A DNA stretch of 64,000 nucleotides from Oenococcus kitaharae DSM 17330 (lineage in GTDB: Bacteria; Bacillota; Bacilli; Lactobacillales; Lactobacillaceae), in contig NZ_CM001398.1 in the NCBI RefSeq assembly GCF_000241055.1, forward strand, positions 655,190-719,189, given 5' to 3'. The notes below the pieces were generated by a model. The model ran no database searches, had not been told where the DNA came from, and was given only the letters and a program-made list of their open reading frames with translations. The position numbers were made by a program, and so were the translations under genes. Positions 1 to 64,000 of the stretch are shown piece by piece; the stretch's first letter is position 1, and every line of letters starts with the position of its first letter.

Positions 1-699
1 AGGGCGGGGCTTTTTATTTTTCACAGGGTAGTTCAGTTCAACGCCGTCAATGTAGGCTTGATTAAAGGCCTTAACAGGCGAGTGGTCTGAATCTGGATTG
101 GCTGCAGTCATATAGCTGGAACCTAAATCCATAATGGCTTGGTTGAAATCGCCAGGGCGTTCTTGAGAGATAATTTTGCTGATAACTTGTTCGAAAATTT
201 TGCGTGTTTGCGGCTTGCTGATTTCATCATCAATTTCTAACAAGCGCGAGAAAACGCGAAAAGCATTGCCATCGACTGCTGGGACTGGCTGATTAAAAGC
301 GATACTCGCGATGGCACCAGCCGTATAAGGCCCGATGCCGGCCAACTTTTGCAACTCAGCAATATCACGCGGCCAGACATTGTCATAATCCTGGACAATT
401 TGCCTAGCCGCTTTCTGCAAGTTTCGGGCACGTGAATAATAGCCTAGTCCCTCCCAGGCTTTCATTAATCTGCCTTCATCTGCGTTGGCTAAATCAGCCA
501 CACTCGGAAATTCACCCATAAAACGCTCGTAATAAGGAATGACCGTATGGACTTGCGTCTGCTGGAGCATGATTTCTGAAATCCAGACATGATAGGGGTC
601 ATGGTCCCGCCGCCAGGGCAGATCGCGTTTGTTATGATCGTACCAATCTAATAATGTTTTTTGAAAAGCATGAATTTTGCTTTCTGGCCACTCAATCAT
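1..699 (-). CDS. mutY: A/G-specific adenine glycosylase MutY, 3' end outside window
   Basis: Base-excision repair glycosylase that removes adenine mispaired with 8-oxoguanine. The open frame runs 233 codons to the window edge without a stop. Visible landmarks are the LPWRR segment near residues 27-31, the SEIMLQQTQV helix (catalytic Glu42), the helix-hairpin-helix LAGIGPYTAG (119-128) and the VDGN motif with catalytic Asp143. The region that normally carries the four Fe-S cysteines (after IMDLG, residues 189-215) has none: it reads SSYMTAANPDSDHSPVK. Cluster-free MutY proteins are known from some lactic acid bacteria. The start is the ATG at 699; an AGGAG lies 12 bases upstream. The C-terminal 8-oxoG recognition domain is not in the window. 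Confidence 0.93.
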   Translation of the reverse strand, partial: MIEWPESKIHAFQKTLLDWYDHNKRDLPWRRDHDPYHVWISEIMLQQTQVHTVIPYYERFMGEFPSVADLANADEGRLMKAWEGLGYYSRARNLQKAARQIVQDYDNVWPRDIAELQKLAGIGPYTAGAIASIAFNQPVPAVDGNAFRVFSRLLEIDDEISKPQTRKIFEQVISKIISQERPGDFNQAIMDLGSSYMTAANPDSDHSPVKAFNQAYIDGVELNYPVKNKKPRP

Positions 700-766
700 G
701 TACTATTGCTGCTCCTATCTCACTCAGACTATATTGTAACGCCCGAAGATTTTTAAAAATTGATAT

Positions 767-806
767 AAAAAAACTGGACTTGCCATTTTTGGCAGATCCA
801 GTTTTT
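767..806 (-). terminator. Terminator of the amino-acid ABC operon
   Basis: An inverted repeat of AAAACTGGA/TCCAGTTTT with an inner TTGCCA/TGGCA pairing lies directly after the ATPase stop codon and is flanked by A/T runs on both sides. It can work in both directions, but no plus-strand gene ends here. Confidence 0.8.
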
Positions 807-810
807 GAAA

Positions 811-1557
811 TCACAGTCGTTTCAAATAACGCTGCAAAAATTCTTGCGTCCGCGGATTCTTCGGAGAAGAAAAAATCTGTTCGGCGCTGCCTTGTTCAGC
901 GATCACGCCTTGGTCCATGAAGACGACATGGTCAGAAATATCACGGGCAAAGCCCATTTCATGCGTAACGAGAATCATTGTTAGTCCGGTATGTGCTAGA
1001 TCTTTCATGATATCAAGAATCCCGTCAACCATTTCTGGATCTAGGGCACTAGTCGGCTCATCAAACAAAATCATATCAGGCGACATTGCCAGTGTTCGTG
1101 CGATTGCGACACGTTGTTTTTGCCCACCAGATAGTTGTGCTGGTTTAGCTTTGACATACGGGCCCATACCAACTTTTTCTAATTGAGCCAGTGCATTCTT
1201 CTCAGCCTCAGCAGGACTCTTTTTCAAAACGGTTGTTTGAGCCACAACACAATTTTCCAAAGCATTTAAGTTATTGAAGAGGTTGAACTGTTGGAAGACC
1301 ATACCGACTTTAGCACGATACTGAATACGGTTGAAATTCGGGTCAAGAATATTTTGGCCGTTATAGAGAATTTCACCAGCCGTGGCATCATCCAGCAAAT
1401 TCAAGCATCTCAGTAATGTTGATTTACCGGATCCGGAAGATCCGATGATGGTCATGACCTCACCGCGTTGCACCTGCAAATCAATGTCTTTTAAAACTTC
1501 GTGCTGTCCGAAAGATTTTTTCAAATGTTGAATCGTTAGAATGTTATCTTTTTCCAT
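811..1557 (-). CDS. Amino-acid ABC transporter ATP-binding protein (polar amino-acid type, probably lysine)
   Basis: ATPase that drives the importer encoded just upstream. The 248 residues carry Walker [10 protein letters not shown] (39-47), the signature LSGGQKQR (142-149) and Walker B ILFDEP followed by the D-loop SALD, a normal length for the GlnQ/ArtM family. It starts 6 bases after the stop of the fused receptor-permease gene and is co-transcribed with it. The lysine riboswitch ahead of that gene suggests the substrate is lysine. That is an inference from the regulator, since the ATPase itself gives no specificity. Confidence 0.92.
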
Positions 1558-1563
1558 TTTCGC

Positions 1564-3168
1564 TCACTTTCCGGCAATTTTCGGTGTTGCAATTTGGAAA
1601 TCATTGGTCATTAAATCATAGTTTTTCGGACCATTTAATTTCTTTTCAATCAATCTGAAGATTCGTGTAATCGTGAAGGTCATGATCAGATAGATGAGAG
1701 AAATGGTCAGATAAGTGTGGAAGAACTGGAAGTTCTGTCCGGCAATTGTTGAACCGGTGAAGAACAGTTCTGACACAGAGATGATGCTTAGCACCGATGT
1801 GTCTTTGATGTTCACAATAAATTCATTGGTCACGGCCGGGATACTGTTGCGGACAGCTTGCGGCAGGACAATTTTATTCATTTGCTGAAAATGCGTCATC
1901 CCCAAAGCAGTCGCAGCTTCGAATTGGCCTTGGTCAATTGAGATAATACCGCCACGGATAATTTCGGCCAGATATGCACCTGTATTAATAGAAACAATAA
2001 TCAATGCCGAGGTGGTTCGATCCAAGTTAATGCCGAAGGCTTGAGCGGCGCCGTAATAGAAAACTGCCGCTTGAACGATCATGGGCGTGCCTCTAAAGAC
2101 TTCAATATAGACAGACAGCAGCCAGTTAACGAAATTAATCAGATAACGCTGCAAGCGCTTTTTGGGTGCTGGGATGGTTCTCACAATACCTATCAGCAGC
2201 CCGATAATAAAGCCGACAGCCGTTCCGACAATTGCCAGCAGCAGCGTCATACCAATACCGCGTAGCAGCATGCCACCGTATTGCTGCCAAATATCAATAA
2301 ACCAGTTACCCTGAGAACTTGTCTGCGGCTGCTCTTTAACGGCCTGCTGCATCAGACGTGATTGCTCGCTATTGGGCAATTTGGATAAGACAGAATTGAT
2401 CGTTGCTTTATTCGGATCATTTTTACGCAGGCCGATGGCTTCCTGTGATTCGGTCTTGTCCAGCACAAATCCGCCTTTGCTTGATAAATTAATGTAAGTG
2501 GCATTAGGGTCAGCCACGGCCATACTATATCCTTCCGGTAGTTCGGCTACGTAGCCATCAATCGTGTTGGATTGCAGGGCAACACGCATCGATGAAAAAT
2601 CACGCATGGCTGGTTCTCTGATAGCACCCTTAATCTGTTTGATCAGGTCATATTGAACAGTGCTTAGTTGCCCAGTCAGCTTAGCACCTTTGAAATCCTT
2701 TAAAGTTTTTGCTTTGGCATATTTGCTGTTTTTATTGACAACAATAATCTGTTTGGAGTTGTAATATGCCCGAGTAAAATCAATCGTTTTCTCTCTTTCT
2801 GGTGTCGGCGTCATACCAGCGATAATCGCATCGATTTTTCCAGAAGTCAAAGCTGGCAGCAGGCCATCCCATTCAGTCTTGGCAACTTCGACAGGTCGTC
2901 CCAGACGTTTGGCAATGCGCTTGGAAACTTGCACATCATAGCCGTTAGCATAAAGATTGGATCCTTGAATTGGCACGGCACCATTGCTGGCATCCTGCTG
3001 CGTCCAGTTGAAAGGCGGATAGTTGGCCTCCATACCAACTAAAAAGACTTTCTTTGATTTCTTTGCGGCTTGTGCTTGGCTGCTAGGAAAAGTTCCTGCA
3101 GCTATCACGAATACGGCAAAGAGCAGACCGATTATAGACAGCCAACTTCTTTTCTGTTTCAAATACAT
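1564..3168 (-). CDS. Fused amino-acid substrate-binding protein/permease, probably lysine importer
   Basis: One 534-residue polypeptide combines the extracellular receptor and membrane channel of a polar amino-acid ABC importer, a fusion common in lactic acid bacteria. Residues 1-34 form a signal/anchor segment. About 40-270 is the type-3 solute-binding domain (GMEANYPPFNW near its start). About 295-520 is the HisM-type permease with the EAATALGMTHFQQM cytoplasmic loop that contacts the ATPase. The start has a GGAGA ribosome-binding site six bases upstream. Transcription reads through a lysine riboswitch and intrinsic terminator, so lysine is the likely main substrate. Arginine or histidine cannot be excluded from the protein. 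Confidence 0.9.
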   Translation of the reverse strand: MYLKQKRSWLSIIGLLFAVFVIAAGTFPSSQAQAAKKSKKVFLVGMEANYPPFNWTQQDASNGAVPIQGSNLYANGYDVQVSKRIAKRLGRPVEVAKTEWDGLLPALTSGKIDAIIAGMTPTPEREKTIDFTRAYYNSKQIIVVNKNSKYAKAKTLKDFKGAKLTGQLSTVQYDLIKQIKGAIREPAMRDFSSMRVALQSNTIDGYVAELPEGYSMAVADPNATYINLSSKGGFVLDKTESQEAIGLRKNDPNKATINSVLSKLPNSEQSRLMQQAVKEQPQTSSQGNWFIDIWQQYGGMLLRGIGMTLLLAIVGTAVGFIIGLLIGIVRTIPAPKKRLQRYLINFVNWLLSVYIEVFRGTPMIVQAAVFYYGAAQAFGINLDRTTSALIIVSINTGAYLAEIIRGGIISIDQGQFEAATALGMTHFQQMNKIVLPQAVRNSIPAVTNEFIVNIKDTSVLSIISVSELFFTGSTIAGQNFQFFHTYLTISLIYLIMTFTITRIFRLIEKKLNGPKNYDLMTNDFQIATPKIAGK

Positions 3169-3196
3169 TTTCTCTCCTTCATCAAACCTGCAACGA

Positions 3197-3233
3197 CAAA
3201 AAACCTCTATTAATAACAGAGATTAATAGAGGT
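3197..3233 (-). terminator. Riboswitch-controlled attenuator terminator
   Basis: Perfect 12-bp stem (ACCTCTATTAAT with ATTAATAGAGGT, 7-base loop) followed on the minus strand by TTTTTT, about 30 bases before the importer start codon. The CTATTAAT of the terminator 5' arm recurs in the 3' arm of riboswitch helix P1. The two copies can compete for the same ATTAATAG, which fits a lysine-OFF transcription switch. Confidence 0.88.
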
Positions 3234-3267
3234 AAAAGGTATTTTAAATTAAGAAGATAAGATTCCC

Positions 3268-3437
3268 AATTAATAGCACCCCCTAGGTGATCCTAGGACA
3301 GTCCATGCAGTCTTTCCACATGGCCCAACAAAGATCAAATGACAGGTTCAATCTTGTTTCGGCGGCGATCCTTACAATTGCATCAACGCTTTTGTCTGCT
3401 CAGCAATTTTCGTGATAACCGCGCCTCTATTTTATTG
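3268..3437 (-). ncRNA. Lysine riboswitch (L-box) aptamer
   Basis: Read on the minus strand, the leader shows the L-box order. P1 is CAATAAAATAG pairing with CTATTAATTG. The conserved AGAGGCGCGG follows, then a stem AATTGC/GCAATT, the core GATCGCCGCCGAAAC, a stem CAAGAT/ATCTTTG, then GGGCCATG with CATGG and ACTGTC, the hairpin CCTAGG/CCTAGG and the closing GGGGGTGCTAT. These match lysine riboswitch core elements and not a T-box, whose GGGTGGNACCGCG is absent. It precedes a terminator and an amino-acid importer gene. Bound lysine should stabilise P1 and stop transcription. Confidence 0.88.
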
Positions 3438-3457
3438 CGGTTACTAGATTCCTATGC

Positions 3458-3486
3458 AGTATATTATGGAAACCAACACAAGTCAA
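3458..3486 (-). promoter_or_regulatory. SigA promoter of the lysine-riboswitch transcript
   Basis: Minus strand TTGACT (-35), 17-bp spacer, TATACT (-10). The predicted start lies a few bases before the riboswitch P1 helix. Confidence 0.82.
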
Positions 3487-3538
3487 ATTTGTCAGTTGAT
3501 ACAGTCTGCTTAAAGTTGCAGAAAGTTGCCAAAAACGT

Positions 3539-3566
3539 TTGACCTTTCCTGACTATTGTTTATCAT
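3539..3566 (+). promoter_or_regulatory. Putative SigA promoter of the small acidic protein gene
   Basis: TTGACC, 16-bp spacer, TATCAT, about 24 bases before the ATG at 3590. The -35 is good and the -10 moderate. Confidence 0.6.
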
Positions 3567-3589
3567 ATGAGTTGTAAGAGGTGAACAAA

Positions 3590-3877
3590 ATGGCATTAGA
3601 AGAAGCCGAAGCAGAAAAACTGAACATTGAAGGTTTGTCCGTTATGTTAGCCAAGAATATTGACGCATTCAATGCGGATGAAGACAAAAATGTGGAAAGG
3701 TACTTGCTTAAGTCAATTTATGATAATACAGGTGTTCATAAGTCTGAAAAGATTGACGAATATCCTAAAGTTGACATGAAAAAGGTTGCTAGCCGGATTG
3801 ATGAGCTGGCCAGAGATGAATCACAGGATCCTAAGAAAACATTTGATGATTTGCGGACTTGGGCAAAGGTTAAATAA
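3590..3877 (+). CDS. Conserved-looking small acidic cytosolic protein, function unknown
   Basis: I do not recognise this 95-residue protein. The ATG at 3590 is preferred over an in-frame GTG at 3581 because AGAGGTGA lies 5-8 bases before the ATG. It has no signal peptide or membrane segment. It is rich in Glu, Asp and Lys and looks all-helical (IDELARDESQDPKKTFDDLRTWAKV at the C-terminus, shown as two pieces: IDELARDESQ and KTFDDLRTWAKV). The size and helical character resemble small immunity-type proteins of lactic acid bacteria, but no motif supports that. It is monocistronic, with its own promoter and a terminator immediately after. Confidence 0.75.
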   Translation: MALEEAEAEKLNIEGLSVMLAKNIDAFNADEDKNVERYLLKSIYDNTGVHKSEKIDEYPKVDMKKVASRIDELARDESQDPKKTFDDLRTWAKVK

Positions 3878-3893
3878 TTTAAAAAAATATGAT

Positions 3894-3925
3894 AAAAAGA
3901 GCATCAGTTAAAGGTGCTCTTTTTA
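3894..3925. terminator. Bidirectional terminator between convergent genes
   Basis: AAAAAGAGCA/TGCTCTTTTT stem with an 11-base loop and T/A runs on both sides. It serves the small acidic protein gene (plus) and overlaps the stop codon of the Ni/Co permease (minus). Confidence 0.85.
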
Positions 3926-4921
3926 TTTATCATATTTATCTAATGAAAACAATCGCCAAAAAATAATGGCAGCAGCCCAAGTGCAGGCAAACAGCAGTAC
4001 TAAGGCGATACCCATTTTATTGAAATCTAGTTGGCTGATCCAACTGGCCGTTGCATTGTGCCAGTGGAAGACCACACTGATAGATTGATAAAGGTCAATC
4101 AGCCCGATTGTCAGGGCTGAAATTACTGAGATAGTTGTGATGACGAGGTTGTAATACAGTTTTCTAAAAGGTGATGAAAAAACCCAGCTATAGGCTGTGC
4201 TCATAAAGAGACCGTCGCAGGTATCCATTAAACACATACCAGCTGTGAACATGACTGGAATCGACATAATTGCCATCCAAGGAAGGCCTTTATCAGCGGC
4301 GGCAACTGAAGTAGCCAGCACAGCAACTTGTGTAGCCGAATCAAAGCCCAATCCGAAAATAAAACCCACAATCATTACCTGCCAATTATGATTAATAAGA
4401 CTGAGTGACTTTGTAAAAAGATGATAGATGGGGCCTTCAGTGCCGCGTTTTTTGTTTTCTTCCGAGCTGTGTTTAAAATTCAGCCAAATGGATCTGATAA
4501 TAAACATATTGACAACAGCCAAAACGATCAGCATTGTACCAGCAAGAAAGGTGCCGACAGCTGCACCGAATTGGTTAAGGTCCGGCATTCTCTTTTTGGC
4601 CCATTCCACTAACAATACCGTGATAATGGTCATCATTATCACTACGAGTGAGTGACCAAAAGAAAAGCTGAAGCCGACACCATGTGCATTCTTTTTGTCA
4701 TTTAATAATTTCCGCGTCATATTATCGATAGCGGCAATATGATCAATGTCAAAAGCATGTCGCAAACCAAAAGTGAAAGCCAAAATTGCCAAGGCTAAAA
4801 TAGATGGATACTTGAATGCGTGCGTTAACAGCAAGCCGATGCCCAAGGAAAAAATGAGTAAAACATATAAGCCATAACGAATAAAGTCATGGATAATTGA
4901 GTGATTGATTGTTTTTTTCAA
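3923..4921 (-). CDS. Nickel/cobalt permease, NiCoT family
   Basis: Cytoplasmic-membrane transporter for Ni2+ and/or Co2+. The diagnostic transmembrane-II motif RHAFDIDH (54-61), a variant of RHA(V/F)DADH, is followed by IAAIDN. Further family segments are FSFGHS and the GFDSATQVA stretch; there are about eight hydrophobic helices and 332 residues, the usual length. The open frame extends upstream into nrdG. I chose the TTG at 4921 because TTTGGAG lies 6 bases before it and the upstream extension is low-complexity non-protein-like sequence. It is downstream of nrdDG on the same strand. Metal preference cannot be read from the sequence. Confidence 0.9.
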   Translation of the reverse strand: MKKTINHSIIHDFIRYGLYVLLIFSLGIGLLLTHAFKYPSILALAILAFTFGLRHAFDIDHIAAIDNMTRKLLNDKKNAHGVGFSFSFGHSLVVIMMTIITVLLVEWAKKRMPDLNQFGAAVGTFLAGTMLIVLAVVNMFIIRSIWLNFKHSSEENKKRGTEGPIYHLFTKSLSLINHNWQVMIVGFIFGLGFDSATQVAVLATSVAAADKGLPWMAIMSIPVMFTAGMCLMDTCDGLFMSTAYSWVFSSPFRKLYYNLVITTISVISALTIGLIDLYQSISVVFHWHNATASWISQLDFNKMGIALVLLFACTWAAAIIFWRLFSLDKYDK

Positions 4922-4994
4922 CGGAAACTCCAAAAAAAGAAAATAAAAAACAAAACAATTGAAACAGTTATTGCTTTGTTTCGGGATACTAATG

Positions 4995-5567
4995 TTAACG
5001 AAGCAGTTTGCTCCAAATAACCACCTTGTGCTGCTGCAATGATTTTGGTACATCGATGATGCGCTGATTAGCACTGCCGCGGAATTGCAGGGTCAGGTCC
5101 TTTTGAGATTCGAGAAAACGGCCATCGATCAGCATATCCAAGTAACTTAAGAGCTCTAATTTATCGTCTGATTCCTGCATCAGTTCGTCCCATTTGTAAC
5201 CGGTCCAAGACCAGATATCTCTGTCATGGCCGAATTCTTTCCGAATCCGTTTGCAAAGCTTAATCGTGACGCCTGTATTTAAGAAAGGTTCGCCACCCAG
5301 TAACGTCAGGCCTTGGACATAAGGCTGGGACATATCTTTAACGATCTGATCTTCTAATTCTTGTGTGTAGGGATGGCCGTAATGGAAGTTTTGTGCGACG
5401 GCATTGTAACAACCAGGGCAGTTGAACAGACAGCCTGAGACATACAAACTGCAGCGAACACCTTCCCCGTCAACCATATTAAAGGGTTTGTAAGAAGCGA
5501 TGTAGCCTAGGCTATGATCCTTTGAGAGCCATTCTTTAGGTTTTGGATTCTTCGGACCGACTGTCAT
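4995..5567 (-). CDS. nrdG: Anaerobic ribonucleotide reductase activating protein NrdG
   Basis: Radical-SAM activase that places the glycyl radical on NrdD under anaerobic conditions. The cluster motif is CLFNCPGC (Cys46, Cys50, Cys53), followed by the family segment LTLLGGEPFLN near residues 108-118. The length of 190 is normal. The ATG directly abuts the nrdD stop codon (TAA-ATG), with GGGAG inside the end of nrdD as ribosome-binding site, so translation is probably coupled. It needs a 4Fe-4S cluster, presumably supplied by the SUF operon next door. Confidence 0.95.
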   Translation of the reverse strand: MTVGPKNPKPKEWLSKDHSLGYIASYKPFNMVDGEGVRCSLYVSGCLFNCPGCYNAVAQNFHYGHPYTQELEDQIVKDMSQPYVQGLTLLGGEPFLNTGVTIKLCKRIRKEFGHDRDIWSWTGYKWDELMQESDDKLELLSYLDMLIDGRFLESQKDLTLQFRGSANQRIIDVPKSLQQHKVVIWSKLLR

Positions 5568-7736
5568 TTAATCAAGGCTCCCTAAAGTCATATTCTTAAC
5601 ACGGGATGCGATTTCCTTATGGCGGCCGTGAACCATTGGCCGTTTTTGCGGATTGCCCAGATAGCCGCAGGTTCTTTTAACAACATCACAAGTGTCTGGG
5701 TCGCGGTTCCCGCAGACTGGGCATTCAAAGCCCTTAGCGGTTGGCTTGAATTCACCATCAAAACCGCATTTGTAGCAATGATCGATGGAAGTGTTGGTGC
5801 CTAAATAACCGACTTGGTCGTAAGCCCAATCCCACACGGCTTCCAGTGCTTTAGGATTTTGTTTTAAATTCGGATATTCGCAGTAATGGATAAAGCCGCC
5901 AGAAGCGTAGACTGGATAATCCTTTTCGAAAGTTAACTTTTCAAATGGTGTTGGGTTCTTGCGGACATCATAGTGGAAACTGTTCGTATAATATTCCTTC
6001 TCTGTGATATCTGGGATTTTGCCAAAACGATCTTCGTCAAGCTGGCAGAAAGTATCAGTCAGCGACTCGGCTGGTGTTGAATAAAGGCTGAAATGGTAAT
6101 CGTATTCCTTTTCCCAAGCAACGCAGTAATCATGCATCCGTTTAACGATTTCGACTGTGAAATCGTGGGCTGTCTGATTGTGTTCCCATTTTGGCCCGAA
6201 GAAAACTGTTCCGACTTCATATAGGCCGATGTAACCAAGCGAAATAGTCGCGCGGCGATGGGTAAACAGCTGATCGACTGACTCGTTATCCTTCAGTCGT
6301 TTCCCAAAAGCACCAGACTGGTATAAAATCGGGGCGTTTTGCGGCTTGGCCATTTTGGCATGTTCAATTTTATTTAGGAGGGCTTTTTTGGCAATTGCGG
6401 CGCGCTCATTGAAGATTTCCCAAAAAATGGCCATGTTGCCCTTGGATTCAATCGCGATTCTTGGCAGATTAATCGTAACAACGCCCAAGTTCATACGCCC
6501 AGCATTGACTTCTTTGCCATTTTCGTCTTTCCAGCCTTGCAGAAAACTGCGGCAGCCCATCGGTGATTTGAAACTGCCTGTCAGTTCGATGATCTTGTCA
6601 TACATCAAGATGTCCGGGTACATTCTTTTTGTCGAACATTCAATGGCGAGTTCCTTGACATCATAATTAGGGTCACTGGGCTTTAAGTTCAAGCCGCGTT
6701 TCAAAGTGAAAATTAATTTAGGAAAAATGGCTGTACGATGTTGTTTACCCATACCTTCGATACGAATCTGCAGGATGGCTTTTTGAATTTCACGCTCAAT
6801 CCAAGAAGTGCCTAAGCCGAATCCGACCGTCGTGAAGGGCGTCTGGCCTTGAGAAGAAAGTAGTGTGTTGATACCGTATTCCAAAGCCTGCATGGCATCA
6901 TAAATGTCTTTTTTCGTCCGCGATTTGGCAAATGCTTCACGCTGATCAGGTTCAACCCATTTTGCCGCTTCAGCCAAATGCTTCTTATAATTCATCTCGG
7001 CATAAGGTGCCAGCAGTTCATCAGTACGATCCGATGAACATCCGCCATATTGGCTGGAAGCAACGTTAGCAAAAATCTGTACCATTAAAGCTGTGGCCGT
7101 CTCGATAGAATGCGGCGGTGTGACATCGGTATTGCCGATTTCAAAACCATGTGCCAGCATCTCTTTAAAGTCGACCAAACAGCAGTTGGTCATTTCAGTC
7201 ATTGGCGAATAATCCAAATCATGGTAATGAATGTCGCCACGCAAATGAGCTTTAGCAACTGTTTCCGGCATCATTTTTAGTCCCAAAGATTTGCCGACCA
7301 TACCGGCTGTCAGGTCGCGTTGGGTACTAAAAACATTGCTGTCTTTATTAGCGTTTTCGTGGACAATATTATCTTTTTTGCTTAAAAGTTGTTCAAGTTT
7401 GATTCTTGGGTCAACAGCTTCCTCAAATTTTTTTATATCCTGTTGTCGGTAGGCTATGTACTTTTCTGCGGCCTGGTCTAAACCAAGATCACGCAAACTT
7501 GTGATCATAAATGTGCGGATATCGTCCGTTGAGATTTCATTTCTGCCCTCGCAAAAAGCCAGCAGTTTGGCGATAATTTCGTCTGCAGTATCTGACTGTT
7601 CATCGGACAAAATCTGGTCCAATACAAGTCCTATTTTATATAAGTGGAACTTCGTCTTCTCGCCGTCATTTTTAATGACAGCTAGCTTATCCAGCAAGTA
7701 TTTATCTGTCTCTAAGTCAGTTTTTGTTTCTGCCAT
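5568..7736 (-). CDS. nrdD: Anaerobic ribonucleoside-triphosphate reductase NrdD
   Basis: Makes deoxyribonucleotides without oxygen. The 722-residue protein has an N-terminal ATP-cone-like region (about 1-100), a catalytic barrel (NCCLVDFKEML near 180), a C-terminal zinc site (CYKCGFDG...CPVCG) and the glycyl-radical loop RTCGYLGN with Gly691, all where the family has them. Two adjacent ATGs (7739 and 7736) follow AAAGGAG; I take the second for its 5-base spacing. The open frame continues upstream as a hydrophobic stretch that is not part of the family and overlaps the promoter. Confidence 0.95.
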   Translation of the reverse strand: MAETKTDLETDKYLLDKLAVIKNDGEKTKFHLYKIGLVLDQILSDEQSDTADEIIAKLLAFCEGRNEISTDDIRTFMITSLRDLGLDQAAEKYIAYRQQDIKKFEEAVDPRIKLEQLLSKKDNIVHENANKDSNVFSTQRDLTAGMVGKSLGLKMMPETVAKAHLRGDIHYHDLDYSPMTEMTNCCLVDFKEMLAHGFEIGNTDVTPPHSIETATALMVQIFANVASSQYGGCSSDRTDELLAPYAEMNYKKHLAEAAKWVEPDQREAFAKSRTKKDIYDAMQALEYGINTLLSSQGQTPFTTVGFGLGTSWIEREIQKAILQIRIEGMGKQHRTAIFPKLIFTLKRGLNLKPSDPNYDVKELAIECSTKRMYPDILMYDKIIELTGSFKSPMGCRSFLQGWKDENGKEVNAGRMNLGVVTINLPRIAIESKGNMAIFWEIFNERAAIAKKALLNKIEHAKMAKPQNAPILYQSGAFGKRLKDNESVDQLFTHRRATISLGYIGLYEVGTVFFGPKWEHNQTAHDFTVEIVKRMHDYCVAWEKEYDYHFSLYSTPAESLTDTFCQLDEDRFGKIPDITEKEYYTNSFHYDVRKNPTPFEKLTFEKDYPVYASGGFIHYCEYPNLKQNPKALEAVWDWAYDQVGYLGTNTSIDHCYKCGFDGEFKPTAKGFECPVCGNRDPDTCDVVKRTCGYLGNPQKRPMVHGRHKEIASRVKNMTLGSLD

Positions 7737-7767
7737 CATAACTCCTTTGATCGATTTGGTAAGGACT

Positions 7768-7796
7768 ATCGTAAGAGATATCAGGGCAAAAAGCAA
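7768..7796 (-). promoter_or_regulatory. Putative promoter of nrdD-nrdG
   Basis: Minus strand TTGCTT, 17-bp spacer, TACGAT, about 30 bases before the nrdD ATG. I saw no clear pair of NrdR boxes around it. Confidence 0.6.
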
Positions 7797-7986
7797 CAGA
7801 AAAATTGTTACGAAAACAGCTGTAAAAACCACGTAAAGTGACTTCACAAGTATGTGCGACTAACAGTTTGCAATGACTGCCGGCCAAAATACCAATCAAA
7901 AAAATTAATCAATTTTTAACATTGCCCAACAAAAAATAATCGTGTTAGTGTGAGTTAATTATCATAGTCCTAAGGAGCAGAATCGC

Positions 7987-8832
7987 ATGGATAAATTGGA
8001 AATAAAAAACCTGCATGTTTGCATTGAAAATGAAGAGACAAAACAGCGAGACGAGATTCTCAAAGGTGTCAATCTGCTTTTGAGGACTGGTGAAACGCAT
8101 GCCATCATGGGGCCAAACGGCACTGGCAAATCCACCTTATCCGAGACGATTATGGGGAATCCTAAATATCAGGTCACTGAAGGGGAGATTTTACTGAACG
8201 GCCATAATATTTTACAAGATTCGGTCGATCAGCGAGCACGCCTGGGACTCTTTTTAGCCATGCAGTATCCAGTCGAAATAAAGGGTATTACGAATGCAGA
8301 ATTTATGCGTGCGGCGATTAATGCCCGGCGACCGGAAAAATCGCCGATGTCAATCCGTGAATTTTTGTCAGATTTAGATCAGAATTTGGCTTTGTTGAAT
8401 ATGCCGGAAAGCATGGCCGACCGTTATTTAAATGAAGGATTTTCCGGCGGTGAAAAAAAACGCAATGAAATTCTTCAGCTGATGATGATCCGTCCTAAAT
8501 TTGCGATTTTAGACGAAATCGATTCTGGCCTGGATATTGATGCTCTAAAAGTTGTCGCTAAGGGTGTTAATACGATGGCAAGTCCAGATTTCGGTACTTT
8601 GATGATTACGCACTATCAGCGTTTGCTGAACTATATCCACCCTGATCAGGTTCACGTGATGATGGACGGCCGGATTGTCAAAACAGGTGATGCTTCTTTG
8701 GCGGAAAAATTAGAGGCCGAAGGTTATGCTGGTTTGCGCGACGAGCTGGGTATTCAAGTGGATTTAGTTGACGATGATCAAATACCAATCAGGGAGGCCA
8801 AGCATCGTGACGACGCTTGCTCAGTCAATTGA
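7987..8832 (+). CDS. sufC: Fe-S assembly ATPase SufC
   Basis: ABC-type ATPase of the SufBCD scaffold complex that assembles Fe-S clusters in the cytosol. Walker A is GPNGTGKST (42-50), the signature FSGGEKKR and Walker B FAILDEIDSGLD, the SufC version of these motifs. At 281 residues it is slightly longer than usual because of an extra C-terminal tail that overlaps sufD. It is the first gene of the sufCDSUB operon, with a TAAGGAG ribosome-binding site. The 247-bp divergent region to nrdD holds the promoter, which I could not place with confidence. Confidence 0.95.
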   Translation: MDKLEIKNLHVCIENEETKQRDEILKGVNLLLRTGETHAIMGPNGTGKSTLSETIMGNPKYQVTEGEILLNGHNILQDSVDQRARLGLFLAMQYPVEIKGITNAEFMRAAINARRPEKSPMSIREFLSDLDQNLALLNMPESMADRYLNEGFSGGEKKRNEILQLMMIRPKFAILDEIDSGLDIDALKVVAKGVNTMASPDFGTLMITHYQRLLNYIHPDQVHVMMDGRIVKTGDASLAEKLEAEGYAGLRDELGIQVDLVDDDQIPIREAKHRDDACSVN

Positions 8833-10078
8833 AATGCACACTGATTGGCCTGCACGGCTTTTACCTCAGGCACCAAAATGGCTGGCTGAATTTCGTGCGG
8901 ATAGCTGGCAGCAGGCACTGAATCAGCAGCCGCGGCGTTTTCCAAAAATTGATTATCGTGATTGGCCTTTATTTGATTTAAAAGCGATACCGCCGCACAT
9001 TGATGTGCCTGGTAATTTGGTCCGAAAGGCACAGGCGGTTGTGATTCTTGGTCGGAAAACGATCAAAATTGATTTGCCAGCAGATTTGATTGCGCAGGGT
9101 GTGGTTGTTTGCGATTTAGAAGAGGCCATGACGACACGGGCTGCCTTATTTGAAAAATATTTTCGAAAATGTTTTTCCAATAAGGCTCAGGACGGTTTAG
9201 CTTTGTGGCAGGCTGCTTTAGTCAATAGCGGTTTGTTCATTTATATTCCGAAAAATGTTCATCTGTCTTCAGCACTGAAGATTTTGCAGCTGCAGGATAG
9301 CCGTCAAGAAGAGAATTTCATCAATTTGATGATCATTGTTTTGGAGACTGGTGCCCAAGCAGAAATTTCTCAGGAAGTCTCTACCTTGGGTGATTGTGCT
9401 AATGCAGCAGATTTGCGCACTGTTATTTTTGCCGACGCCGACAGTACTTTGACTTATACGGTTTTAGACACACTATCTGCTAAGACGAGCGCGCACATTT
9501 ACCGAAAATCGCAACTGGACCAAGATGCCAGGGTTCAGTCGACTTTTGTTGAAATGAATCAGGGTAATGTCGTCAGCGAATTTTATTCTGATCTTCTCGG
9601 CAGCGGATCCAACGCCGAGACAAAAGTCGTGGCGATCACTGCTGGCAAACAGACACAGGGTATTAATACCAAAATTACGAATTATGCACGTCATAGCGTG
9701 GGCAACATTGTCCAGCACGGCGTCCTGCTGGATGAATCCAAACTTGTCTTTAACGGCATTGGCCGGATTATCAAAGGGGCTCACGCTGCTTATTCCCAGC
9801 AGGAAAATCGTCTGCTGATGTTGTCTGAATTTGTACAGGGCGATGCCAATCCGATTTTATTAATTGATGAAAATGATGTTATAGCCGGGCACGCAGCCAG
9901 TATTGGACAGGTTGATCGCCAGCAGTTGTATTATCTGCTCAGCCGCGGCCTGACAAAATCCAAAGCCCAGTCTTTATTAGTCAAGGGTTTTTTGGCTGAA
10001 TCTTTGAGTGAAATTTCCGATAAAGCGATTGCCGACTACGCGATTTCCTTGATTGAAAGGAGCCTTTTTAATGGATAA
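8807..10078 (+). CDS. sufD: Fe-S assembly protein SufD
   Basis: Beta-helix scaffold partner of SufB. The C-terminal part shows the SufB/D signature region (GIGRIIKGAHAAYSQQENR and SRGLTKSKAQSLLVKGFL). I chose the GTG at 8807 because GGGAGG lies 11 bases before it and the product then begins at the natural N-terminus; the gene overlaps the sufC end by 26 bases. The open frame could extend upstream to 8768 but without a ribosome-binding site. The product is 423 residues, normal for SufD. Confidence 0.92.
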   Translation: MTTLAQSIEMHTDWPARLLPQAPKWLAEFRADSWQQALNQQPRRFPKIDYRDWPLFDLKAIPPHIDVPGNLVRKAQAVVILGRKTIKIDLPADLIAQGVVVCDLEEAMTTRAALFEKYFRKCFSNKAQDGLALWQAALVNSGLFIYIPKNVHLSSALKILQLQDSRQEENFINLMIIVLETGAQAEISQEVSTLGDCANAADLRTVIFADADSTLTYTVLDTLSAKTSAHIYRKSQLDQDARVQSTFVEMNQGNVVSEFYSDLLGSGSNAETKVVAITAGKQTQGINTKITNYARHSVGNIVQHGVLLDESKLVFNGIGRIIKGAHAAYSQQENRLLMLSEFVQGDANPILLIDENDVIAGHAASIGQVDRQQLYYLLSRGLTKSKAQSLLVKGFLAESLSEISDKAIADYAISLIERSLFNG

Positions 10079-11309
10079 TGGATTGAACAATTCCAGAAAT
10101 GATTTCGAGTTTTTCCAACAGCTGATTAATGGCGAAAAACTGGATTATTTAGATAGTGCCGCAACTGCTCAAAGGCCAGTATCTGTCTTAAAAGCCGTCA
10201 GTGACTTTTATCGGCATGATAATGCCAATGTCCATCGTAGTATCAATACTTTAAGCAGCCGCGCCACAGATAGCTATGAAGCGGCACGCGACAAGGTGGC
10301 GGGATTTATTCACGCAGCTGACAGCCAGTCGATTGTTTTCACGCGCTCGACGACTGAAAGCCTGAATTTAGTTGCTCGCAGTTTTGGTGATTTGGTCGTG
10401 ACTGCCGGTGATGAGATTTTGATTTCCGAGATGGAGCATCACAGCAACTTGATTCCTTGGCAGCAATTAGCTCAGCGCAAACAGGCCAAACTTGTTTACA
10501 TAGGCTTACAAGCAGATGGCGAACTAAATATGACTGATTTAAAACGCAAACTGACTTCACGGACTAAAATTGTCGCCATTGCACAAGTCTCCAATGTATT
10601 AGGCACGATTAACCCGATTAAGGAAATCGCGCGTTTGGCACATGAGCAAGGTGCTTATATGGTCGTTGACGGTGCACAAGCGGCGCCGCATTTTGCTGTC
10701 GATGTGCAGGATTTGGATGCTGATTTCTATGCCTTTTCCGGACATAAAATGCTGGCACCAGCAGGGATTGGCGTTTTATATGGTAAGAAGGCATTATTAG
10801 ATCAGATGCCGCCAGTCCAATTCGGTGGTGAAATGATTGACCGTGTGGATGAACAATCGGCGACTTGGGCGGCCGCCCCTTTGAAGTTTGAAGCGGGTAC
10901 GCCCAATATTGGCGGTGCGATCGGTTTGGCTGCAGCGATCGATTATCTGCAGGCCTTGGGTATGGATAAGATCGAGGCTTACGAGCAGGATTTAATGGCG
11001 ATTGTTTTGAAAGGTCTGTCGCAGATTGATGGTCTGACAATTTATGGACCTTTGGATGCTGCAAAACATGCGTCAGTCCTTGCTTTTAATCTTGGCAAAC
11101 TGCATGCACACGATGTGGCCACGGCCTTGGATCTGCAAGGCATTGAAGTCCGTGCTGGCGACCACTGTGCCCAACCTTTGATGCATTATTTAGGTATCAG
11201 TGCAGCTGTTCGTGCGAGTTTTTATTTTTACAATACGCGTGATGATGTCGACCGTCTGATCAGCGGGTTGCAGCGGACAAAGGAGTTCTTTTCTAATGCA
11301 GCTAGATAA
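10071..11309 (+). CDS. sufS: Cysteine desulfurase SufS
   Basis: PLP enzyme that takes sulfur from cysteine as a persulfide for SufU. The PLP lysine is Lys226 in FSGHKMLAPAG, and the persulfide cysteine is Cys366 in RAGDHCAQPL, the group-II desulfurase arrangement. The 412-residue length is normal. The start ATG at 10071 overlaps the end of sufD by 8 bases and follows AGGAG, so translation is coupled to sufD. Confidence 0.96.
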   Translation: MDNGLNNSRNDFEFFQQLINGEKLDYLDSAATAQRPVSVLKAVSDFYRHDNANVHRSINTLSSRATDSYEAARDKVAGFIHAADSQSIVFTRSTTESLNLVARSFGDLVVTAGDEILISEMEHHSNLIPWQQLAQRKQAKLVYIGLQADGELNMTDLKRKLTSRTKIVAIAQVSNVLGTINPIKEIARLAHEQGAYMVVDGAQAAPHFAVDVQDLDADFYAFSGHKMLAPAGIGVLYGKKALLDQMPPVQFGGEMIDRVDEQSATWAAAPLKFEAGTPNIGGAIGLAAAIDYLQALGMDKIEAYEQDLMAIVLKGLSQIDGLTIYGPLDAAKHASVLAFNLGKLHAHDVATALDLQGIEVRAGDHCAQPLMHYLGISAAVRASFYFYNTRDDVDRLISGLQRTKEFFSNAAR

Positions 11310-11751
11310 ATTAAATCTTTTATACCGTCAGCTGATTTTAGAAAACGCAGCCCATCCCCAGCATTATGGCCATTTGGCAAATTCCAGCTATCATTTGATG
11401 CTGCGCAATCCGACTTGCGGCGATACGATTAATGTTGAAATGGTTTTCCAGGCAGAGAAGGTGGCCGAGATCGCGTTTACAGGTCAAGGCTGTACAATTT
11501 CTCAAGCCTCGGCTAGCATGATGACAAGCGTTTTGCTGGGTCAAAATTTGGTCGATGCTAAAAAATTAATCGCTTCTTTTAGCCGCTTGATCATGGGCGA
11601 GCCTATTTCTGATCAAGAAAATCAGGCTCTCGGGGATGCTGCAGTTTTAGCTTCTGTCGCAGAATTTCCAACGCGTATTAGATGCGCAACGCTGGCTTGG
11701 CATGCAGCGGATAATTTGTTAGACCAGTATTTGGAGAAAAAGCATGAGTAA
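11296..11751 (+). CDS. sufU: Zinc-dependent sulfurtransferase SufU
   Basis: Accepts persulfide sulfur from SufS and passes it to the SufBCD scaffold. It is an IscU-fold protein of 151 residues with the zinc ligands Cys41 and Asp43 (NPTCGD), Cys66 (GQGCTIS) and Cys130 (RIRCATLAW). The insertion between the second and third ligands is typical of SufU and absent from IscU. It overlaps sufS by 14 bases and sufB by 8 bases. Confidence 0.95.
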
Positions 11752-13147
11752 AGTGTCGGATGTTGTCCAAGATAGCAGTTATGAATTTGGGTTTCACGAT
11801 AATGTGGCACCTGTTTTTTCGACCGGCCGCGGCTTAAATGAAGATATTATTCGACAAATATCCCAAGAAAAAGAAGAGCCGAAATGGATGCTTGATTATC
11901 GACTGCATGCCTATCAAATCTATCAATCTTTGCCGATGCCGAATTTTGGCCCGGATTTATCCAAAATGGATTTGTCGCAGATGCTTTACTATCAAAAACC
12001 GACTGATAGAAAATATCGGGATTGGGATCAGGTACCGGATAAAATCAAGCAGACGTTTGACCGCTTGGGTGTTCCTGAAGCAGAAAGAAAGTATCTGGCT
12101 GGTTCTTCGGCCCAATATGAATCCGAGGCTGTCTACGGCAATATGCGCGACTCATTTGCAAAACTAGGTATTATCTTCACGGATACGGATTCGGCCTTAA
12201 AAGAATATCCGGAATTGTTTAAAAAATGGTTTGGCAAACTGGTCAAATCAGACAACAATAAATTTGCTGCTTTAAATTCAGCTGTTTGGTCGGGCGGCAG
12301 TTTTATTTATGTGCCTAAAGGTGTTAAGACGACTGTACCGATCCAGTCTTATTTTCGTTTGAACGCTGAAAATTCCGGCCAGTTCGAACGTACTTTAATC
12401 ATTGTTGATGAAGGTGCCAGCATCAATTATGTCGAAGGATGTACGGCACCGAACTATCAATCGGATAGTCTGCACGCCGCAGTCGTCGAAGTTAATGTGC
12501 TGCCGCATGCTTATTGTCGTTACACAACGATCCAAAATTGGTCAAAAAACGTCTACAGTCTAGAAACTAAGCGTGCTCAAGCTCAAGAAGGTGCCATCAT
12601 GGAATGGGTTGACGGCAACCTGGGCGCCAAGGCCACGATGAAATACCCGTCGGTGTATTTGAATGGCGAAGGTGCGCGCGGTACGATGCTGTCGATTGCT
12701 GTTGCCGGCAGCGGCATGGATTCAGACACAGGTGCACAAATGATTCACAATGCAAAAAATACATCTTCGTCGATTATTTCCAAATCCATTTCAAAAGATG
12801 GCGGCCGCGTTGATTACCGTGGCAAGGTGCGTTTTGGCGAACATTCGGACGGCTCTTTTTCGCATGTCGAGTGCGACACGATTATCATGGACGACAAATC
12901 TTCCAGCGACACGATTCCTTATAATGAGATTTATAACGGCAATGTCTCAATGGAACATGAAGCTAAAGTGTCCAAGATTTCCGAAGAACAGCTTTACTAC
13001 TTGATGAGCCGCGGTATTTCCGAACAGAAAGCCACAGAAATGATTATTATGGGTTTTGTCGAGCCCTTTACCAAGGAATTGCCAATGGAATATGCGGTCG
13101 AGTTGAATCGCTTGATCAGCTTTGAGATGGCAGGATCGATTGGTTAA
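11744..13147 (+). CDS. sufB: Fe-S assembly scaffold protein SufB
   Basis: Central scaffold subunit of SufBCD on which clusters are built. The 467 residues contain conserved family stretches: [35 protein letters not shown] (with the likely functional cysteine), [16 protein letters not shown] and the C-terminal [17 protein letters not shown] shared with SufD. It starts 8 bases before the end of sufU with GGAGA upstream. It is the last core gene of the operon and is followed closely by a MIP18-family gene. Confidence 0.96.
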
Positions 13148-13156
13148 ACATTGTTC

Positions 13157-13483
13157 ATGACTCAGACTGATGGACAAAAAAACGCTTTTGAAACAAAAGC
13201 GTTAGCATCGTTATCTAAAATTATCGATCCGGAATTAGGCGTCGACATCGTTAATCTCGGATTGATTTACGGTATCTCTCTATCGGCCGATGCCTGCTGC
13301 ACAGTCACAATGACTTTGACGATTATGGGCTGCCCTTTATCGGATTATCTGAATCGGTCTATTCAAGAACAGTTAGAGGAATTACCGGAAGTCAAGACGG
13401 TGGCCATTAATTTGGTCTGGGAACCAGCCTGGTCAATTGATAAGATGTCGCGCGAGGCCAAGATGGATCTGGGCATTCATTAA
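13157..13483 (+). CDS. MIP18/DUF59-family Fe-S maturation factor, SufT-like
   Basis: Small cytosolic accessory protein probably helping cluster delivery to target enzymes. The DUF59 core is evident: IIDPELGVDIVNLGLIYG near residues 20-38 and TLTIMGCPLSDYL with its conserved cysteine, then VWEPAWSIDKMS. It lies 9 bases after sufB, which supports the role. The start is uncertain: ATG at 13157 is chosen, with a TTG at 13151 as alternative, and neither has a strong ribosome-binding site. Its stop codon overlaps the stop of the convergent regulator gene by two bases. Confidence 0.9.
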   Translation: MTQTDGQKNAFETKALASLSKIIDPELGVDIVNLGLIYGISLSADACCTVTMTLTIMGCPLSDYLNRSIQEQLEELPEVKTVAINLVWEPAWSIDKMSREAKMDLGIH

Positions 13484-14409
13484 TTACCGGATGGCAGCGG
13501 GAAACTTTCTGTATCTGCGACAGCGTCTTCTTGACGATCGGCTGCTTTAAATTCTCCTGTCTGGAAATAATGATCAACATAATCGATCACCGATTGGTTG
13601 CCGCTAAAACGAGCAAAGGCCTGAGCTTGCTGCAGTAAGCTCTTAACCTGCTCAGAATCGGCTTCGGTCTGAGCCAGTGCATACGCTCTAGCATAAAGCA
13701 GCTGTTCTAGATATGAAAAGACTTTTGTCTCTTTAATAATGTCCAAGCCTGCTTGACTAGCCTTGAGGCTCTTCTTGAACTGCTTGTTCGATGCGTAAAA
13801 ATTAGCTAAATTAGCCAGCAAATGAACTGATATTTGATTATCCGGGAATTTCTTATCTTCGACAATCACTTGATTAATCTGGTCAAGATAGTAAGCAGCT
13901 AAATCAGACTTGTTCTTTTCAAAGTAAATAATGCCCAAACCTTTGAGTGCAAAGAGTTGTTCATAACTGATTTGGTCATTTGCCGTATGCTCCAATATCC
14001 AATTAAAGAAAAATTGTGCTTCGTCAAAATCCTTTTTCCAATTTAGTGCAAGATTGCCTTTGAGATAATACAATACATTGAGCAGGCCCTTGTCCCGAGC
14101 TTGATTTTCTTTAATCGAGTCCAGCAATTTGGCAGCTTTCTCAAAATGGTAGCTCGAAGTTAGCTGAAAAACCTGATCTATTTTATTTTGCAGTGCTTCT
14201 TTAACTTCGTCGTTAAAATCTGAAAATACATCATTTAAAGTCAAGTTCAAGCGCTTGCAGATTCTTACAAGAATATCTGGCGATGGTGCCAAACCTTGGC
14301 TCTCTAATTTGCTAATGGTGGCCTGTGTGCAAATGCCTGCAGCCAGCTTTATCTGAGATATTTTCATTTCTTTTCTACGCGCGACTATGATTTTATTTAA
14401 AAACATCAT
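13480..14409 (-). CDS. HTH-XRE regulator with TPR-like C-terminal domain (RNPP/Rgg-like)
   Basis: Probable transcription factor of 309 residues. Residues 5-60 form an XRE helix-turn-helix (KISQIKLAAGICTQATISKLE). Residues about 65-280 are repeated helical hairpins with TPR character (LFALKGLGIIYFEKNKSDLAAYYL, LLANLANFYASNKQFKKSL, each part of a pair). This layout is that of peptide-responsive regulators of Gram-positive bacteria, but I found no convincing peptide gene beside it, so the signal is unknown. Two adjacent ATGs (14409, 14406) follow AGGAGA. The neighbours, sufT and a histidine phosphatase, do not suggest a target. Confidence 0.85.
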   Translation of the reverse strand: MMFLNKIIVARRKEMKISQIKLAAGICTQATISKLESQGLAPSPDILVRICKRLNLTLNDVFSDFNDEVKEALQNKIDQVFQLTSSYHFEKAAKLLDSIKENQARDKGLLNVLYYLKGNLALNWKKDFDEAQFFFNWILEHTANDQISYEQLFALKGLGIIYFEKNKSDLAAYYLDQINQVIVEDKKFPDNQISVHLLANLANFYASNKQFKKSLKASQAGLDIIKETKVFSYLEQLLYARAYALAQTEADSEQVKSLLQQAQAFARFSGNQSVIDYVDHYFQTGEFKAADRQEDAVADTESFPLPSGN

Positions 14410-14865
14410 GTTCTCCTAGAAACGTTTATTCGTTTATTGTGAAAATTGACTTAACAATAATCCCTATTCTTAAATCATATCATTATTCATGAAATAAAAA
14501 AAGATAGATAGGCAATCAAACAATGTGATTAATAAAAAATCAAGGACCGGTTATAAAAAACAGTCATTTTATTAAATGCCGTTTGATCAGAATCCAGTCA
14601 TTTTGAATTGTCAATCCTTTGGCAATAATCGCGATATCACGCTGATTTGAGGTTTTTTCACACAGAAAAATCTGCTTGTTAAATGGATTTTGTATGGAAT
14701 TTCATGATTCGAAAATTTCAGAATTGTTAACATTCCGATTTTAGTTAATAATATTTATAAAATAATTATTATAGTCTGGCTCCGGTATAGCAGACACTAT
14801 AGCGATTAACTCCGCAATCTAATCAAATCACAGAGAAAAATAGTTCCAGTTTAATTGACATAACT
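14410..14865. other. AT-rich intergenic stretch without a convincing gene
   Basis: 456 bases between the regulator and the histidine phosphatase gene. It is AT-rich and contains a near-palindrome around 14747-14772 (TAATAAT...ATTATTA). Two very short ATG frames (24 and 15 codons, plus strand) have no ribosome-binding site. A 43-codon open frame on the minus strand ends at 14564 but has no start. The regulator promoter must lie at the left end. Confidence 0.6.
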
Positions 14866-15450
14866 TCATTTCGAAAATGTTTTTAATATTTTTCCAGAAC
14901 CTGTGTCGATTTTCTCCAAAGTGACGAATCTATCATTGCTGCTTAAAGTAAGAAGATAGACTTCTGGCATGTTCATAGATTGCCAATCTTTAAAAGAAAA
15001 CTGCCCAGCGGTTAAATGGTTGAGCAACACGCTGAGAGCCGTGCCATGACTGCAGATGATCATATTATTGTCAGCTGAGCGAATCGCTTCTGCAAAAAAA
15101 GCGACCATTCTTTTTTGGACTTGGGCCATACTCTCTTCATTAGGAAATTGACATTGAAAGTCTGCCCATAAAGATTGCAAATGTTGCTGCCAGTTCGTTT
15201 GCCAACTGCTTTGGCGTTCCCTGAGCATCTCGGACTGTGTAATCGGCAGCTGCAAGCTTTTTGCCGTGGGTTGGATCGTCTCCAAGGCACGAAGATATGG
15301 CGATGAATAGATAGACTGGATCTGCTTGTCTTGAAAATAACTGCTTAAGGCATCTGCTAATTTTTTGCCTTGCTGAGTGAGTGGCGCTTTCCGGTCATTT
15401 TTAATTCGGTTATCTCGAATACTGTGGCGAACAAAATAAATTCTTTTCAT
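14866..15450 (-). CDS. Histidine phosphatase (phosphoglycerate mutase-like) family protein
   Basis: Cytosolic phosphatase using a phospho-histidine intermediate. The catalytic motif near the N-terminus is RHS in IYFVRHSIRDNR, a variant of the usual RHG. The second conserved arginine is in SSPYLRALET, and the second catalytic histidine is in IICSHGTALSVLLN. The 194 residues are typical for small broad-specificity members. Substrate is unknown. It is probably co-transcribed with the 2H phosphoesterase gene, whose stop lies 25 bases upstream. Confidence 0.9.
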   Translation of the reverse strand: MKRIYFVRHSIRDNRIKNDRKAPLTQQGKKLADALSSYFQDKQIQSIYSSPYLRALETIQPTAKSLQLPITQSEMLRERQSSWQTNWQQHLQSLWADFQCQFPNEESMAQVQKRMVAFFAEAIRSADNNMIICSHGTALSVLLNHLTAGQFSFKDWQSMNMPEVYLLTLSSNDRFVTLEKIDTGSGKILKTFSK

Positions 15451-15475
15451 AGGTCTCCTGATTTTCCTTATTTGA

Positions 15476-16006
15476 TTAGTGTTGTTTGCCTGAGATCAAA
15501 TTCATTTTTGCAAATTCATCGGAATCGTTGTTGGCGGCTACTCGTTCAATTGAGATTGCATTTATCAATGTCGAGAAGCACAAATCCTGGATTTTGATGC
15601 CAGCTATTATCTTATCTGTATTGCCCTGATTAACTTTGGCAATTGTGATATGCGGCTGAAAAGGAATATCCCTACGCAAGAAAGGTGCAAAAACCGGATC
15701 GCTATACAGTTGATCGTGTAGTTTCGTAAATGTATCCCTGCCTTGATCTGCTTCTAGCCAGATATAGCCATTATCATCGTGACCTAATCTGGTACAGGCC
15801 GCTGGAAAAGCTGAGGTTCCAGATATAATTTGCGTGACTTTCTCGATAAGTATCGTATCAGGCATTTCCGATTGGAATGGGAAAACTAATGAGATATGAG
15901 GGCGGATATGAGACACTAAGGGATCAAAATGTTCTCTGACATGTTGTATTGCAATAGCGGTGGAAATTTTAGGGAAAATCAGTATGGAACGCCATGGCAT
16001 GGACAT
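15476..16006 (-). CDS. 2H phosphoesterase superfamily protein (2'-5' RNA ligase-like)
   Basis: Two HxS/T motifs spaced about 85 residues apart (RPHISLVFPF and FQPHITIAKV) define the 2H phosphoesterase fold, which acts on 2',3'-cyclic or 2'-5' phosphodiester ends of RNA or nucleotides. Substrate is unknown. The open frame reaches up to 16057, but that start has no ribosome-binding site. The ATGs at 16006 and 16000 both follow GAGAAG, and the protein-like sequence begins there (MSMPWRSILIF), giving about 176 residues. It pairs with the histidine phosphatase gene downstream. Confidence 0.85.
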   Translation of the reverse strand: MSMPWRSILIFPKISTAIAIQHVREHFDPLVSHIRPHISLVFPFQSEMPDTILIEKVTQIISGTSAFPAACTRLGHDDNGYIWLEADQGRDTFTKLHDQLYSDPVFAPFLRRDIPFQPHITIAKVNQGNTDKIIAGIKIQDLCFSTLINAISIERVAANNDSDEFAKMNLISGKQH

Positions 16007-16109
16007 CTTCTCGATTTTTCTTCTTTTGTTATGTATGACATTGGTTAATAATCTCATAATCAGTGATTCGTTATGAAAAAAAATTGCAATTTCGTCAATC
16101 TTTCCTTTT

Positions 16110-16123
16110 CTAAAGCGCTATCA
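16110..16123 (+). promoter_or_regulatory. cre-like operator ahead of proline iminopeptidase
   Basis: CTAAAGCGCTATCA matches 12 of 14 positions of the CcpA cre consensus TGWAANCGNTNWCA and lies 26 bases before the ATG, so it could mediate carbon control. Confidence 0.45.
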
Positions 16124-16149
16124 CAAGTGTTTTTTATTATGCTTAGGTT

Positions 16150-17049
16150 ATGAAAAACGGTACGCATATTTTAACTCTACCAAACGGCTACCATCTATGG
16201 TCTCACACGGAAAATGCCGGTCAGTCCGACAAAATGATCGCTGTTCATGGCGGCCCGGGTGACACGCACGAGTCTTTTGAAAGCTTTCCTGCGGAAATTC
16301 CTGGTGCCGAGATCACTTGTTATGATCAGCTGGGATCTTGGTATTCGGATCAACCGGATTTTTCCGATCCGAAAGTCGCTGAGAGAACTTTGAAAATTGA
16401 TTATTTTGTCGATGAGTTAGAACAGGTTCGCCGACAGTTAGGCTACGAGCAATTTACACTACTGGGTTATTCTTGGGGCGGCATGATTGCTTTGGAATAT
16501 GCTTTGAAGCATCCCGAACATTTGACTAAATTAATTATTGTCGGTATGGCTGACCGTGACGCAGATTTCACAGATCGCATGAAAGAAGAAGTTGACAAGG
16601 TTTTGACAAAAGATGAAGCTGAGTATGTCTTCTTGGAGGCAAAAAAAGGCGAATTTGACGATGCGCTTTTCAATCAATTTATGGGGAAATTCTACCGTGA
16701 TTATTACACGCGTTTTTCTCAAAGCCAGACCAAGCACGCTGTTGACACGACTAATTATCAGTTGGCTGATTTGATGATGGGGAGAAATCCTTTCCAGACC
16801 AGTGGCGTGATGGCCGGCTGGACTGTCGAAAAACGTGTTTCTGAAATTCACACACCGACTTTAATTCTGATTGGTGATCAGGATATGATTCCGGTCAAAC
16901 GCGCGCAGGCGATGGTTAAACAGCTGCCGCATGGCAAACTAGCTATTATTCCGGATGCTACCCATGTCTCAATTCGCGACAATCCAGAATTCTTTTTTGA
17001 ACAGGTGAACAACTTTTTGACTGAGAGTGATACTAACATTCAGAATTGA
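16150..17049 (+). CDS. pip: Proline iminopeptidase (alpha/beta hydrolase, S33)
   Basis: Cytosolic peptidase that removes N-terminal proline from peptides. The 299-residue protein has the oxyanion motif HGGPG (33-37), the nucleophile elbow GYSWGG (Ser108), the acid Asp245 in LIGDQDMIP and the catalytic His272 in DATHVS. The length fits the short Lactobacillus-type PIP/PepI enzymes. Other S33 hydrolases cannot be fully excluded, but HGGPG with this spacing strongly favours an iminopeptidase. It lies 25 bases before a LacI gene and may share its transcript. Confidence 0.88.
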   Translation: MKNGTHILTLPNGYHLWSHTENAGQSDKMIAVHGGPGDTHESFESFPAEIPGAEITCYDQLGSWYSDQPDFSDPKVAERTLKIDYFVDELEQVRRQLGYEQFTLLGYSWGGMIALEYALKHPEHLTKLIIVGMADRDADFTDRMKEEVDKVLTKDEAEYVFLEAKKGEFDDALFNQFMGKFYRDYYTRFSQSQTKHAVDTTNYQLADLMMGRNPFQTSGVMAGWTVEKRVSEIHTPTLILIGDQDMIPVKRAQAMVKQLPHGKLAIIPDATHVSIRDNPEFFFEQVNNFLTESDTNIQN

Positions 17050-17074
17050 TCTGTTAAAGGTATTGGAGGACAAT

Positions 17075-18052
17075 ATGCCGACGATGAAAGATGTAGCAAA
17101 ATTAGCCCAAGTCAGCTTAGGCACTGTCTCTCGTGTGATTAATCACGCGAGTGGTGTCAAAGCCGATACCGTTTTGAAGGTTCAAGAGGCTATCCAAAAA
17201 CTTGATTACGTGCGTAATGATTATGCGCGTGGTTTTAAAATCAATTCTTCCAGGACGATTGCTTTGATTCTGCCGACAATCTGGCATCCCTTTTTTTCGG
17301 AATTTGCTTATTTCGTTGAACAAAAATTATACAAATTGCAGTACAAGGTGCTGCTATGCAATTCCGAAGCTGATGCTGATAAGGAATATGAGTACATTCA
17401 AATGGTCATGCAAAATAAAGTTGATGGAATTATTGGAATTACTTATAGCGCCATTGACCAATACGTGTCGTCAAAATTGCCCTTTGTCAGTATTGACCGT
17501 TATTTTACAGAAAAGGTTTCCTATGTAACTTCTGATAATGTACAGGGTGGACGGTTGGCGGCACAAGAATTATTAAACCGCGGCCTGCATCATTTGGCTT
17601 TTATTGGCAGCTATTCCGAATATAAAAACGACACGACTAAACGACACGATTCTTTTATGAACTATGCGGCTGAACAAGGCTTTCCACCGGTTGAAATTTA
17701 TGTTCCTGGGCCGATCCATCATTTAGAGGATCTGGTTTACGAGCTTTTTAATCAGCATCCAGACATTGATGGTATTTTTTGTGTGAATGATACTGAGTTA
17801 TTGGAAATAGTCAATATATTGAGAAAACAAGGTGTGTCGGTACCGGACGATGTTCAAATAATTGGTTATGACGGTGTTAGCGTGACAAATGAGGTATCCA
17901 TGTATGTCTCGACGATTGCCCAGCCAATTCATTTGATGGCTAATACGGCGGTGGATATTTTATTACGGAAGATCAAAGATCCGGATCACGCCCAGGAAAT
18001 TTCAGTATTGCCGGTTTCTTTTCGTTCGGGCTACACAACAATCAATCATTAA
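17075..18052 (+). CDS. LacI-family regulator of the adjacent fructoside operon
   Basis: DNA-binding repressor of 325 residues. The N-terminal HTH reads TMKDVAKLAQVSLGTVSRVIN, followed by a periplasmic-binding-like effector domain (GIIGITYSA, VSIDRYF, GIFCVNDTELL, IIGYDG). The ATG at 17075 has TTGGAGG upstream and begins exactly at the HTH; the longer open frame overlaps pip. It sits directly before the importer/GH32 operon, whose promoter is flanked by two TRAAACGTTWCA sites. The effector is probably sucrose or a fructo-oligosaccharide product. Confidence 0.92.
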   Translation: MPTMKDVAKLAQVSLGTVSRVINHASGVKADTVLKVQEAIQKLDYVRNDYARGFKINSSRTIALILPTIWHPFFSEFAYFVEQKLYKLQYKVLLCNSEADADKEYEYIQMVMQNKVDGIIGITYSAIDQYVSSKLPFVSIDRYFTEKVSYVTSDNVQGGRLAAQELLNRGLHHLAFIGSYSEYKNDTTKRHDSFMNYAAEQGFPPVEIYVPGPIHHLEDLVYELFNQHPDIDGIFCVNDTELLEIVNILRKQGVSVPDDVQIIGYDGVSVTNEVSMYVSTIAQPIHLMANTAVDILLRKIKDPDHAQEISVLPVSFRSGYTTINH

Positions 18053-18067
18053 ATTGTGTTACAAAAT

Positions 18068-18079
18068 TAAAACGTTTCA
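18068..18079 (+). promoter_or_regulatory. Upstream LacI-type operator
   Basis: TAAAACGTTTCA, a near-palindrome centred on CG that shares TRAAACGTTWCA with a second site at 18127. It lies just upstream of the -35 box. Confidence 0.6.
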
Positions 18080-18087
18080 AAAATATG

Positions 18088-18116
18088 TTGACAGTAAGCG
18101 CTTACAATTATACTAT
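18088..18116 (+). promoter_or_regulatory. Strong SigA promoter of the fructoside importer/GH32 operon, with cre in the spacer
   Basis: TTGACA, 17-bp spacer, TACTAT. Bases 18093-18106 (AGTAAGCGCTTACA) match 13 of 14 positions of the cre consensus and contain the perfect palindrome GTAAGCGCTTAC, so CcpA or the local LacI protein would block polymerase directly. Confidence 0.85.
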
Positions 18117-18126
18117 TTAGCTGTAA

Positions 18127-18138
18127 TGAAACGTTACA
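18127..18138 (+). promoter_or_regulatory. Downstream LacI-type operator
   Basis: TGAAACGTTACA, a second copy of TRAAACGTTWCA, about 59 bp from the first and downstream of the predicted transcription start. It also forms TGTAA-N7-TTACA with the preceding bases. Confidence 0.6.
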
Positions 18139-18172
18139 AAAAAGCTTTAGCTTTTGAGGAGGATTGATTTTC

Positions 18173-19471
18173 ATGAAAAAAGGGAGATTAATTGCAGTTA
18201 TTGCGGCGGCATTGGTCATCGTTGTACTGCTTGTTGTGTACTTTAATAATGGGAGCGGCTCGTCAGCTAGTTCCAAGAAGCAAGTCACAATGTGGGTTCA
18301 TTTTTCCAAAACGGACCCTGAAGGCAAGGCGATGCAAAAAAACATTACTGCCTTCAATAAAGATAATAAATCCGGCTATCAAGCGACAGTTCAATACATT
18401 CCACGCAGTGGCGCAGGCGGCGGATATGAAGACAAGATTAACGCCGCGCTCAATTCAAATAGTCTGCCAGATGTTTTGACGTTGGATGGACCCAACACAG
18501 CGGCGTATGCTAAGTCAAAAATTATCCAGCCGGTTGGTAAGTATATTACAAATAAAAGTGATATTTTGCCAAGTATTATTTCTCAAGGCACTTATCAGGG
18601 CAAATTATACGCAGTTGGTTATTCCGAGTCAGGTGTTGGTATTTTCTACAATAAGAAAATGTTTAAAGAAGCGGGCATTCCCGATTCCGAACCACCCACT
18701 TTGACAAAGACTTGGAATTGGGATCAGTTTACATCTATCGCAAGAAGGCTCCATGAGCACTTTAAGCAGCCAGCTATCGATATGCAGCTAGCTGACCACT
18801 CAGAGTGGGCCATTTATTCCTTCTCGCCATTCCTTTGGTCAGCGGGAGGCAACATTACTAACCCATCAGGAACAAAAGCGACCGGGATTTTCGATTCCAA
18901 AGCCAATGAATCTGCTTTCGCCTTTCTACAGAATCTAGTAAAGAATGGTTATACGACAATCAGCCCGATTAAAGCTGGTTTTCAAACTGGTAAATATCCA
19001 ATGATGATGTCCGGCTCGTGGACAATTCAAGAATTAAACAGTTCCTACAAGAATATTGATTATGGTATCCTGCCATATCCAGTATCACCTAAAACAAATA
19101 AATTAGTTTCACCAACTGGTAGTTGGCAGTATGCAATGAGTGCCAGCACGAAGAAGACTGCCGCAGCTGGTGCCCTGGTCAACTTCTTGACACAAACCAA
19201 TCAAATGTACCGTACCTCGATGGCCAACACTGTTTTGCCAGCACGTAAAAGTGTTTCCCGCCGGATGCTGCCTCAAGTAACGGCTCCGATGAGGTTCCTC
19301 ATTCAGCAGAATCTGAAGAGTGGCCATTCCCGTCCGGTGCTGGTTAATTACCCACAAGTATCACGGACATTTGCAGACACAGTTACAAAAAGCACCTACT
19401 ATCGCCAGAATCCTAATATTGCTTCACTGCTTAGAAGCGAAGCAAAAACGATTCAAAGCTATCTGAAGTAA
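18173..19471 (+). CDS. Sugar ABC transporter substrate-binding protein (probably sucrose/fructo-oligosaccharide)
   Basis: Extracellular family-1 solute-binding protein of 432 residues. A single N-terminal hydrophobic segment (about 5-23) follows MKKGR. There is no cysteine and therefore no lipobox, so it is probably held by an uncleaved anchor. Family features include TMWVHFSKTDPEG at the mature start, YAVGYSESGVGIFYNKKMFKEAGIP and MMMSGSWTI. ATG 18173 is chosen over TTG 18164 for its distance from AGGAGG. Specificity is inferred from the GH32 gene in the same operon. Confidence 0.88.
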   Translation: MKKGRLIAVIAAALVIVVLLVVYFNNGSGSSASSKKQVTMWVHFSKTDPEGKAMQKNITAFNKDNKSGYQATVQYIPRSGAGGGYEDKINAALNSNSLPDVLTLDGPNTAAYAKSKIIQPVGKYITNKSDILPSIISQGTYQGKLYAVGYSESGVGIFYNKKMFKEAGIPDSEPPTLTKTWNWDQFTSIARRLHEHFKQPAIDMQLADHSEWAIYSFSPFLWSAGGNITNPSGTKATGIFDSKANESAFAFLQNLVKNGYTTISPIKAGFQTGKYPMMMSGSWTIQELNSSYKNIDYGILPYPVSPKTNKLVSPTGSWQYAMSASTKKTAAAGALVNFLTQTNQMYRTSMANTVLPARKSVSRRMLPQVTAPMRFLIQQNLKSGHSRPVLVNYPQVSRTFADTVTKSTYYRQNPNIASLLRSEAKTIQSYLK

Positions 19472-19482
19472 TGAATATCGTC

Positions 19483-19525
19483 ATAGCTGCCGGCAGTTGT
19501 CGCGAGACGGCTCAGCAGCTATTTT
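19483..19525 (+). other. Intra-operon stem-loop after the binding-protein gene
   Basis: ATAGCTGC pairs with GCAGCTAT around an inner GTC-GCGA-GAC hairpin, followed by TTTT. It lies between the receptor gene and the first permease gene and may act as a partial terminator or RNA stabiliser, raising receptor output relative to the permeases. Confidence 0.6.
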
Positions 19526-19543
19526 GATTAAGGAGACAAATAT

Positions 19544-20431
19544 ATGAACAATATATTGGCAAAAAGGAATAATCAGGCTTGGTGGTATATTTTTCCGGCG
19601 CTGCTGCTGCTAGCCTTGTTTCTCTTCATCCCGGCGCTGCTTTCGATTTATTATTCGCTGACTAATTATTATATGCTAGCACCCCAGGATCGCCAATTTA
19701 TTGGTCTGCTGAATTATATTAATTTGTTAAAGGATCCGGTCTTTTGGACCAGCGTGAAAAACATTGGTCAATTCGTTTTGTTCGTCATGCCGATTCAAGT
19801 CGGAACAGCATTAGGATTGGCCTTGATTGTGAACAGAAAAAGGCCTTGGAACACATTTTTCAAAGTTTCTTTTTTCGCACCAGTGGTCGTCTCGCTAGCT
19901 GTCACATCAGTTCTTTGGCTGTACATTTTAAATCCAGATCAAGGACTGCTGAACAATCTATTAGTTAAACTAGGTCTGCATGCACAACCACTGTTAACCA
20001 GCCCGAAACAAGCGATGTTTGCGATTATCGGCCTCTCTGCCTGGCAGGGAGCGGGTTATCAAATGTTGATTTTCTTAGCTGGATTGCAAAACATTCCCAC
20101 AGAATTATATGAAGCTGCTCGAATTGATGGTGCCAGCAAATGGGAGCGTTTTCTGCACATTACATTACCGTTGCTGAAGCCAACCTCATTGATGATTCTG
20201 ACAACAACCTTTATCGATGCTTTTAAGCTGATTATCCAGCCAATGGTTATGACCCAAGGCGGGCCGCTGAATTCGACGATTACGCCCGTTTACTATATTT
20301 ATCGAACCGGATTTACAGATAGGCAATTAGGCTATGCCAGTGCTATGAGTGTCATTTATGGTTTTGCAATCATTCTTTTTACCTTGATTCAAAGGAAGAT
20401 TACTGGAGCGGGAGGCGATCAGAATGCGTAA
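19544..20431 (+). CDS. Sugar ABC transporter permease (MalF/MsmF type)
   Basis: Integral membrane subunit of 295 residues with six predicted helices. The cytoplasmic EAA loop EAARIDGASKWERFLHITLPLLKP, quoted as EAARIDGASKW and FLHITLPLLKP, is the docking site for a MalK-type ATPase. The start has AAGGAGA upstream. It overlaps the next permease by 8 bases. No ATPase gene belongs to this operon, so the complex must borrow one. Confidence 0.92.
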   Translation: MNNILAKRNNQAWWYIFPALLLLALFLFIPALLSIYYSLTNYYMLAPQDRQFIGLLNYINLLKDPVFWTSVKNIGQFVLFVMPIQVGTALGLALIVNRKRPWNTFFKVSFFAPVVVSLAVTSVLWLYILNPDQGLLNNLLVKLGLHAQPLLTSPKQAMFAIIGLSAWQGAGYQMLIFLAGLQNIPTELYEAARIDGASKWERFLHITLPLLKPTSLMILTTTFIDAFKLIIQPMVMTQGGPLNSTITPVYYIYRTGFTDRQLGYASAMSVIYGFAIILFTLIQRKITGAGGDQNA

Positions 20432-21275
20432 TCCAAGAAAATTTGCTTACACAATTATTACGACCATTTTAATTACATTGATTGCCTTGCTGTTTTTGTT
20501 CCCGCTAGTCTGGATGATTGCCTCATCTTTGAAACCGGAAGCACAAATTTATAATAATATGGACAACATCAAGGCTTTCTTGCCATCATTTCACATTAAC
20601 CAGTGGGGTACGGCCTATCAAAGCTTGTTAGCACGATTTAATATATTGGGATTTATCATTAATAGTTTGATTTATGCCTTTGGTGTCACGGCTGGATCGA
20701 TTATTGTGAATTCCTTGGCTGGGTATGGCTTTTCTAAATTTACTTTTAAAGGACAAAAATTTGTTTTCGGTTTGCTAATCGCGACTTTAGTCATTCCTGG
20801 CGAAACAATCATTATTCAAAAATTTCAGATTGTGAAACTTCTGGGCATCATTAACACGCCTTGGGCAGTTATTTTTCCTTCTATTGCTGCACCCTTCTAT
20901 ATCTATATGTTCAAAAATTTCTTCGATGCCATTTCCAGCGATGTCATTGAATCGGCTGAGATGGAAGGTGCCGGGACATTTACAATTTATTGGAAAATCA
21001 TGATGCCAATGGCTAAACCTGCTATGGCAACAGTCGGGACACTTTCATTTATCGGTAGCTGGAACGATTATATCTGGCCGCTAATGGTCTTGACCGATTC
21101 TAATAAATTTCCGCTGCAAGTTGCCATTACGAACATTAATAGTACGGCACCTGTTTACATGAACCAAGTCATGGCAATTTTAACAATTTCGACAATTCCG
21201 CTCATTATTGTTTATCTTTTCTTTCAGAGGTATTTGGTACAAGGATTGGGCGTTGCAGGAAATGGTGACAAATGA
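20424..21275 (+). CDS. Sugar ABC transporter permease (MalG/MsmG type)
   Basis: Second membrane subunit, 283 residues, six predicted helices. The EAA loop ESAEMEGAGTFTIYWKIMMP and the segment GSWNDYIWPLMVL are typical of the MalG side. It ends LGVAGNGDK and overlaps the GH32 start by 4 bases (ATGA), so translation is coupled. It forms the channel with the preceding permease. Confidence 0.92.
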   Translation: MRNPRKFAYTIITTILITLIALLFLFPLVWMIASSLKPEAQIYNNMDNIKAFLPSFHINQWGTAYQSLLARFNILGFIINSLIYAFGVTAGSIIVNSLAGYGFSKFTFKGQKFVFGLLIATLVIPGETIIIQKFQIVKLLGIINTPWAVIFPSIAAPFYIYMFKNFFDAISSDVIESAEMEGAGTFTIYWKIMMPMAKPAMATVGTLSFIGSWNDYIWPLMVLTDSNKFPLQVAITNINSTAPVYMNQVMAILTISTIPLIIVYLFFQRYLVQGLGVAGNGDK

Positions 21276-22657
21276 CGGAAACAAAATTATTGCAGGCAAA
21301 CAATTTTATTAGCAAACAGCTTTTGGATCGCGCTGACTGGCGTAAACCCCTCTACCATTTTTCAGCCCCCGTTGGCTGGATAAACGACCCTAATGGCCTC
21401 ATATTTTTTCAAAACAAATGCCATTTATTTTATCAGTACAATCCTTATTCGACTCAATGGGACGACATGCACTGGGGACATGCTGTCAGCGATGATTTGC
21501 TGCATTGGGAAAATCTGCCGGTAGCTTTAGCCCCGGATCATGATTATGACAAATCCGGCGTGTTTTCGGGTTCAGCCATTGAAAAAGATGGTCGTTTATA
21601 TCTGATGTATACAGGCCACGTCGTAGACCAAGGAACCGTGACCGAGACTCAAAATATTGCTTATTCTGATGATGGTATCCATTTTCAAAAATATGCGGGT
21701 AACCCTGTTATCGATGCTCGGCAACTGCCGACTGGATCGCTTACTTCTGATTTTCGTGATCCAAAATTATTTGCTTATAACGATCGCTATTATGCCGTTG
21801 TGGCTTCGGCTAAAGATGGACACGGGCAGATTTTACTTTTTCAATCCGAAGATTTACTCCAATGGCGCTTTACCAGTACTTTGTTAGATTCCCGCCCTGA
21901 GCTCGGTATCATGGCCGAATGCCCGGACTTATTTCAGACCTCGTATGGGCATTGGGGGCTCGTATTTAGTGCCATTATCGGCGATGGGCAGCCAAATGTC
22001 GTTCATCTTGCCAGCGGTGATATTAATTGGGAAACAGCCACGTTTGATCTAGCCAAGATATCCGTATTGGATCAAGGACCGGATTTCTATGCCCCTCAGT
22101 CATTTGCTTATCATGGCAAAAGGATTCTGATTCCGTGGTTGAGAAATGATCGCTTGCTGGATTTTTTGGGGAAACAAGGCCACACATGGAATGGCCAGAT
22201 GGGTATCCCGCGGCAGTTATCAATCGTTAATGACGTCTTGTATCAAGAACCTTTCCTGGATCTACCAGCTTCTTATGATAATCAATCCTTTGTGATTGAT
22301 ACTAAAAAGCCTGTTGCCTTTGCTGGGCACATAATTATCAGCTCGAATTCTGGTTTGCTAACGGGTGATGAATTGATATTTGATAATGGCTCTGGTGATT
22401 TGATTCAGCTCAAGCGGCAATCATTAACGCGGTATGAGCTTAATCTGCATCTAGCTACCTTCACCAATCAGCAAGAGATGACAATTGCAGATCCTGTACG
22501 TATTCAAAAACTTGATATATTGATTGACAACTCGTCGTTAGAAATTTTTATTAATCAGCAAGTTGCAGCCAGTTTTGTCATTTACCCCAAAAGTGCTCTT
22601 CAGAGAATGTCTTATCAAGGCAGCAGCTGTTTTATCGGTCGGAAATTCAAACTATAA
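21272..22657 (+). CDS. GH32 beta-fructofuranosidase (intracellular)
   Basis: Hydrolyses terminal beta-D-fructosyl units of sucrose or fructo-oligosaccharides inside the cell. The three GH32 signature sites are present: nucleophile Asp39 in WINDPNG, the transition-state Asp163 in FRDPK, and the acid/base Glu216 in ECPD. A C-terminal beta-sandwich follows from about residue 330. The length of 461 fits, and there is no signal peptide. Delivery by an ABC importer means the substrate enters unphosphorylated, so a BfrA-like fructosidase role is more likely than sucrose-6-phosphate hydrolase, although the sequence alone does not separate them. Confidence 0.92.
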   Translation: MTETKLLQANNFISKQLLDRADWRKPLYHFSAPVGWINDPNGLIFFQNKCHLFYQYNPYSTQWDDMHWGHAVSDDLLHWENLPVALAPDHDYDKSGVFSGSAIEKDGRLYLMYTGHVVDQGTVTETQNIAYSDDGIHFQKYAGNPVIDARQLPTGSLTSDFRDPKLFAYNDRYYAVVASAKDGHGQILLFQSEDLLQWRFTSTLLDSRPELGIMAECPDLFQTSYGHWGLVFSAIIGDGQPNVVHLASGDINWETATFDLAKISVLDQGPDFYAPQSFAYHGKRILIPWLRNDRLLDFLGKQGHTWNGQMGIPRQLSIVNDVLYQEPFLDLPASYDNQSFVIDTKKPVAFAGHIIISSNSGLLTGDELIFDNGSGDLIQLKRQSLTRYELNLHLATFTNQQEMTIADPVRIQKLDILIDNSSLEIFINQQVAASFVIYPKSALQRMSYQGSSCFIGRKFKL

Positions 22658-22785
22658 TTTTTATTTTTTAATCATCTTGGCTAACACCCGATTCAAGCCA
22701 TGCCTCTTTACGATAAACACGATGAAAAATAAGTCAGTCGCCGATACTGCTGATAGACGATTGAAATGATCCTATATTTGGTAAT

Positions 22786-22825
22786 CAAAATTTAGATACA
22801 GTATACAAGCTGCATCTAAATTTTG
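22786..22825 (-). terminator. Hairpin at the end of the TetR gene and fructoside operon
   Basis: CAAAATTTAGAT-A-CAG pairs with CTG-C-ATCTAAATTTTG around an 8-base loop. It incorporates the TetR stop codon on the minus strand and lies 130 bases after the GH32 stop on the plus strand, so it may end both transcripts. Confidence 0.65.
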
Positions 22826-23343
22826 TTTTGATATTCTGTCGCAAGAATGTCAGACATTTCTTCAGGGCTCAAGTCGCAATTGTGGTCTAGCCATTTTTTG
22901 ATGATGGCCGTGATGCCTGCTCTAAAAAACTCCTTATGGTAGTCCAGGTTTCGATTATCGAATAGTCTTTGAGCGAGGTGAATATCGTAGTCGCTAATGT
23001 TCACTAAGGTATCTAATTTTAATTTAAAGTAGGTTGTGTAAAATGGCTGGTTCTGTTGGATATGGCGAAATAATTTGGTAAAGTCGTTAGAATTATGCTG
23101 GCCCTGGCTCTCTTCCTGATATAGTCCCTTAAAGTCGGCTAACATACGGCTTTGCAGCTGATCGATCAAATCGTAGATATCAAGGAAATTAGCATAAAAC
23201 GTGGATCGGTTCAGATGCGCTTCCTGACAGATATCGATGATAGAAATTTGATGCAAGTCGTGTTCTTGCAGCAGAGTAACGAGCGCCTTTTCAATTTTTA
23301 AGATGGATGTCCGTCTTTTTTTATTATTCTGAACGTTGGCCAT
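22816..23343 (-). CDS. TetR-family transcriptional regulator
   Basis: Probable repressor of 175 residues. The N-terminal HTH covers about residues 10-55 (ILKIEKALVTLLQEHDLHQISIIDICQEAHLNRSTFYANF, quoted in parts: IIDICQEAHLNRSTFYANF). A helical C-terminal domain of the TetR_C_7-like type follows. I chose ATG 23343 over the upstream 23361 because GAGGA lies 10 bases before it. It is transcribed away from a pair of small genes at 23460-24042 and is their likely regulator. The ligand is unknown. Confidence 0.88.
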   Translation of the reverse strand: MANVQNNKKRRTSILKIEKALVTLLQEHDLHQISIIDICQEAHLNRSTFYANFLDIYDLIDQLQSRMLADFKGLYQEESQGQHNSNDFTKLFRHIQQNQPFYTTYFKLKLDTLVNISDYDIHLAQRLFDNRNLDYHKEFFRAGITAIIKKWLDHNCDLSPEEMSDILATEYQNKI

Positions 23344-23459
23344 ATCATGTATCCTCGGCAAACTTTATTAAACCAACAAATGTCGTGATATTGATGATTT
23401 TTTTTCATTCTAGCACACGTTACACTCAATGTATCAAAGAAGAAAAGGACACTAAAATG

Positions 23460-23684
23460 ATGGCAAAATCAAAACTCATTCAAGCAAATCAAAAAGTTGC
23501 AAAATCCGTTGTCGAAGCTCATGAAAAAATAACGGATAAAGTCGTGGGTGCTTACACCAAGATCGAAGATAAATTTGTTGATCAGTATTTAACGCATGAT
23601 GGCGAAAGCATTGCAGATGCCAAAGCAAGGTTAAAATTAGCAAACGAAGAAAGGCAGGCAAAGCTGAAAGATGAAAAAAAGTAG
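23460..23684 (+). CDS. Small charged protein found beside TetR genes in lactobacilli, function unknown
   Basis: 75 residues with no membrane segment. It is a long amphipathic helix (IQANQKVAKSVVEAHEKI, VVGAYTKIEDKFVDQYL) ending in THDGESIADAKARLKLANEE. I recall proteins with the same VVGAYKKIEDxFVDxYL...DGE..xDAKxRL pattern next to TetR genes in other lactobacilli, but know of no assigned function. AAGGAC precedes two adjacent ATGs (23457, 23460). It overlaps the next gene by 14 bases, so the two are coupled. Confidence 0.75.
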   Translation: MAKSKLIQANQKVAKSVVEAHEKITDKVVGAYTKIEDKFVDQYLTHDGESIADAKARLKLANEERQAKLKDEKK

Positions 23685-24042
23685 TTATATCACACTTCTT
23701 TTGAGTACTTTAGGCTTTCTTTTCCTAGGCTTGGGTATGTCGATGTCTTTGCTCCCTACCTGGCATTTATTTCAAACTGGTATTGTTTTGGGCATCATCG
23801 GACTGATTATTTTATTCATTACTTGGTTGGTTTATCGCAGGATGACTAATAAACCAAGACTCAATCTCAATAAACGAACCATCGGTATTAGCTGCTTGAC
23901 CTTTCTCGGCGTGATGGTCTTCGGGCTTGGTATGAACTTGACAATGGTTTACCATCAAGAGATTCTTGGTATCGTTATCGGGACAATTGGTATTTTTCTG
24001 CTGCTGGCCCTGATTCCAGTGACAGTGGGACTGAAAAAATAA
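23671..24042 (+). CDS. Small four-helix membrane protein, function unknown
   Basis: 123 residues with four predicted transmembrane helices in two similar halves. Each half contains a GLGMxxxL motif (FLGLGMSMSLLP near 20 and FGLGMNLTMVY near 88), suggesting an internal duplication. It is translationally coupled to the preceding small protein and divergent from the TetR gene. Its position suggests a membrane stress or efflux-related role under TetR control, but nothing in the sequence proves it. Confidence 0.75.
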   Translation: MKKSSYITLLLSTLGFLFLGLGMSMSLLPTWHLFQTGIVLGIIGLIILFITWLVYRRMTNKPRLNLNKRTIGISCLTFLGVMVFGLGMNLTMVYHQEILGIVIGTIGIFLLLALIPVTVGLKK

Positions 24043-24085
24043 AGCAGGCAATGCCGCGATTTCGACTTACTGTAAAACAGGGTTA

Positions 24086-24119
24086 CGAAAAATCCACTGT
24101 TTCATAAGGGTGGATTTAA
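24086..24119 (-). terminator. Terminator of the acetyltransferase gene
   Basis: AAATCCAC/GTGGATTT stem with a 12-base loop, followed on the minus strand by a T run. It lies about 20 bases beyond the acetyltransferase stop and may also serve the plus-strand membrane protein gene. Confidence 0.75.
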
Positions 24120-24138
24120 AAAAGCAGGTTAATATTGA

Positions 24139-24756
24139 TTAATCATTATCATGCAAATATATATCTTTTTGCTGCTGCCAGTATGCATGATCCTCTGGAG
24201 TGATTTCTCTTAAGACGTGGCATGGATTTCCGACCGCTACGACATTATCCGGCACATTTTTTGTTACCACAGAACCAGATCCAATGACGACATTGCTGCC
24301 AATGGTGACACCTGGATTGATAACTGTGTTTCCGCCAATCCAGACGCTGTTGCCTATCGTGATCGGCTTACCATATTCGAGTTCTTCGTTTCGGATTGTG
24401 GCATCAATAGGATGCCCAGCCGTATACAAACTGACTCTCGGCCCCAAAAAGACATCGTTGCCAATTGTGATAGGGGCAACGTCAATAAAAATGCAATCAT
24501 AGTTGGCATAAAAATGATTGCCAATCGTTGTATAACGGCCATAATCAATTCTAAAGGGCGGCTCAATATAGCTATTGGTTCCGATGCGACCCAATAATTC
24601 CTTTAGCAGGTCGTTTTTTTGGTTCACATCTAAATCAATCATTTGATTAAAACGATGAGTCATTTTTTTGGCCCGCATACGCAGTGCCACAGCTTCAGGA
24701 CTGCCAGCAAAATATAATTTGCTTGTCAACATTTTTTTAATTTCATTTTTAGCCAT
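24139..24756 (-). CDS. Sugar O-acetyltransferase (maltose/galactoside acetyltransferase family)
   Basis: Acetyl-CoA-dependent left-handed beta-helix enzyme of 205 residues. It has an N-terminal Mac domain (about 3-55), then hexapeptide repeats (PITIGNDVFLGPRV, PITIGNSVWIGGNTVI, VTIGSNVVIGSGSVV) with the catalytic histidine in LYTAGHPID. The C-terminus GNPCHVLREIT is typical. It acetylates sugars in vitro in known relatives, and its physiological role is usually taken as detoxification. AGGGA lies 8 bases before the ATG. A cre-like site lies upstream. Confidence 0.92.
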   Translation of the reverse strand: MAKNEIKKMLTSKLYFAGSPEAVALRMRAKKMTHRFNQMIDLDVNQKNDLLKELLGRIGTNSYIEPPFRIDYGRYTTIGNHFYANYDCIFIDVAPITIGNDVFLGPRVSLYTAGHPIDATIRNEELEYGKPITIGNSVWIGGNTVINPGVTIGSNVVIGSGSVVTKNVPDNVVAVGNPCHVLREITPEDHAYWQQQKDIYLHDND

Positions 24757-24786
24757 AGAAAGATTCCCTGCCCTTTGAGTTTAAAA

Positions 24787-24800
24787 TGTATGCGCTTTCG
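24787..24800 (-). promoter_or_regulatory. cre-like operator of the sugar acetyltransferase
   Basis: On the minus strand CGAAAGCGCATACA matches the cre consensus at all but the first position under the looser form TGNAANCGNWNNCA. It lies about 30 bases before the start codon. Confidence 0.5.
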
Positions 24801-24963
24801 TCAAGTATTTTAGCATAGCTAAGTTGATTGATGACATGAAAATGTTCGATCAATGAGTGATCAACTTGTTAGTGTGTTTTATTGGTTAAACAAATCTTTG
24901 CATTCATTTGATATTAGGGCCGATAGGATATAAGCTGGAAATAGAAGAAAGAAGGACAAGCTT

Positions 24964-25140
24964 ATTACATTTGGCATATACGATATCAAACACAACTGGT
25001 TTATCAACGAAAAGAAACAGAGTCCGGAGGCGTCAATCAAATTGTTCGATAGTATCGAACAAGCTTCGGACTTTGCGAATAAATACTATCTGAACAGTCG
25101 GCAGACTGCCATGTACAGTATTTATGAGATTAAAGATTGA
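24964..25140 (+). CDS. Candidate tiny gene (58 codons) with an AUU start, or remnant of one
   Basis: An open frame from a stop at 24931 to the TGA at 25138 reads like a real protein: ITFGIYDIKHNWFINEKKQ, then IKLFDSIEQASDFANKYYL, then MYSIYEIKD. It has no ATG, GTG or TTG near its front. An ATT at 24964 follows GAAGGA by 7 bases, so an AUU start is possible; a degraded start codon is the alternative. A clean terminator begins 14 bases after the stop, which supports a transcribed gene. I do not recognise the family. The balance of charged and aromatic residues suggests a small cytosolic protein. Confidence 0.4.
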   Translation: MTFGIYDIKHNWFINEKKQSPEASIKLFDSIEQASDFANKYYLNSRQTAMYSIYEIKD

Positions 25141-25154
25141 TTGGATATCCGAGA

Positions 25155-25182
25155 AACGCCCCAATAATGTCGGCGTTTTTTT
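25155..25182 (+). terminator. Terminator after the tiny ORF
   Basis: AACGCC/GGCGTT stem with an 11-base loop, followed by a seven-T run. Confidence 0.8.
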
Positions 25183-25225
25183 GTTGCTTTTTTAGAAAAC
25201 CATCGCGTTCTTCGTAATATTCAAT

Positions 25226-25768
25226 ATGGCTGTTTTCCGGAATAGGTTTTCGCAAGTTTTTTTAATTAAAAAGAAACCTTTACTGACTGTGTGTACAGTT
25301 TTTGCTGCTAGCTTTGTGGTAACTGCGATCCTATTAACACTATTTTTAAACTACCAGCATGCTGCCACGAATTTACCAATTGATTTAAAAAGCCAGATTA
25401 AAGATTTTACTTTTGTTCAAATCCTATTTAAGAATTTAATCGTGGCCTTAATCTTAGTATCGGGATTCTTCCTGATTAAAATTCCGACGATTCTTGTGCT
25501 AATTGCGAATGCTGCGGTATTAGCTTTCATCCTGACAGCCAATATTTATACGACTGGCGCCTGGCTTTACTTTATTCTGTTAGTGAGCATCCATGGGGTG
25601 GCTGAACTGACGGCTTTGTTTATTGCGGCTAATATTGGTTTTCAGAAAATCAATCTTGCCAAGAAGCAGCAGCGAAAACAACTATTGAATAGGATGCTGC
25701 TGGTAGCTGCTTTGCTGGCTTTAGCAGCTTTTCTAGAAACTTGCGTGACCCCACTATTTTGGAGATGA
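25226..25768 (+). CDS. SpoIIM/DUF95-family membrane protein
   Basis: Integral membrane protein of 180 residues with about five helices. The SpoIIM-family core is the segment VSIHGVAELTALFIAANIGFQ near 118-138, given here as VSIHGVAELTALFIAANIG. Outside sporulators such proteins accompany ABC ATPases, and DUF95 proteins are hallmark members of circular-bacteriocin secretion/immunity clusters. It is the first gene of a three-gene unit with a 496-residue membrane protein and an ABC ATPase. No ribosome-binding site precedes the ATG. A possible -10 (TAATAT, 25215-25220) would place the transcript start at the ATG itself. Confidence 0.75.
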   Translation: MAVFRNRFSQVFLIKKKPLLTVCTVFAASFVVTAILLTLFLNYQHAATNLPIDLKSQIKDFTFVQILFKNLIVALILVSGFFLIKIPTILVLIANAAVLAFILTANIYTTGAWLYFILLVSIHGVAELTALFIAANIGFQKINLAKKQQRKQLLNRMLLVAALLALAAFLETCVTPLFWR

Positions 25769-25771
25769 CTG

Positions 25772-27262
25772 ATGATCATTGCTTTTGTTAGTTCTTTAAG
25801 AGCGGCTTATGCGAATCTTCCCTTCGTTAAAAAGATAACCGCGAGAAAACTTCTATTATATTGTTTTTGCGCATATACAGCTTCTGTTTTCGGCCTCTTT
25901 TTTTCTGCATGGGCTTCGTTGAGGCTATCTCCATCATTGCTTCGATGGATCGCCCAACAATATCCTTTGCTAAAAAACGTTTTTACCGAGCCGGTGATTG
26001 CTGTTTTTCTCGTTATGCTGGTCAATTTCGTTGTCTTTGTGCCGGATATGCGATCAGTTGCGGCTGCTACTCAAAAGCAGCCATTACTCGCTATGCTGGC
26101 CCGTGATAGTTCTTATCGTTGGCGAGTGGCTGCTGGTTTTTTCGCTCAGACCTTTTTTAAGATTATTCGAATACCAATTGTCATGACAAGCTTAGTTTTG
26201 TTCTTGACTAGCGGATTCATGATTCGCCTAGCTGCGATTACCATGTTGATTATCACTGCGACTGCAGCCTTATCTATTTTTCTGCAACGTATTGAATCAA
26301 AACGCCGCCCACTGTTATGGCTGAATCCACTAGCTTTTGTCACAGCTTTTCTCATAGCCATTCCGATGAAAGATTGCATTCAGGAAGCGTTGTCTGAATT
26401 GCTCATAAAAAAATCTATTGGAACTATACACTTTCATTTGAATGCCTTTCTTTTAGATTGGCACAGTGGATTGTTATTTGGTTTATCTTGCCTGATGTTT
26501 TTTCTGCCAGCATGTTTAGCTAAACCCGCTCGGCATTTTTCTTACATGAAAGATTTTAAAAGCAGCATCGCGAAAAAGTCTTTGTCAGATGCGTTCACAG
26601 CTGCAACGCCTATTTTCTATTTATTGTCAGGATTTGGATTGTCCACACTTGGTCAGATTACTGAAATGAAAGTTGCTCTTGGCATTGCTTTTATGCTGCT
26701 GATATATCCAGCTGTTTTCTTAATGCCCAGCATCCTGCAGCGTTTCCCGGAATTTTTTGAAATCAAATACCATTTGGATTTCTTCATTTGGCGAAAAAAT
26801 TATGCCTTACTGATTCAAAATATGCTGGTCGCGATCTCTCTCTATTTGGCCCTGCGTTTAGCGCCGTTTTATCTGCTCATCATATGCCTAGCTGCTTTGG
26901 GCGGCTGGCTGGCTGCTGCCATGCCGCTAGTATTACTGACCTTTTCGCTGCTGCTTTTATTGACGATGGCTCTCCAACTAGCTGGGCTAACTAGCTGCTC
27001 TGTGGGCATCCACAGTGCTTTTGATATTCAACGACAGAAAACGGTCTTAGCTGTCCGCAACATGATTGAAGCCATTATGTGGATTGTCTGGCTGCCTTTG
27101 TCATCACTGCCGATAGTTGCTTTTATGTACTATGATGTCTCTTTTCTGACGTATTCTGGTCTGTCGACTCTGTTTATCGTTATCAATGCAGCAGCTATGA
27201 GTTTCATGATCGCCATCAGCATCCGGCAAAGCCAAGAAAGGAAAAGTGTTTTATATGCCTAA
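25772..27262 (+). CDS. Polytopic membrane protein, probable ABC transporter membrane subunit
   Basis: 496 residues with about twelve predicted membrane helices and no soluble domain. I do not recognise a named family. It lies 3 bases after the SpoIIM-like gene and overlaps the ATPase gene by 8 bases, so it is almost certainly the membrane partner of that ATPase. The charged loop KPARHFSYMKDFKSSIAKKS near residue 255 is the largest cytoplasmic stretch. Export of a peptide or lipid, or immunity, are possible roles; the sequence does not decide. Confidence 0.7.
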   Translation: MIIAFVSSLRAAYANLPFVKKITARKLLLYCFCAYTASVFGLFFSAWASLRLSPSLLRWIAQQYPLLKNVFTEPVIAVFLVMLVNFVVFVPDMRSVAAATQKQPLLAMLARDSSYRWRVAAGFFAQTFFKIIRIPIVMTSLVLFLTSGFMIRLAAITMLIITATAALSIFLQRIESKRRPLLWLNPLAFVTAFLIAIPMKDCIQEALSELLIKKSIGTIHFHLNAFLLDWHSGLLFGLSCLMFFLPACLAKPARHFSYMKDFKSSIAKKSLSDAFTAATPIFYLLSGFGLSTLGQITEMKVALGIAFMLLIYPAVFLMPSILQRFPEFFEIKYHLDFFIWRKNYALLIQNMLVAISLYLALRLAPFYLLIICLAALGGWLAAAMPLVLLTFSLLLLLTMALQLAGLTSCSVGIHSAFDIQRQKTVLAVRNMIEAIMWIVWLPLSSLPIVAFMYYDVSFLTYSGLSTLFIVINAAAMSFMIAISIRQSQERKSVLYA

Positions 27263-27845
27263 TATTTGTATTCAAAATATGTCTTTTGCCTATGAGGATG
27301 CGGCGGTTATTAAAAACTTGGATCTAAATTTTGATTATGGCCAAGCTTATCGTGTCGCCGGTCCCAACGGTGTTGGGAAAACCACTTTATTAAAATTGAT
27401 TCATGAAGATTTACACCCTGATAGCGGGTCGGTAAAGATACAAAGTCACGCAAATGACAACCTTTTTTTGAGTGATCAGAATACGCTTGATCCCCATTTA
27501 TCTTTTAATGACCATCTATCTTTTTTGAAGTCTGTCAAGCAGTTGAGATGTCATGAAGCTTTTTTGACTCAACTGATTGAGCAATTGCATATGCTGCCAT
27601 ACCTGGGCACTGTGACTGCCGATCTATCTCTGGGAACGAAAAAGAAACTCTTGTTTATGCTGTCCTTGGCCCAAAAACCGAGAACTTTAATTCTGGATGA
27701 ATTTTTCTCTGGCATTGACTCAGCTGGTATGCAAGTCATTTGCGGCTATTTAAATGCTTTTGTTGAGGAAGACAATACTTTGTTATTCGTGACGCATGCC
27801 AATGAAAAACTGGGACGTTTACACTACAAGACAATATCTTTTTAG
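27255..27845 (+). CDS. ABC transporter ATP-binding protein of the SpoIIM-linked system
   Basis: Compact ATPase of about 196 residues. Walker A is GPNGVGKTT, the signature is the diverged LSLGTKKK (LSGGQ in most) and Walker B is TLILDEFFSGID. The short length and SLG-type signature resemble ATPases of bacteriocin or antibiotic self-immunity and ABC-2 export systems. ATG 27255 is taken as start, with a GTG at 27246 also possible (AAGGA only 3 bases before it). It ends the three-gene unit. Confidence 0.85.
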   Translation: MPNICIQNMSFAYEDAAVIKNLDLNFDYGQAYRVAGPNGVGKTTLLKLIHEDLHPDSGSVKIQSHANDNLFLSDQNTLDPHLSFNDHLSFLKSVKQLRCHEAFLTQLIEQLHMLPYLGTVTADLSLGTKKKLLFMLSLAQKPRTLILDEFFSGIDSAGMQVICGYLNAFVEEDNTLLFVTHANEKLGRLHYKTISF

Positions 27846-27905
27846 CGACAAAAAATATCAGAATAGATACATTTTATTTAATTAATTTTTTTATAAAATC
27901 TTGTC

Positions 27906-27922
27906 TTAACATAATGTGTTAA
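27906..27922. promoter_or_regulatory. Palindromic operator candidate before the ABC exporter
   Basis: TTAACA-TAATG-TGTTAA is a perfect 6-bp inverted repeat overlapping a TAAAAT that could be the -10 box. It lies about 60 bases before the exporter ATG and may bind a dimeric regulator. Confidence 0.45.
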
Positions 27923-27980
27923 AATACACAAAAGCCTTGGATCTTTGACTGATCTGATGTTATTGTGTCAGGAGACCCAA

Positions 27981-29660
27981 ATGTTAGGGAAGTTTTTATC
28001 TTTTTCAAAGAAATATTCACTGTTATTACTATTTTTAATTCCGATTGCTTCTTTTGTAGAAATATCTGTCGCTTCGATTCTGTAATTATTGACAGATGCT
28101 GCTAACGGCAGGGCACATATCACTTATGGTTTATTGGTTCTGCTGGTATTGGCTTATATCGTTGTCGATGCACTCTTTTATTTTTTTAGTTCTTATTTCA
28201 GGGAGAAATGGTTGAATTTGACCGCTGCTGCTGTCAGAGCTAGTCTTATGCACAAATATTTATCTGAGCAGCAAGCGCTGGCTTCAAGTCGTGATGACAA
28301 TAAATCCAGTTCTTTTAATCAATTAACTAATAATATGGCTGTGCTGCAAGACGATTATTTGCGTGCAACTGTGTCCATCTATGCTGAACTGTGTCAATTT
28401 ATCATTGCCATGGTCATTTCACTTTTTATCCAGCCCATGCTCTGTTTGGTCGTCCTGGTGTTGTGCTTGCCCGGCCTATTTATTCCGCTTTTAAATCAAA
28501 AATTGTTGAAAGCTTCGAAAAAAGATGTCCTTGCTTCCTCGGAAAAATACACACAGATTTTGCGGAATATCTTAGATGGCTTAAGAACGATTCAGCTTTT
28601 TAATGTCGATCGCATTATGCGTCATCTTTTTGACCGCCAGAATCAAGATTGGTTGACCAAACAAAATAAAGATCAGAAAAATCGAAAACTAATTGGCAGT
28701 TTATCGCAGCTGCTTGATAATTTTCTCTATCTCGGTACTTGGGTTGGCGGGATTTATTTCGTCATGAATAAATCAATCTCATTGGGTCAGTTAGTGGCTT
28801 TTTCGCAGTTGATGATTTTTATCGCTGAACCGCTGCAGTCGGCATCGGGGCTCATGGCTGACTATGTGGGAGGTCAAGAAGCAGCCAAAAAGATTCAAGC
28901 TAATTTAGCCTTGCAGCAAAAAAATCCAGTCGGTCAAACAATTAATAAATTAAAGTCAATCGCCTATCAAGATATTGTTTATACAAAGAAGGATCAGACA
29001 ATTCTTCGTCACATTAATTTCAAATTTGAGACTGACAAGCATTACTTGATTGTCGGCAAGACGGGTTCCGGCAAGACAAGCTTCATGAATCTGCCTTTGC
29101 TGGATAAAAACGGCTATACAGGTAAAATTCTGATTAATGGCCATGACCAAAAAAATATTGATCTGGCAAGTCTGCGTGCTCGCTTAGGTGTCGCTGAACA
29201 AAGTGGTGCAATTTTCTCGGCCAGTTTTCAAGATAATCTCAGTCTATTCAGGCAAAAATTTTCAAAGAGTCAGCTTCAATCAGCCCTAGCGCAAGCTCAA
29301 TTAAGCAATTATGCCAATGGCGAAGCCTTCGCCAAACAGTTATCTAGTTCTGGACACGAATTATCCGGTGGTGAAGCTAAACGTTTATTTATTGCCCGAA
29401 CGCTGTTGGGTCATTTTGACTATCTTCTTTTCGACGAACCTGCTAGCGGATTGGACCCGCATACAGCACAGGCGATTGAAGAGATGCTCATGCAGCTGGA
29501 TTCAGGCTGGACCGTCATTACGCATCACTACAATGAGGCCTTATTTACCTTTGCCGATCAGATTTTAGTCATGGCCGATGGCGAAATTGCTGCTAACGGA
29601 CCGTTACAGGATCCGACGATTCAAGCATCTTTGATGAAACTGAATTTGTTAAAACCCTAA
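27981..29660 (+). pseudogene. ABC exporter (fused membrane-ATPase), interrupted by an early ochre codon
   Basis: The frame opens at ATG 27981, well placed after CAGGAG, and encodes a typical exporter N-terminus (MLGKFLSFSKKYSLLLLFL). It stops at TAA 28083-28085 (codon 35) and then continues in the same frame through the rest of the protein. The remainder has about five membrane helices, Walker A GKTGSGKTS, signature LSGGEAKR and Walker B YLLFDEPASGLD, ending NLLKP. A TTG at 28089 could restart translation without the first helix, but it has no ribosome-binding site. It is probably an inactivated allele or a sequencing error. It resembles the exporters at 33.8-37.3 kb in architecture. Confidence 0.8.
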
Positions 29661-29720
29661 AGCATCTGTATGCATCTGACGTCATGCGAATTGTGACAAA
29701 ATTAGTCAAATTTCACATTG

Positions 29721-29749
29721 TTTACTTTGTAACAAAGTCCGAGTAAAAT
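29721..29749 (+). promoter_or_regulatory. Promoter of the R-specific alcohol dehydrogenase with operator in spacer
   Basis: TTTACT, 17-bp spacer, TAAAAT. The spacer carries the inverted repeat ACTTTG-TAA-CAAAGT (29724-29738), a likely repressor site. TTGTGA (29691) and TTCACA (29712) upstream form a wider symmetric pair. Confidence 0.65.
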
Positions 29750-29775
29750 ATTTTGTGGATACGGAGGTATTTAAT

Positions 29776-30537
29776 ATGACAGATCGTTTGAAAGACAAAG
29801 TCGCGATTGTGACTGGCGGAACGCTAGGCATCGGCTTATCGATTGTTGACTTGTATTTGAAGGAAGGTGCCAAAGTGGTCTTTACCGGCCGCAGGCAAGC
29901 TGTTGGCGAGAAGGCTTTAGCTTCCTTGGATAATTCGGCTAATGCTAAGTTCGTGGTGCATGATGCTTCTGATGAAGAAGGCTGGAAGAAATTATTTGCC
30001 GACACAATTGCCGAATTTGGTAAGGTAGATATTCTGGTAAACAATGCTGGTATTGGCGTTCCTGGAAACGTTGAAAACACAGATTATGCACAGTGGCGCC
30101 AGACCATGGCAGTCAATCTGGACGGTGTCTACCTTGGTACGCATTATGGCGTGATTAATATGAAGCACCCTAAAAGCGGGGATGCAGTTATTTTGAATGT
30201 TTCGAGTATTGAAGGTTTGATCGGTGATCCTGATTTGTTCGCCTATAATGCGACGAAGGGTGCTTTGCGGATTATGAGTAAATCAGCTGCTTTGTATTGC
30301 GCGAAAAATGATTATAACCTACGTGTGAATACAATCCATCCGGGTTATATTAAGACACCTTTGGTGGACAATATGCCTGGCGCTGAAGCAGCTATGAGCG
30401 ATCGCACCAAGACGCCGATGGGACATATTGGTGTCCCGGATGATATCGGCTGGTTGGCTGTTTATCTGGGTTCTGAAGAAGCCAAATTTGCGACTGGTTC
30501 TGAATTTACAGTTGATGGCGGCTACACAGCTCAATAA
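29776..30537 (+). CDS. R-specific alcohol dehydrogenase, short-chain dehydrogenase family
   Basis: Reduces ketones or oxidises secondary alcohols with a nicotinamide cofactor. The 253 residues closely follow the Lactobacillus brevis/kefir R-ADH pattern: GGTLGIG cofactor loop, FTGRRQAVGEKA (an arginine after TG favours NADPH), NNAGI, the Ser of SSIEG, YNATKGA with catalytic Tyr-Lys, HPGYIKTPLV and the C-terminal DGGYTAQ that helps bind magnesium. ATG 29776 follows CGGAGG by 7 bases. Monocistronic, with its own promoter and terminator. Confidence 0.93.
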   Translation: MTDRLKDKVAIVTGGTLGIGLSIVDLYLKEGAKVVFTGRRQAVGEKALASLDNSANAKFVVHDASDEEGWKKLFADTIAEFGKVDILVNNAGIGVPGNVENTDYAQWRQTMAVNLDGVYLGTHYGVINMKHPKSGDAVILNVSSIEGLIGDPDLFAYNATKGALRIMSKSAALYCAKNDYNLRVNTIHPGYIKTPLVDNMPGAEAAMSDRTKTPMGHIGVPDDIGWLAVYLGSEEAKFATGSEFTVDGGYTAQ

Positions 30538-30558
30538 TGTTGCTGCATCAATATATAG

Positions 30559-30590
30559 AAAAACCGTCCACTAATTATGGACGGTTTTTA
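30559..30590 (+). terminator. Terminator of the alcohol dehydrogenase gene
   Basis: ACCGTCCA/TGGACGGT stem with loop CTAATTA, followed by TTTTTATTTT. The 25 bases 30561-30585 recur exactly at 31011-31035. Confidence 0.88.
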
Positions 30591-30662
30591 TTTTATGGAT
30601 GTATTGAACCAAGAAAGTGTATTATAAAAAAATCATGTCTTTATTATTGAAGGAGACCAATC

Positions 30663-30932
30663 ATGACGGATGATTCTTTTAACATCGTTTTTATTTTAAT
30701 ACTCGCTTTGACTATTTATGTCAGCAATAGGACACAGGATACCTCATTAATGCAAAAATTGCGGTCTTACCGCAGCTACTCGCTTCTTGCCATTGGTGTA
30801 TTATTATTTTTGGCTCTAGCCCTGCATCACTACTTTAGCTTTTTGCCACAAGGCCAAGTTGTCTTCGTGTGGCCTGTCATCTTGATTCTGCTAGGATTCT
30901 TTTATCTGAAAACTGATAAATTAAAGCGTTAA
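30663..30932 (+). CDS. Small membrane protein, function unknown
   Basis: 89 residues with three predicted membrane helices (about 8-23, 39-58 and 66-83) and a basic C-terminus (KTDKLKR). The Pro-Val-Ile-Leu-Ile-Leu-Leu-Gly pattern in the last helix resembles LiaF/DUF5668-type small membrane proteins (WPVILILLGFFYL), which is only a weak hint. A good AAGGAGA ribosome-binding site lies 6 bases before the ATG. It stands alone between an alcohol dehydrogenase gene and a convergent aldo/keto reductase gene. Confidence 0.75.
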   Translation: MTDDSFNIVFILILALTIYVSNRTQDTSLMQKLRSYRSYSLLAIGVLLFLALALHHYFSFLPQGQVVFVWPVILILLGFFYLKTDKLKR

Positions 30933-31002
30933 AAAGATTTAAAAAGATGAATGTGTTCACTACTTGTTGTGCATAGCGAGCACATTTGTCTTAGAGAAGT
31001 CC

Positions 31003-31035
31003 AAAAAATAAAACCGTCCACTAATTATGGACGGT
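31003..31035 (-). terminator. Terminator of the aldo/keto reductase gene
   Basis: Same 25-base stem-loop as at 30561. On the minus strand it is followed by TTTTATTTTTT, so here it serves the aldo/keto reductase gene, which ends 24 bases before it. Confidence 0.85.
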
Positions 31036-31058
31036 CTTTCATCTGCTGAGCTGATTTT

Positions 31059-31976
31059 TTAAAATCCGGCAAACAGCTGATCGATTGTCTTGAATTCCTT
31101 GTCGCTGATATCAATTGACAAAGCAGCAGCGTTGCTTTTGACTTGCTCGGCCTTGCGGGCACCGGGGATCACAACACTGACATCGGGATCGGCCATGTAC
31201 CAAGCGATCATGACTTGAGCGACAGTTGCTTGTTTTTTATCAGCAATTTGACGAACTTGATCTAAAGCCTTGATGATTCGGTCAAATTGTTCGGCAGAAA
31301 ACTGATCAAATTTACCGGCATCGGCAGCTGTATATTTACCTGTCAGCAAACCTGAAGCCAATGGGAAATAAGGAACAAAGGAAATACCATTAGCTTTGAG
31401 ATACGGCAGCAGATCTTTTTCAGCGCCACGATGCAGCAGGCTGTAATTATCTTCGACGATATCTACTTGGCCGTCGACGTTCGCTTCTTTGACTTGGTCA
31501 AGAGAAAAATTGGAAACGCCAACTGCACGAATCTTGCCGGCTTTTTTCTCGTCTGCCAAAGCCGCAACAGCTTCGGCTTTGTCTGTCTGATCATCTGGGA
31601 AATGGATGTAAAAAATATCAATATAATCCGTCTTCAAACGTTTTAACGCATCGTCAACAGCTTGTTTCAAAAAGGCGGGCTTGTTGTTCAGCTTCAGATT
31701 ATCTTTCGGGTCCTGCGCTGCTTTGCTGGCAACAATGACTTTTTGACGGTCATTTTTCTGCAACACGTCGCCAATAATTTCTTCTGATTTGCCTAAACCG
31801 TAAACATAGGCTGTATCCAACAAGGAAATGCCGTCTGATAGGGCTTCTTGAACTAGATCGTAACCATCTTCGTCTTCTAGACCAGGAAATAAATTGTGGC
31901 CGCCGACTTTGTTCGTACCAAGGCCTAATTTAATTGATGCCACGTCGCTGTGACCAATTTTTATAGTTTGTACCAT
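31059..31976 (-). CDS. Aldo/keto reductase
   Basis: NAD(P)H-dependent oxidoreductase of 305 residues with the TIM-barrel tetrad Asp and Tyr in LLDTAYVYG, Lys in IVASKAAQD and His in IFYIHFPDD. The C-terminal cofactor-binding segment VVIPGARKAEQVKSN is also typical. Substrate is unknown. Members of this branch in lactic acid bacteria act on small aldehydes and ketones. GGAGG lies 7 bases before the ATG. It is divergent from an SDR gene, with a cre-like AGAAAGCGCTTTTT around 32050 in the shared upstream region. Confidence 0.92.
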   Translation of the reverse strand: MVQTIKIGHSDVASIKLGLGTNKVGGHNLFPGLEDEDGYDLVQEALSDGISLLDTAYVYGLGKSEEIIGDVLQKNDRQKVIVASKAAQDPKDNLKLNNKPAFLKQAVDDALKRLKTDYIDIFYIHFPDDQTDKAEAVAALADEKKAGKIRAVGVSNFSLDQVKEANVDGQVDIVEDNYSLLHRGAEKDLLPYLKANGISFVPYFPLASGLLTGKYTAADAGKFDQFSAEQFDRIIKALDQVRQIADKKQATVAQVMIAWYMADPDVSVVIPGARKAEQVKSNAAALSIDISDKEFKTIDQLFAGF

Positions 31977-32158
31977 TGATTTGCCTCCATTTATTGATAA
32001 GTGTATAGCCTTATTATAGGCTTGATGTAAATCGACTTGGCTGCTAAGAAAAGAAAGCGCTTTTTGATTTTGCCCGCCAGCGGGTTTAAACTGATCATAT
32101 CTTTAATGTTGAGCAGTGAAGACTCAAATGAAGATTCCAAATATAGAGGTAAACAAAT

Positions 32159-32983
32159 ATGTCAAACTGGTTGATTACGGGCTGTTCAAGCGGCCTGGGC
32201 TATAATCTGGCTTTAAGTGCTTTGAAAGCTGGCAATAATGTGACGGTCACTGCCCGCCACACGGAAAAAATTCAAGAAATTGTCAATCAATACCCTGACC
32301 ACGCGATTGCATTAGCATTAGACGTGACGGACCCCGAACAGATTAAGTCGGCAGTTGCTGCTTCCAAAGATCGTTTCGGTGCGATTGATGTTTTGGTTAA
32401 TAATGCCGGACACGGTTATCGAGCTGCCGTTGAGGAAGGCGGCACAGCCGACGTGGATGAGCTGTTTGAAACGAATTTCTTTGGTCCCGTACGGCTGATC
32501 AAGGCTGTTTTGCCTGATATGCGTTCCAAAAAACAAGGTGCTATTGTCAATATTTCTTCGATTGCGGCCAAGAACTCCTTAGCGGGATCGGGCTATTATG
32601 CGGCGACTAAAAATGCTTTGGAAGCTATGTCTAAGAGTTTGCGCCGAGAGGTATCACCTTTGGGTATTAAGGTTATGGTTGTCGAGCCAGGTGCCTTTCG
32701 GACTGATTTTGCCGGCCGTTCGATTAAAGAGTCGGCTGCTGTGATTGATGATTACGCCCAGACTGCTGGCCTGCGCCGCAAAGACAATGACCATAGCAGC
32801 GGCACACAACCGGGTGATCCAAAGAAAGCCGGTGACTTACTTGTTGAAGCCGTGCAATCTGATCACACACCTGACATGCTGCTGTTAGGCAGTGATGCGA
32901 TTAAGGTGGTCAACCATGAGTTGCAGGCTGACATTAATGGCTTGAAAGCTTGGGAAGGCAAAAGCAAAGAAACTGATTTTTAG
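32159..32983 (+). CDS. Short-chain dehydrogenase/reductase
   Basis: Classical SDR of 274 residues. The cofactor loop is TGCSSGLG, followed by NNAGHGY, the catalytic Ser in NISSIAA and Tyr-Lys in YYAATKNA. The proximal arginine of VTARHTEK suggests NADP(H). The C-terminal part (DPKKAGDLLVEAVQS, LLLGSDAI) is characteristic of a large uncharacterised oxidoreductase group common in lactobacilli. Substrate is unknown. AGAGGT lies 8 bases before the ATG, and a terminator follows immediately. Confidence 0.9.
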   Translation: MSNWLITGCSSGLGYNLALSALKAGNNVTVTARHTEKIQEIVNQYPDHAIALALDVTDPEQIKSAVAASKDRFGAIDVLVNNAGHGYRAAVEEGGTADVDELFETNFFGPVRLIKAVLPDMRSKKQGAIVNISSIAAKNSLAGSGYYAATKNALEAMSKSLRREVSPLGIKVMVVEPGAFRTDFAGRSIKESAAVIDDYAQTAGLRRKDNDHSSGTQPGDPKKAGDLLVEAVQSDHTPDMLLLGSDAIKVVNHELQADINGLKAWEGKSKETDF

Positions 32984-32985
32984 AT

Positions 32986-33019
32986 AATAAAAAGGCTGCC
33001 TACTGACAACCTTTTTATT
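32986..33019. terminator. Bidirectional terminator between convergent genes
   Basis: AATAAAAAGG/CCTTTTTATT stem with a 14-base loop, between the SDR gene (plus) and the NADP-binding protein gene (minus). Confidence 0.75.
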
Positions 33020-33026
33020 ATGCCAA

Positions 33027-33644
33027 TCAGGCAATTTTTTTTGTAATTTCATCCAAAGTTCCCTGAAAACCAAAGATTGGCCCATCAGCTTGGACTTTAA
33101 AGCTTTCAGATAAGGATCCTGCATCGTAAGGCTGAAAACCAATTTCTGAAATCAAGTCAGTAGCGATTTTTTTAACTTCGCCATTGCCAGCGACGGTCAT
33201 AACGATCCGATCAGGTGTACCGGCCGCTTTGGCTAGGCTACCTAAATTTGTGACGCCGAAAGTATTGAATGCTTTTGCAACCTCGCTACTATGAAAGTGA
33301 TTGGCGACCAATTGCGAGCTGGCAATTTTATGTGTGAGTAAGTCCGTGTTTTGCCCATCCCGTTGCGGAAAATAATTGCTGGCATCGATGACTTTTTTGC
33401 CTTTTAGCAGATTGCTATCAATATTTTTGATTTGGTTAAAGGGCACAGCCAGCACAATTAAGTCCTGGCCGTCTGCAATATCAGCTAAATCAGCTGCTTT
33501 GGCTTGAGGACCAAGTCCGGCGACAATTTCTTTTAAGCTGTCAGCACCGTGGCGATTAGTTAAAGTCACTTCATGGCCGGCTTTAATGGCTAATTTAGCT
33601 AGAGCCTGTCCGACATGTCCACTACCGATGAATGCGATTTTCAT
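33027..33644 (-). CDS. NADP-binding oxidoreductase, F420-dependent NADP reductase-like
   Basis: 205-residue Rossmann protein: KIAFIGSGHVGQALAKLAIKAGHEVTLTNRHG, quoted as IGSGHVGQALAKL and VTLTNRHG, then VLAVPFNQI, IDASNYFPQRDG, KAFNTFGV and PYDAGSLSES. The family (NmrA/FNO-like, COG2085) is often annotated as F420-dependent, but lactic acid bacteria lack F420 and TNR here fits NADP(H). ATG 33644 is preferred over 33674 because GGAGAAAC lies 4 to 8 bases before it. Function is unknown. Confidence 0.88.
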   Translation of the reverse strand: MKIAFIGSGHVGQALAKLAIKAGHEVTLTNRHGADSLKEIVAGLGPQAKAADLADIADGQDLIVLAVPFNQIKNIDSNLLKGKKVIDASNYFPQRDGQNTDLLTHKIASSQLVANHFHSSEVAKAFNTFGVTNLGSLAKAAGTPDRIVMTVAGNGEVKKIATDLISEIGFQPYDAGSLSESFKVQADGPIFGFQGTLDEITKKIA

Positions 33645-33749
33645 ATGTGTTTCTCCAATCGAATCTGTCCCCATGCCAATTATACTCGCACCTATAATAG
33701 ACCATCGCTGGTGATCTATAAAAAAGTGCGGGGGGCCATTTATGAAAAA

Positions 33750-35348
33750 CTAAGCCAACGTAATTAATTGATCAATTTCTGGCCGAATTTCTTCATGTAA
33801 TTGATGAGTAACAAAAATAACAGTCATATCTTGCAAGCTTAAGAATTGCTTTTCTACTTGAATAGCACTTTCGCTTTTCAAACTGTTGGTGCCTTCATCG
33901 ACTAGCAGAATTTGTGGATTCCGTAATAAACCCCGGGCCAGCGCTAAACGCTGTCGCTGGCCACCAGAGAAGAGCTGACCTTTTTCGCCGACTGAACTAT
34001 CCAAGCCTTGTTTTTGAGCCATAACGAAGTCAAATAGGTCGCTGCGTTTGAGTGCCTGGAAAATGGCATCATCAGAGAATTTTTCGCCAAGGGTCAAGTT
34101 ATCACGGATGGTGCCGTTGAAAATATAGGGAATCTGATCAACATAAGTAATGGTTTTTCGCAGCTGTTCTGAGGAGAGATCCTTTAATTCCTGGCCGGCA
34201 ATTTTGACACTACCACTATAATTCAGCAGTTTACCAGCTAGAATATTCAGCAGAGTCGATTTACCAGCGCCAGATTCACCTGTAATAATGACTTTGCTAT
34301 TCAAAGGAAGCTTGATCGAAACCGGCTTCAAAGCTATTTTATCCTGATAGCGGTAGCTCAGATTTGTCAGATTGATAGTGGCGTCTGCTAGAGACTTAGT
34401 GCTTTGATTGCTGGTATTGAGGCTGGTATCGACACCCAGATGATATTTAGCAAACAAGGGATTCAGGGATTTGACAGAAGTCAGCGTTGGACCTAAGTTA
34501 GCTAAGCCGTTAAAGACGTTTGAGGCCAAGGCACCGGTTGATAGAATTGATCCGATCGGCGTCAGACGTGCTAGTGCTAAGGCACCAGTCCAGGCAATTG
34601 TAATCAGTTGACTACCGGCGTTTGCCAAGACGCCAATTGACGTGGCAGCTGCTTGTGTACGTCCCAGTTGAACTTTTTTGGTCTGCGGCAACCGGCCGCT
34701 TTTATCGACGTGATTGATAATTCGCTGCGTCAGGTTATATGCAAACAGTGTGTCAAAGCCATGCAGCGTGTCGTTGACCGAGGCTGCAAAATTTTCGTTG
34801 GCCTGCGAAGTTTCGACGCTGGCTTTCTTCAATTTTTTCTGCATCAATTGTGGGGCAAAAATAGTGACGACCGACAGCAGCAATGTTAAGACGACCAGTG
34901 ACCAATGGAAAGACAGCAGGGCGATGATTGAGAAGATGGCATCCAGAGAAACAGAAATAATATCGAAGAAAACACTAAAACCGCCGTTTTCGATCATTGT
35001 CACGTCGTTCATCAGCCAAGATGAGTAATCGTCTGAATTTTTGGCATGAAAACGGCTGTATGGCAGACCAGAAATTTGCTGGCTGATATCATGCCGCAAA
35101 GACAGGCTCATCTTTTGTACCAGTCTTGCCCGCAGACTATACACGACATAGATCAAAAAAGCGAAAATTACCCAGGTCAAGATCGCCAGGCCTACCAACA
35201 GCAGAAATCGGTTTCGTTGGAAACTGATCAAGCTGTTCAGCAAATAGGTATTAATTAAAGCCGCCGCTACTTTGCTACCGGACATCAAGGCAATCAGGAA
35301 AACACAAAACAGTGTCCAAGCCCATTGTTCTTTTAAATATTTGCTCAT
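33750..35348 (-). CDS. ABC exporter, fused membrane and ATPase domains
   Basis: 532-residue half-transporter. Residues 1-310 carry about six membrane helices. The ATPase domain has Walker A GESGAGKST near 361-369, signature FSGGQRQR and Walker B ILLVDEGTNSLKSES, where the usual ALD after the Walker B is replaced by SLK, a slight divergence. It is divergent from and similar in layout to the exporter at 35639, and the two may form a heterodimer; the intact ALD motif of the partner fits a pair with one consensus and one degenerate site. Substrate is unknown. Confidence 0.88.
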   Translation of the reverse strand: MSKYLKEQWAWTLFCVFLIALMSGSKVAAALINTYLLNSLISFQRNRFLLLVGLAILTWVIFAFLIYVVYSLRARLVQKMSLSLRHDISQQISGLPYSRFHAKNSDDYSSWLMNDVTMIENGGFSVFFDIISVSLDAIFSIIALLSFHWSLVVLTLLLSVVTIFAPQLMQKKLKKASVETSQANENFAASVNDTLHGFDTLFAYNLTQRIINHVDKSGRLPQTKKVQLGRTQAAATSIGVLANAGSQLITIAWTGALALARLTPIGSILSTGALASNVFNGLANLGPTLTSVKSLNPLFAKYHLGVDTSLNTSNQSTKSLADATINLTNLSYRYQDKIALKPVSIKLPLNSKVIITGESGAGKSTLLNILAGKLLNYSGSVKIAGQELKDLSSEQLRKTITYVDQIPYIFNGTIRDNLTLGEKFSDDAIFQALKRSDLFDFVMAQKQGLDSSVGEKGQLFSGGQRQRLALARGLLRNPQILLVDEGTNSLKSESAIQVEKQFLSLQDMTVIFVTHQLHEEIRPEIDQLITLA

Positions 35349-35415
35349 AACGTCATTCCCCGGATTTCATTTTTTTATCTAATAATATGATATGTACGTA
35401 TCGAGATAATTGTTT

Positions 35416-35445
35416 ATTATATTAACACAGACGCGAATGAATGAA
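35416..35445 (-). promoter_or_regulatory. Possible promoter of the minus-strand exporter
   Basis: Minus strand TTCATT, 18-bp spacer, TATAAT, about 70 bases before the start codon. The -10 is perfect and the -35 weak. Confidence 0.4.
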
Positions 35446-35545
35446 CAGGATAATTTTAAATTGTGAGATTGTTTGGACTGATTAAATTGAAAATCGCGGG
35501 TGCTTATGAGAGAATAGCCCAAACGGTATTGGCAAAGGACGGAAC

Positions 35546-35593
35546 ATGTTTAAGTTTTTGGTTCACACACCAGCAAGTTTGTTATTTCTTTAA
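35546..35593 (+). other. Upstream mini-ORF (15 codons) before the plus-strand exporter
   Basis: MFKFLVHTPASLLFL, with GGACGG 3 to 8 bases before the ATG, ends 45 bases before the exporter ATG. It looks like the very start of an ABC exporter (compare MLGKFLSF at 27981). It may be a leader peptide or a vestige of another exporter gene. Confidence 0.4.
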
Positions 35594-35638
35594 GAAAACT
35601 ATTTTCTAAATTAAATAACAATAAGGTGGGTAACACTC

Positions 35639-37264
35639 ATGAATTTAACTCAGTATTTACGTGAGTTCTCCAAACAGAACGGTTTTTTGTCTGCGTTTCT
35701 GGTTCTCCGAGATTTTGTTCTCATGCTGGCAGGTCTAGCTTCGGCTAACGCTCTAACAGCCTTGGTCCATCTGCATTTGCAATCTTTTCTGATCTGGATG
35801 CTGTTGGAAATAGCCGCTTATACTTTTTACTGTTTCAGCCTCTACATTCAGGATTACTATTCTTCTAAAATTATCCAGCGCATGGATACGGCTATCCGTC
35901 GTGATATTGCTAAACGCATTTCGCAAAGCAGTTATCAGGATTATCATGCTAGAAACGACGCTGTTTATACCTCTTGGATGACCAATGATATCAACACGAT
36001 TAATCAAAATGGTTTTAATAATTTTTACGATCTTGTTGATAACACGGCCAATATTGTTTTTGGTGCGGCAGCCCTGCTTTTTTATCACTACTCTTTTATT
36101 GTGACTGTGGCAATGCTGTCGGTGGCGACTTTGCTGGCGCCCAATGTTTTCAAAAAGAGACTGGACCGGACTTCTTTAGAAATGACACAGGGATCAGAAA
36201 AATTGACCGATCAACTGACCGACACATTAGAAGGCTTTAATCCTTTATATATGATGAACCTCACGCGCAGGATTGTCGCCAAGGTCTTGACAGCTTCTGA
36301 TCATTTAGCCGACAAAAATAACCACTATGCAAAAATTTATGGCACGATGTCGGCTTCGGTGAATGGCATTAGTGTGGCCAGTCAGCTGATTGTCGTGATT
36401 CAAACGGGTATTTTGGTCTTTTTGAAGTTAATCCCAATTGGTTCAATTGTCGCTACGGAAAATTTTGCCGGTAGTGTGTTTTCCGGCATTACCGGTAACA
36501 GCCAAACGCTGATTGCCATGAAAGCAACCAGGCCGATCTTTGACAAATTCAGACAGCTGCCTGTCCAGCAACAGCAGTCTAGTAGGTCGGCCGCAACTTT
36601 GCAGCAAAGCATCCAATTAAAAGATGTTAGTTTTTCTTATAAAAATCAGCCCATTCTCAAGCAGGCTAATCTTGTTTTAGAAAAAGGTCATAAATACGCG
36701 CTCATCGGACCCAGCGGTGCTGGTAAATCAACGCTGCTGAATTTGCTGAACACAAAGCTGACGGACTATCAAGGCAGTCTCTTATTCGATCATGATAATT
36801 ATCAGAATCTAAGCTCAGCGTCGATTCGCGAACAAATTTATTATCTGGATCAGGATCCTTATATTTTTAATGACAGCTTGGCCAATAATATCACGATGGG
36901 CCAAGAAATCGGGGACGATCTTTTAAATCACGCCGTTGAAGAGGCCGGCCTGCAGCCTTTGATTGACCAGCTGCCCGATGGTTTAGCCACACAATTATCT
37001 CATGATGGCGCTGACCTCTCAGGTGGGCAGAAACAACGGATTGTGTTAGCCCGCGGCCTGCTTTCTGGCCGATCCATTTTTCTCGTTGACGAGGGTACCT
37101 CGGCCTTAGATCGAAAATCGGCTGATCAAATTGAAGATAGCCTGATTCATAACCCGAGAATCACGTTGTTGATGGTGACACACCACTTGAGGACAGCAAC
37201 TGCTGAGCACTTGGACCAAATTTATATCCTTCAGGATCATCATGTTTGTCTGAAGACGATTTAA
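35639..37264 (+). CDS. ABC exporter, fused membrane and ATPase domains
   Basis: 541-residue half-transporter with about six membrane helices up to residue 310, then Walker A GPSGAGKST, signature LSGGQKQR, Walker B IFLVDEGTSALD and the H-loop VTHHLR. AAGGTGG precedes the ATG by 9 bases. It is a paralogue of the divergent gene at 33750: both have DD(A)xYxSWxxND in the first membrane domain (AVYTSWMTND here, DDYSSWLMND there), and both have TPIGSI/IPIGSI. Together they are probably a heterodimeric exporter. The substrate, a peptide or drug, is unknown. Confidence 0.9.
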   Translation: MNLTQYLREFSKQNGFLSAFLVLRDFVLMLAGLASANALTALVHLHLQSFLIWMLLEIAAYTFYCFSLYIQDYYSSKIIQRMDTAIRRDIAKRISQSSYQDYHARNDAVYTSWMTNDINTINQNGFNNFYDLVDNTANIVFGAAALLFYHYSFIVTVAMLSVATLLAPNVFKKRLDRTSLEMTQGSEKLTDQLTDTLEGFNPLYMMNLTRRIVAKVLTASDHLADKNNHYAKIYGTMSASVNGISVASQLIVVIQTGILVFLKLIPIGSIVATENFAGSVFSGITGNSQTLIAMKATRPIFDKFRQLPVQQQQSSRSAATLQQSIQLKDVSFSYKNQPILKQANLVLEKGHKYALIGPSGAGKSTLLNLLNTKLTDYQGSLLFDHDNYQNLSSASIREQIYYLDQDPYIFNDSLANNITMGQEIGDDLLNHAVEEAGLQPLIDQLPDGLATQLSHDGADLSGGQKQRIVLARGLLSGRSIFLVDEGTSALDRKSADQIEDSLIHNPRITLLMVTHHLRTATAEHLDQIYILQDHHVCLKTI

Positions 37265-37331
37265 CGAGGAGGCCTGTGTATAGCGGGTCTTTTCTTTTGA
37301 AAAAATCTCTTAATATATCAACGATCCCAAC

Positions 37332-37362
37332 AAAAAATCCGCTGTTCATAAACAGCGGATTT
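37332..37362 (-). terminator. Terminator of the amino-acid permease gene
   Basis: Perfect 12-bp stem AAATCCGCTGTT/AACAGCGGATTT with loop CATA, followed on the minus strand by TTTTTT. It can also stop transcripts from the plus-strand exporter. Confidence 0.88.
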
Positions 37363-37402
37363 ACTATTATAGAAGTTTATCGAGTACCAGAGAAAGATTC
37401 AA

Positions 37403-38791
37403 TTAGACATTTAATGGTGATAGTCTCTTTTGCCTCAGGTATTCCAAGCCGCCAAACACGAGTGTCCAAATAACTGCGCCGACTGCTCCAATCATATCTT
37501 GCGGGACGAGGAACAAACTAATGAAAATAATCCCGAAAAATGCAATTGTCAATGGACTGGTCAGATGATAGGCAGGCATCAAGAAGCCGTTCGGCAGGAA
37601 GTCTTGAGATTCGCGGTATTTTCTGTGTGCCAGCATCGTCAGTGTGTAGACAATGATGTACATGTCGCTAGAGATACCAGTGACAATTGTGAAGACTGAG
37701 TCAATTGTGGTCGTTAAACTCATCAAGGGTGTAATCAAGACCAAAGCTGCAGATAGGATAATAGCCGCAGCGGGGACGCCGTTCTTAGAAATCTTCGCGA
37801 ATGTCTGATACATCCAAGAATTTTCCGGCACTTCAGTTGCTAATTGATAGAAGTGACGGCCAGCCGAGAAGATGCAGCTATTTAAGGATGAAGCAGCCGA
37901 TGTTAAGACAACAAAATTAATTGTCGCTGCTGCTGCCGGGAATCCTGCTAGTCTGAATACTTGGACAAATGGACTGCTGGTAGGGGAGAGAGATGTCCAT
38001 GGAATAATACCCATAATCACGATCAAAGCGCCTATATAAAAGAGCAGAATTCGGAGTAGTGTCTCGTTGACCGCTTTTTTGATAACTGCGTGGGGTGTTT
38101 TAGCCTCGCCAATCGTGATACTAACAAATTCAATACCTTGAAAGGCGAAGAACACCATGGGAAAAGCAGAAATAAAATTAAATCCGCCGCGGGGAAACAA
38201 AGTATAATTTTGCAAAATATTTGATAGCGATGCATGGCCGAGCGGTGTCGCTGCATGACTGGTCATCATGAAGATACCTGTGACGATCATTGCCAGAATG
38301 GCGATGATTTTGATCATGGCAAACCAAAATTCCGCTTCACCGAAGAGACGTGCAGCGATTAAATTGACTGATGCCAATACGCCTAGAAAAACCAGTTCCA
38401 CGATCCAGGAAGGTATATTAGGGAACCAGTATTTGACATAACTGGCAGTCGCTGTTAATTCTGCCATACAAACAAAGACTAAGCCGATCCAGTAAGTCCA
38501 GCCTGTGAAGTGGCCGGCTGTTGGGCCTAAATAGCGTGATATAAAAGACACAAAAGTATGTTGAGATGGGTCGGAATAAAACATTTCTCCGATGGCTCGC
38601 ATCATTAGGAAGAAAAACAGGCCGAGAATCACGTACACCAATAGTACCGATGGCCCCGTTTTACTAATCGTGCTGCCGGATCCCAAAAACAATCCTGTTC
38701 CAATCGTGCCGCCTATAGCGATCATCTGCACATGGCGATTGCTCAATGCACGCCGTGTGCCATCTGGGTTCTTAACAATTTTCGATTTCAT
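37403..38791 (-). CDS. Amino-acid permease of the APC superfamily (AAT family)
   Basis: Proton-coupled amino-acid importer of about 462 residues with twelve predicted helices. The first-helix signature IAIGGTIGTGLFLGSGSTI and the following GPSVLLVYVILG are typical of the AAT family (LysP, GabP and AnsP relatives), as are the segments RAIGEMFY and EFVSITIGEAKTP. Specificity is not evident; the sequence resembles D-serine/alanine/glycine-type permeases as much as others. Two ATGs (38794, 38791) follow AGGAGG; I take the second for its 6-base spacing. The start at 38830 lacks support. Confidence 0.9.
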   Translation of the reverse strand: MKSKIVKNPDGTRRALSNRHVQMIAIGGTIGTGLFLGSGSTISKTGPSVLLVYVILGLFFFLMMRAIGEMFYSDPSQHTFVSFISRYLGPTAGHFTGWTYWIGLVFVCMAELTATASYVKYWFPNIPSWIVELVFLGVLASVNLIAARLFGEAEFWFAMIKIIAILAMIVTGIFMMTSHAATPLGHASLSNILQNYTLFPRGGFNFISAFPMVFFAFQGIEFVSITIGEAKTPHAVIKKAVNETLLRILLFYIGALIVIMGIIPWTSLSPTSSPFVQVFRLAGFPAAAATINFVVLTSAASSLNSCIFSAGRHFYQLATEVPENSWMYQTFAKISKNGVPAAAIILSAALVLITPLMSLTTTIDSVFTIVTGISSDMYIIVYTLTMLAHRKYRESQDFLPNGFLMPAYHLTSPLTIAFFGIIFISLFLVPQDMIGAVGAVIWTLVFGGLEYLRQKRLSPLNV

Positions 38792-38794
38792 CAT

Positions 38795-39152
38795 GGTCCT
38801 CCTAAAATAAAAGATAAGTAAGTCCACCAACTTAGATAACTTTTATTTAAGCTAGGTTGTATGATCAAATGACACGTTCATTCATTATTATGTAAGCTTA
38901 TCTAACATATTTTGTTTCTTTTTATATGATGGGCGATGTCGTGTTCTGTTATAGGAAATAAAAAGTAGCCACACATAGCTGAATAATGGATTTGACTTGA
39001 TGTACACTCCAAGTATTACACTATGTATCGCTGAGAGAAAGGCGGCTATATTAAGCTGGCGACGAAAAAAATGTGCCAGTGCTGCTGCTAGCAACAATCA
39101 GCTGTGTGTCTGTCTCATACAAATTTGAATAAATATAACGGAGGTATTAAAA
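38795..39152. other. Divergent intergenic region without a gene
   Basis: 358 bases between the amino-acid permease (minus) and the NmrA-like gene (plus). On the left it holds the permease promoter. Around 38994-39022 a TTGACT with TACACT at 19-bp spacing could be a weak plus-strand promoter. The short open frames here lack ribosome-binding sites. I see no riboswitch. Confidence 0.6.
38840..38868 (-). promoter_or_regulatory. Possible promoter of the amino-acid permease
   Basis: Minus strand TTGATC, 17-bp spacer, TAAAAG, about 45 bases before the start codon. Confidence 0.45.
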
Positions 39153-39797
39153 ATGACAAAAAATGTTCTCATCATGGCCGCCAATGGCCAAATTTCACAA
39201 TTAGTCGAAGAAGGTCTTTTAAATGGCAGTCAGTTCTCTGATGTTCATTTAACATTATTTGCACGCCAAAAAAGTCGTTTAGCCAGTAATTCGCGAGTCA
39301 CTTCGATCACGGGCAGTTTGGACAATCCGGCTGATGTCAAACAGGCGATTGCTGGCCAAGATATTGTTTTCGTCGGTGTTGTTGACCATACACCTGATAA
39401 TCATCAAACACAGAATGTCGTTGATGCCATGAAAGCGGCTGGTGTTCAACGCTTAATTTATGCGAATGTGCTCGGTATTTATGATGAAGTGCCTGGCGCA
39501 TACGGTAGATGGAATAAGAGCGCTATTGGCAGCGGGCTGGCATCAGCACTTAGATCCGATCAGATCATGGAGCAGTCAGGTCTCGCCTATACGACATTGC
39601 GTCTGCCTTGGTTAAACGATCGTGAAGTCAAATACGAAATTACGCATAAAGACGAACAGTATCTGGGTGTTTCTGGATCACGGAAAAGTATTGCAGACGT
39701 TGTTTTGCGAATAATTGCTGATCCGGACTTTTTGAAAAACGATAGTGTTGGCATTGCTGATCCGGCCACGCAAGGACAGACCCGTCCGGTTTATTAA
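39153..39797 (+). CDS. NAD(P)-binding atypical SDR (NmrA/SDR5-like)
   Basis: 214-residue Rossmann-fold protein. The N-terminus MTKNVLIMAANGQISQLVEE has the GxxGxI-like loop AANGQIS in place of the classical TGxxGxxG. FARQKSRL follows strand two, then GQDIVFVGVVD, GVQRLIYANVLGIYD, and the segment YTTLRLPWLNDREVKYEIT typical of NmrA-like reductases. The usual YxxxK pair is not in the classical place. Function is unknown; relatives act as quinone or NAD(P)H-sensing oxidoreductases. CGGAGG lies 8 bases before the ATG. Confidence 0.85.
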   Translation: MTKNVLIMAANGQISQLVEEGLLNGSQFSDVHLTLFARQKSRLASNSRVTSITGSLDNPADVKQAIAGQDIVFVGVVDHTPDNHQTQNVVDAMKAAGVQRLIYANVLGIYDEVPGAYGRWNKSAIGSGLASALRSDQIMEQSGLAYTTLRLPWLNDREVKYEITHKDEQYLGVSGSRKSIADVVLRIIADPDFLKNDSVGIADPATQGQTRPVY

Positions 39798-39962
39798 CTA
39801 TCAAAAACTAATTGAACATTTTTTCACTTGTGAAAAAAATTAAATTCTGTTTGACAATACAATTAAAATATATTTTTCACTATCAAATAAATAATATAAA
39901 ATATTTGTAAAAAAACATGAAATTTTGAATGTTTTTTGGAAAAATTTATGTCCTAATATTGA

Positions 39963-39991
39963 TTGACAAAAATTCCTGACATCGCTATGCT
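39963..39991 (+). promoter_or_regulatory. SigA promoter of the OYE-family gene
   Basis: TTGACA, 17-bp spacer, TATGCT. The predicted transcript start is about 17 bases before the TTG start codon. Upstream, 39798-39960 is very AT-rich, with a second TTGACA at 39852. Confidence 0.8.
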
Positions 39992-40015
39992 GGTCTATCA
40001 TGGAGGTTTTTATAA

Positions 40016-41197
40016 TTGAGTAAATACGATAAACTTTTCGAAAAAATCACATTAGGCAATGGCACGGCAGTTCAAAACCGATTTATGCTGGCACCCATGT
40101 GTGACGATTCTTCTAATGGCGGCAAGGTAACTGATCAGCAGGTTGAATATCTGCGGATTCGCGCAGCAAACGTCGGCGTGGCCGATACGGGCTATGCTTA
40201 TGTGAATGATTCTGGGATCCAGATTCAGGGTCAATTAAGTGCAGCTCACGATGATGACATTCCCGGTTTGACTAAACTGGCAGCTGCGATGAAGGCTGGC
40301 GGAGCCAAAGCTATTTTGCAGTTTTCTCATGCAGGCCGAGATGCGATGGGCTCGCAAAAATATGGGAATCGTGTCTATGCGCCAAGCAAGGTCGATTTTC
40401 CTTGGGTTCATTATGACTTTGATGAAATGAGCCAAGCCGACATCGAGCAGGTGCTGGATGATTATAAGAATGCGACAAGGCGCGCGATCGAAGCTGGATT
40501 TGATGGGATTGAAATCCATAACTGCAACCACGATTTGCTGCAGCAGTTCTTCTCTACCTATTCAAATCGCAGGACTGATAAGTGGGGCGGCTCATTGGAA
40601 AAACGGATGGCTTTTCCATTAGCCGTATTGAAAAGTCTGAAAGAGGCTGTTGCTGAAGCTGATAAATCTGATTTTATTATCGGCTGGCGTATCAGCCCTG
40701 AAGAGCGTCATGGCGATTCAGTTGGATATGATGTGGATGATATGATCGCACAGACTAAAGAAGTCCTCAAAGTCGGAATTGATTATTTGAATCTGTCGTT
40801 GAATTTGGCCGCTGGCTACAATAATGCCAAACGCCCAGATTACAACGCTGTTCCAGTTGGACATACGAAAAGATTCGCTACTATTTTCCGCGAACTAGCC
40901 GGTAACGTACCAGTCTATGTCGGCACAAATATTTTCACTGCTGACCAGGCCATGGATGCTGTTGATGACGAGAAAGGCGAATCCGGTGTCTATGTTGGCC
41001 GTGAAATGCTGATTGACCCGGAATTTGTTCTTAAGATCAAAGAAAATCGTGAAGATGAGATCGTTCGAACGACTACCATTCAGCACTTAAAGGATGTTAA
41101 ACTGCCTGATGGTTTCGTTGACAATTATGCTGATACCGATGGTTCGACACGCAGCGTTTCCTATCGTAAGGGTATTCCGCTCCCAGGATTGGATTAA
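40016..41197 (+). CDS. Old Yellow Enzyme-family NADH:flavin oxidoreductase
   Basis: FMN-dependent ene-reductase of 393 residues. Visible: NRFMLAPMCDDSSNGG near the N-terminus, the cofactor and substrate segment ILQFSHAGRDA, GFDGIEIHNCNHDLLQQFFS with the conserved histidine, NRRTDKWGGSLEKRM, and YVGREMLIDPEFVLKI at the FMN phosphate site. TTG start with TGGAGG nine bases upstream. Substrate is unknown; the position among reductases suggests redox balancing or detoxification of unsaturated carbonyls. Some relatives in lactic acid bacteria are annotated as 2,4-dienoyl-CoA reductase-like or NADH-dependent oxidoreductases. Confidence 0.92.
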   Translation: MSKYDKLFEKITLGNGTAVQNRFMLAPMCDDSSNGGKVTDQQVEYLRIRAANVGVADTGYAYVNDSGIQIQGQLSAAHDDDIPGLTKLAAAMKAGGAKAILQFSHAGRDAMGSQKYGNRVYAPSKVDFPWVHYDFDEMSQADIEQVLDDYKNATRRAIEAGFDGIEIHNCNHDLLQQFFSTYSNRRTDKWGGSLEKRMAFPLAVLKSLKEAVAEADKSDFIIGWRISPEERHGDSVGYDVDDMIAQTKEVLKVGIDYLNLSLNLAAGYNNAKRPDYNAVPVGHTKRFATIFRELAGNVPVYVGTNIFTADQAMDAVDDEKGESGVYVGREMLIDPEFVLKIKENREDEIVRTTTIQHLKDVKLPDGFVDNYADTDGSTRSVSYRKGIPLPGLD

Positions 41198-41230
41198 AAA
41201 CAAGTATTTAGCTGCTGTAAGTTTTTGATT

Positions 41231-41265
41231 AAAGACAACGCCCTAGACAAGGCTTGTCTTTTTTT
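41231..41265 (+). terminator. Terminator of the OYE-family gene
   Basis: AAAGACAA/TTGTCTTT stem extended by GCC/GGC with one mismatch, then a T run. Confidence 0.85.
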
Positions 41266-41293
41266 GTGCTTGTAATCGGCCGTAGTTTGTCAT

Positions 41294-41313
41294 AATTAGT
41301 TTAGAGACTAATT
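41294..41313. promoter_or_regulatory. Inverted repeat, candidate metal-regulator operator of mntH
   Basis: AATTAGT-TTAGAG-ACTAATT is a perfect 7-bp inverted repeat 25 bases before the mntH start. It overlaps the likely transcription start, where an MntR-like repressor would act. The match to published MntR boxes is only general (AT-rich dyad). Confidence 0.45.
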
Positions 41314-41337
41314 GACGTTCTTGAAAGTAGGTACAAC

Positions 41338-42672
41338 ATGAAAAATGCTAATAAAAATACATCCGGGCAAAAGAGTTTGGATGAAATAAACGGCAGTATC
41401 AAAGTACCTCAGAACGCTAGTTTTTTCCGTACCTTGCTGGCTTATACAGGCCCCGGTGCCCTGATTGCAGTTGGATATATGGATCCTGGAAACTGGATCA
41501 CGTCTATTGCGGGCGGTGCACAATTCGAGTATGTATTGTTATCTGTGATTCTTTTGTCCAGCTTGATTGCAATGCTTTTACAATCAATGGCCGCCAAACT
41601 CGGCATCGTGACCGGCAAAGACCTCGCTCAGCTGACACGGGATCGGACATCAAAAAAAGTCGGCTTTATTCTGTGGGTGATTACAGAATTGGCTATCATG
41701 GCGACCGATATTGCCGAAATTATTGGGTCCGGTATTGCTTTACGCTTGTTATTTAATATCCCGATCATCATCGGAATTCTGATTACCGCTGCTGATGTTT
41801 TGCTGCTGCTGGTTCTGACTAAATTAGGTTTTCGAAAAATTGAAGCCATTATTGTCACGCTGATCACCGTGGTGCTGCTGGTCTTTGCTTATGAGGTTTT
41901 CTTATCCCAGCCGAATATCGCCAAAGTAATTCAAGGTTATTTACCAACAGAACAGATCGTGACAAACACGCCCATGCTTTATTTGGCATTAGGTATTGTC
42001 GGTGCGACGATTATGCCGCATGATTTGTATCTTGGTTCTTCTATTTCTCAGACGCGTGCCATTGACCGCGAAGACAAAAAATCTGTCGCTAAAGCCATTC
42101 GTTTTACAACCATCGATTCCAATCTGCAGCTGACAATTGCTTTTATTGTGAACAGTTTGCTGTTAGTCTTGGGTGCGGCACTTTTTTACGGTACCAATAG
42201 TGATGTCGGCCGCTTTGTCGATTTGTTTAATGCCTTGAATAATAGTCAGATTGTTGGTGCGATTGCCAGCCCGGTATTGAGCATGCTTTTTGCGATTGCC
42301 TTATTGGCTTCCGGACAAAGTTCGACAATAACAGGTACCTTGGCCGGACAGATCATTATGGAAGGTTTTATCCATTTACGGATGCCATTGTGGGCTCAAC
42401 GCTTGCTGACACGTTTATTCTCGGTAACACCGGTCTTGATTTTTGCGATTATTTATCGCGGCAGCGAAGCACGTTTAGAAGAACTGCTGACCTTTTCACA
42501 AGTTTTTTTGAGCATCGCCCTGCCTTTTGCGGTCGTCCCATTAGTTATCTACACGAACGATGAAAAATTGATGGGTTCTTTCAAAAATAGCGCTTGGGTC
42601 AAATGGGCAGCCACGATTGCGACGATCGTTCTGATTATATTGAATGTTTACTTGGTATTTCAGATTTTTTAA
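41338..42672 (+). CDS. mntH: NRAMP-family manganese transporter MntH
   Basis: Proton-coupled divalent metal importer, mainly Mn2+, of 444 residues with about eleven helices. The first-helix metal motif is YMDPGNW (DPGN) and the sixth-helix motif is [15 protein letters not shown] replaces the more usual MPHN, while the metal-ligand methionine of TM6 is present. [18 protein letters not shown] is the conserved loop after helix 2. Mn2+ import matters in lactic acid bacteria, which use it for oxidative-stress defence. A possible operator precedes it. Confidence 0.93.
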
Positions 42673-42736
42673 TCGGAAACAAATTTCCGAAGGTGACTTT
42701 ACTGTTTTTCATTAAAAAATGTGTGAAACTAATTCT

Positions 42737-43330
42737 ATGAAGATTATTAATCCTAAATTAATCATTTCGGCCGTTGCCCCAAAACAATACCCAGACGGTC
42801 AGTTACCAGAGGTCGCTTTTGTCGGCCGGTCCAATGTCGGCAAATCGACTTTAATCAACACTTTGCTGCAGCGTAATGGTTTAGCGCGTACCAGCAGCCA
42901 GCCCGGAAAGACGCAGACTTTGAATTTTTATAACTTGGACGAAAAACTGTATTTTGTCGATGTTCCTGGCTATGGTTATGCCAAAGTCAGTAAGGCGCAG
43001 CGCGAACAATTCGGCCAGATGGTCGAGGCTTATCTCAGCAGCCGTAAACAATTGCGTGGGGTTGTCAGCTTGATGGATGCTCGGATGGAACCAACCGAAG
43101 ACGATAAACTCATGTACAATTGGCTGGCCTATTATCAAGTGCCGATTTTAGTGGTTGCGACAAAAGCCGATAAAGTGGCTCGCGGCAAACACAACGCAGT
43201 CGAATCCCGCATTAAAAAAAGCCTGAATTTTCAGCCCCAATTCAGTTCACTAGCCTTGTTTTCAGCGGTTGAAAAATTCGGCAGCCAGGAAATCTGGGAC
43301 TGGATTCAGAAACAAAGTGGCGTTGTCTGA
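42737..43330 (+). CDS. engB: Ribosome biogenesis GTPase EngB/YsxC
   Basis: Essential-type GTPase of 50S ribosome assembly, about 197 residues. G1 GRSNVGKST, G2 region TSSQPGKTQTLNFY, G3 DVPGYG, G4 TKAD and G5 SALFSAVE are present in order. I take ATG 42737 (MKIINPKL), since homologues begin there; ATG 42719 is in frame, but neither has a clear ribosome-binding site. It lies about 65 bases after mntH and may be read through from it. Confidence 0.95.
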   Translation: MKIINPKLIISAVAPKQYPDGQLPEVAFVGRSNVGKSTLINTLLQRNGLARTSSQPGKTQTLNFYNLDEKLYFVDVPGYGYAKVSKAQREQFGQMVEAYLSSRKQLRGVVSLMDARMEPTEDDKLMYNWLAYYQVPILVVATKADKVARGKHNAVESRIKKSLNFQPQFSSLALFSAVEKFGSQEIWDWIQKQSGVV

Positions 43331-43357
43331 GGCAGGCTGAGTTCCTACGATCGCAGC

Positions 43358-45265
43358 TTATAATTTCCAAACTTGTATTGTCAAATCATTGATTTCGGCT
43401 TTTGAGCCGTTCTCTTGATAATCGTTAGTCAAGAGAAGTTTGGCTTGATTGAAATTTACATAACTGATTTTTGTTTTTAAATCTATTTTTTGACCCGATG
43501 CATTTAGAGCAATCAGAAAATCATGATCCAAGGTATAAACAATCAAAGATTTTGTGCCGCTATCCCAAAACTTAACCTGCCGATCAATGTCATCGTAGCG
43601 GGTTAAGTGCAGCTGAGTCGTGGATTTTCTAAAATTAATCAGCTGTGTCAGAAATTCAATTGATTTGTGCTGTTTTGATAACTGACCCCAATCAAGGGCA
43701 TTCACAATATCTGGTGCATTGTAAGAATTAGCGTTGCCATGTTTGGACCGTAAGAATTCCTGACCGGCAGCGATTAACGGAATGCCTTCTGACAAATAAA
43801 TAATGGCAGTAGCGAGTGTATCTCTCAGATAATGATGATATGGATCGTCCTGCGGATTCGTTAAAGATAATTTGTCGTTTAAAGTCAAATTATCATGAAC
43901 TTCAACATATTGGATCAGCTGCGCAGCGTTTTGATAACTGCCATTGCTTGCGTGCCCAAGGATAGATGCCTTTAATTGCTGGTTGGCTGAGAGCTGATAG
44001 GGGCCGTTAACAAAACCGCCTTTTTGGGAGTCGCCATCGCCCTTCACGGCGTCACGCATTTGATCGGAGAAGAATGCAATTCCGGGTAGGACATCGGCAT
44101 TTTGTTGTGTGGCTCTGAGTTTTTCCGGCAGGGCCGTATTCATGTTCCAACCCTCGCCATATAATAATATTTTTGGGTCGATCTCATCCATCGCATGGCG
44201 AATTTTGGTCATTGTATCAACATCATGGATACCCATTAAATCAAAACGAAAACCGTCAACGCCAAAATTTTTAACCCAATAACACACGCTGTCAATCATA
44301 AATTTTTGGAACATGGCACGTTCTGAAGCGGTATCGTTGTTGATGCCGCTGCCGTTTGAGAGGCTGCCATCAGGATTATGCCGGAAATAATAACCCGGTA
44401 CTGTCGCGTCAAGGCTTGATTGATCAACTAGGAAAACGTGATTGTAGACAACATCCATAATCACACCAATACCTTGGTCGTGGAAACCCTGAATCATTTC
44501 TTTTGTTTCGATCAGCCTGCAATAAGGATCATTGGGATTGCTAGCGTAGGAACCTTCTGGCACGTTATAGTTTTTTGGATCATAACCCCAATTATATTTT
44601 GACGATGGATTATTTTCGTCAACAGTTGCGAAATCAAAAAAGGGTTGTATCTGTACATAGTTAATACCAATCTGTTTCAAATAATCGATCCCGGTTGCCT
44701 TAGAAGAGGCGGGATTTGTACTGCCAGTCTGAACAGCCCCTAAATATTTTCCTCGAAACTGCTGATCAATCCCGGAACTAGGGCTGGTCGTAAAATCACG
44801 AATATGAAGTTCATAAATCAGAGCATCAACGGCTTGATCAACTCGTTTAAAACGGCTGGAATGAAAATCAGCCGGATAACTTTTGGATTGATCAATAACC
44901 ACAGAACGATCGCCATTTACTGTCACTGCAAATGCATAGGGGTCTCGGCTTTCTGTGATGCGGCCATTTTTAAAAGATAGACGGAAATTATAGATCATCT
45001 TGTCGTGGTCGCCTGCCAGATAAAGTATAAAAATGCCTCGTTGTTTGTCTGATCCGCGTTGCATATGATAAACAGTGCCATCGAGCATTGGCTGTTTAGC
45101 ATTCCCGTAGACGATTAAATCTACTTTAAGGGCAGTTGGAGCCCATAATTTAAAGCTAGTGCCGGTAGCTGTGTAATGTGCACCCAAATCACTGCCTTTG
45201 TATTTAAATTTGTTATCGAATGCTTCTGATTGAATTTCTGAGAATAGGGATACTTCTGTTGTCAT
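43358..45265 (-). CDS. Type I pullulanase (GH13_14), intracellular
   Basis: Cleaves alpha-1,6 branch points of maltodextrins. The 635 residues show a CBM48-like N-terminal domain (about 25-130, FKLWAPTALKVDLIVYG), the type I pullulanase signature YNWGYDPKNYN, then GH13 regions DVVYNH, GFRFDLMGIHD (nucleophile Asp), LLYGEGWN (acid/base Glu) and YVEVHDN (third Asp). There is no signal peptide, so it acts on imported oligosaccharides. It is the last gene of the minus-strand arm and overlaps the preceding GH13 gene by 4 bases. Confidence 0.93.
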   Translation of the reverse strand: MTTEVSLFSEIQSEAFDNKFKYKGSDLGAHYTATGTSFKLWAPTALKVDLIVYGNAKQPMLDGTVYHMQRGSDKQRGIFILYLAGDHDKMIYNFRLSFKNGRITESRDPYAFAVTVNGDRSVVIDQSKSYPADFHSSRFKRVDQAVDALIYELHIRDFTTSPSSGIDQQFRGKYLGAVQTGSTNPASSKATGIDYLKQIGINYVQIQPFFDFATVDENNPSSKYNWGYDPKNYNVPEGSYASNPNDPYCRLIETKEMIQGFHDQGIGVIMDVVYNHVFLVDQSSLDATVPGYYFRHNPDGSLSNGSGINNDTASERAMFQKFMIDSVCYWVKNFGVDGFRFDLMGIHDVDTMTKIRHAMDEIDPKILLYGEGWNMNTALPEKLRATQQNADVLPGIAFFSDQMRDAVKGDGDSQKGGFVNGPYQLSANQQLKASILGHASNGSYQNAAQLIQYVEVHDNLTLNDKLSLTNPQDDPYHHYLRDTLATAIIYLSEGIPLIAAGQEFLRSKHGNANSYNAPDIVNALDWGQLSKQHKSIEFLTQLINFRKSTTQLHLTRYDDIDRQVKFWDSGTKSLIVYTLDHDFLIALNASGQKIDLKTKISYVNFNQAKLLLTNDYQENGSKAEINDLTIQVWKL

Positions 45266-46935
45266 TTGAGATCCTTTATAAAAATGGCGGAATCATAAGG
45301 CTGAAGGCTGATCTGCTGGCTGAGGCGAGCATTTGGAAAATTGCTGATTAGTAATCGCCAAGAACCGCAGAGTAGAGATTCAGGAAGCTCAAAAAGTGCT
45401 GGCGTATCAGTTAAATTAGCGAAAATGAAAGCCATTTGTTTTTCTGATTTTCGTACGAACGCCATGACTTGCGGGTCTTCAGCTTCGACTGCTGTAAACT
45501 CCCCTGTGTGCAAAGCACTCTGATCATGTCGCAAGCGAACCATGCGGCGATAATAATTTAAGAGTGAATTTTTCTGTTGATCCTGGGTAGCTGCGTTAAT
45601 TTTTGTAAAGCTAGGATTGATCTCTATCCAAGGCCTGGCAGTCGTGAAACCGGCATTTTTAGTGTCGTCCCATTGGAAAGGCGTACGGCTTTGATCGCGA
45701 TTCCATAATCGCAGATCAGCAAAGATTGTTTGCTGATCTTTTCCGGCCGCCAGCTCCGATTTAAAACGCATCTGAGCCTCTGGGTCATTGATTTCCTGTA
45801 TATTCTTGAACTGGAAACTCGGAATTCCGATTTCATCACCAAAGTAGATAAAAGGTGTGCCCTGCAGTGACAATAAAATTGTCGCTAAGGCCTTGCCGGA
45901 TTTCGCACTTTTATCATCTCCCCAATTCTGTAAAGCACGCGGTGTATCGTGATTGGAAAGATAGGGGCTTCCCCAACCGTATAGGCGCAATGCGTTTTGC
46001 CAATGAAAAACTGTTTTCTTAAAAACTTGAAAATTTCCTTTACTGCGGCCTTTTGAATCGATGCCATCATGGGCATTTTGTTCAAGCTGAAAAATGGAAT
46101 TAAAATAGCCGTCACTGCCAGTCCATAGTTGTGCTTGAGAAGCACTCACGCCATTAGCTTCACCAACTGTAAAAATGGGGTATTGTTGAAAAAGATTTTT
46201 CAATAATTGCAGGTATTCTTGTAAGCCGGTCACATTCGTATGCACGCGCCAAGGATCACCGCCATTTTCTTTGCTTATGCTGGACATGGATTGGCCGAAA
46301 GGCATTTTTTTGAGGTGCGAAATGGCGTCCAAACGAAAACCGTCGATGCCTAGATCCAGCCACCATTTAATGGCAGATATAACCTCATTTCTCAGTTTTG
46401 AATTCTGCCAATTCAAATCCGGCATTTTAGGATTAAAAATGTGAAAATACCATTGTTTTAATGCCGGCACAAAAGTCCATTCCGACTGGCCGTCCCAATT
46501 GTGCCAATCGTTAGGTACTTGATCGGCTAAACCATCCTGCCAAAGATAATAATCATGATAAGGATTGTCCCTGGATTTTAAAGCCTCTTGAAACCATCGA
46601 TGCTGGTCGGAGGTATGGTTGATGACCAGATCCATGATTAAATGAATATTGTTCTTATGGAGTTTGGCTAACAATTCTTTGAAGTCTGATAGGCTGCCAA
46701 ATATAGGGTCGATGGATGTGAAGTCAGAAATATCGTACCCATTGTCAACTTTGGGAGACTTGTATATTGGATTTAACCATACCAAATCAACACCAAGTTT
46801 TTTGATGTAATCAATCCGATCGATAATGCCGCGCAAGTCGCCGACACCATCATTATTTGAATCTTGGAAACTCATTGGATAGATTTGGTACCCAATTGCG
46901 TTTTGCCACCAAGTACGTGATTGGTCGCTTGTCAT
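45262..46935 (-). CDS. GH13_31 alpha-glucosidase/oligo-1,6-glucosidase
   Basis: Intracellular exo-acting alpha-glucosidase of 557 residues. GH13 sites: DLVINHTSDQH, GFRLDAISHLKK (nucleophile Asp), FTVGEANG (Glu) and LSNHDTPR (Asp). QDSNNDGVGDLRGI near residue 25 is the subfamily calcium/entry segment. The residue after the nucleophile is Ala, whereas classical oligo-1,6-glucosidases have Val there; Ala, Gly or Thr is associated with alpha-1,4 preference, so maltose-type activity is possible. It ends the processing of short maltodextrins between neopullulanase and pullulanase. Confidence 0.92.
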   Translation of the reverse strand: MTSDQSRTWWQNAIGYQIYPMSFQDSNNDGVGDLRGIIDRIDYIKKLGVDLVWLNPIYKSPKVDNGYDISDFTSIDPIFGSLSDFKELLAKLHKNNIHLIMDLVINHTSDQHRWFQEALKSRDNPYHDYYLWQDGLADQVPNDWHNWDGQSEWTFVPALKQWYFHIFNPKMPDLNWQNSKLRNEVISAIKWWLDLGIDGFRLDAISHLKKMPFGQSMSSISKENGGDPWRVHTNVTGLQEYLQLLKNLFQQYPIFTVGEANGVSASQAQLWTGSDGYFNSIFQLEQNAHDGIDSKGRSKGNFQVFKKTVFHWQNALRLYGWGSPYLSNHDTPRALQNWGDDKSAKSGKALATILLSLQGTPFIYFGDEIGIPSFQFKNIQEINDPEAQMRFKSELAAGKDQQTIFADLRLWNRDQSRTPFQWDDTKNAGFTTARPWIEINPSFTKINAATQDQQKNSLLNYYRRMVRLRHDQSALHTGEFTAVEAEDPQVMAFVRKSEKQMAFIFANLTDTPALFELPESLLCGSWRLLISNFPNARLSQQISLQPYDSAIFIKDLK

Positions 46936-48738
46936 TTACTGATTATCTGCTTTCATGATTATAAATCCCTCCGGGAAGATTTCGAGCTGTTTGTCCGACC
47001 TAATATGGTAACGATTGCCGATCAAAATATCTGATTCAGAGATGGCAATATTATGATTTGCTAGGGACCAAGTTTTTTGGTTGCCATTGAAGAAACTGCC
47101 GATTTTTTTCTTCCCTAATAAACGCCCAAAAGCCAGTAAACGATTCTCGACCGGAACTTTGTCCCAAAAGATTTTCCCCTCAGACAAAATTTGCCAGTTA
47201 TCATGGCGCAGCGCAATCAGCCGTTTCATAAAATCGTACATATTCAGATCTTGCTGCTGTTTGTCCCAGACCATTGGCCGACGACAATCGGGATCTTCTT
47301 TGCCGGCCATGCCATACTCACTGCCGTAATAAATATCCGGTGTGCCGGGTTGCAAGAAAAGAAAGGCAAAGGCAGATTTGACCAGATTCATGTTGCCCTT
47401 AGCACGTGTCTTGATACGCATCGTGTCATGCGAATCCAACAGGTTAAACATCGCCTCGTTCGTTTGGTCGCGATAGTTCATCAAGCGGTCATTATATTGA
47501 GAAACTAATTGGCTGGCGGTAATATCTTGATCTACAAAATAATGGTTAACATCAGATGTTAGACCATAATTCATGACTGAATCCATTTGATCACCGTTCA
47601 GCCAGGGACCAGCGCTATGCCAAATTTCACCTACGATGAACACTTCAGGATTAATGGATTTGATTTTGCTACGGAATTGACGCCAAAAATGATGGTCAAC
47701 TTCGTTTGCCACGTCTAAACGCCAGGCATCAATTTGAAATTCTTTGGTCCAATATGCGGCTGCACCGATCAGGTAATCCTGAACTTCGGGATTAGCCGTA
47801 TTCCATTTAGGCATATCCTTGGTAAATGCAAAACTTTCATAATTTTTATCGGGCCGATAAGCAAGCTCCGTCTCGTGGAAATGGATAGGAAAATCATGAA
47901 TCACAAACCAATCAGCAAAAATCGACTTTTGACCGTTTCGCAAAACATCTTGCCACTGTGCACTTTCATCCCCGCCGTGATTAAAAACGGCATCCAGCAT
48001 AATTTTCATACCATGGGCGTGAACAGCATCTACTAATTTTTTGAAAACGTTCTTGTCGCCAAAAGTCGGGTCTATTTCCAGGTAATCGCTGGTATTATAT
48101 TTATGATTGCTGGGAGATTTAAAGATGGGTGTCAAATAAATGCCATTGATACCCAAATCAGCTAAATCGTCCAGGTGATTGATGATTCCTTGCAAATCGC
48201 CACCATAGAAATCTTGGCTGCTGGGTTGATTGTCACTCCAGTCCTTTGTCACCTTGGAGTCATTATCATGATTGCCATCAGAAAAACGATCTGGAAATAT
48301 TTGGTACCAAATCGTTTTTTTGACCCATTCGGGACTCATGACTCGGTCGATTTCATGCATATAAGGCAGGCGAAAATAATTCGTGGCAACATCTGAGCGG
48401 GCACTAGGACTGTCAATAACCAACCCGCGATCACCATATAAATATTGATTGTCTGAAAAATCTTCCACTAGAAAACCGTATGCCGGTAAATGCCCGATTG
48501 GCTCTTCAATGGTGGCTGTCCAATAATCAAAATAATCAGACGACAGGTACTTCTGCATGGCACTGCCATCGCCATCGTACCAGTGTGTGTATGAGCCTTC
48601 AACAAAATTGCCATATAGGAGCGACACTTTTTTAACATCACCAGCTGCGGTGCGTAATCGTAATCTCAGATGGTCTCGATCACCATATAAAAAAGCGTAT
48701 TCTGAATCTGTCCTGTGGTAAACAGCTGCTGTGTTCAT
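46936..48738 (-). CDS. Cyclomaltodextrinase/neopullulanase/maltogenic amylase (GH13_20)
   Basis: Intracellular enzyme that cuts cyclodextrins and maltodextrins into maltose and glucose. The 600 residues include an N-terminal CBM34-like domain (about 1-125) that mediates dimerisation, the GH13_20 signature MPKWN (near 310), DAVFNHGG, WRLDVANEVDHHFWR (nucleophile Asp), VGEIWHSAGPWL (Glu) and LLDSHDTMR (Asp). It overlaps the malK stop by one base (TAATG) and is the second gene of the minus-strand arm. No signal peptide. Confidence 0.93.
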   Translation of the reverse strand: MNTAAVYHRTDSEYAFLYGDRDHLRLRLRTAAGDVKKVSLLYGNFVEGSYTHWYDGDGSAMQKYLSSDYFDYWTATIEEPIGHLPAYGFLVEDFSDNQYLYGDRGLVIDSPSARSDVATNYFRLPYMHEIDRVMSPEWVKKTIWYQIFPDRFSDGNHDNDSKVTKDWSDNQPSSQDFYGGDLQGIINHLDDLADLGINGIYLTPIFKSPSNHKYNTSDYLEIDPTFGDKNVFKKLVDAVHAHGMKIMLDAVFNHGGDESAQWQDVLRNGQKSIFADWFVIHDFPIHFHETELAYRPDKNYESFAFTKDMPKWNTANPEVQDYLIGAAAYWTKEFQIDAWRLDVANEVDHHFWRQFRSKIKSINPEVFIVGEIWHSAGPWLNGDQMDSVMNYGLTSDVNHYFVDQDITASQLVSQYNDRLMNYRDQTNEAMFNLLDSHDTMRIKTRAKGNMNLVKSAFAFLFLQPGTPDIYYGSEYGMAGKEDPDCRRPMVWDKQQQDLNMYDFMKRLIALRHDNWQILSEGKIFWDKVPVENRLLAFGRLLGKKKIGSFFNGNQKTWSLANHNIAISESDILIGNRYHIRSDKQLEIFPEGFIIMKADNQ

Positions 48739-49847
48739 TAAATAATCCTCTTGTGATTTCCCTGCCCATCAAAAAAATGTGCCTTATTAAGATCCATAGC
48801 TAAAGTGATAGTCTGTCCAACTTTGGCGTTATCGCGTTGGTTCACTTTTACAACAATATTTTTACTTTTCTGGCTATTGACATGCAGCAAAGCTGTTTCG
48901 CCTAATAATTCCGAAAGTTCGATTTGAGCTGTAAAAACAGCTTCCTTATATGCCTGTAAGGCAATATCTTCAGCGTGTATATCTTCTGGCCGGATTCCGA
49001 AAAAAATATCCTTTTTGTCATAACCAGCTGCATCCAGCTGCTTAGAAATACCCTTTGGTAATTTGAATTTAATCCCTTGCTCATTATCGACGGTTCCGTT
49101 ATCATAAATTACTTTAAAGACATTCATTTCTGGGCTACCGATAAATGTCGCCACAAATAAATTGGCAGGATAGTTGTACATGTCTTCAGGACTAGCCACC
49201 TGTTGGATATTGCCGTGATCAATTAAGACGATCCGATCTGCTAAAGTCATTGCCTCTGTCTGATCGTGAGTCACATAGATCGTTGTTGAACCGATCTTTT
49301 TGTGCAAGTCGGAAATGTTTGAGCGGGCCTGCACTCGCAATTTAGCGTCTAGATTTGAGAGCGGTTCGTCCATCAATAGAATTTTGGATCCGCGTACAAT
49401 CGCGCCAGCAATCGCGACACGTTGTCTTTGGCCGCCTGATAGATCAGCTGGTTTTCGATCCAGGAAATCATCCAATCCTAAGATATTCGCCGTTTGTTTC
49501 ACGCGCTGATCTAATTCCACTGAATGAATTTTGGCGATTCGCAAAGGGAAAGCAATGTTTTCGTAAACAGTTAAATGCGGATAAAGCGCATAGTCCTGAA
49601 AAACCATCGCGATTCCTCGATCTTTTGGCGGAATATCATTCATCCTTTGGCCATCAAAATAAAGATTTCCGCGCGAGATTGAATTAAGCCCGGCAATCAT
49701 TCGCAGTACTGTGGATTTTCCGGATCCTGATGGGCCGACGAAAACAATAAATTCCTTATCATGGATTTCTAGGTTGTAATCACTGATCGTCGCGGTACTT
49801 TGGCCTGGATAGATTTTTGATATGTGTTCGAGTTTAATTTCCGGCAT
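48738..49847 (-). CDS. Sugar ABC transporter ATPase, MalK/MsmK type
   Basis: ATPase of carbohydrate importers of the CUT1 family, 369 residues. Walker A GPSGSGKST (38-46), signature LSGGQRQR and Walker B ILLMDEPLSNLD are followed by a C-terminal TOBE/regulatory domain (FFGIRPEDI). After the signature it reads VAIAGAIVR where most relatives have GRAIVR. ATG 49847 follows GAGGAG by nine bases; the frame extends to 49886 without support. It heads the minus-strand arm, divergent from the receptor/permease arm, and is the only sugar-type ATPase gene in the window. Confidence 0.94.
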   Translation of the reverse strand: MPEIKLEHISKIYPGQSTATISDYNLEIHDKEFIVFVGPSGSGKSTVLRMIAGLNSISRGNLYFDGQRMNDIPPKDRGIAMVFQDYALYPHLTVYENIAFPLRIAKIHSVELDQRVKQTANILGLDDFLDRKPADLSGGQRQRVAIAGAIVRGSKILLMDEPLSNLDAKLRVQARSNISDLHKKIGSTTIYVTHDQTEAMTLADRIVLIDHGNIQQVASPEDMYNYPANLFVATFIGSPEMNVFKVIYDNGTVDNEQGIKFKLPKGISKQLDAAGYDKKDIFFGIRPEDIHAEDIALQAYKEAVFTAQIELSELLGETALLHVNSQKSKNIVVKVNQRDNAKVGQTITLAMDLNKAHFFDGQGNHKRII

Positions 49848-49877
49848 CTTCCAATACTCCTCATTTGATAGTTTATA

Positions 49878-49891
49878 TGAAAGCACTTACT
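49878..49891. promoter_or_regulatory. Left operator-like repeat of the mal intergenic region
   Basis: TGAAAGCACTTACT. The first 13 bases recur exactly at 49987-49999, and the motif is a cre-like sequence with CA in place of the central CG. It lies just before malK on the minus-strand side. Confidence 0.5.
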
Positions 49892-49968
49892 TATACAAGT
49901 ATTTCGATCTGCAACTGTGCTAAAAAAGTCAGCATTTGATGATTTCAAGTCTTTTTGCTTTACAAAAC

Positions 49969-49985
49969 TTGCAAAGCGCTTGCAA
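49969..49985. promoter_or_regulatory. Central palindromic operator (CcpA/MalR type)
   Basis: TTGCAAAGCGCTTGCAA: perfect TTGCAA arms around AGCGC. It overlaps the -35 box of the plus-strand promoter and fits a LacI/GalR-family operator. Confidence 0.7.
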
Positions 49986-50008
49986 CTGAAAGCACTTACA
50001 GTTATGAT
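49980..50008 (+). promoter_or_regulatory. Promoter of the maltose receptor/permease arm
   Basis: TTGCAA, 17-bp spacer, TATGAT. The spacer contains the second TGAAAGCACTTACA element (49987-50000), so a bound repressor would exclude polymerase. Confidence 0.75.
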
Positions 50009-50054
50009 TTATCTAGGCATTTGAGATGCCTATTAGCTTTTTTGGAGAAAAATT

Positions 50055-51269
50055 ATGAATAAGAGAGTACATCAAATTGCTGCAGCTTCATCAGCCGTGG
50101 TTCTGGCTTCTGGTATTTTCGCGGGATTTGCTTCAATTCCAGCAAACGCTGCCAGCAAAAAAGTAACTATTAAACTTTGGGCCGATAACAATGCATATAA
50201 ATCGGTCGTCAAGCAATTTGAAAAAAACAATCCAAATATCTCGGTCAAGTTTCAAAAAGTCGGATCGGTCGATACAACTAAATATCTGCAAAAAGATTCT
50301 ACGACAGCTGGTGATGTTGCTATGCTGCCGCATGATCAATTAGGGGCTCTGGTTTCACAAGGCTTAGTATTGCGGGTATCTCCAACATATTCAAAACAAG
50401 TTAAAAGAATAGATGTCCCTGGTGCTGTTAAAGGTGCAACCTATAAGGGTAAGATGTTCGGATATCCTTATGGCGTCGAGACACAAGTTCTTTATTATAA
50501 CAAGAGCAAGTTATCTGCTTCCGATGTCAAAACTTGGTCTGGCATTACCAAGAAAGGAAAATTAGCAGTTAACTTTGGTGAAGCGGGCGCTAATTACGTT
50601 TGGACACCTTTGTTCTTCACTAATGGTGATGTGTTGTTCGGTAAAAACGGTGAAAATGCAAAAGGCACAAACTTTGGTAATACCAAGGGCACGCAGGTTC
50701 TGAAATGGATTCAGGCACAAAAAAATAACCCAGGTGTCGTTCAAGACAATGCTGGCGCTTTGCAGGACTTGTCTTCTGGCAAAGTAGATGCTTTCTTGTC
50801 CGGTCCTTGGTCAAAAATAGATGCCCAAAAAGCTTTGAAAAATAATTACGCTGTTGCTAAGTATCCAACTATTTCTATTGGTGGGAAGAATAAACAGCTG
50901 CAGGCCTTCCTGGGAGTCAAATTGTTTATTGTCAATAAGTCAACCAAGCATCCGGCACAAGCCGCTAAGCTGGCATCATATTTGACATCTAATGCTGTTC
51001 AAAAAAAGATCTTCAATAGTATCGGTTATGTGCCATCTGCTAAAGCGGTTCAGAATTCGGCAGCTGTCAAAAAGGATGCACTGTCCAAAGCTGTAACGCA
51101 GATGTCCAAAGGGGCAACACCAATGCCTAAGATTCCTGAAATTAATAATTTCTGGACACCGATGGATGCTATTTTTAACGACACTTGGAAAGGCAAGATC
51201 TCTCAAAGTCAAATGCTTTCCAAACTCCAAGCGTTTGATAAGCAGATTGCCAAGTCTAACAGTAAGTAA
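50055..51269 (+). CDS. Maltose/maltodextrin ABC transporter substrate-binding protein
   Basis: Extracellular receptor of 404 residues. A classical signal peptide (residues 1-33) ends PANA-ASKK, a type I signal peptidase site. There is no cysteine and so no lipobox, unlike most Gram-positive MalE homologues. The mature part has IKLWADNNAYKSVVKQFEK at the start and GKMFGYPYGVETQVLYYNKS, GKVDAFLSGPWS and NNFWTPMDAIFNDTWKGK, typical of MalE/MdxE. Substrate is inferred from the locus. GGAGA lies 7 bases before the ATG. A stem-loop follows the gene. Confidence 0.9.
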   Translation: MNKRVHQIAAASSAVVLASGIFAGFASIPANAASKKVTIKLWADNNAYKSVVKQFEKNNPNISVKFQKVGSVDTTKYLQKDSTTAGDVAMLPHDQLGALVSQGLVLRVSPTYSKQVKRIDVPGAVKGATYKGKMFGYPYGVETQVLYYNKSKLSASDVKTWSGITKKGKLAVNFGEAGANYVWTPLFFTNGDVLFGKNGENAKGTNFGNTKGTQVLKWIQAQKNNPGVVQDNAGALQDLSSGKVDAFLSGPWSKIDAQKALKNNYAVAKYPTISIGGKNKQLQAFLGVKLFIVNKSTKHPAQAAKLASYLTSNAVQKKIFNSIGYVPSAKAVQNSAAVKKDALSKAVTQMSKGATPMPKIPEINNFWTPMDAIFNDTWKGKISQSQMLSKLQAFDKQIAKSNSK

Positions 51270-51282
51270 TTTAATTGCAATT

Positions 51283-51309
51283 AAGTAGCCGCGCCTACGG
51301 CTACTTTTT
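51283..51309 (+). other. Intra-operon terminator-like hairpin after the receptor gene
   Basis: AAGTAGCCG/CGGCTACTT stem, loop CGCCTA, then a T run. It lies between the receptor gene and the first permease gene and probably lets only part of the transcripts continue, giving excess receptor. Confidence 0.78.
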
Positions 51310-51328
51310 AGAAAGTGAGCAAAATATT

Positions 51329-52705
51329 TTGGCTAAGAATAAGAAAAAAAAGATGATTGCCGATCCAAAAACCTCCCATATTTCTCTTTCGGCGCTTTTT
51401 AAATCTGGTGATAGTTCGACAAAAATATCATATTTTCTTATGGGATTCAATAATCTCGCGAACAAACAGATTATTAAAGGACTCTTCTTTCTATTTTCTG
51501 AAATCGGTTTCTTTACCTGGCTGTTCGTCGATGGCATCAATGCGTTGAGTCAATTAGGAAGTCTGGGAACCAAACAAGCTGGAGAAAGGTATGACGCTAA
51601 ATTAGGTATCTATGTTTCTGTTAATGGGGATAACTCCATGCTAATCCTGTTATATGGTTTGGCTTCGCTTTTGATTATTGCTTTATTCCTTTACGTCTAC
51701 CGAGTTAATTTAAAATCGGATCGGAAAATTTGGGAATTCAAAAAATCTTCTCGGAAAATTATGACCTTTAAAGAAGATATTGCTGAGTTGCTGGATGACA
51801 GGCTGCATCTGCTTTTCATGGCTATACCTATGATCGGTATTTTATTCTTTACAGTGTTGCCGATCCTCTATATGGTTTCAGTTGCCTTTACCAGTTACGA
51901 TCATGCTCACTTACCACCGGGGCACCTGTTTCACTGGATTGGCCTGGCCAATTTTGGAAACATTTTTACCGGTGCTATGGCCGGCACATTTTTTCCAGTT
52001 TTTCTTTGGACAATAATCTGGGCAGTGCTGGCAACGGTTTCAAGCTTTATTTTAGGTATTTTTCTTGCCATGCTCATTAATACGAAAGGTGTTAAGGGAC
52101 AAAAAATCTACCGCACCATTTTCATCTTGACTATGGCAATCCCTCAATTCATTTCTTTTCTCATCTGGGCAAACATGCTGAATAATGCGGGTTTGATTAA
52201 TTCTATTTTAGAGAATATCGGCCTGATTACAAAGCCGATTCCGTTTTTGACAGATGGGTTAACAGCTAAGGCAACTGTACTGATTGTGAATCTGTGGGTT
52301 GGGATGCCAGTTACGATGCTAGTTACAACAGGCATTTTACAAAATCTGTCTCAAGAGCAGGTAGAGGCAGCTAAAATGGATGGCGCATCAAAATTTCAAG
52401 TGTTTACGAATATCACTTTCCCCCAGATTTTATTCGTTATGGCGCCAGCTTTGATTCAGCAATTCATCGGCAACATTAATAATTTCAATGTCATTTTCCT
52501 CTTAACCGGTGGCGGACCAGCTGATTCCAATTTCTATAATGCTGGCGATACTGATCTGTTAGTAACTTGGCTATACAATCTGACTTTAGGTACTCAAGAC
52601 TATAACATCGCTTCTGTGGTCGGCATTATTATCTTTGTCTTCTCGGCGGCCTTCAGTCTCTTTATGTATAAAAAAGTGAATAAATTGCAGGGGGTGAATG
52701 GATAA
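51329..52705 (+). CDS. Maltose ABC transporter permease, MalF type
   Basis: Membrane subunit of about 458 residues with an N-terminal extension of two extra helices before the standard core of six, as in MalF/MdxF. The EAA loop is VEAAKMDGASKFQVFTNITFP, quoted as EAAKMDGASKFQVFTNITF. The open frame begins at 51275 inside the preceding hairpin. I chose TTG 51329 (MAKNKKKK) because GAAAGTGAG lies 9 bases before it; ATG 51353 is an alternative. It pairs with MalG and the ATPase at 48738. Confidence 0.88.
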   Translation: MAKNKKKKMIADPKTSHISLSALFKSGDSSTKISYFLMGFNNLANKQIIKGLFFLFSEIGFFTWLFVDGINALSQLGSLGTKQAGERYDAKLGIYVSVNGDNSMLILLYGLASLLIIALFLYVYRVNLKSDRKIWEFKKSSRKIMTFKEDIAELLDDRLHLLFMAIPMIGILFFTVLPILYMVSVAFTSYDHAHLPPGHLFHWIGLANFGNIFTGAMAGTFFPVFLWTIIWAVLATVSSFILGIFLAMLINTKGVKGQKIYRTIFILTMAIPQFISFLIWANMLNNAGLINSILENIGLITKPIPFLTDGLTAKATVLIVNLWVGMPVTMLVTTGILQNLSQEQVEAAKMDGASKFQVFTNITFPQILFVMAPALIQQFIGNINNFNVIFLLTGGGPADSNFYNAGDTDLLVTWLYNLTLGTQDYNIASVVGIIIFVFSAAFSLFMYKKVNKLQGVNG

Positions 52706-53550
52706 TGCAAAGAGAAAAAAAAAGAACGGCTTTAATCAGCCAAATTGTTTTGACAATTTTAGCATTCATTTGGATCATACCGATCCTGTACGTGATTTTA
52801 CAAAGTTTTCGTTCTGAAGGCGGGCAGTTTGTCTCTTATTTCATCCCGCATAAATGGACTTTGAATAATTACATTTATTTGTTTACGAACAATCAAGGCT
52901 GGAACTATGGCCAGTGGTTTACGAATACGCTTTTTGTTTCAGTCATCTCTGGTGCTATCTCCACTTTTATCACAATCGGTGTTGCCTATGCCTTGAGTCG
53001 ATTGAAATTCCGTTTAAAGGGTTTTTATCTGCGGTTTGCCTTGATCATTGGTATGTTTCCCGGTTTTCTAAGTATGATTTCGATCTACTATATTTTGAAA
53101 GCTTTGGACCTAACAAACAGCCTTTGGTCTTTGATTATTATGTATTCTTATGGCGCCGCACTTGGCTTTTATGTTCAAAAAGGGTTCTTCGATACAATTC
53201 CGCAGAGCCTTGATGAGCGTGCACAAATCGATGGTGCTTCGCGTTGGGATATTTTTAGGAGAATCACACTTCCCTTAGCGAAACCGATTATTGTTTATAC
53301 CGCTCTGCTTGCTTTCACAGGGCCTTGGATGGACTTTATATTTGCACAAGTTGTCCTGGGCAATAATCAGAGCAAATGGACTGTTGCTGTTGGCTTGTTT
53401 AATATGGTCAGTGCCCGAGAAAATGCTAACTCGCTCTTCATGAGCTTTGCGGCTGGATCAGTATTAATCGCTATCCCAATTACGTTGTTGTTCATTTGGT
53501 TGCAGCGTTTCTTTGTTGAAGGGGTAACGGCTGGATCAGTTAAAGGATGA
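52705..53550 (+). CDS. Maltose ABC transporter permease, MalG type
   Basis: Second membrane subunit, 281 residues, six helices. The EAA loop is DERAQIDGASRWDIFRRITLP and the segment GPWMDFIFAQVVL is typical; the C-terminus VEGVTAGSVKG is the conserved MalG tail that reaches the ATPase. Its ATG overlaps the malF stop (TAATG), and GGGGGTG lies upstream. Confidence 0.92.
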   Translation: MQREKKRTALISQIVLTILAFIWIIPILYVILQSFRSEGGQFVSYFIPHKWTLNNYIYLFTNNQGWNYGQWFTNTLFVSVISGAISTFITIGVAYALSRLKFRLKGFYLRFALIIGMFPGFLSMISIYYILKALDLTNSLWSLIIMYSYGAALGFYVQKGFFDTIPQSLDERAQIDGASRWDIFRRITLPLAKPIIVYTALLAFTGPWMDFIFAQVVLGNNQSKWTVAVGLFNMVSARENANSLFMSFAAGSVLIAIPITLLFIWLQRFFVEGVTAGSVKG

Positions 53551-53557
53551 TAAAGCT

Positions 53558-54554
53558 ATGGTGACATTAAAAGATATTGCATTGGCTGCCGGAGTGAGCA
53601 CCGCAACTGCATCAAGGGCACTGAATCCAAACCCAGTTTCTGGTACGTATATTAATAAAAATACACGCGCCCATGTATTAAAAATGGCCGCCAAACTTGG
53701 TTATTCTCCTAATCTTTCAGCGCGTACTTTAAGCAATGGATCAAGCAATACGGTAGGGGTGGTGTTTGGCCCCAACACTGGCGTCATTGCCGGTAATGAT
53801 TTTGGTCTGCACATGCTGTTTGGCATCCAGCAGGCTATTGCAAAATTCAACTATACGTCATCGCTAGCTAGTGGGGATAATTGGAATCAAGTTCTGGACA
53901 ACGTCAAACTTCTAGTTGAAGGAACCAAGACAAAATTATTTGTGCTGCTGTACACGATGAAAAACGATCCAGTTTCTGCGTATTTAAGAAGAAAAAAAAA
54001 TTCGTTATGTGATCACTGGCGAGCCGGAAGAATGGACCGATGCCCTCTATGTGGACAATGATAATCGTTTAGCTGGCTACCAAGCTGGCGAAATATTGCT
54101 TGATGATTTGCATGCTCGCTATCCTTTGGCAGTGACTAGCCATGATCATTGGAAATTCGAGATCAACCGATTGGCTGGCTTTAAAGCAAAGATGGCCAAG
54201 TCAGGTAAAAAATTCTGTTATTTGGAAACCAGTTATGACCCACAAGTATCAAAACAACAGCTCGTAGATATTTTGGAACGTAATCCGGCAATTGACAGTA
54301 TTTTTGCAACTGATGACCGCTTAGCTTTCATTGCTAAACAGCAATATGATGCCAAGTTCTCATTACCAGTGCCAGTCGTCAGTTTTAATAACTCTGAGTA
54401 TGCAGCGATTGCCGGGGACCATTTTTATTTTTTTGATGTGCTGCCTGAAGAATTAGGTATTCAGGCTGTCGGCCTGCCTTTTAATCATAATGGCAAAGGC
54501 ACGAATGTGGCGGCTGGGCATGTTGTGATTCAAGCAAAGAAACCAAAAGTTTAA
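53558..54554 (+). pseudogene. LacI-family maltose regulator (MalR-like) with a one-base frameshift in an A9 tract
   Basis: The first frame (53558-54061) has the HTH TLKDIALAAGVSTATASRALNP and half of the effector domain. The second frame (from about 53994 to 54554) continues it with IRYVITGEPEEW, SIFATDDRLAF and the C-terminus. The switch falls exactly in nine consecutive A at 53992-54000; with eight A the frame would read YLRKKKIRYVITG-like without a break, and the total would be about 331 residues, normal for LacI proteins. Either the regulator is inactive, or slippage restores some product. Position in the mal operon and the palindromes at 49.97 kb support a maltose role. Confidence 0.85.
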
Positions 54555-54566
54555 GGAATGTTAATT

Positions 54567-56813
54567 ATGAAGAGAATTTTTGAAATAGATCCCTGGAAAA
54601 TTACCAGCCATATCTTAGACAAGACTGACAAGCGTTTGCAGGAGTCTATCACCAGCTTGGGTAACGAATACATGGGTATGCGGGGGATGTTTGAAGAAAA
54701 CTACTCAGCTGATCACCTGCAAGGTATTTATATCGGCGGTGTCTGGTTTCCCGACAAAACACGTGTCGGTTGGTGGAAGAATGGCTATCCGCTTTACTTT
54801 GGCAAAGCAATTAATGCCTTGAATTTCATAAAACTGCGTATTTTTGTTGATGATCGTGAAGTAGATTTAGCTAAAATACCTTTTGAAAATTTTGAAATTT
54901 CACTGGATATGAAACAAGGCATATTGACTCGCTCGTTTTGTGCATTAGGTATTAAATTTGACGTTGAGCGTTTTGTCTCGGTTTCTATAAAAGAATTAGC
55001 CGCCCTGCGCTGGCACTTTACCGCGATTGATCATCAGGACCATAAAGTCGTGATCAGATCTTATATAGATGCCGATGTGTCCAATGAAGATTCAAATTAC
55101 GATGAAAAATTTTGGCAGCCTTTAAAAACTGCATCACAAAATAATTACTCCTTTGTTTCCGCTCAAACAGTCCCTAATAATTTTGGCGTGCCTCAATTTA
55201 CAGTGCTGGCTGCCCAGTTGGTCTCTGGGGACTTTGCGGCCACTGGTCATCATGCTGATGCTAAGCAAGTTGAAAATGATTCTGAAGCGATTGTATCAGG
55301 CCAAACCAAAACATTTGAAAAACGGATTGTCGTGACAACCTCGCGGGATTATGAGAATGAAGATGCCATGCTGCAGGCTAATCAGGCCATCTTTGCTACA
55401 CAACTTGCCGGACAATCTTTTGAAGAGCTGCTAGCAGCACATGCCAAGGTGTGGAAAGATCGCTGGGAAAAGGCTGATGTGGAAATATCAGGGGATGATG
55501 AGGCGCAGCAGGCCATTCGTTTTAACATCTTCCAATTATTTTCGACTTACTACGGTAATGATTCACGCCTGAATGTCGGGCCCAAAGGTTTTACCGGTGA
55601 AAAATATGGCGGAGCGACTTATTGGGACACGGAAGCCTTTATAGTGCCAATGTATCTTGCGATTGCTGACCCGAAAGTTGTGAGAAATTTGCTGCGTTAT
55701 CGTTATGACCAATTAGCCGGTGCCTATCATAATGCTAAAGAACAGGGGCTGAAAGGCGCCTTGTTCCCGATGGTTACTTTTGACGGGATTGAATCTCACA
55801 ACGAATGGGAAATTACTTTTGAAGAAATACATAGGAACGGCACGATTGCCTTTGCTTTGTACAACTACACACGCTATACCAGTGATACGTCATGGGTGGA
55901 GAACGAGGGGTCCGAGGTGCTCATAGCGATTGCGCGTTTTTGGGCAGACCGTGTTTTTTATTCTCCGAGAAAGAAAGTTTATATGATTCATGGCGTTACC
56001 GGTCCCAATGAATACGAAAACAATGTTAACAACAATTGGTACACCAACTTCATTGCTAGGTGGACTTTAAAATATGCGCTACAGATGCTGCCTCAAATTT
56101 CCAGCAAATATCAAGAAAAAAATCACGTTAGTTCTCAGGAAAAAGAACACTGGCAAGATATTGTCGATCATTTTTATCTCCCTGAGGCTGATGTTGGGGA
56201 TAAACATATTTTTGTTCAAAACGATACCTATTTAGACAAGAATTTAATACCTGTTGCTAAGCTGCCAAAGGATGTGCTGCCGCTTAATCAGCACTGGAGC
56301 TGGGACAAAATATTGCGCTCTCCGTATATTAAACAAGCCGATGTCTTACAAGGCATTTACTATTTTCTTGATAAGTTTTCAGATAAAGAAAAGCGTGACA
56401 ATTTTAATTTTTATGAACCCTTAACTGTTCACGAATCTTCCTTGAGCCCATCCATTCATGCCATCATGGCGGCAGATATCGGCCTTGAAGACAAGGCTGT
56501 CGAGATGTATCAACGGACTTCTAGATTGGACTTGGATAATTACAATAACGACACCGTTGACGGCCTGCACATTACCTCCATGTCAGGTTCTTGGCTTGCC
56601 ATCGTGCAAGGTTTTGCTGGTATGCGTGTGAGCGACCAAGGCCGATTATCATTCAAACCATTTTTGCCTAAATTATGGCATTCATATAGTTTTAGGATCA
56701 ACTTTAGAGGTCGACTGTTAAAAATTTCGGTCGATGCACATGGCACCCAAATTGACAGAATGCTCGGCGAGCCCATTGCTTTGAGTGTCAATGGGCAAGA
56801 ACGGGAAGTTTAA
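54567..56813 (+). CDS. Maltose phosphorylase (GH65)
   Basis: Splits maltose with phosphate into glucose and beta-glucose-1-phosphate in the cytosol. The 748 residues match the Lactobacillus brevis enzyme pattern: GNEYMGMRGMFEENY at the N-terminus, GGATYWDTEAFIVPMY in the (alpha/alpha)6 barrel, and the general acid Glu482 in HGVTGPNEYENN. ATG 54567 is chosen over 54558 because AAGGA then sits nine bases upstream. No beta-phosphoglucomutase gene follows, although it is usually nearby. It ends the plus-strand mal arm. Confidence 0.95.
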   Translation: MKRIFEIDPWKITSHILDKTDKRLQESITSLGNEYMGMRGMFEENYSADHLQGIYIGGVWFPDKTRVGWWKNGYPLYFGKAINALNFIKLRIFVDDREVDLAKIPFENFEISLDMKQGILTRSFCALGIKFDVERFVSVSIKELAALRWHFTAIDHQDHKVVIRSYIDADVSNEDSNYDEKFWQPLKTASQNNYSFVSAQTVPNNFGVPQFTVLAAQLVSGDFAATGHHADAKQVENDSEAIVSGQTKTFEKRIVVTTSRDYENEDAMLQANQAIFATQLAGQSFEELLAAHAKVWKDRWEKADVEISGDDEAQQAIRFNIFQLFSTYYGNDSRLNVGPKGFTGEKYGGATYWDTEAFIVPMYLAIADPKVVRNLLRYRYDQLAGAYHNAKEQGLKGALFPMVTFDGIESHNEWEITFEEIHRNGTIAFALYNYTRYTSDTSWVENEGSEVLIAIARFWADRVFYSPRKKVYMIHGVTGPNEYENNVNNNWYTNFIARWTLKYALQMLPQISSKYQEKNHVSSQEKEHWQDIVDHFYLPEADVGDKHIFVQNDTYLDKNLIPVAKLPKDVLPLNQHWSWDKILRSPYIKQADVLQGIYYFLDKFSDKEKRDNFNFYEPLTVHESSLSPSIHAIMAADIGLEDKAVEMYQRTSRLDLDNYNNDTVDGLHITSMSGSWLAIVQGFAGMRVSDQGRLSFKPFLPKLWHSYSFRINFRGRLLKISVDAHGTQIDRMLGEPIALSVNGQEREV

Positions 56814-56901
56814 TCGCTGTTGGACTGTTTTAATTGTGTTTTTCGATTAGTGAGCGTTTAAAGATGCTGCAGGAGCGAGTTTTTCCTCTAAAATAGACTT
56901 G

Positions 56902-57135
56902 ATGAAAAGATCCCGACAGCAAGAAATTAGAAAACAAATCCGTAAAGAGCAGCGCAAGCCCAGTCCAGAGGAAGTCATCGAGGCCCGTTCACGAATTGCG
57001 CGTCAGCGGATTGATGACGAAAACGCGAAAAATGGTAAAAAGAGCCGTTTTGATTATCTGACGATTACGATGGCCGTCCTAATGGCTGCGATCACTTTGA
57101 TCGGTGTTGTGATCGTCCTTTTGGATATAATGTAA
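56902..57135 (+). CDS. Small single-pass membrane protein, function unknown
   Basis: 77 residues: a highly charged N-terminal helix (RSRQQEIRKQIRKEQRK, EEVIEARSRIARQRIDDE) and one C-terminal membrane helix (ITMAVLMAAITLIGVVIVLL), so the bulk is cytosolic with the tail in the membrane. ATG 56902 directly follows a TTG; no strong ribosome-binding site is seen, which lowers confidence. I do not recognise the family, though small basic membrane proteins like this are common in lactic acid bacteria. Confidence 0.6.
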   Translation: MKRSRQQEIRKQIRKEQRKPSPEEVIEARSRIARQRIDDENAKNGKKSRFDYLTITMAVLMAAITLIGVVIVLLDIM

Positions 57136-57157
57136 TATTTTTTCTACCGGAAAAAGC

Positions 57158-57186
57158 TAGACAAAGTATTTTTATCCTGCTATGAT
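57158..57186 (+). promoter_or_regulatory. Promoter of the pyrimidine operon
   Basis: TAGACA, 17-bp spacer, TATGAT. The predicted start near 57193 gives a leader of about 205 bases before pyrB. Confidence 0.75.
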
Positions 57187-57235
57187 ATTTGGCAATGTGA
57201 ATTTTTAAAAGTCACAGGCGAAGGAGCAGGAGCAG

Positions 57236-57367
57236 ATGAACAGTGTTCACGCACAATTCTATGCAAAGATCAGTGTTTGCAGGCTCGCTTTTGCTTTTCA
57301 TGTTTCTGTTGATAATTTAATTTTTAATCATTATTCAGTGATCAATACCTCAATTATTTCTAATTGA
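57236..57367 (+). CDS. Pyrimidine operon leader peptide (43 codons), attenuation ORF
   Basis: ATG at 57236 follows GAAGGAGCAGGAGCAG, an excellent ribosome-binding site. The frame begins MNSVHAQFYAKISV, runs 43 codons and ends with TGA at 57365-57367, inside the 3' arm of the terminator before pyrB. The stretch 57288-57340 is U-rich (30 of 53). This is the layout of the enterobacterial pyrBI leader, where a ribosome close behind polymerase melts the hairpin when UTP is low and polymerase pauses. The peptide itself probably has no function. No PyrR-binding loop was found, which favours this mechanism. Confidence 0.75.
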   Translation: MNSVHAQFYAKISVCRLAFAFHVSVDNLIFNHYSVINTSIISN

Positions 57368-57379
57368 GGTATTTTTTTT
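57344..57379 (+). terminator. pyr operon attenuator
   Basis: Perfect 13-bp stem AATACCTCAATTA/TAATTGAGGTATT with loop TTTC, followed by eight T. It ends 20 bases before the pyrB start codon and overlaps the leader-ORF stop codon. Confidence 0.92.
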
Positions 57380-57399
57380 GCCAAAATTCGGAGGAGAAC

Positions 57400-58323
57400 A
57401 TGGCTAATCTTTTTGTAAACATCAATGATTTATCCAATCAGGATCTCTTATCGATGATCCATCAGGCTTTATTATTCAAGCACGGCGACTTAATTCCCGC
57501 CGCCGAAAAACAAGTCGTGGCTAATATTTTTTTTGAAAACTCGACCCGCACCGCCAGCAGTTTTCAAATGGCAGAAATCAAATTAGGTTTTCCACGAATT
57601 GTGATTGACCCTAGCCGTTCTTCGGCAGCAAAAGGCGAAAGCCTTTCAGATACTTTAAAGACTTTAAAAGCGATTGGCGTCGGCATTGTCGTGATCAGGC
57701 ATAGTCTGCGCGGCTGGTATGAACCTTTTTACGAATCGGCTGGTAAAACACTGCCTAAGCTTGTGAATGCTGGTGATGGCAACGGTCAGCACCCATCGCA
57801 GAGTCTGCTTGATTTAATGACGATCAGCGAATATTTCGGACGTTTCGCCGGCTTGAAGATTCGAATTATCGGTGATATTTATCACTCTCGTGTCGCTCGC
57901 TCCAATGCCGAAATTTTAAAGCGGCTCGGTGCTGAGGTCACCTTTTCCGGCCCGCGTGATTGGTGTGATGTGTCATTAACACAATACGGACAGTACGTCG
58001 ATTTGGACGATGGGCTTGGACAACAGGATGTTGTGATGCTGTTGCGTGTCCAGCACGAGCGTCTGTCCGCTGATGAGAATTCGACTTTTACGCCGGCAGC
58101 TTATCATGTGCAGTTCGGCCTCACACAGGCACGTTATGACTGTTTGAAAAACGATGCGATTATTATGCATCCGGCACCAGTCAATCGCGGCGTGGAAATC
58201 GATAGCGATTTGGTCGAGGCACCCAAGTCACGCATTTTCCAGCAGATGGCAAACGGTGTTTTCGCCCGCATGGCCATCCTCAATTACTTGAATAGCCCAT
58301 TAACGACAAGGGAGCTCGTCTAA
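57400..58323 (+). CDS. pyrB: Aspartate carbamoyltransferase catalytic chain PyrB
   Basis: Second step of pyrimidine synthesis: carbamoyl phosphate plus aspartate. The 307 residues show the carbamoyl-phosphate motif FFENSTRTASSF, the loop PSRSSAAKGES, GQHPSQSLLDL and the aspartate-site HPAPVNRGVEI. ATG 57400 follows GGAGGAG by three bases and starts at the natural N-terminus (MANLFVN); the frame extends into the attenuator without support. It works as a trimer in Gram-positives without a regulatory chain (no pyrI here). Confidence 0.96.
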   Translation: MANLFVNINDLSNQDLLSMIHQALLFKHGDLIPAAEKQVVANIFFENSTRTASSFQMAEIKLGFPRIVIDPSRSSAAKGESLSDTLKTLKAIGVGIVVIRHSLRGWYEPFYESAGKTLPKLVNAGDGNGQHPSQSLLDLMTISEYFGRFAGLKIRIIGDIYHSRVARSNAEILKRLGAEVTFSGPRDWCDVSLTQYGQYVDLDDGLGQQDVVMLLRVQHERLSADENSTFTPAAYHVQFGLTQARYDCLKNDAIIMHPAPVNRGVEIDSDLVEAPKSRIFQQMANGVFARMAILNYLNSPLTTRELV

Positions 58324-58324
58324 T

Positions 58325-59620
58325 ATGCCGACGATTTTAATTAAAAATGCGCGCGTTCTGGCTGGCGAAAACCGGCTGATCAAACAGGATGTGCTGATCA
58401 AAAATACTTATATCAAACAGGTCGCAGATACGATTACCGTTTCCGCTGATCAAGTGATAGACGCTGAAAATGCTTTGTTGCTGCCGGGACTGATTGATGT
58501 GCATGTGCATTTTAGGGAGCCTGGTTTTGCAGAAAAAGAGACCGTGGTCAGCGGCTCGAAAGCAGCCGCGAGAGGCGGTTTTACAACGGTTCTAGCCATG
58601 CCGAATGTCAATCCGGTTGTTGATAATCCTGATGTTTTGCGCCAAATGCTGGCTTTAAACCAGCGTGACGGGATTGTGAAAATCCATCAGTATGCGGCCA
58701 TCTCCGCTGGACTGGATTCAGATCATGTTGACGATTTAGACGCTTTGGCCCAAGCCGGCGCCGTTGCCTTTACGAATGATGGCAAGGGAGTGCAGACGGC
58801 CGATACAATGTATGAAGCGATGAAAGCTGCGGCTCGGTTGGGTAAAGTGCTTGTGGCGCATGTCGAAGACGATTCTCTGATTCACGGCGGTGTCATGAAC
58901 GCTGGTCCAGCAGCCGATGCTTTAGGATTGCCGGGCGCTAATAAGTTAAGCGAAAGCTCACAGCTAGCGCGTGATCTTGTGATTGCTCAGGCGACTGGCG
59001 TGCGTTATCACGTGGCGCATGTCTCGACAGCTGAGAGTGTCGCATTGATTCGGATTGCAAAAAAAGAAGGCGTTCATGTGACGGCCGAAGTTTCCCCACA
59101 TCATCTGCTTTTAGACGACGGCATGATCACAAAAGACGATGCCATGATGAAAATGAATCCACCGCTGCGTTCGCCGCATGATAGGGCTGCTTTGATTGCT
59201 GGCCTATTAGACGGCACAATCGACATGGTCGCAACAGACCACGCACCACATACGGCTGCCGAAAAAGCACAGGGGATGTTAAAGGCACCGAATGGCGTGA
59301 CTGGAATTGAGACGAGTTTTCAGCTTTTATACACACATTTTGTCAAAAGCGGTGTCATGTCTCTACGGCGTTTGCTGCAAGTCATGAATCAGGCACCCGC
59401 AGCAGCTTTTTCTTTGTCTGATGCGGCTGTGAAAGTGGCAGCGGGGCAAAAAGCAGATCTGGCTTTGTTTGATATTGATCATCCCCATGTCATTTCTAAA
59501 GACGAATTTGCCTCAAAAGCTAGTAACAGTCCCTTTATCGGCTGGGAAATTTATGGACAGACACAAGCAACTTGGGTCAATGGGCGGCAAGTGTATGCAG
59601 CGGAAAGGAGCCAAGCATGA
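58325..59620 (+). CDS. pyrC: Dihydroorotase PyrC (class I)
   Basis: Zinc amidohydrolase closing carbamoyl aspartate to dihydroorotate. The 431 residues contain the metal site DVHVHFREPGF (HxH) near 58-68, later metal histidines in VAHVEDD and YHVAHVSTAES, and the catalytic aspartate in MVATDHAPHT. It begins one base after the pyrB stop. It overlaps the carA start by 4 bases. Confidence 0.96.
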   Translation: MPTILIKNARVLAGENRLIKQDVLIKNTYIKQVADTITVSADQVIDAENALLLPGLIDVHVHFREPGFAEKETVVSGSKAAARGGFTTVLAMPNVNPVVDNPDVLRQMLALNQRDGIVKIHQYAAISAGLDSDHVDDLDALAQAGAVAFTNDGKGVQTADTMYEAMKAAARLGKVLVAHVEDDSLIHGGVMNAGPAADALGLPGANKLSESSQLARDLVIAQATGVRYHVAHVSTAESVALIRIAKKEGVHVTAEVSPHHLLLDDGMITKDDAMMKMNPPLRSPHDRAALIAGLLDGTIDMVATDHAPHTAAEKAQGMLKAPNGVTGIETSFQLLYTHFVKSGVMSLRRLLQVMNQAPAAAFSLSDAAVKVAAGQKADLALFDIDHPHVISKDEFASKASNSPFIGWEIYGQTQATWVNGRQVYAAERSQA

Positions 59621-60708
59621 CAAAACGCTATTTAGTTTTGGAAAACGGATCAATTTATGAGGGCGAAGCCTTTGGTACGACTGGCACTTCAGTCGGCGAA
59701 TTGGTTTTCAATACGGGCATGACCGGCTATCAGGAAACGATTACGGATTTGTCTTATGCCAATCAGATGATCGTCTTTACTTATCCTTTGATCGGTAATT
59801 ATGGCGTTAACCGTGATGATTCAGAAAGCCTGCGCCCGGCTGCTGCAGCAATTGTTGTGCATGAAATTGCTCGCCGTCCCAGCAATTGGCGTATGCAGAT
59901 TTCGCTAACCGAATGGGCTGAAAAGATGAATCTGCCCGGGATTACGGGTGTCGATACGCGGGCTCTTACGAGAGAATTGCGTGATCAAGGCGTGATGAAA
60001 GCGGCTTTAGTTGACCAAGTAGCGCCGGACACAGTCGCTTGGCTGCGTGGGCAAGCACTGCCGACAGATCAGGTTCAACAGGTGACTGTTCGCAGCGGTT
60101 ACCAAAATCCGAATGTTGGGGTCACGATTGCACTGATTGATTTCGGTTTGAAAAATTCCATTCTGCGTTCTCTAGCAGCGCGGCAGTGCAATGTGGTTGT
60201 TTTCCCGGCCGATGTTGATGCCAAGACAGTACTAGAAGTGGATCCTGACGGCATCATGCTGTCAAACGGCCCTGGCGATCCGCAATCAGTCAGTTACGCC
60301 ATTCCAACCATTCAGGCCTTGCAAAAAGTGAAACCACTTTTCGGTATCTGCCTAGGACACCAATTGTTTGCCATGGCTAACGGCGCAAAAACTTTCAAAA
60401 TGAAATTCGGCCATCGCGGTTTTAACCATGCTGTGCGATCAATCGACAGCCCGAGACTGGCCTTCACTTCACAGAATCATGGTTATGCAGTTGATGAGGC
60501 CTCGCTGGCTGGAACTGACTTGATCGTGACTTACCGTGAAGTCAATGATGGGACTGTGGAAGGGCTGAAGTCGACTGTTTATCCGGCTTTCTCAGTCCAA
60601 TTCCATCCAGACGCTGCGCCTGGCCCGCATGATGCGGATACGATTTTTGATGATTTCTTGCGGCTGATCGTGGCTGACAAAAGGAGGAAAAATGCCCAAA
60701 CGGTCTGA
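59617..60708 (+). CDS. carA: Carbamoyl-phosphate synthase small subunit CarA
   Basis: Glutaminase subunit that supplies ammonia to CarB. The N-terminal domain ([25 protein letters not shown], quoted as [16 protein letters not shown]) is followed by a class I glutamine amidotransferase domain with SNGPGDP, nucleophile Cys245 in GICLGHQ, and [14 protein letters not shown] carrying the catalytic His. ATG 59617 follows AAAGGAG and overlaps pyrC by ATGA; the open frame starts 45 bases earlier without support. 363 residues. It overlaps carB by 17 bases. Confidence 0.96.
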
Positions 60709-63700
60709 TATTCATAAAATACTGGTCATCGGTTCCGGACCGATTGTGATTGGCCAAGCGGCTGAATTTGATTATTCGGGCACGCAAGCCAGTCTGTCTT
60801 TGCGTGAAGAAGGTTATTCCGTGGTACTGGTTAATTCAAATCCGGCCACGATTATGACTGATGCTGAGACAGCCGATAAGGTTTATATCGAACCGCTGAC
60901 GCTGGAATTTGTTGAAAACGTCTTGAGAAAAGAACGACCGGATGCTATTTTAGCGACACTTGGCGGTCAGACTGGCTTGAATCTGGCTAAAGATTTATCC
61001 GAAGATGGTATCTTAGACGAATTGCATATCGAATTGCTGGGCACGAAATTGTCAGCGATTGAGCAGGCTGAAGACCGAGAAAAGTTCAAGGAACTCATGG
61101 AAGAACTGCATGAGCCGATTCCAAAATCACAGACAGCGACGACATTGACTGAAGCTTTGAATTTTGCTGAACACCAGGGTTATCCGGTCATTGTCCGCCC
61201 GGCTTATACCTTGGGTGGTACTGGCGGCGGCATTGCTAATAATGAAATGGAACTTCGCCAGATTGCTGAAAATGGGCTGGAATTATCGCCAGTGACACAG
61301 ATCCTCGTTGAAGAATCGATCGCAGGCTATAAAGAAATCGAATTCGAAGTGATGCGCGATGCTAATGATAATGCCTTGGCTGTGGCTTCCATGGAAAACC
61401 TGGATCCCGTCGGCATTCATACAGGTGACTCGATTGTCCTAGCACCAGTGCAGACTTTGTCGGACAAAGAATATCAAATGCTGCGTGATGCGTCATTGAA
61501 AATTATTAGAGCCTTGAAGATTCAGGGTGGTGCCAACGTCCAACTAGCTTTGAACCCGAATAGTTTTGCCTACGATGTGATTGAAGTGAATCCACGTGTT
61601 TCTAGGTCATCAGCTCTAGCTTCTAAAGCCACAGGTTATCCAATTGCAAAAATGGCTGCTAAAATTGCGGTCGGCTTGACCTTAGATGAAATTATCAATC
61701 CTGTCACCGGCAGCAGTAAAGCAGCTTTTGAACCGGCCTTGGATTATGTCGTGGTGAAAATTCCGCGCTGGCCTTTTGACAAATTCACGACAGCTGATCG
61801 TCGTTTGGGCACACAGATGAAAGCCACTGGTGAAGTCATGGCTATCGGCCGCAATATCGAAATGGCTTTGATGAAGGCTGTTCGTTCTTTGGAAATTGGT
61901 GCCTTAGCTTTAGACGACGTGCGTTTTCTGGAATGGCCAACGGAAAAACTACTGGATGCTCTCTGGCCGGCACGCGATGATCGCCTATTTATGATTGCCG
62001 ACTTATTGCGCCGCGGTGTCAGCGTTGAGGCCATTCATGATAAAAGCGGTATTGATTATTTCTTCTTGGACAAAATTGCGCATCTAGTCGAGATCGAAGA
62101 AGCTTTAAAACAGCATCCTTTCGATCAGGATTATTTGAAAATGGCTAAGGAAAACGGTTTTCCGGACGCCGCCATCGCGCGTTACTGGCACAGCGACGAA
62201 CAAAAAATCCGTGCTTTTCGAGAACAGCAGCACCTATTGCCTACTTATAAAATGGTCGATACCGCAGCCGGCGAGTTCGTTTCTAAAACGCCTTATTATT
62301 ATTCGACCTATGAACGCGAAAACGAATCCAAATCTATCGGGCCTAAAAGCGTACTTGTCTTGGGTTCCGGGCCGATTCGTATCGGACAAGGCGTGGAATT
62401 TGATTACGCGACGGTTCATTCTGTCAAAGCGATTCAAAAAGCTGGCTACAAGGCAATTGTCATCAACTCAAATCCTGAGACTGTTTCGACAGATTTTTCT
62501 ATCTCTGACAAGCTGTATTTTGAACCGATCACACTAGAAGATGTTTTGAATATTGTGGATCTGGAAAAGCCGCTCGGTGTGATTGTCCAATTCGGTGGCC
62601 AGACTGCAATTAATTTAGCAGCACCTTTGCAGGCAGCTGGCGTTAGGATCTTGGGGACAGCTGTTTCCGATATTAATCGTGCTGAAGACCGTGAGGATTT
62701 TGGCGAGGTTATTCAACAATTACAGTTGCCTCAGCCGGTCGGGGAAACGGCCAGTTCAGTTGAGGAAGCCTTGGCTGCTGCTGAACAAGTTGGTTATCCG
62801 ATTTTGATCAGGCCTTCTTATGTCTTAGGCGGACGTGCGATGGAAATCGTGGCTAACGCCGATGAACTGGCTAAATATATGCATCGTGCCGTAAAAGTTT
62901 CCCACGACCATCCGGTGTTGATTGATTCCTATCTGACTGGTAAAGAAGCTGAAGTCGATGTGATTAGTGACGGCCAGACCGTTGTAATTCCGGGGATTAT
63001 GGAACACATTGAGCGGGCTGGTGTTCATTCTGGTGATTCCATGTCTGTTTACCCGCCACAATATCTCAGCCAAAATGTCCAAGACCAAATCGTCAAAGCC
63101 TCGATTGAAATAGCTAAGTCTCTAAAAACAGTCGGATTGATGAACGTCCAATTTGTGATTCATGATGAAAAAGCCTATATTATCGAAGCCAATCCGCGCG
63201 CGTCACGTACGGTGCCTTTTATCTCCAAAGTGACTCAGATCCCGCTGGCATAGTTAGCCACGAGTGTGATTTTGGGTGCTTCGTTGAAAAAATTAGGTTT
63301 CCATGAAGGCCTGGCAGAAAAAAGTCATCTTGTCCATGTCAAAGCACCGATTTTCTCATTTTCCAAACTGCCAAAAGTCGACTCGTCACTGGGACCGGAA
63401 ATGAAGTCGACTGGTGAAGTGATGGGAACTGACCGTACGTTGTCAAAAGCCCTCTATAAAGCATTCGTTGCCTCTGGTTTCCACCTGCCTAGTCATGGTA
63501 ATGTGCTCTTCACGATTGCCGACCGCGACAAAAAAGAGGCTTTGTCCTTGGCGGAACGCTTTAGTCGTCTTGGCTATATGCTGTGGGCAACAGCTGGCAC
63601 GGCTGCTTATCTGAGAAGCCATCAGCTGCGTGTCAAAGAATTGGGTAAAATTTCCGATCAAGCCGATAATCCGGTGGCAGCTATGCGCAGCGGCCAATTG

Positions 63701-63889
63701 CAGTTAGTCGTCAATACTTTGGAGACAGATGAATTGCTGGAACCGGATGGCCGTCAAATTCGCTCGGCCGCGATTGAAAACGCCGTCCCTTTGTTCACGT
63801 CGCTGGATACGGTCGCAGCCTTCTTGCAGGTTTTGGAAAGCCGCTCCTTTGAAGTGGACGCGATCGAAGAAAGGCAGCTGCAGCTATGA
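60692..63889 (+). pseudogene. carB: Carbamoyl-phosphate synthase large subunit CarB, interrupted by an amber codon
   Basis: The frame would encode 1065 residues, the normal CarB length, but TAG at 63251-63253 (codon 854) splits it into 853 and about 211 residues in the same frame. The site is inside the conserved VTQIPLA-x-LATS segment, where relatives have a residue such as Gln or Lys. CAG or AAG to TAG is one base change. Loss removes the end of the second ATP-grasp domain and the allosteric domain. All other features are intact: [17 protein letters not shown], the second GGQTAIN. It is either a recent null allele or a sequencing error. A GTG at 63266 could restart only a useless fragment. 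Confidence 0.9.
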
Positions 63890-64000
63890 CAGGCACGACT
63901 GATAAATTATTTATCGCTTTGGATTTCACGGATGGCAGCCAGGCTTTGGCTTTTTTGAAACCTTTCGAAGATCAGGATATCCGGCCGGCTGTCAAAGTGG
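63886..64000 (+). CDS. pyrF: Orotidine 5'-phosphate decarboxylase PyrF, 5' part only
   Basis: The window ends 38 codons into this gene. The ATG overlaps the carB stop (ATGA). The sequence KLFIALDFTDGSQALAFL matches the first strand and catalytic ALD(F/V) of OMP decarboxylase, and PAVKV lies where KVG of the second strand is expected. It is the next pyrimidine gene in a usual operon order. Confidence 0.85.
   Translation, partial: MTGTTDKLFIALDFTDGSQALAFLKPFEDQDIRPAVKV

Follow-up and report, generated by a model that had tools for sequence, protein, structure and literature searches.

How the pyrimidine genes of Oenococcus kitaharae DSM 17330 are controlled is the question raised by the region ahead of pyrB, where a small open reading frame (ORF) runs into a transcription terminator. 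The window, i.e. the whole stretch of 64,000 nucleotides analysed here, contains this region together with the first genes of the pyr operon. We consider it probable that the pyrB leader is a translation-coupled transcription attenuator for the pyrimidine genes, working like the E. coli pyrBI leader. Comparison between species gives good support to translation-coupled attenuation and points most probably to a conserved attenuator that depends on translation, and UTP is the likely signal by analogy with the E. coli system. The features on which this reading is built are the following.

57158..57186, + strand: promoter with -35 box TAGACA, a 17-nt spacer and an extended -10 box TGC-TATGAT (10/12 match)
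57195..57200, + strand: ATG-TGA start-stop, exactly 8 nt past the -10 box (RTG-TGA at this place in 5/5 43-codon leaders)
57221..57226, + strand: Shine-Dalgarno (SD) sequence AAGGAG, 9 nt 5' of the leader ATG, as read from the sequence
57236..57367, + strand: leader ORF of 43 codons, ATG to TGA, MNSVHAQFYAKISVCRLAFAFHVSVDNLIFNHYSVINTSIISN, ending within the terminator
57254..57256, + strand: codon 7 of the leader ORF, CAA (Gln), found also in the 12 other pyrimidine leaders of the genus
57284..57343, + strand: U-rich stretch (32/60 T), the proposed pause region, from the T count against a coding background
57344..57373, + strand: intrinsic terminator hairpin of 13 bp with a loop of 4, followed by T6 at 57374-57379
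57400..58323, + strand: pyrB, leading the operon, named by homology as the catalytic chain of aspartate carbamoyltransferase
58325..63889, + strand: pyrC, carA and carB, in which the operon continues

The coordinates bear out the parts of the leader named in the preliminary description, namely the promoter, the 43-codon ORF with its ribosome-binding site, the U-rich stretch and a 13-bp terminator whose 3' arm contains the stop codon. The two arms (57344-57356 and 57361-57373) are 100% complementary, the leader stop TGA lies at 57365-57367, inside the 3' arm, and the distance from the end of the T run to the pyrB ATG is 20 nt. The U content reaches a maximum of 30 T per 53 nt, the 60 nt with 32 T being those that directly precede the hairpin. 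The ATG-TGA start-stop probably lies at the extreme 5' end of the RNA.

The PyrB proteins of the window and of O. kitaharae CRBO2176 share 99% identity, and pyrF, pyrE, pyrD and a gene of the major facilitator superfamily (MFS) follow carB beyond the window. The genes that we take to be pyrC, car, pyrF and pyrD were named from sequence likeness, without a family search. The kitaharae MFS protein is over the cut-off of PF07690, its nearest NCBIfam model (aromatic acid/H+ symport) being below cut-off. Some further observations concern the operon and its surroundings. The carB gene of the window strain (60692-63889) is broken by an in-frame TAG at 63251-63253, while that of CRBO2176 is uninterrupted and encodes 1065 aa; a second, arginine-linked carbamoyl-phosphate synthase of O. 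kitaharae is reported in PMC3250461. Over 57341-64000 and its continuation in L143, kitaharae and G003 share 90% identity in CarA and only 67% in PyrE, G003 PyrE being slightly nearer to that of G006 (69%) than to that of kitaharae (67%); the operon looks mosaic, and recombination within it is possible. Just upstream of pyrB lies a small protein gene, DUF4044 (PF13253), at 56899-57135, and similar small genes are found upstream of pyrB in G003, G006 and G002. Far from the operon, at 3266-3437 on the minus strand of the window, there is a lysine riboswitch (87.8 bits).

The regulator to be expected in this bacterial family is PyrR. Of 60 genomes, 51 scored over the cut-off of the NCBIfam PyrR model, which corresponds to 51/53 of the relatives outside Oenococcus, where G015 was counted as positive from two pieces only, with an internal stop. 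The genomes without PyrR over the cut-off were all seven Oenococcus, two of them (G001 and G004) incomplete at 65-68%, together with G023 and G049. The genome of the window strain comprises 1.84 Mb in two contigs, and PF00156 gives ten phosphoribosyltransferase places in it; the two most PyrR-like of these enzymes are over the cut-off as hypoxanthine phosphoribosyltransferases and far below it as PyrR. On the RNA side, the Rfam PyrR family (RF00515) gave 21.8 bits in the pyrB leader (57198-57379, E 1.7), as compared with a cut-off of 54, a match that we take as chance, and in the sister leaders it scored 17.8 bits against 54 in one and was unlisted in another. None of the four submitted Oenococcus loci had a PyrR site at the cut-off, whereas two of the three submitted loci from outside the genus did (L015 and L017, not L014), and no Rfam family reaches its gathering score in the pyrB leader. 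The genus Oenococcus has thus apparently lost PyrR, the usual regulator of pyrimidine genes, a result in line with the earlier proposal that this leader acts without PyrR and contains no site for it.

The promoter and hairpin of the leader were found by DNA search in 5/7 Oenococcus genomes, which represent three lineages: the two kitaharae strains, G003, and the near-identical G006 and G002. Neither pyrB nor this leader was found in the incomplete genomes G001 and G004. The promoter is laid out in CRBO2176, G003, G006 and G002 as in the window. The position of the leader differs between the species. In kitaharae it precedes pyrB, and pyrD and the MFS gene behind it are separated by about 17 nt that contain no leader, whereas in G003, G006 and G002 the promoter and then the hairpin are found about 9 kb past pyrB, with pyrD on one side and the MFS transporter gene on the other. 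Since the leader adjoins the pyr operon in either position, the module stays with the pyrimidine genes. Of the preliminary reading as a whole, a conserved leader ORF without PyrR and without a strong predicted antiterminator has stood, but its place ahead of pyrB does not extend to the other species, where the leader precedes the MFS gene. The PyrB tree gives no branching order among kitaharae, G003 and the G006/G002 pair, and hence no choice of the ancestral position; the best 80 of 120 PyrB-matching loci contain one Oenococcus, CRBO2176.

All five leaders have 43 codons; their start precedes the hairpin by 108 nt, their TGA stands at hairpin offset 21, and their maximal U content is 30-32 T per 53 nt. 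The ORF body, on the other hand, is near-random: its DNA identity between lineages is 0.38-0.41, where wrong offsets give 0.22-0.44, and the peptides have 5-7 of 36 residues in common. The distance from the -10 box to the ORF start varies (49, 38 and 44 nt in the three lineages), and the start codon is ATG in kitaharae and TTG in the two other lineages, each with an SD-like stretch. The differences by codon position in the ORF body are patternless (e.g. 24/23/18), so that there is no classic coding signature; this fits selection on the frame and not on the peptide, and is by itself no proof of translation. On this comparison, evolution has kept the length, frame, stop position and U content of the ORF and not its peptide, which matches the prediction of ribosome-coupled attenuation. 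The alignment across Oenococcus suggested earlier therefore gave conservation of length, frame, stop and U-richness in three lineages, but neither a third-base pattern nor a conserved peptide. The terminator stretch (57341-57382) is 97-100% identical to those of G002, G003 and G006 over 38 nt, loop included, and identical between kitaharae and G003. Such identity exceeds what a terminator needs and counts against the attenuator reading; the hairpins of the permease leaders described below, unlike this one, vary internally.

That the arrangement is more than chance is indicated by a 268-kb sample of the window genome, which comprised the window, a 12-kb tail of L143 and further sampled stretches. 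Ten terminators in this sample precede an SD-started ORF of at least 100 aa, and the pyrB terminator is alone among them in having a small SD-led ORF that ends in the hairpin. One further match was the end of a 114-codon frame, and the leader of the uracil permease, which is among the ten, was uncounted since its 12-codon ORF has no SD. At least 30 T per 53 nt occurred in 0 of 11,195 such segments from eight genes of the window, the maximum being 28. Dinucleotide shuffles left the leader frame open in 17-24% of cases (24% for the pyrB leader of the window), so that an open frame alone is weak evidence; the product of the open-frame probabilities of the three lineages is 0.008, a product from which the kitaharae value should be left out because the kitaharae leader prompted the search. 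It is the exact length, the frame and the shared stop, and not the openness, that rule out a chance ORF. When the G003 leader was used as query against 301 Lactobacillaceae genomes, with two candidates scored per genome, E values below 1e-10 were obtained in five, all Oenococcus. Seven weaker matches (E 3e-5 to 7e-4), which involved differing short parts of the query, are taken as chance, and a plasmid search with the leader sequence gave no match.

Folding predictions indicate that the terminator dominates in 5/5 leaders, with mean pair probabilities of 0.89-0.95. When the 3' arm was made unavailable, the 5' arm was predicted in these leaders to find upstream partners for 0 to 7 of its 13 bases, the highest values being those of one kitaharae strain (7 bases) and G003 (6). 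No convincing strong competitor of the terminator was seen in these predictions, in agreement with the earlier statement that the leader contains no antiterminator. Termination accordingly looks like the predicted default, and something must keep the hairpin open if pyrB is to be transcribed.

The genus also has two further leader types that were absent from the preliminary description. The uracil permease gene is preceded in 5/5 genomes by a promoter, a GTG-started ORF of 12 codons and a terminator; the permease was named by NF007995 from a partial stretch scoring 418 bits against a cut-off of 477. The 12-codon ORF ends at the hairpin foot in all five, with TGA replacing TAA in G002, and reads Arg-Lys-Gln in 5/5, while the codons that follow diverge much even between G002 and G006. 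The kitaharae permease leader has 19/60 T and is thus not U-rich, which counts against the attenuator reading. The other type is a short pyrB leader in G003, G006 and G002, whose ORF starts with ATGATG, runs for 16 or 24 codons counting from the second ATG and terminates inside the leader's own hairpin; this frame says little, because any of the three frames, judged by eye, would meet a stop there. Searches for the short leader in G000 and G005 gave no match better than E 0.36, a match in G004 lay by eye within an unrelated gene, and inspection by eye of the stretch ahead of upp gave no comparable leader. A separate observation concerns the stretch AATTTAAATGTTCGTGTTTT.RTGRTTAATAATCTCYTCGTGGAGG immediately before a PF00860 permease gene, at about 1395-1455 of L155, L156 and L157 (L157 reverse-complemented), where three species show strong conservation.

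Two features are common to the three types. An ATG or GTG stands exactly 8 nt past the -10 box in 13/13 leaders (the second ATG in the short pyrB type), as compared with 26/780 promoter-like sites in the 268-kb sample, two such leaders included. Codon 7 is CAA in 13/13, counted from the second ATG in the short pyrB type, and codon 6 is AAA in 11/13, the exceptions being both kitaharae 43-codon leaders with GCA. In the 43-codon type the RTG behind the -10 box is followed by TGA, and the CAA belongs to the SD-led ORF. These counts are not independent, since strains and near-identical species were tallied apart and the types may share descent. An extra Lys-Gln site at about 52765 on the minus strand of the window lies inside a gene and is taken as chance. 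From the invariant 8-nt spacing, the permease and short pyrB leaders probably begin translation at or beside the RNA 5' end, i.e. they would be leaderless. Taken together, the Oenococcus pyrimidine genes would have at least three such leaders: the 43-codon type, the 12-codon type of the permease, and the short pyrB type of the other species.

The conserved codons 6-7 (Lys-Gln) invite the explanation that the leader is a peptide sensor, in which glutamine supply or a nascent-chain effect slows the ribosome on these codons or directly behind them, the stall position decides on termination, and the U-richness is secondary. The recurrence of CAA in 13/13 and AAA in 11/13 leaders of three types is what this would predict, as is the constancy of Arg-Lys-Gln in the five permease leaders while the downstream codons differ. 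One Gln codon is however a poor sensor, the kitaharae 43-codon leader reads Ala-Gln, and a stalled ribosome would find no strong antiterminator to favour; shared descent of the three types could explain the CAA, and AAACAA may instead act at the RNA level or enhance translation. We regard such a sensor as unlikely. Amino-acid attenuation by a leader peptide was rejected, the peptides having no codon run for an end product and the folds no strong antiterminator. It is quite unlikely, too, that nucleotide pools pick the start site near the RTG, so that only some transcripts are translated from the 5' end. The exact 8-nt spacing in 13/13 leaders against the background of 26/780 would suit control at initiation, which nevertheless leaves unexplained a conserved 43-codon ORF with its own SD. 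E. coli pyrBI has a second control of this kind, reiterative transcription at a start with a U run; the inferred start region here (CAATGTGA or similar) has no U run beside it, as would be needed, and reiterative transcription was rejected. Reiterative transcription is described for carAB, and pyrBI is named as well, in PMC6245113.

The idea that the hairpin is the target of some unrelated protein or small RNA, the leader ORF being incidental, draws on the 38-nt identity of the hairpin between kitaharae and G003, which the ORF body does not share. It would leave the fixed length, frame and stop of the ORF without explanation, no Rfam family reaches its gathering score, and we find it improbable. 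PyrR-type attenuation is usual in the relatives, which have PyrR as well as PyrR sites (2/3 of the loci outside Oenococcus), but with PyrR below the cut-off in 7/7 Oenococcus, the two most PyrR-like enzymes of the window genome being hypoxanthine phosphoribosyltransferases, and with 21.8 and 17.8 bits against 54 and no site at cut-off in four loci, it is disfavoured as extremely improbable.

For the translation-coupled attenuator that we prefer, the sequence of events may be envisaged as follows. RNA polymerase would start at about 57192-57195, as judged from the -10 box, and by default the leader RNA is predicted to fold the terminator, so that transcription ends before pyrB. When UTP is short, the polymerase would slow in the U-rich stretch, the ribosome on the 43-codon ORF would catch up and cover the 5' arm of the hairpin when near the stop codon, and the hairpin would thus be kept open and the polymerase read into pyrB. 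It is tempting to speculate further, although we hold this to be doubtful, that the loss of PyrR was followed by a rewiring through one leader family of common origin (5' start codon 8 nt past the -10 box, a small ORF with Lys-Gln at codons 6-7, terminator), with loading at the start-stop and a move of the whole module between the MFS gene and pyrB. The start-stop of the 43-codon type, a 5' start codon with UGA directly behind it, might in that case bring a ribosome onto the nascent RNA in time to catch the polymerase within so short a leader.

Whether a ribosome can catch the polymerase is a matter of how the two are coupled. According to PMC7858274, the polymerase of Bacillus subtilis runs ahead of the ribosome, a behaviour that may be common among bacteria. 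The distance from stop codon to terminator, used as a proxy there, has a median of 17.5 nt in the sample of the window genome, with 17/42 at 12 nt or less; for E. coli, a small sample of 9 cases gave a median of 35 nt. The short distances suggest that tight coupling of ribosome and polymerase is not the default. Loose default coupling is compatible with a switch that works only with a slowed polymerase, yet it is a main reason for doubt.

If our reading is true, a genus-wide attenuator that needs no protein and requires the ribosome to catch the polymerase would offer a natural Gram-positive test of the runaway-polymerase view, and would illustrate how the place of the lost regulator PyrR was filled. 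The leader placed ahead of a transporter gene in some species and ahead of pyrB in another is a ready-made swap experiment, and pyrimidine control in the wine-associated Oenococcus becomes testable. Among the matches listed from the open-access literature, searched by titles and the beginnings of abstracts, there is no report of a pyr leader or its control in Oenococcus. Within the scope of that search, the pyrBI-like leader arrangement is unreported in this bacterial branch, the kind being already known from E. coli.

The leaders can be compared with several known systems. In the rph-pyrE attenuator of E. coli, the coding frame ends close to the terminator foot, as does that of the 12-codon permease leader, but the E. 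coli frame is a full upstream gene whereas the Oenococcus ORF is tiny and probably leaderless. The PyrR attenuators of Firmicutes (RF00515) serve the same operon and likewise have a terminator in the leader, and they differ in the PyrR gene and PyrR site, neither of which was found at cut-off in Oenococcus. Leader-peptide attenuators for His, predicted in some Firmicutes according to PMC9413887, are similar as ribosome-dependent attenuation in Gram-positives; they have His codon runs and an antiterminator, in contrast to the Oenococcus leader with no such run and no strong antiterminator. The closest parallel is the attenuator of E. coli pyrBI, which serves to sense UTP; its mechanism is described in PMC4824070. 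The pyrBI leader ORF (pyrL) has 44 codons against 43, the terminator lies inside the ORF, and the position just before pyrB is the same. The distance from start to hairpin is by eye about 88 nt in E. coli and 108 nt in Oenococcus, the pyrL stop lies beyond the terminator and the Oenococcus stop in its 3' arm, and the U-rich part of the Oenococcus leader is by eye longer, while its RNA has no initial U run for reiterative transcription. The resemblance appears to carry no sign of common descent, and the likeness would be one of arrangement.
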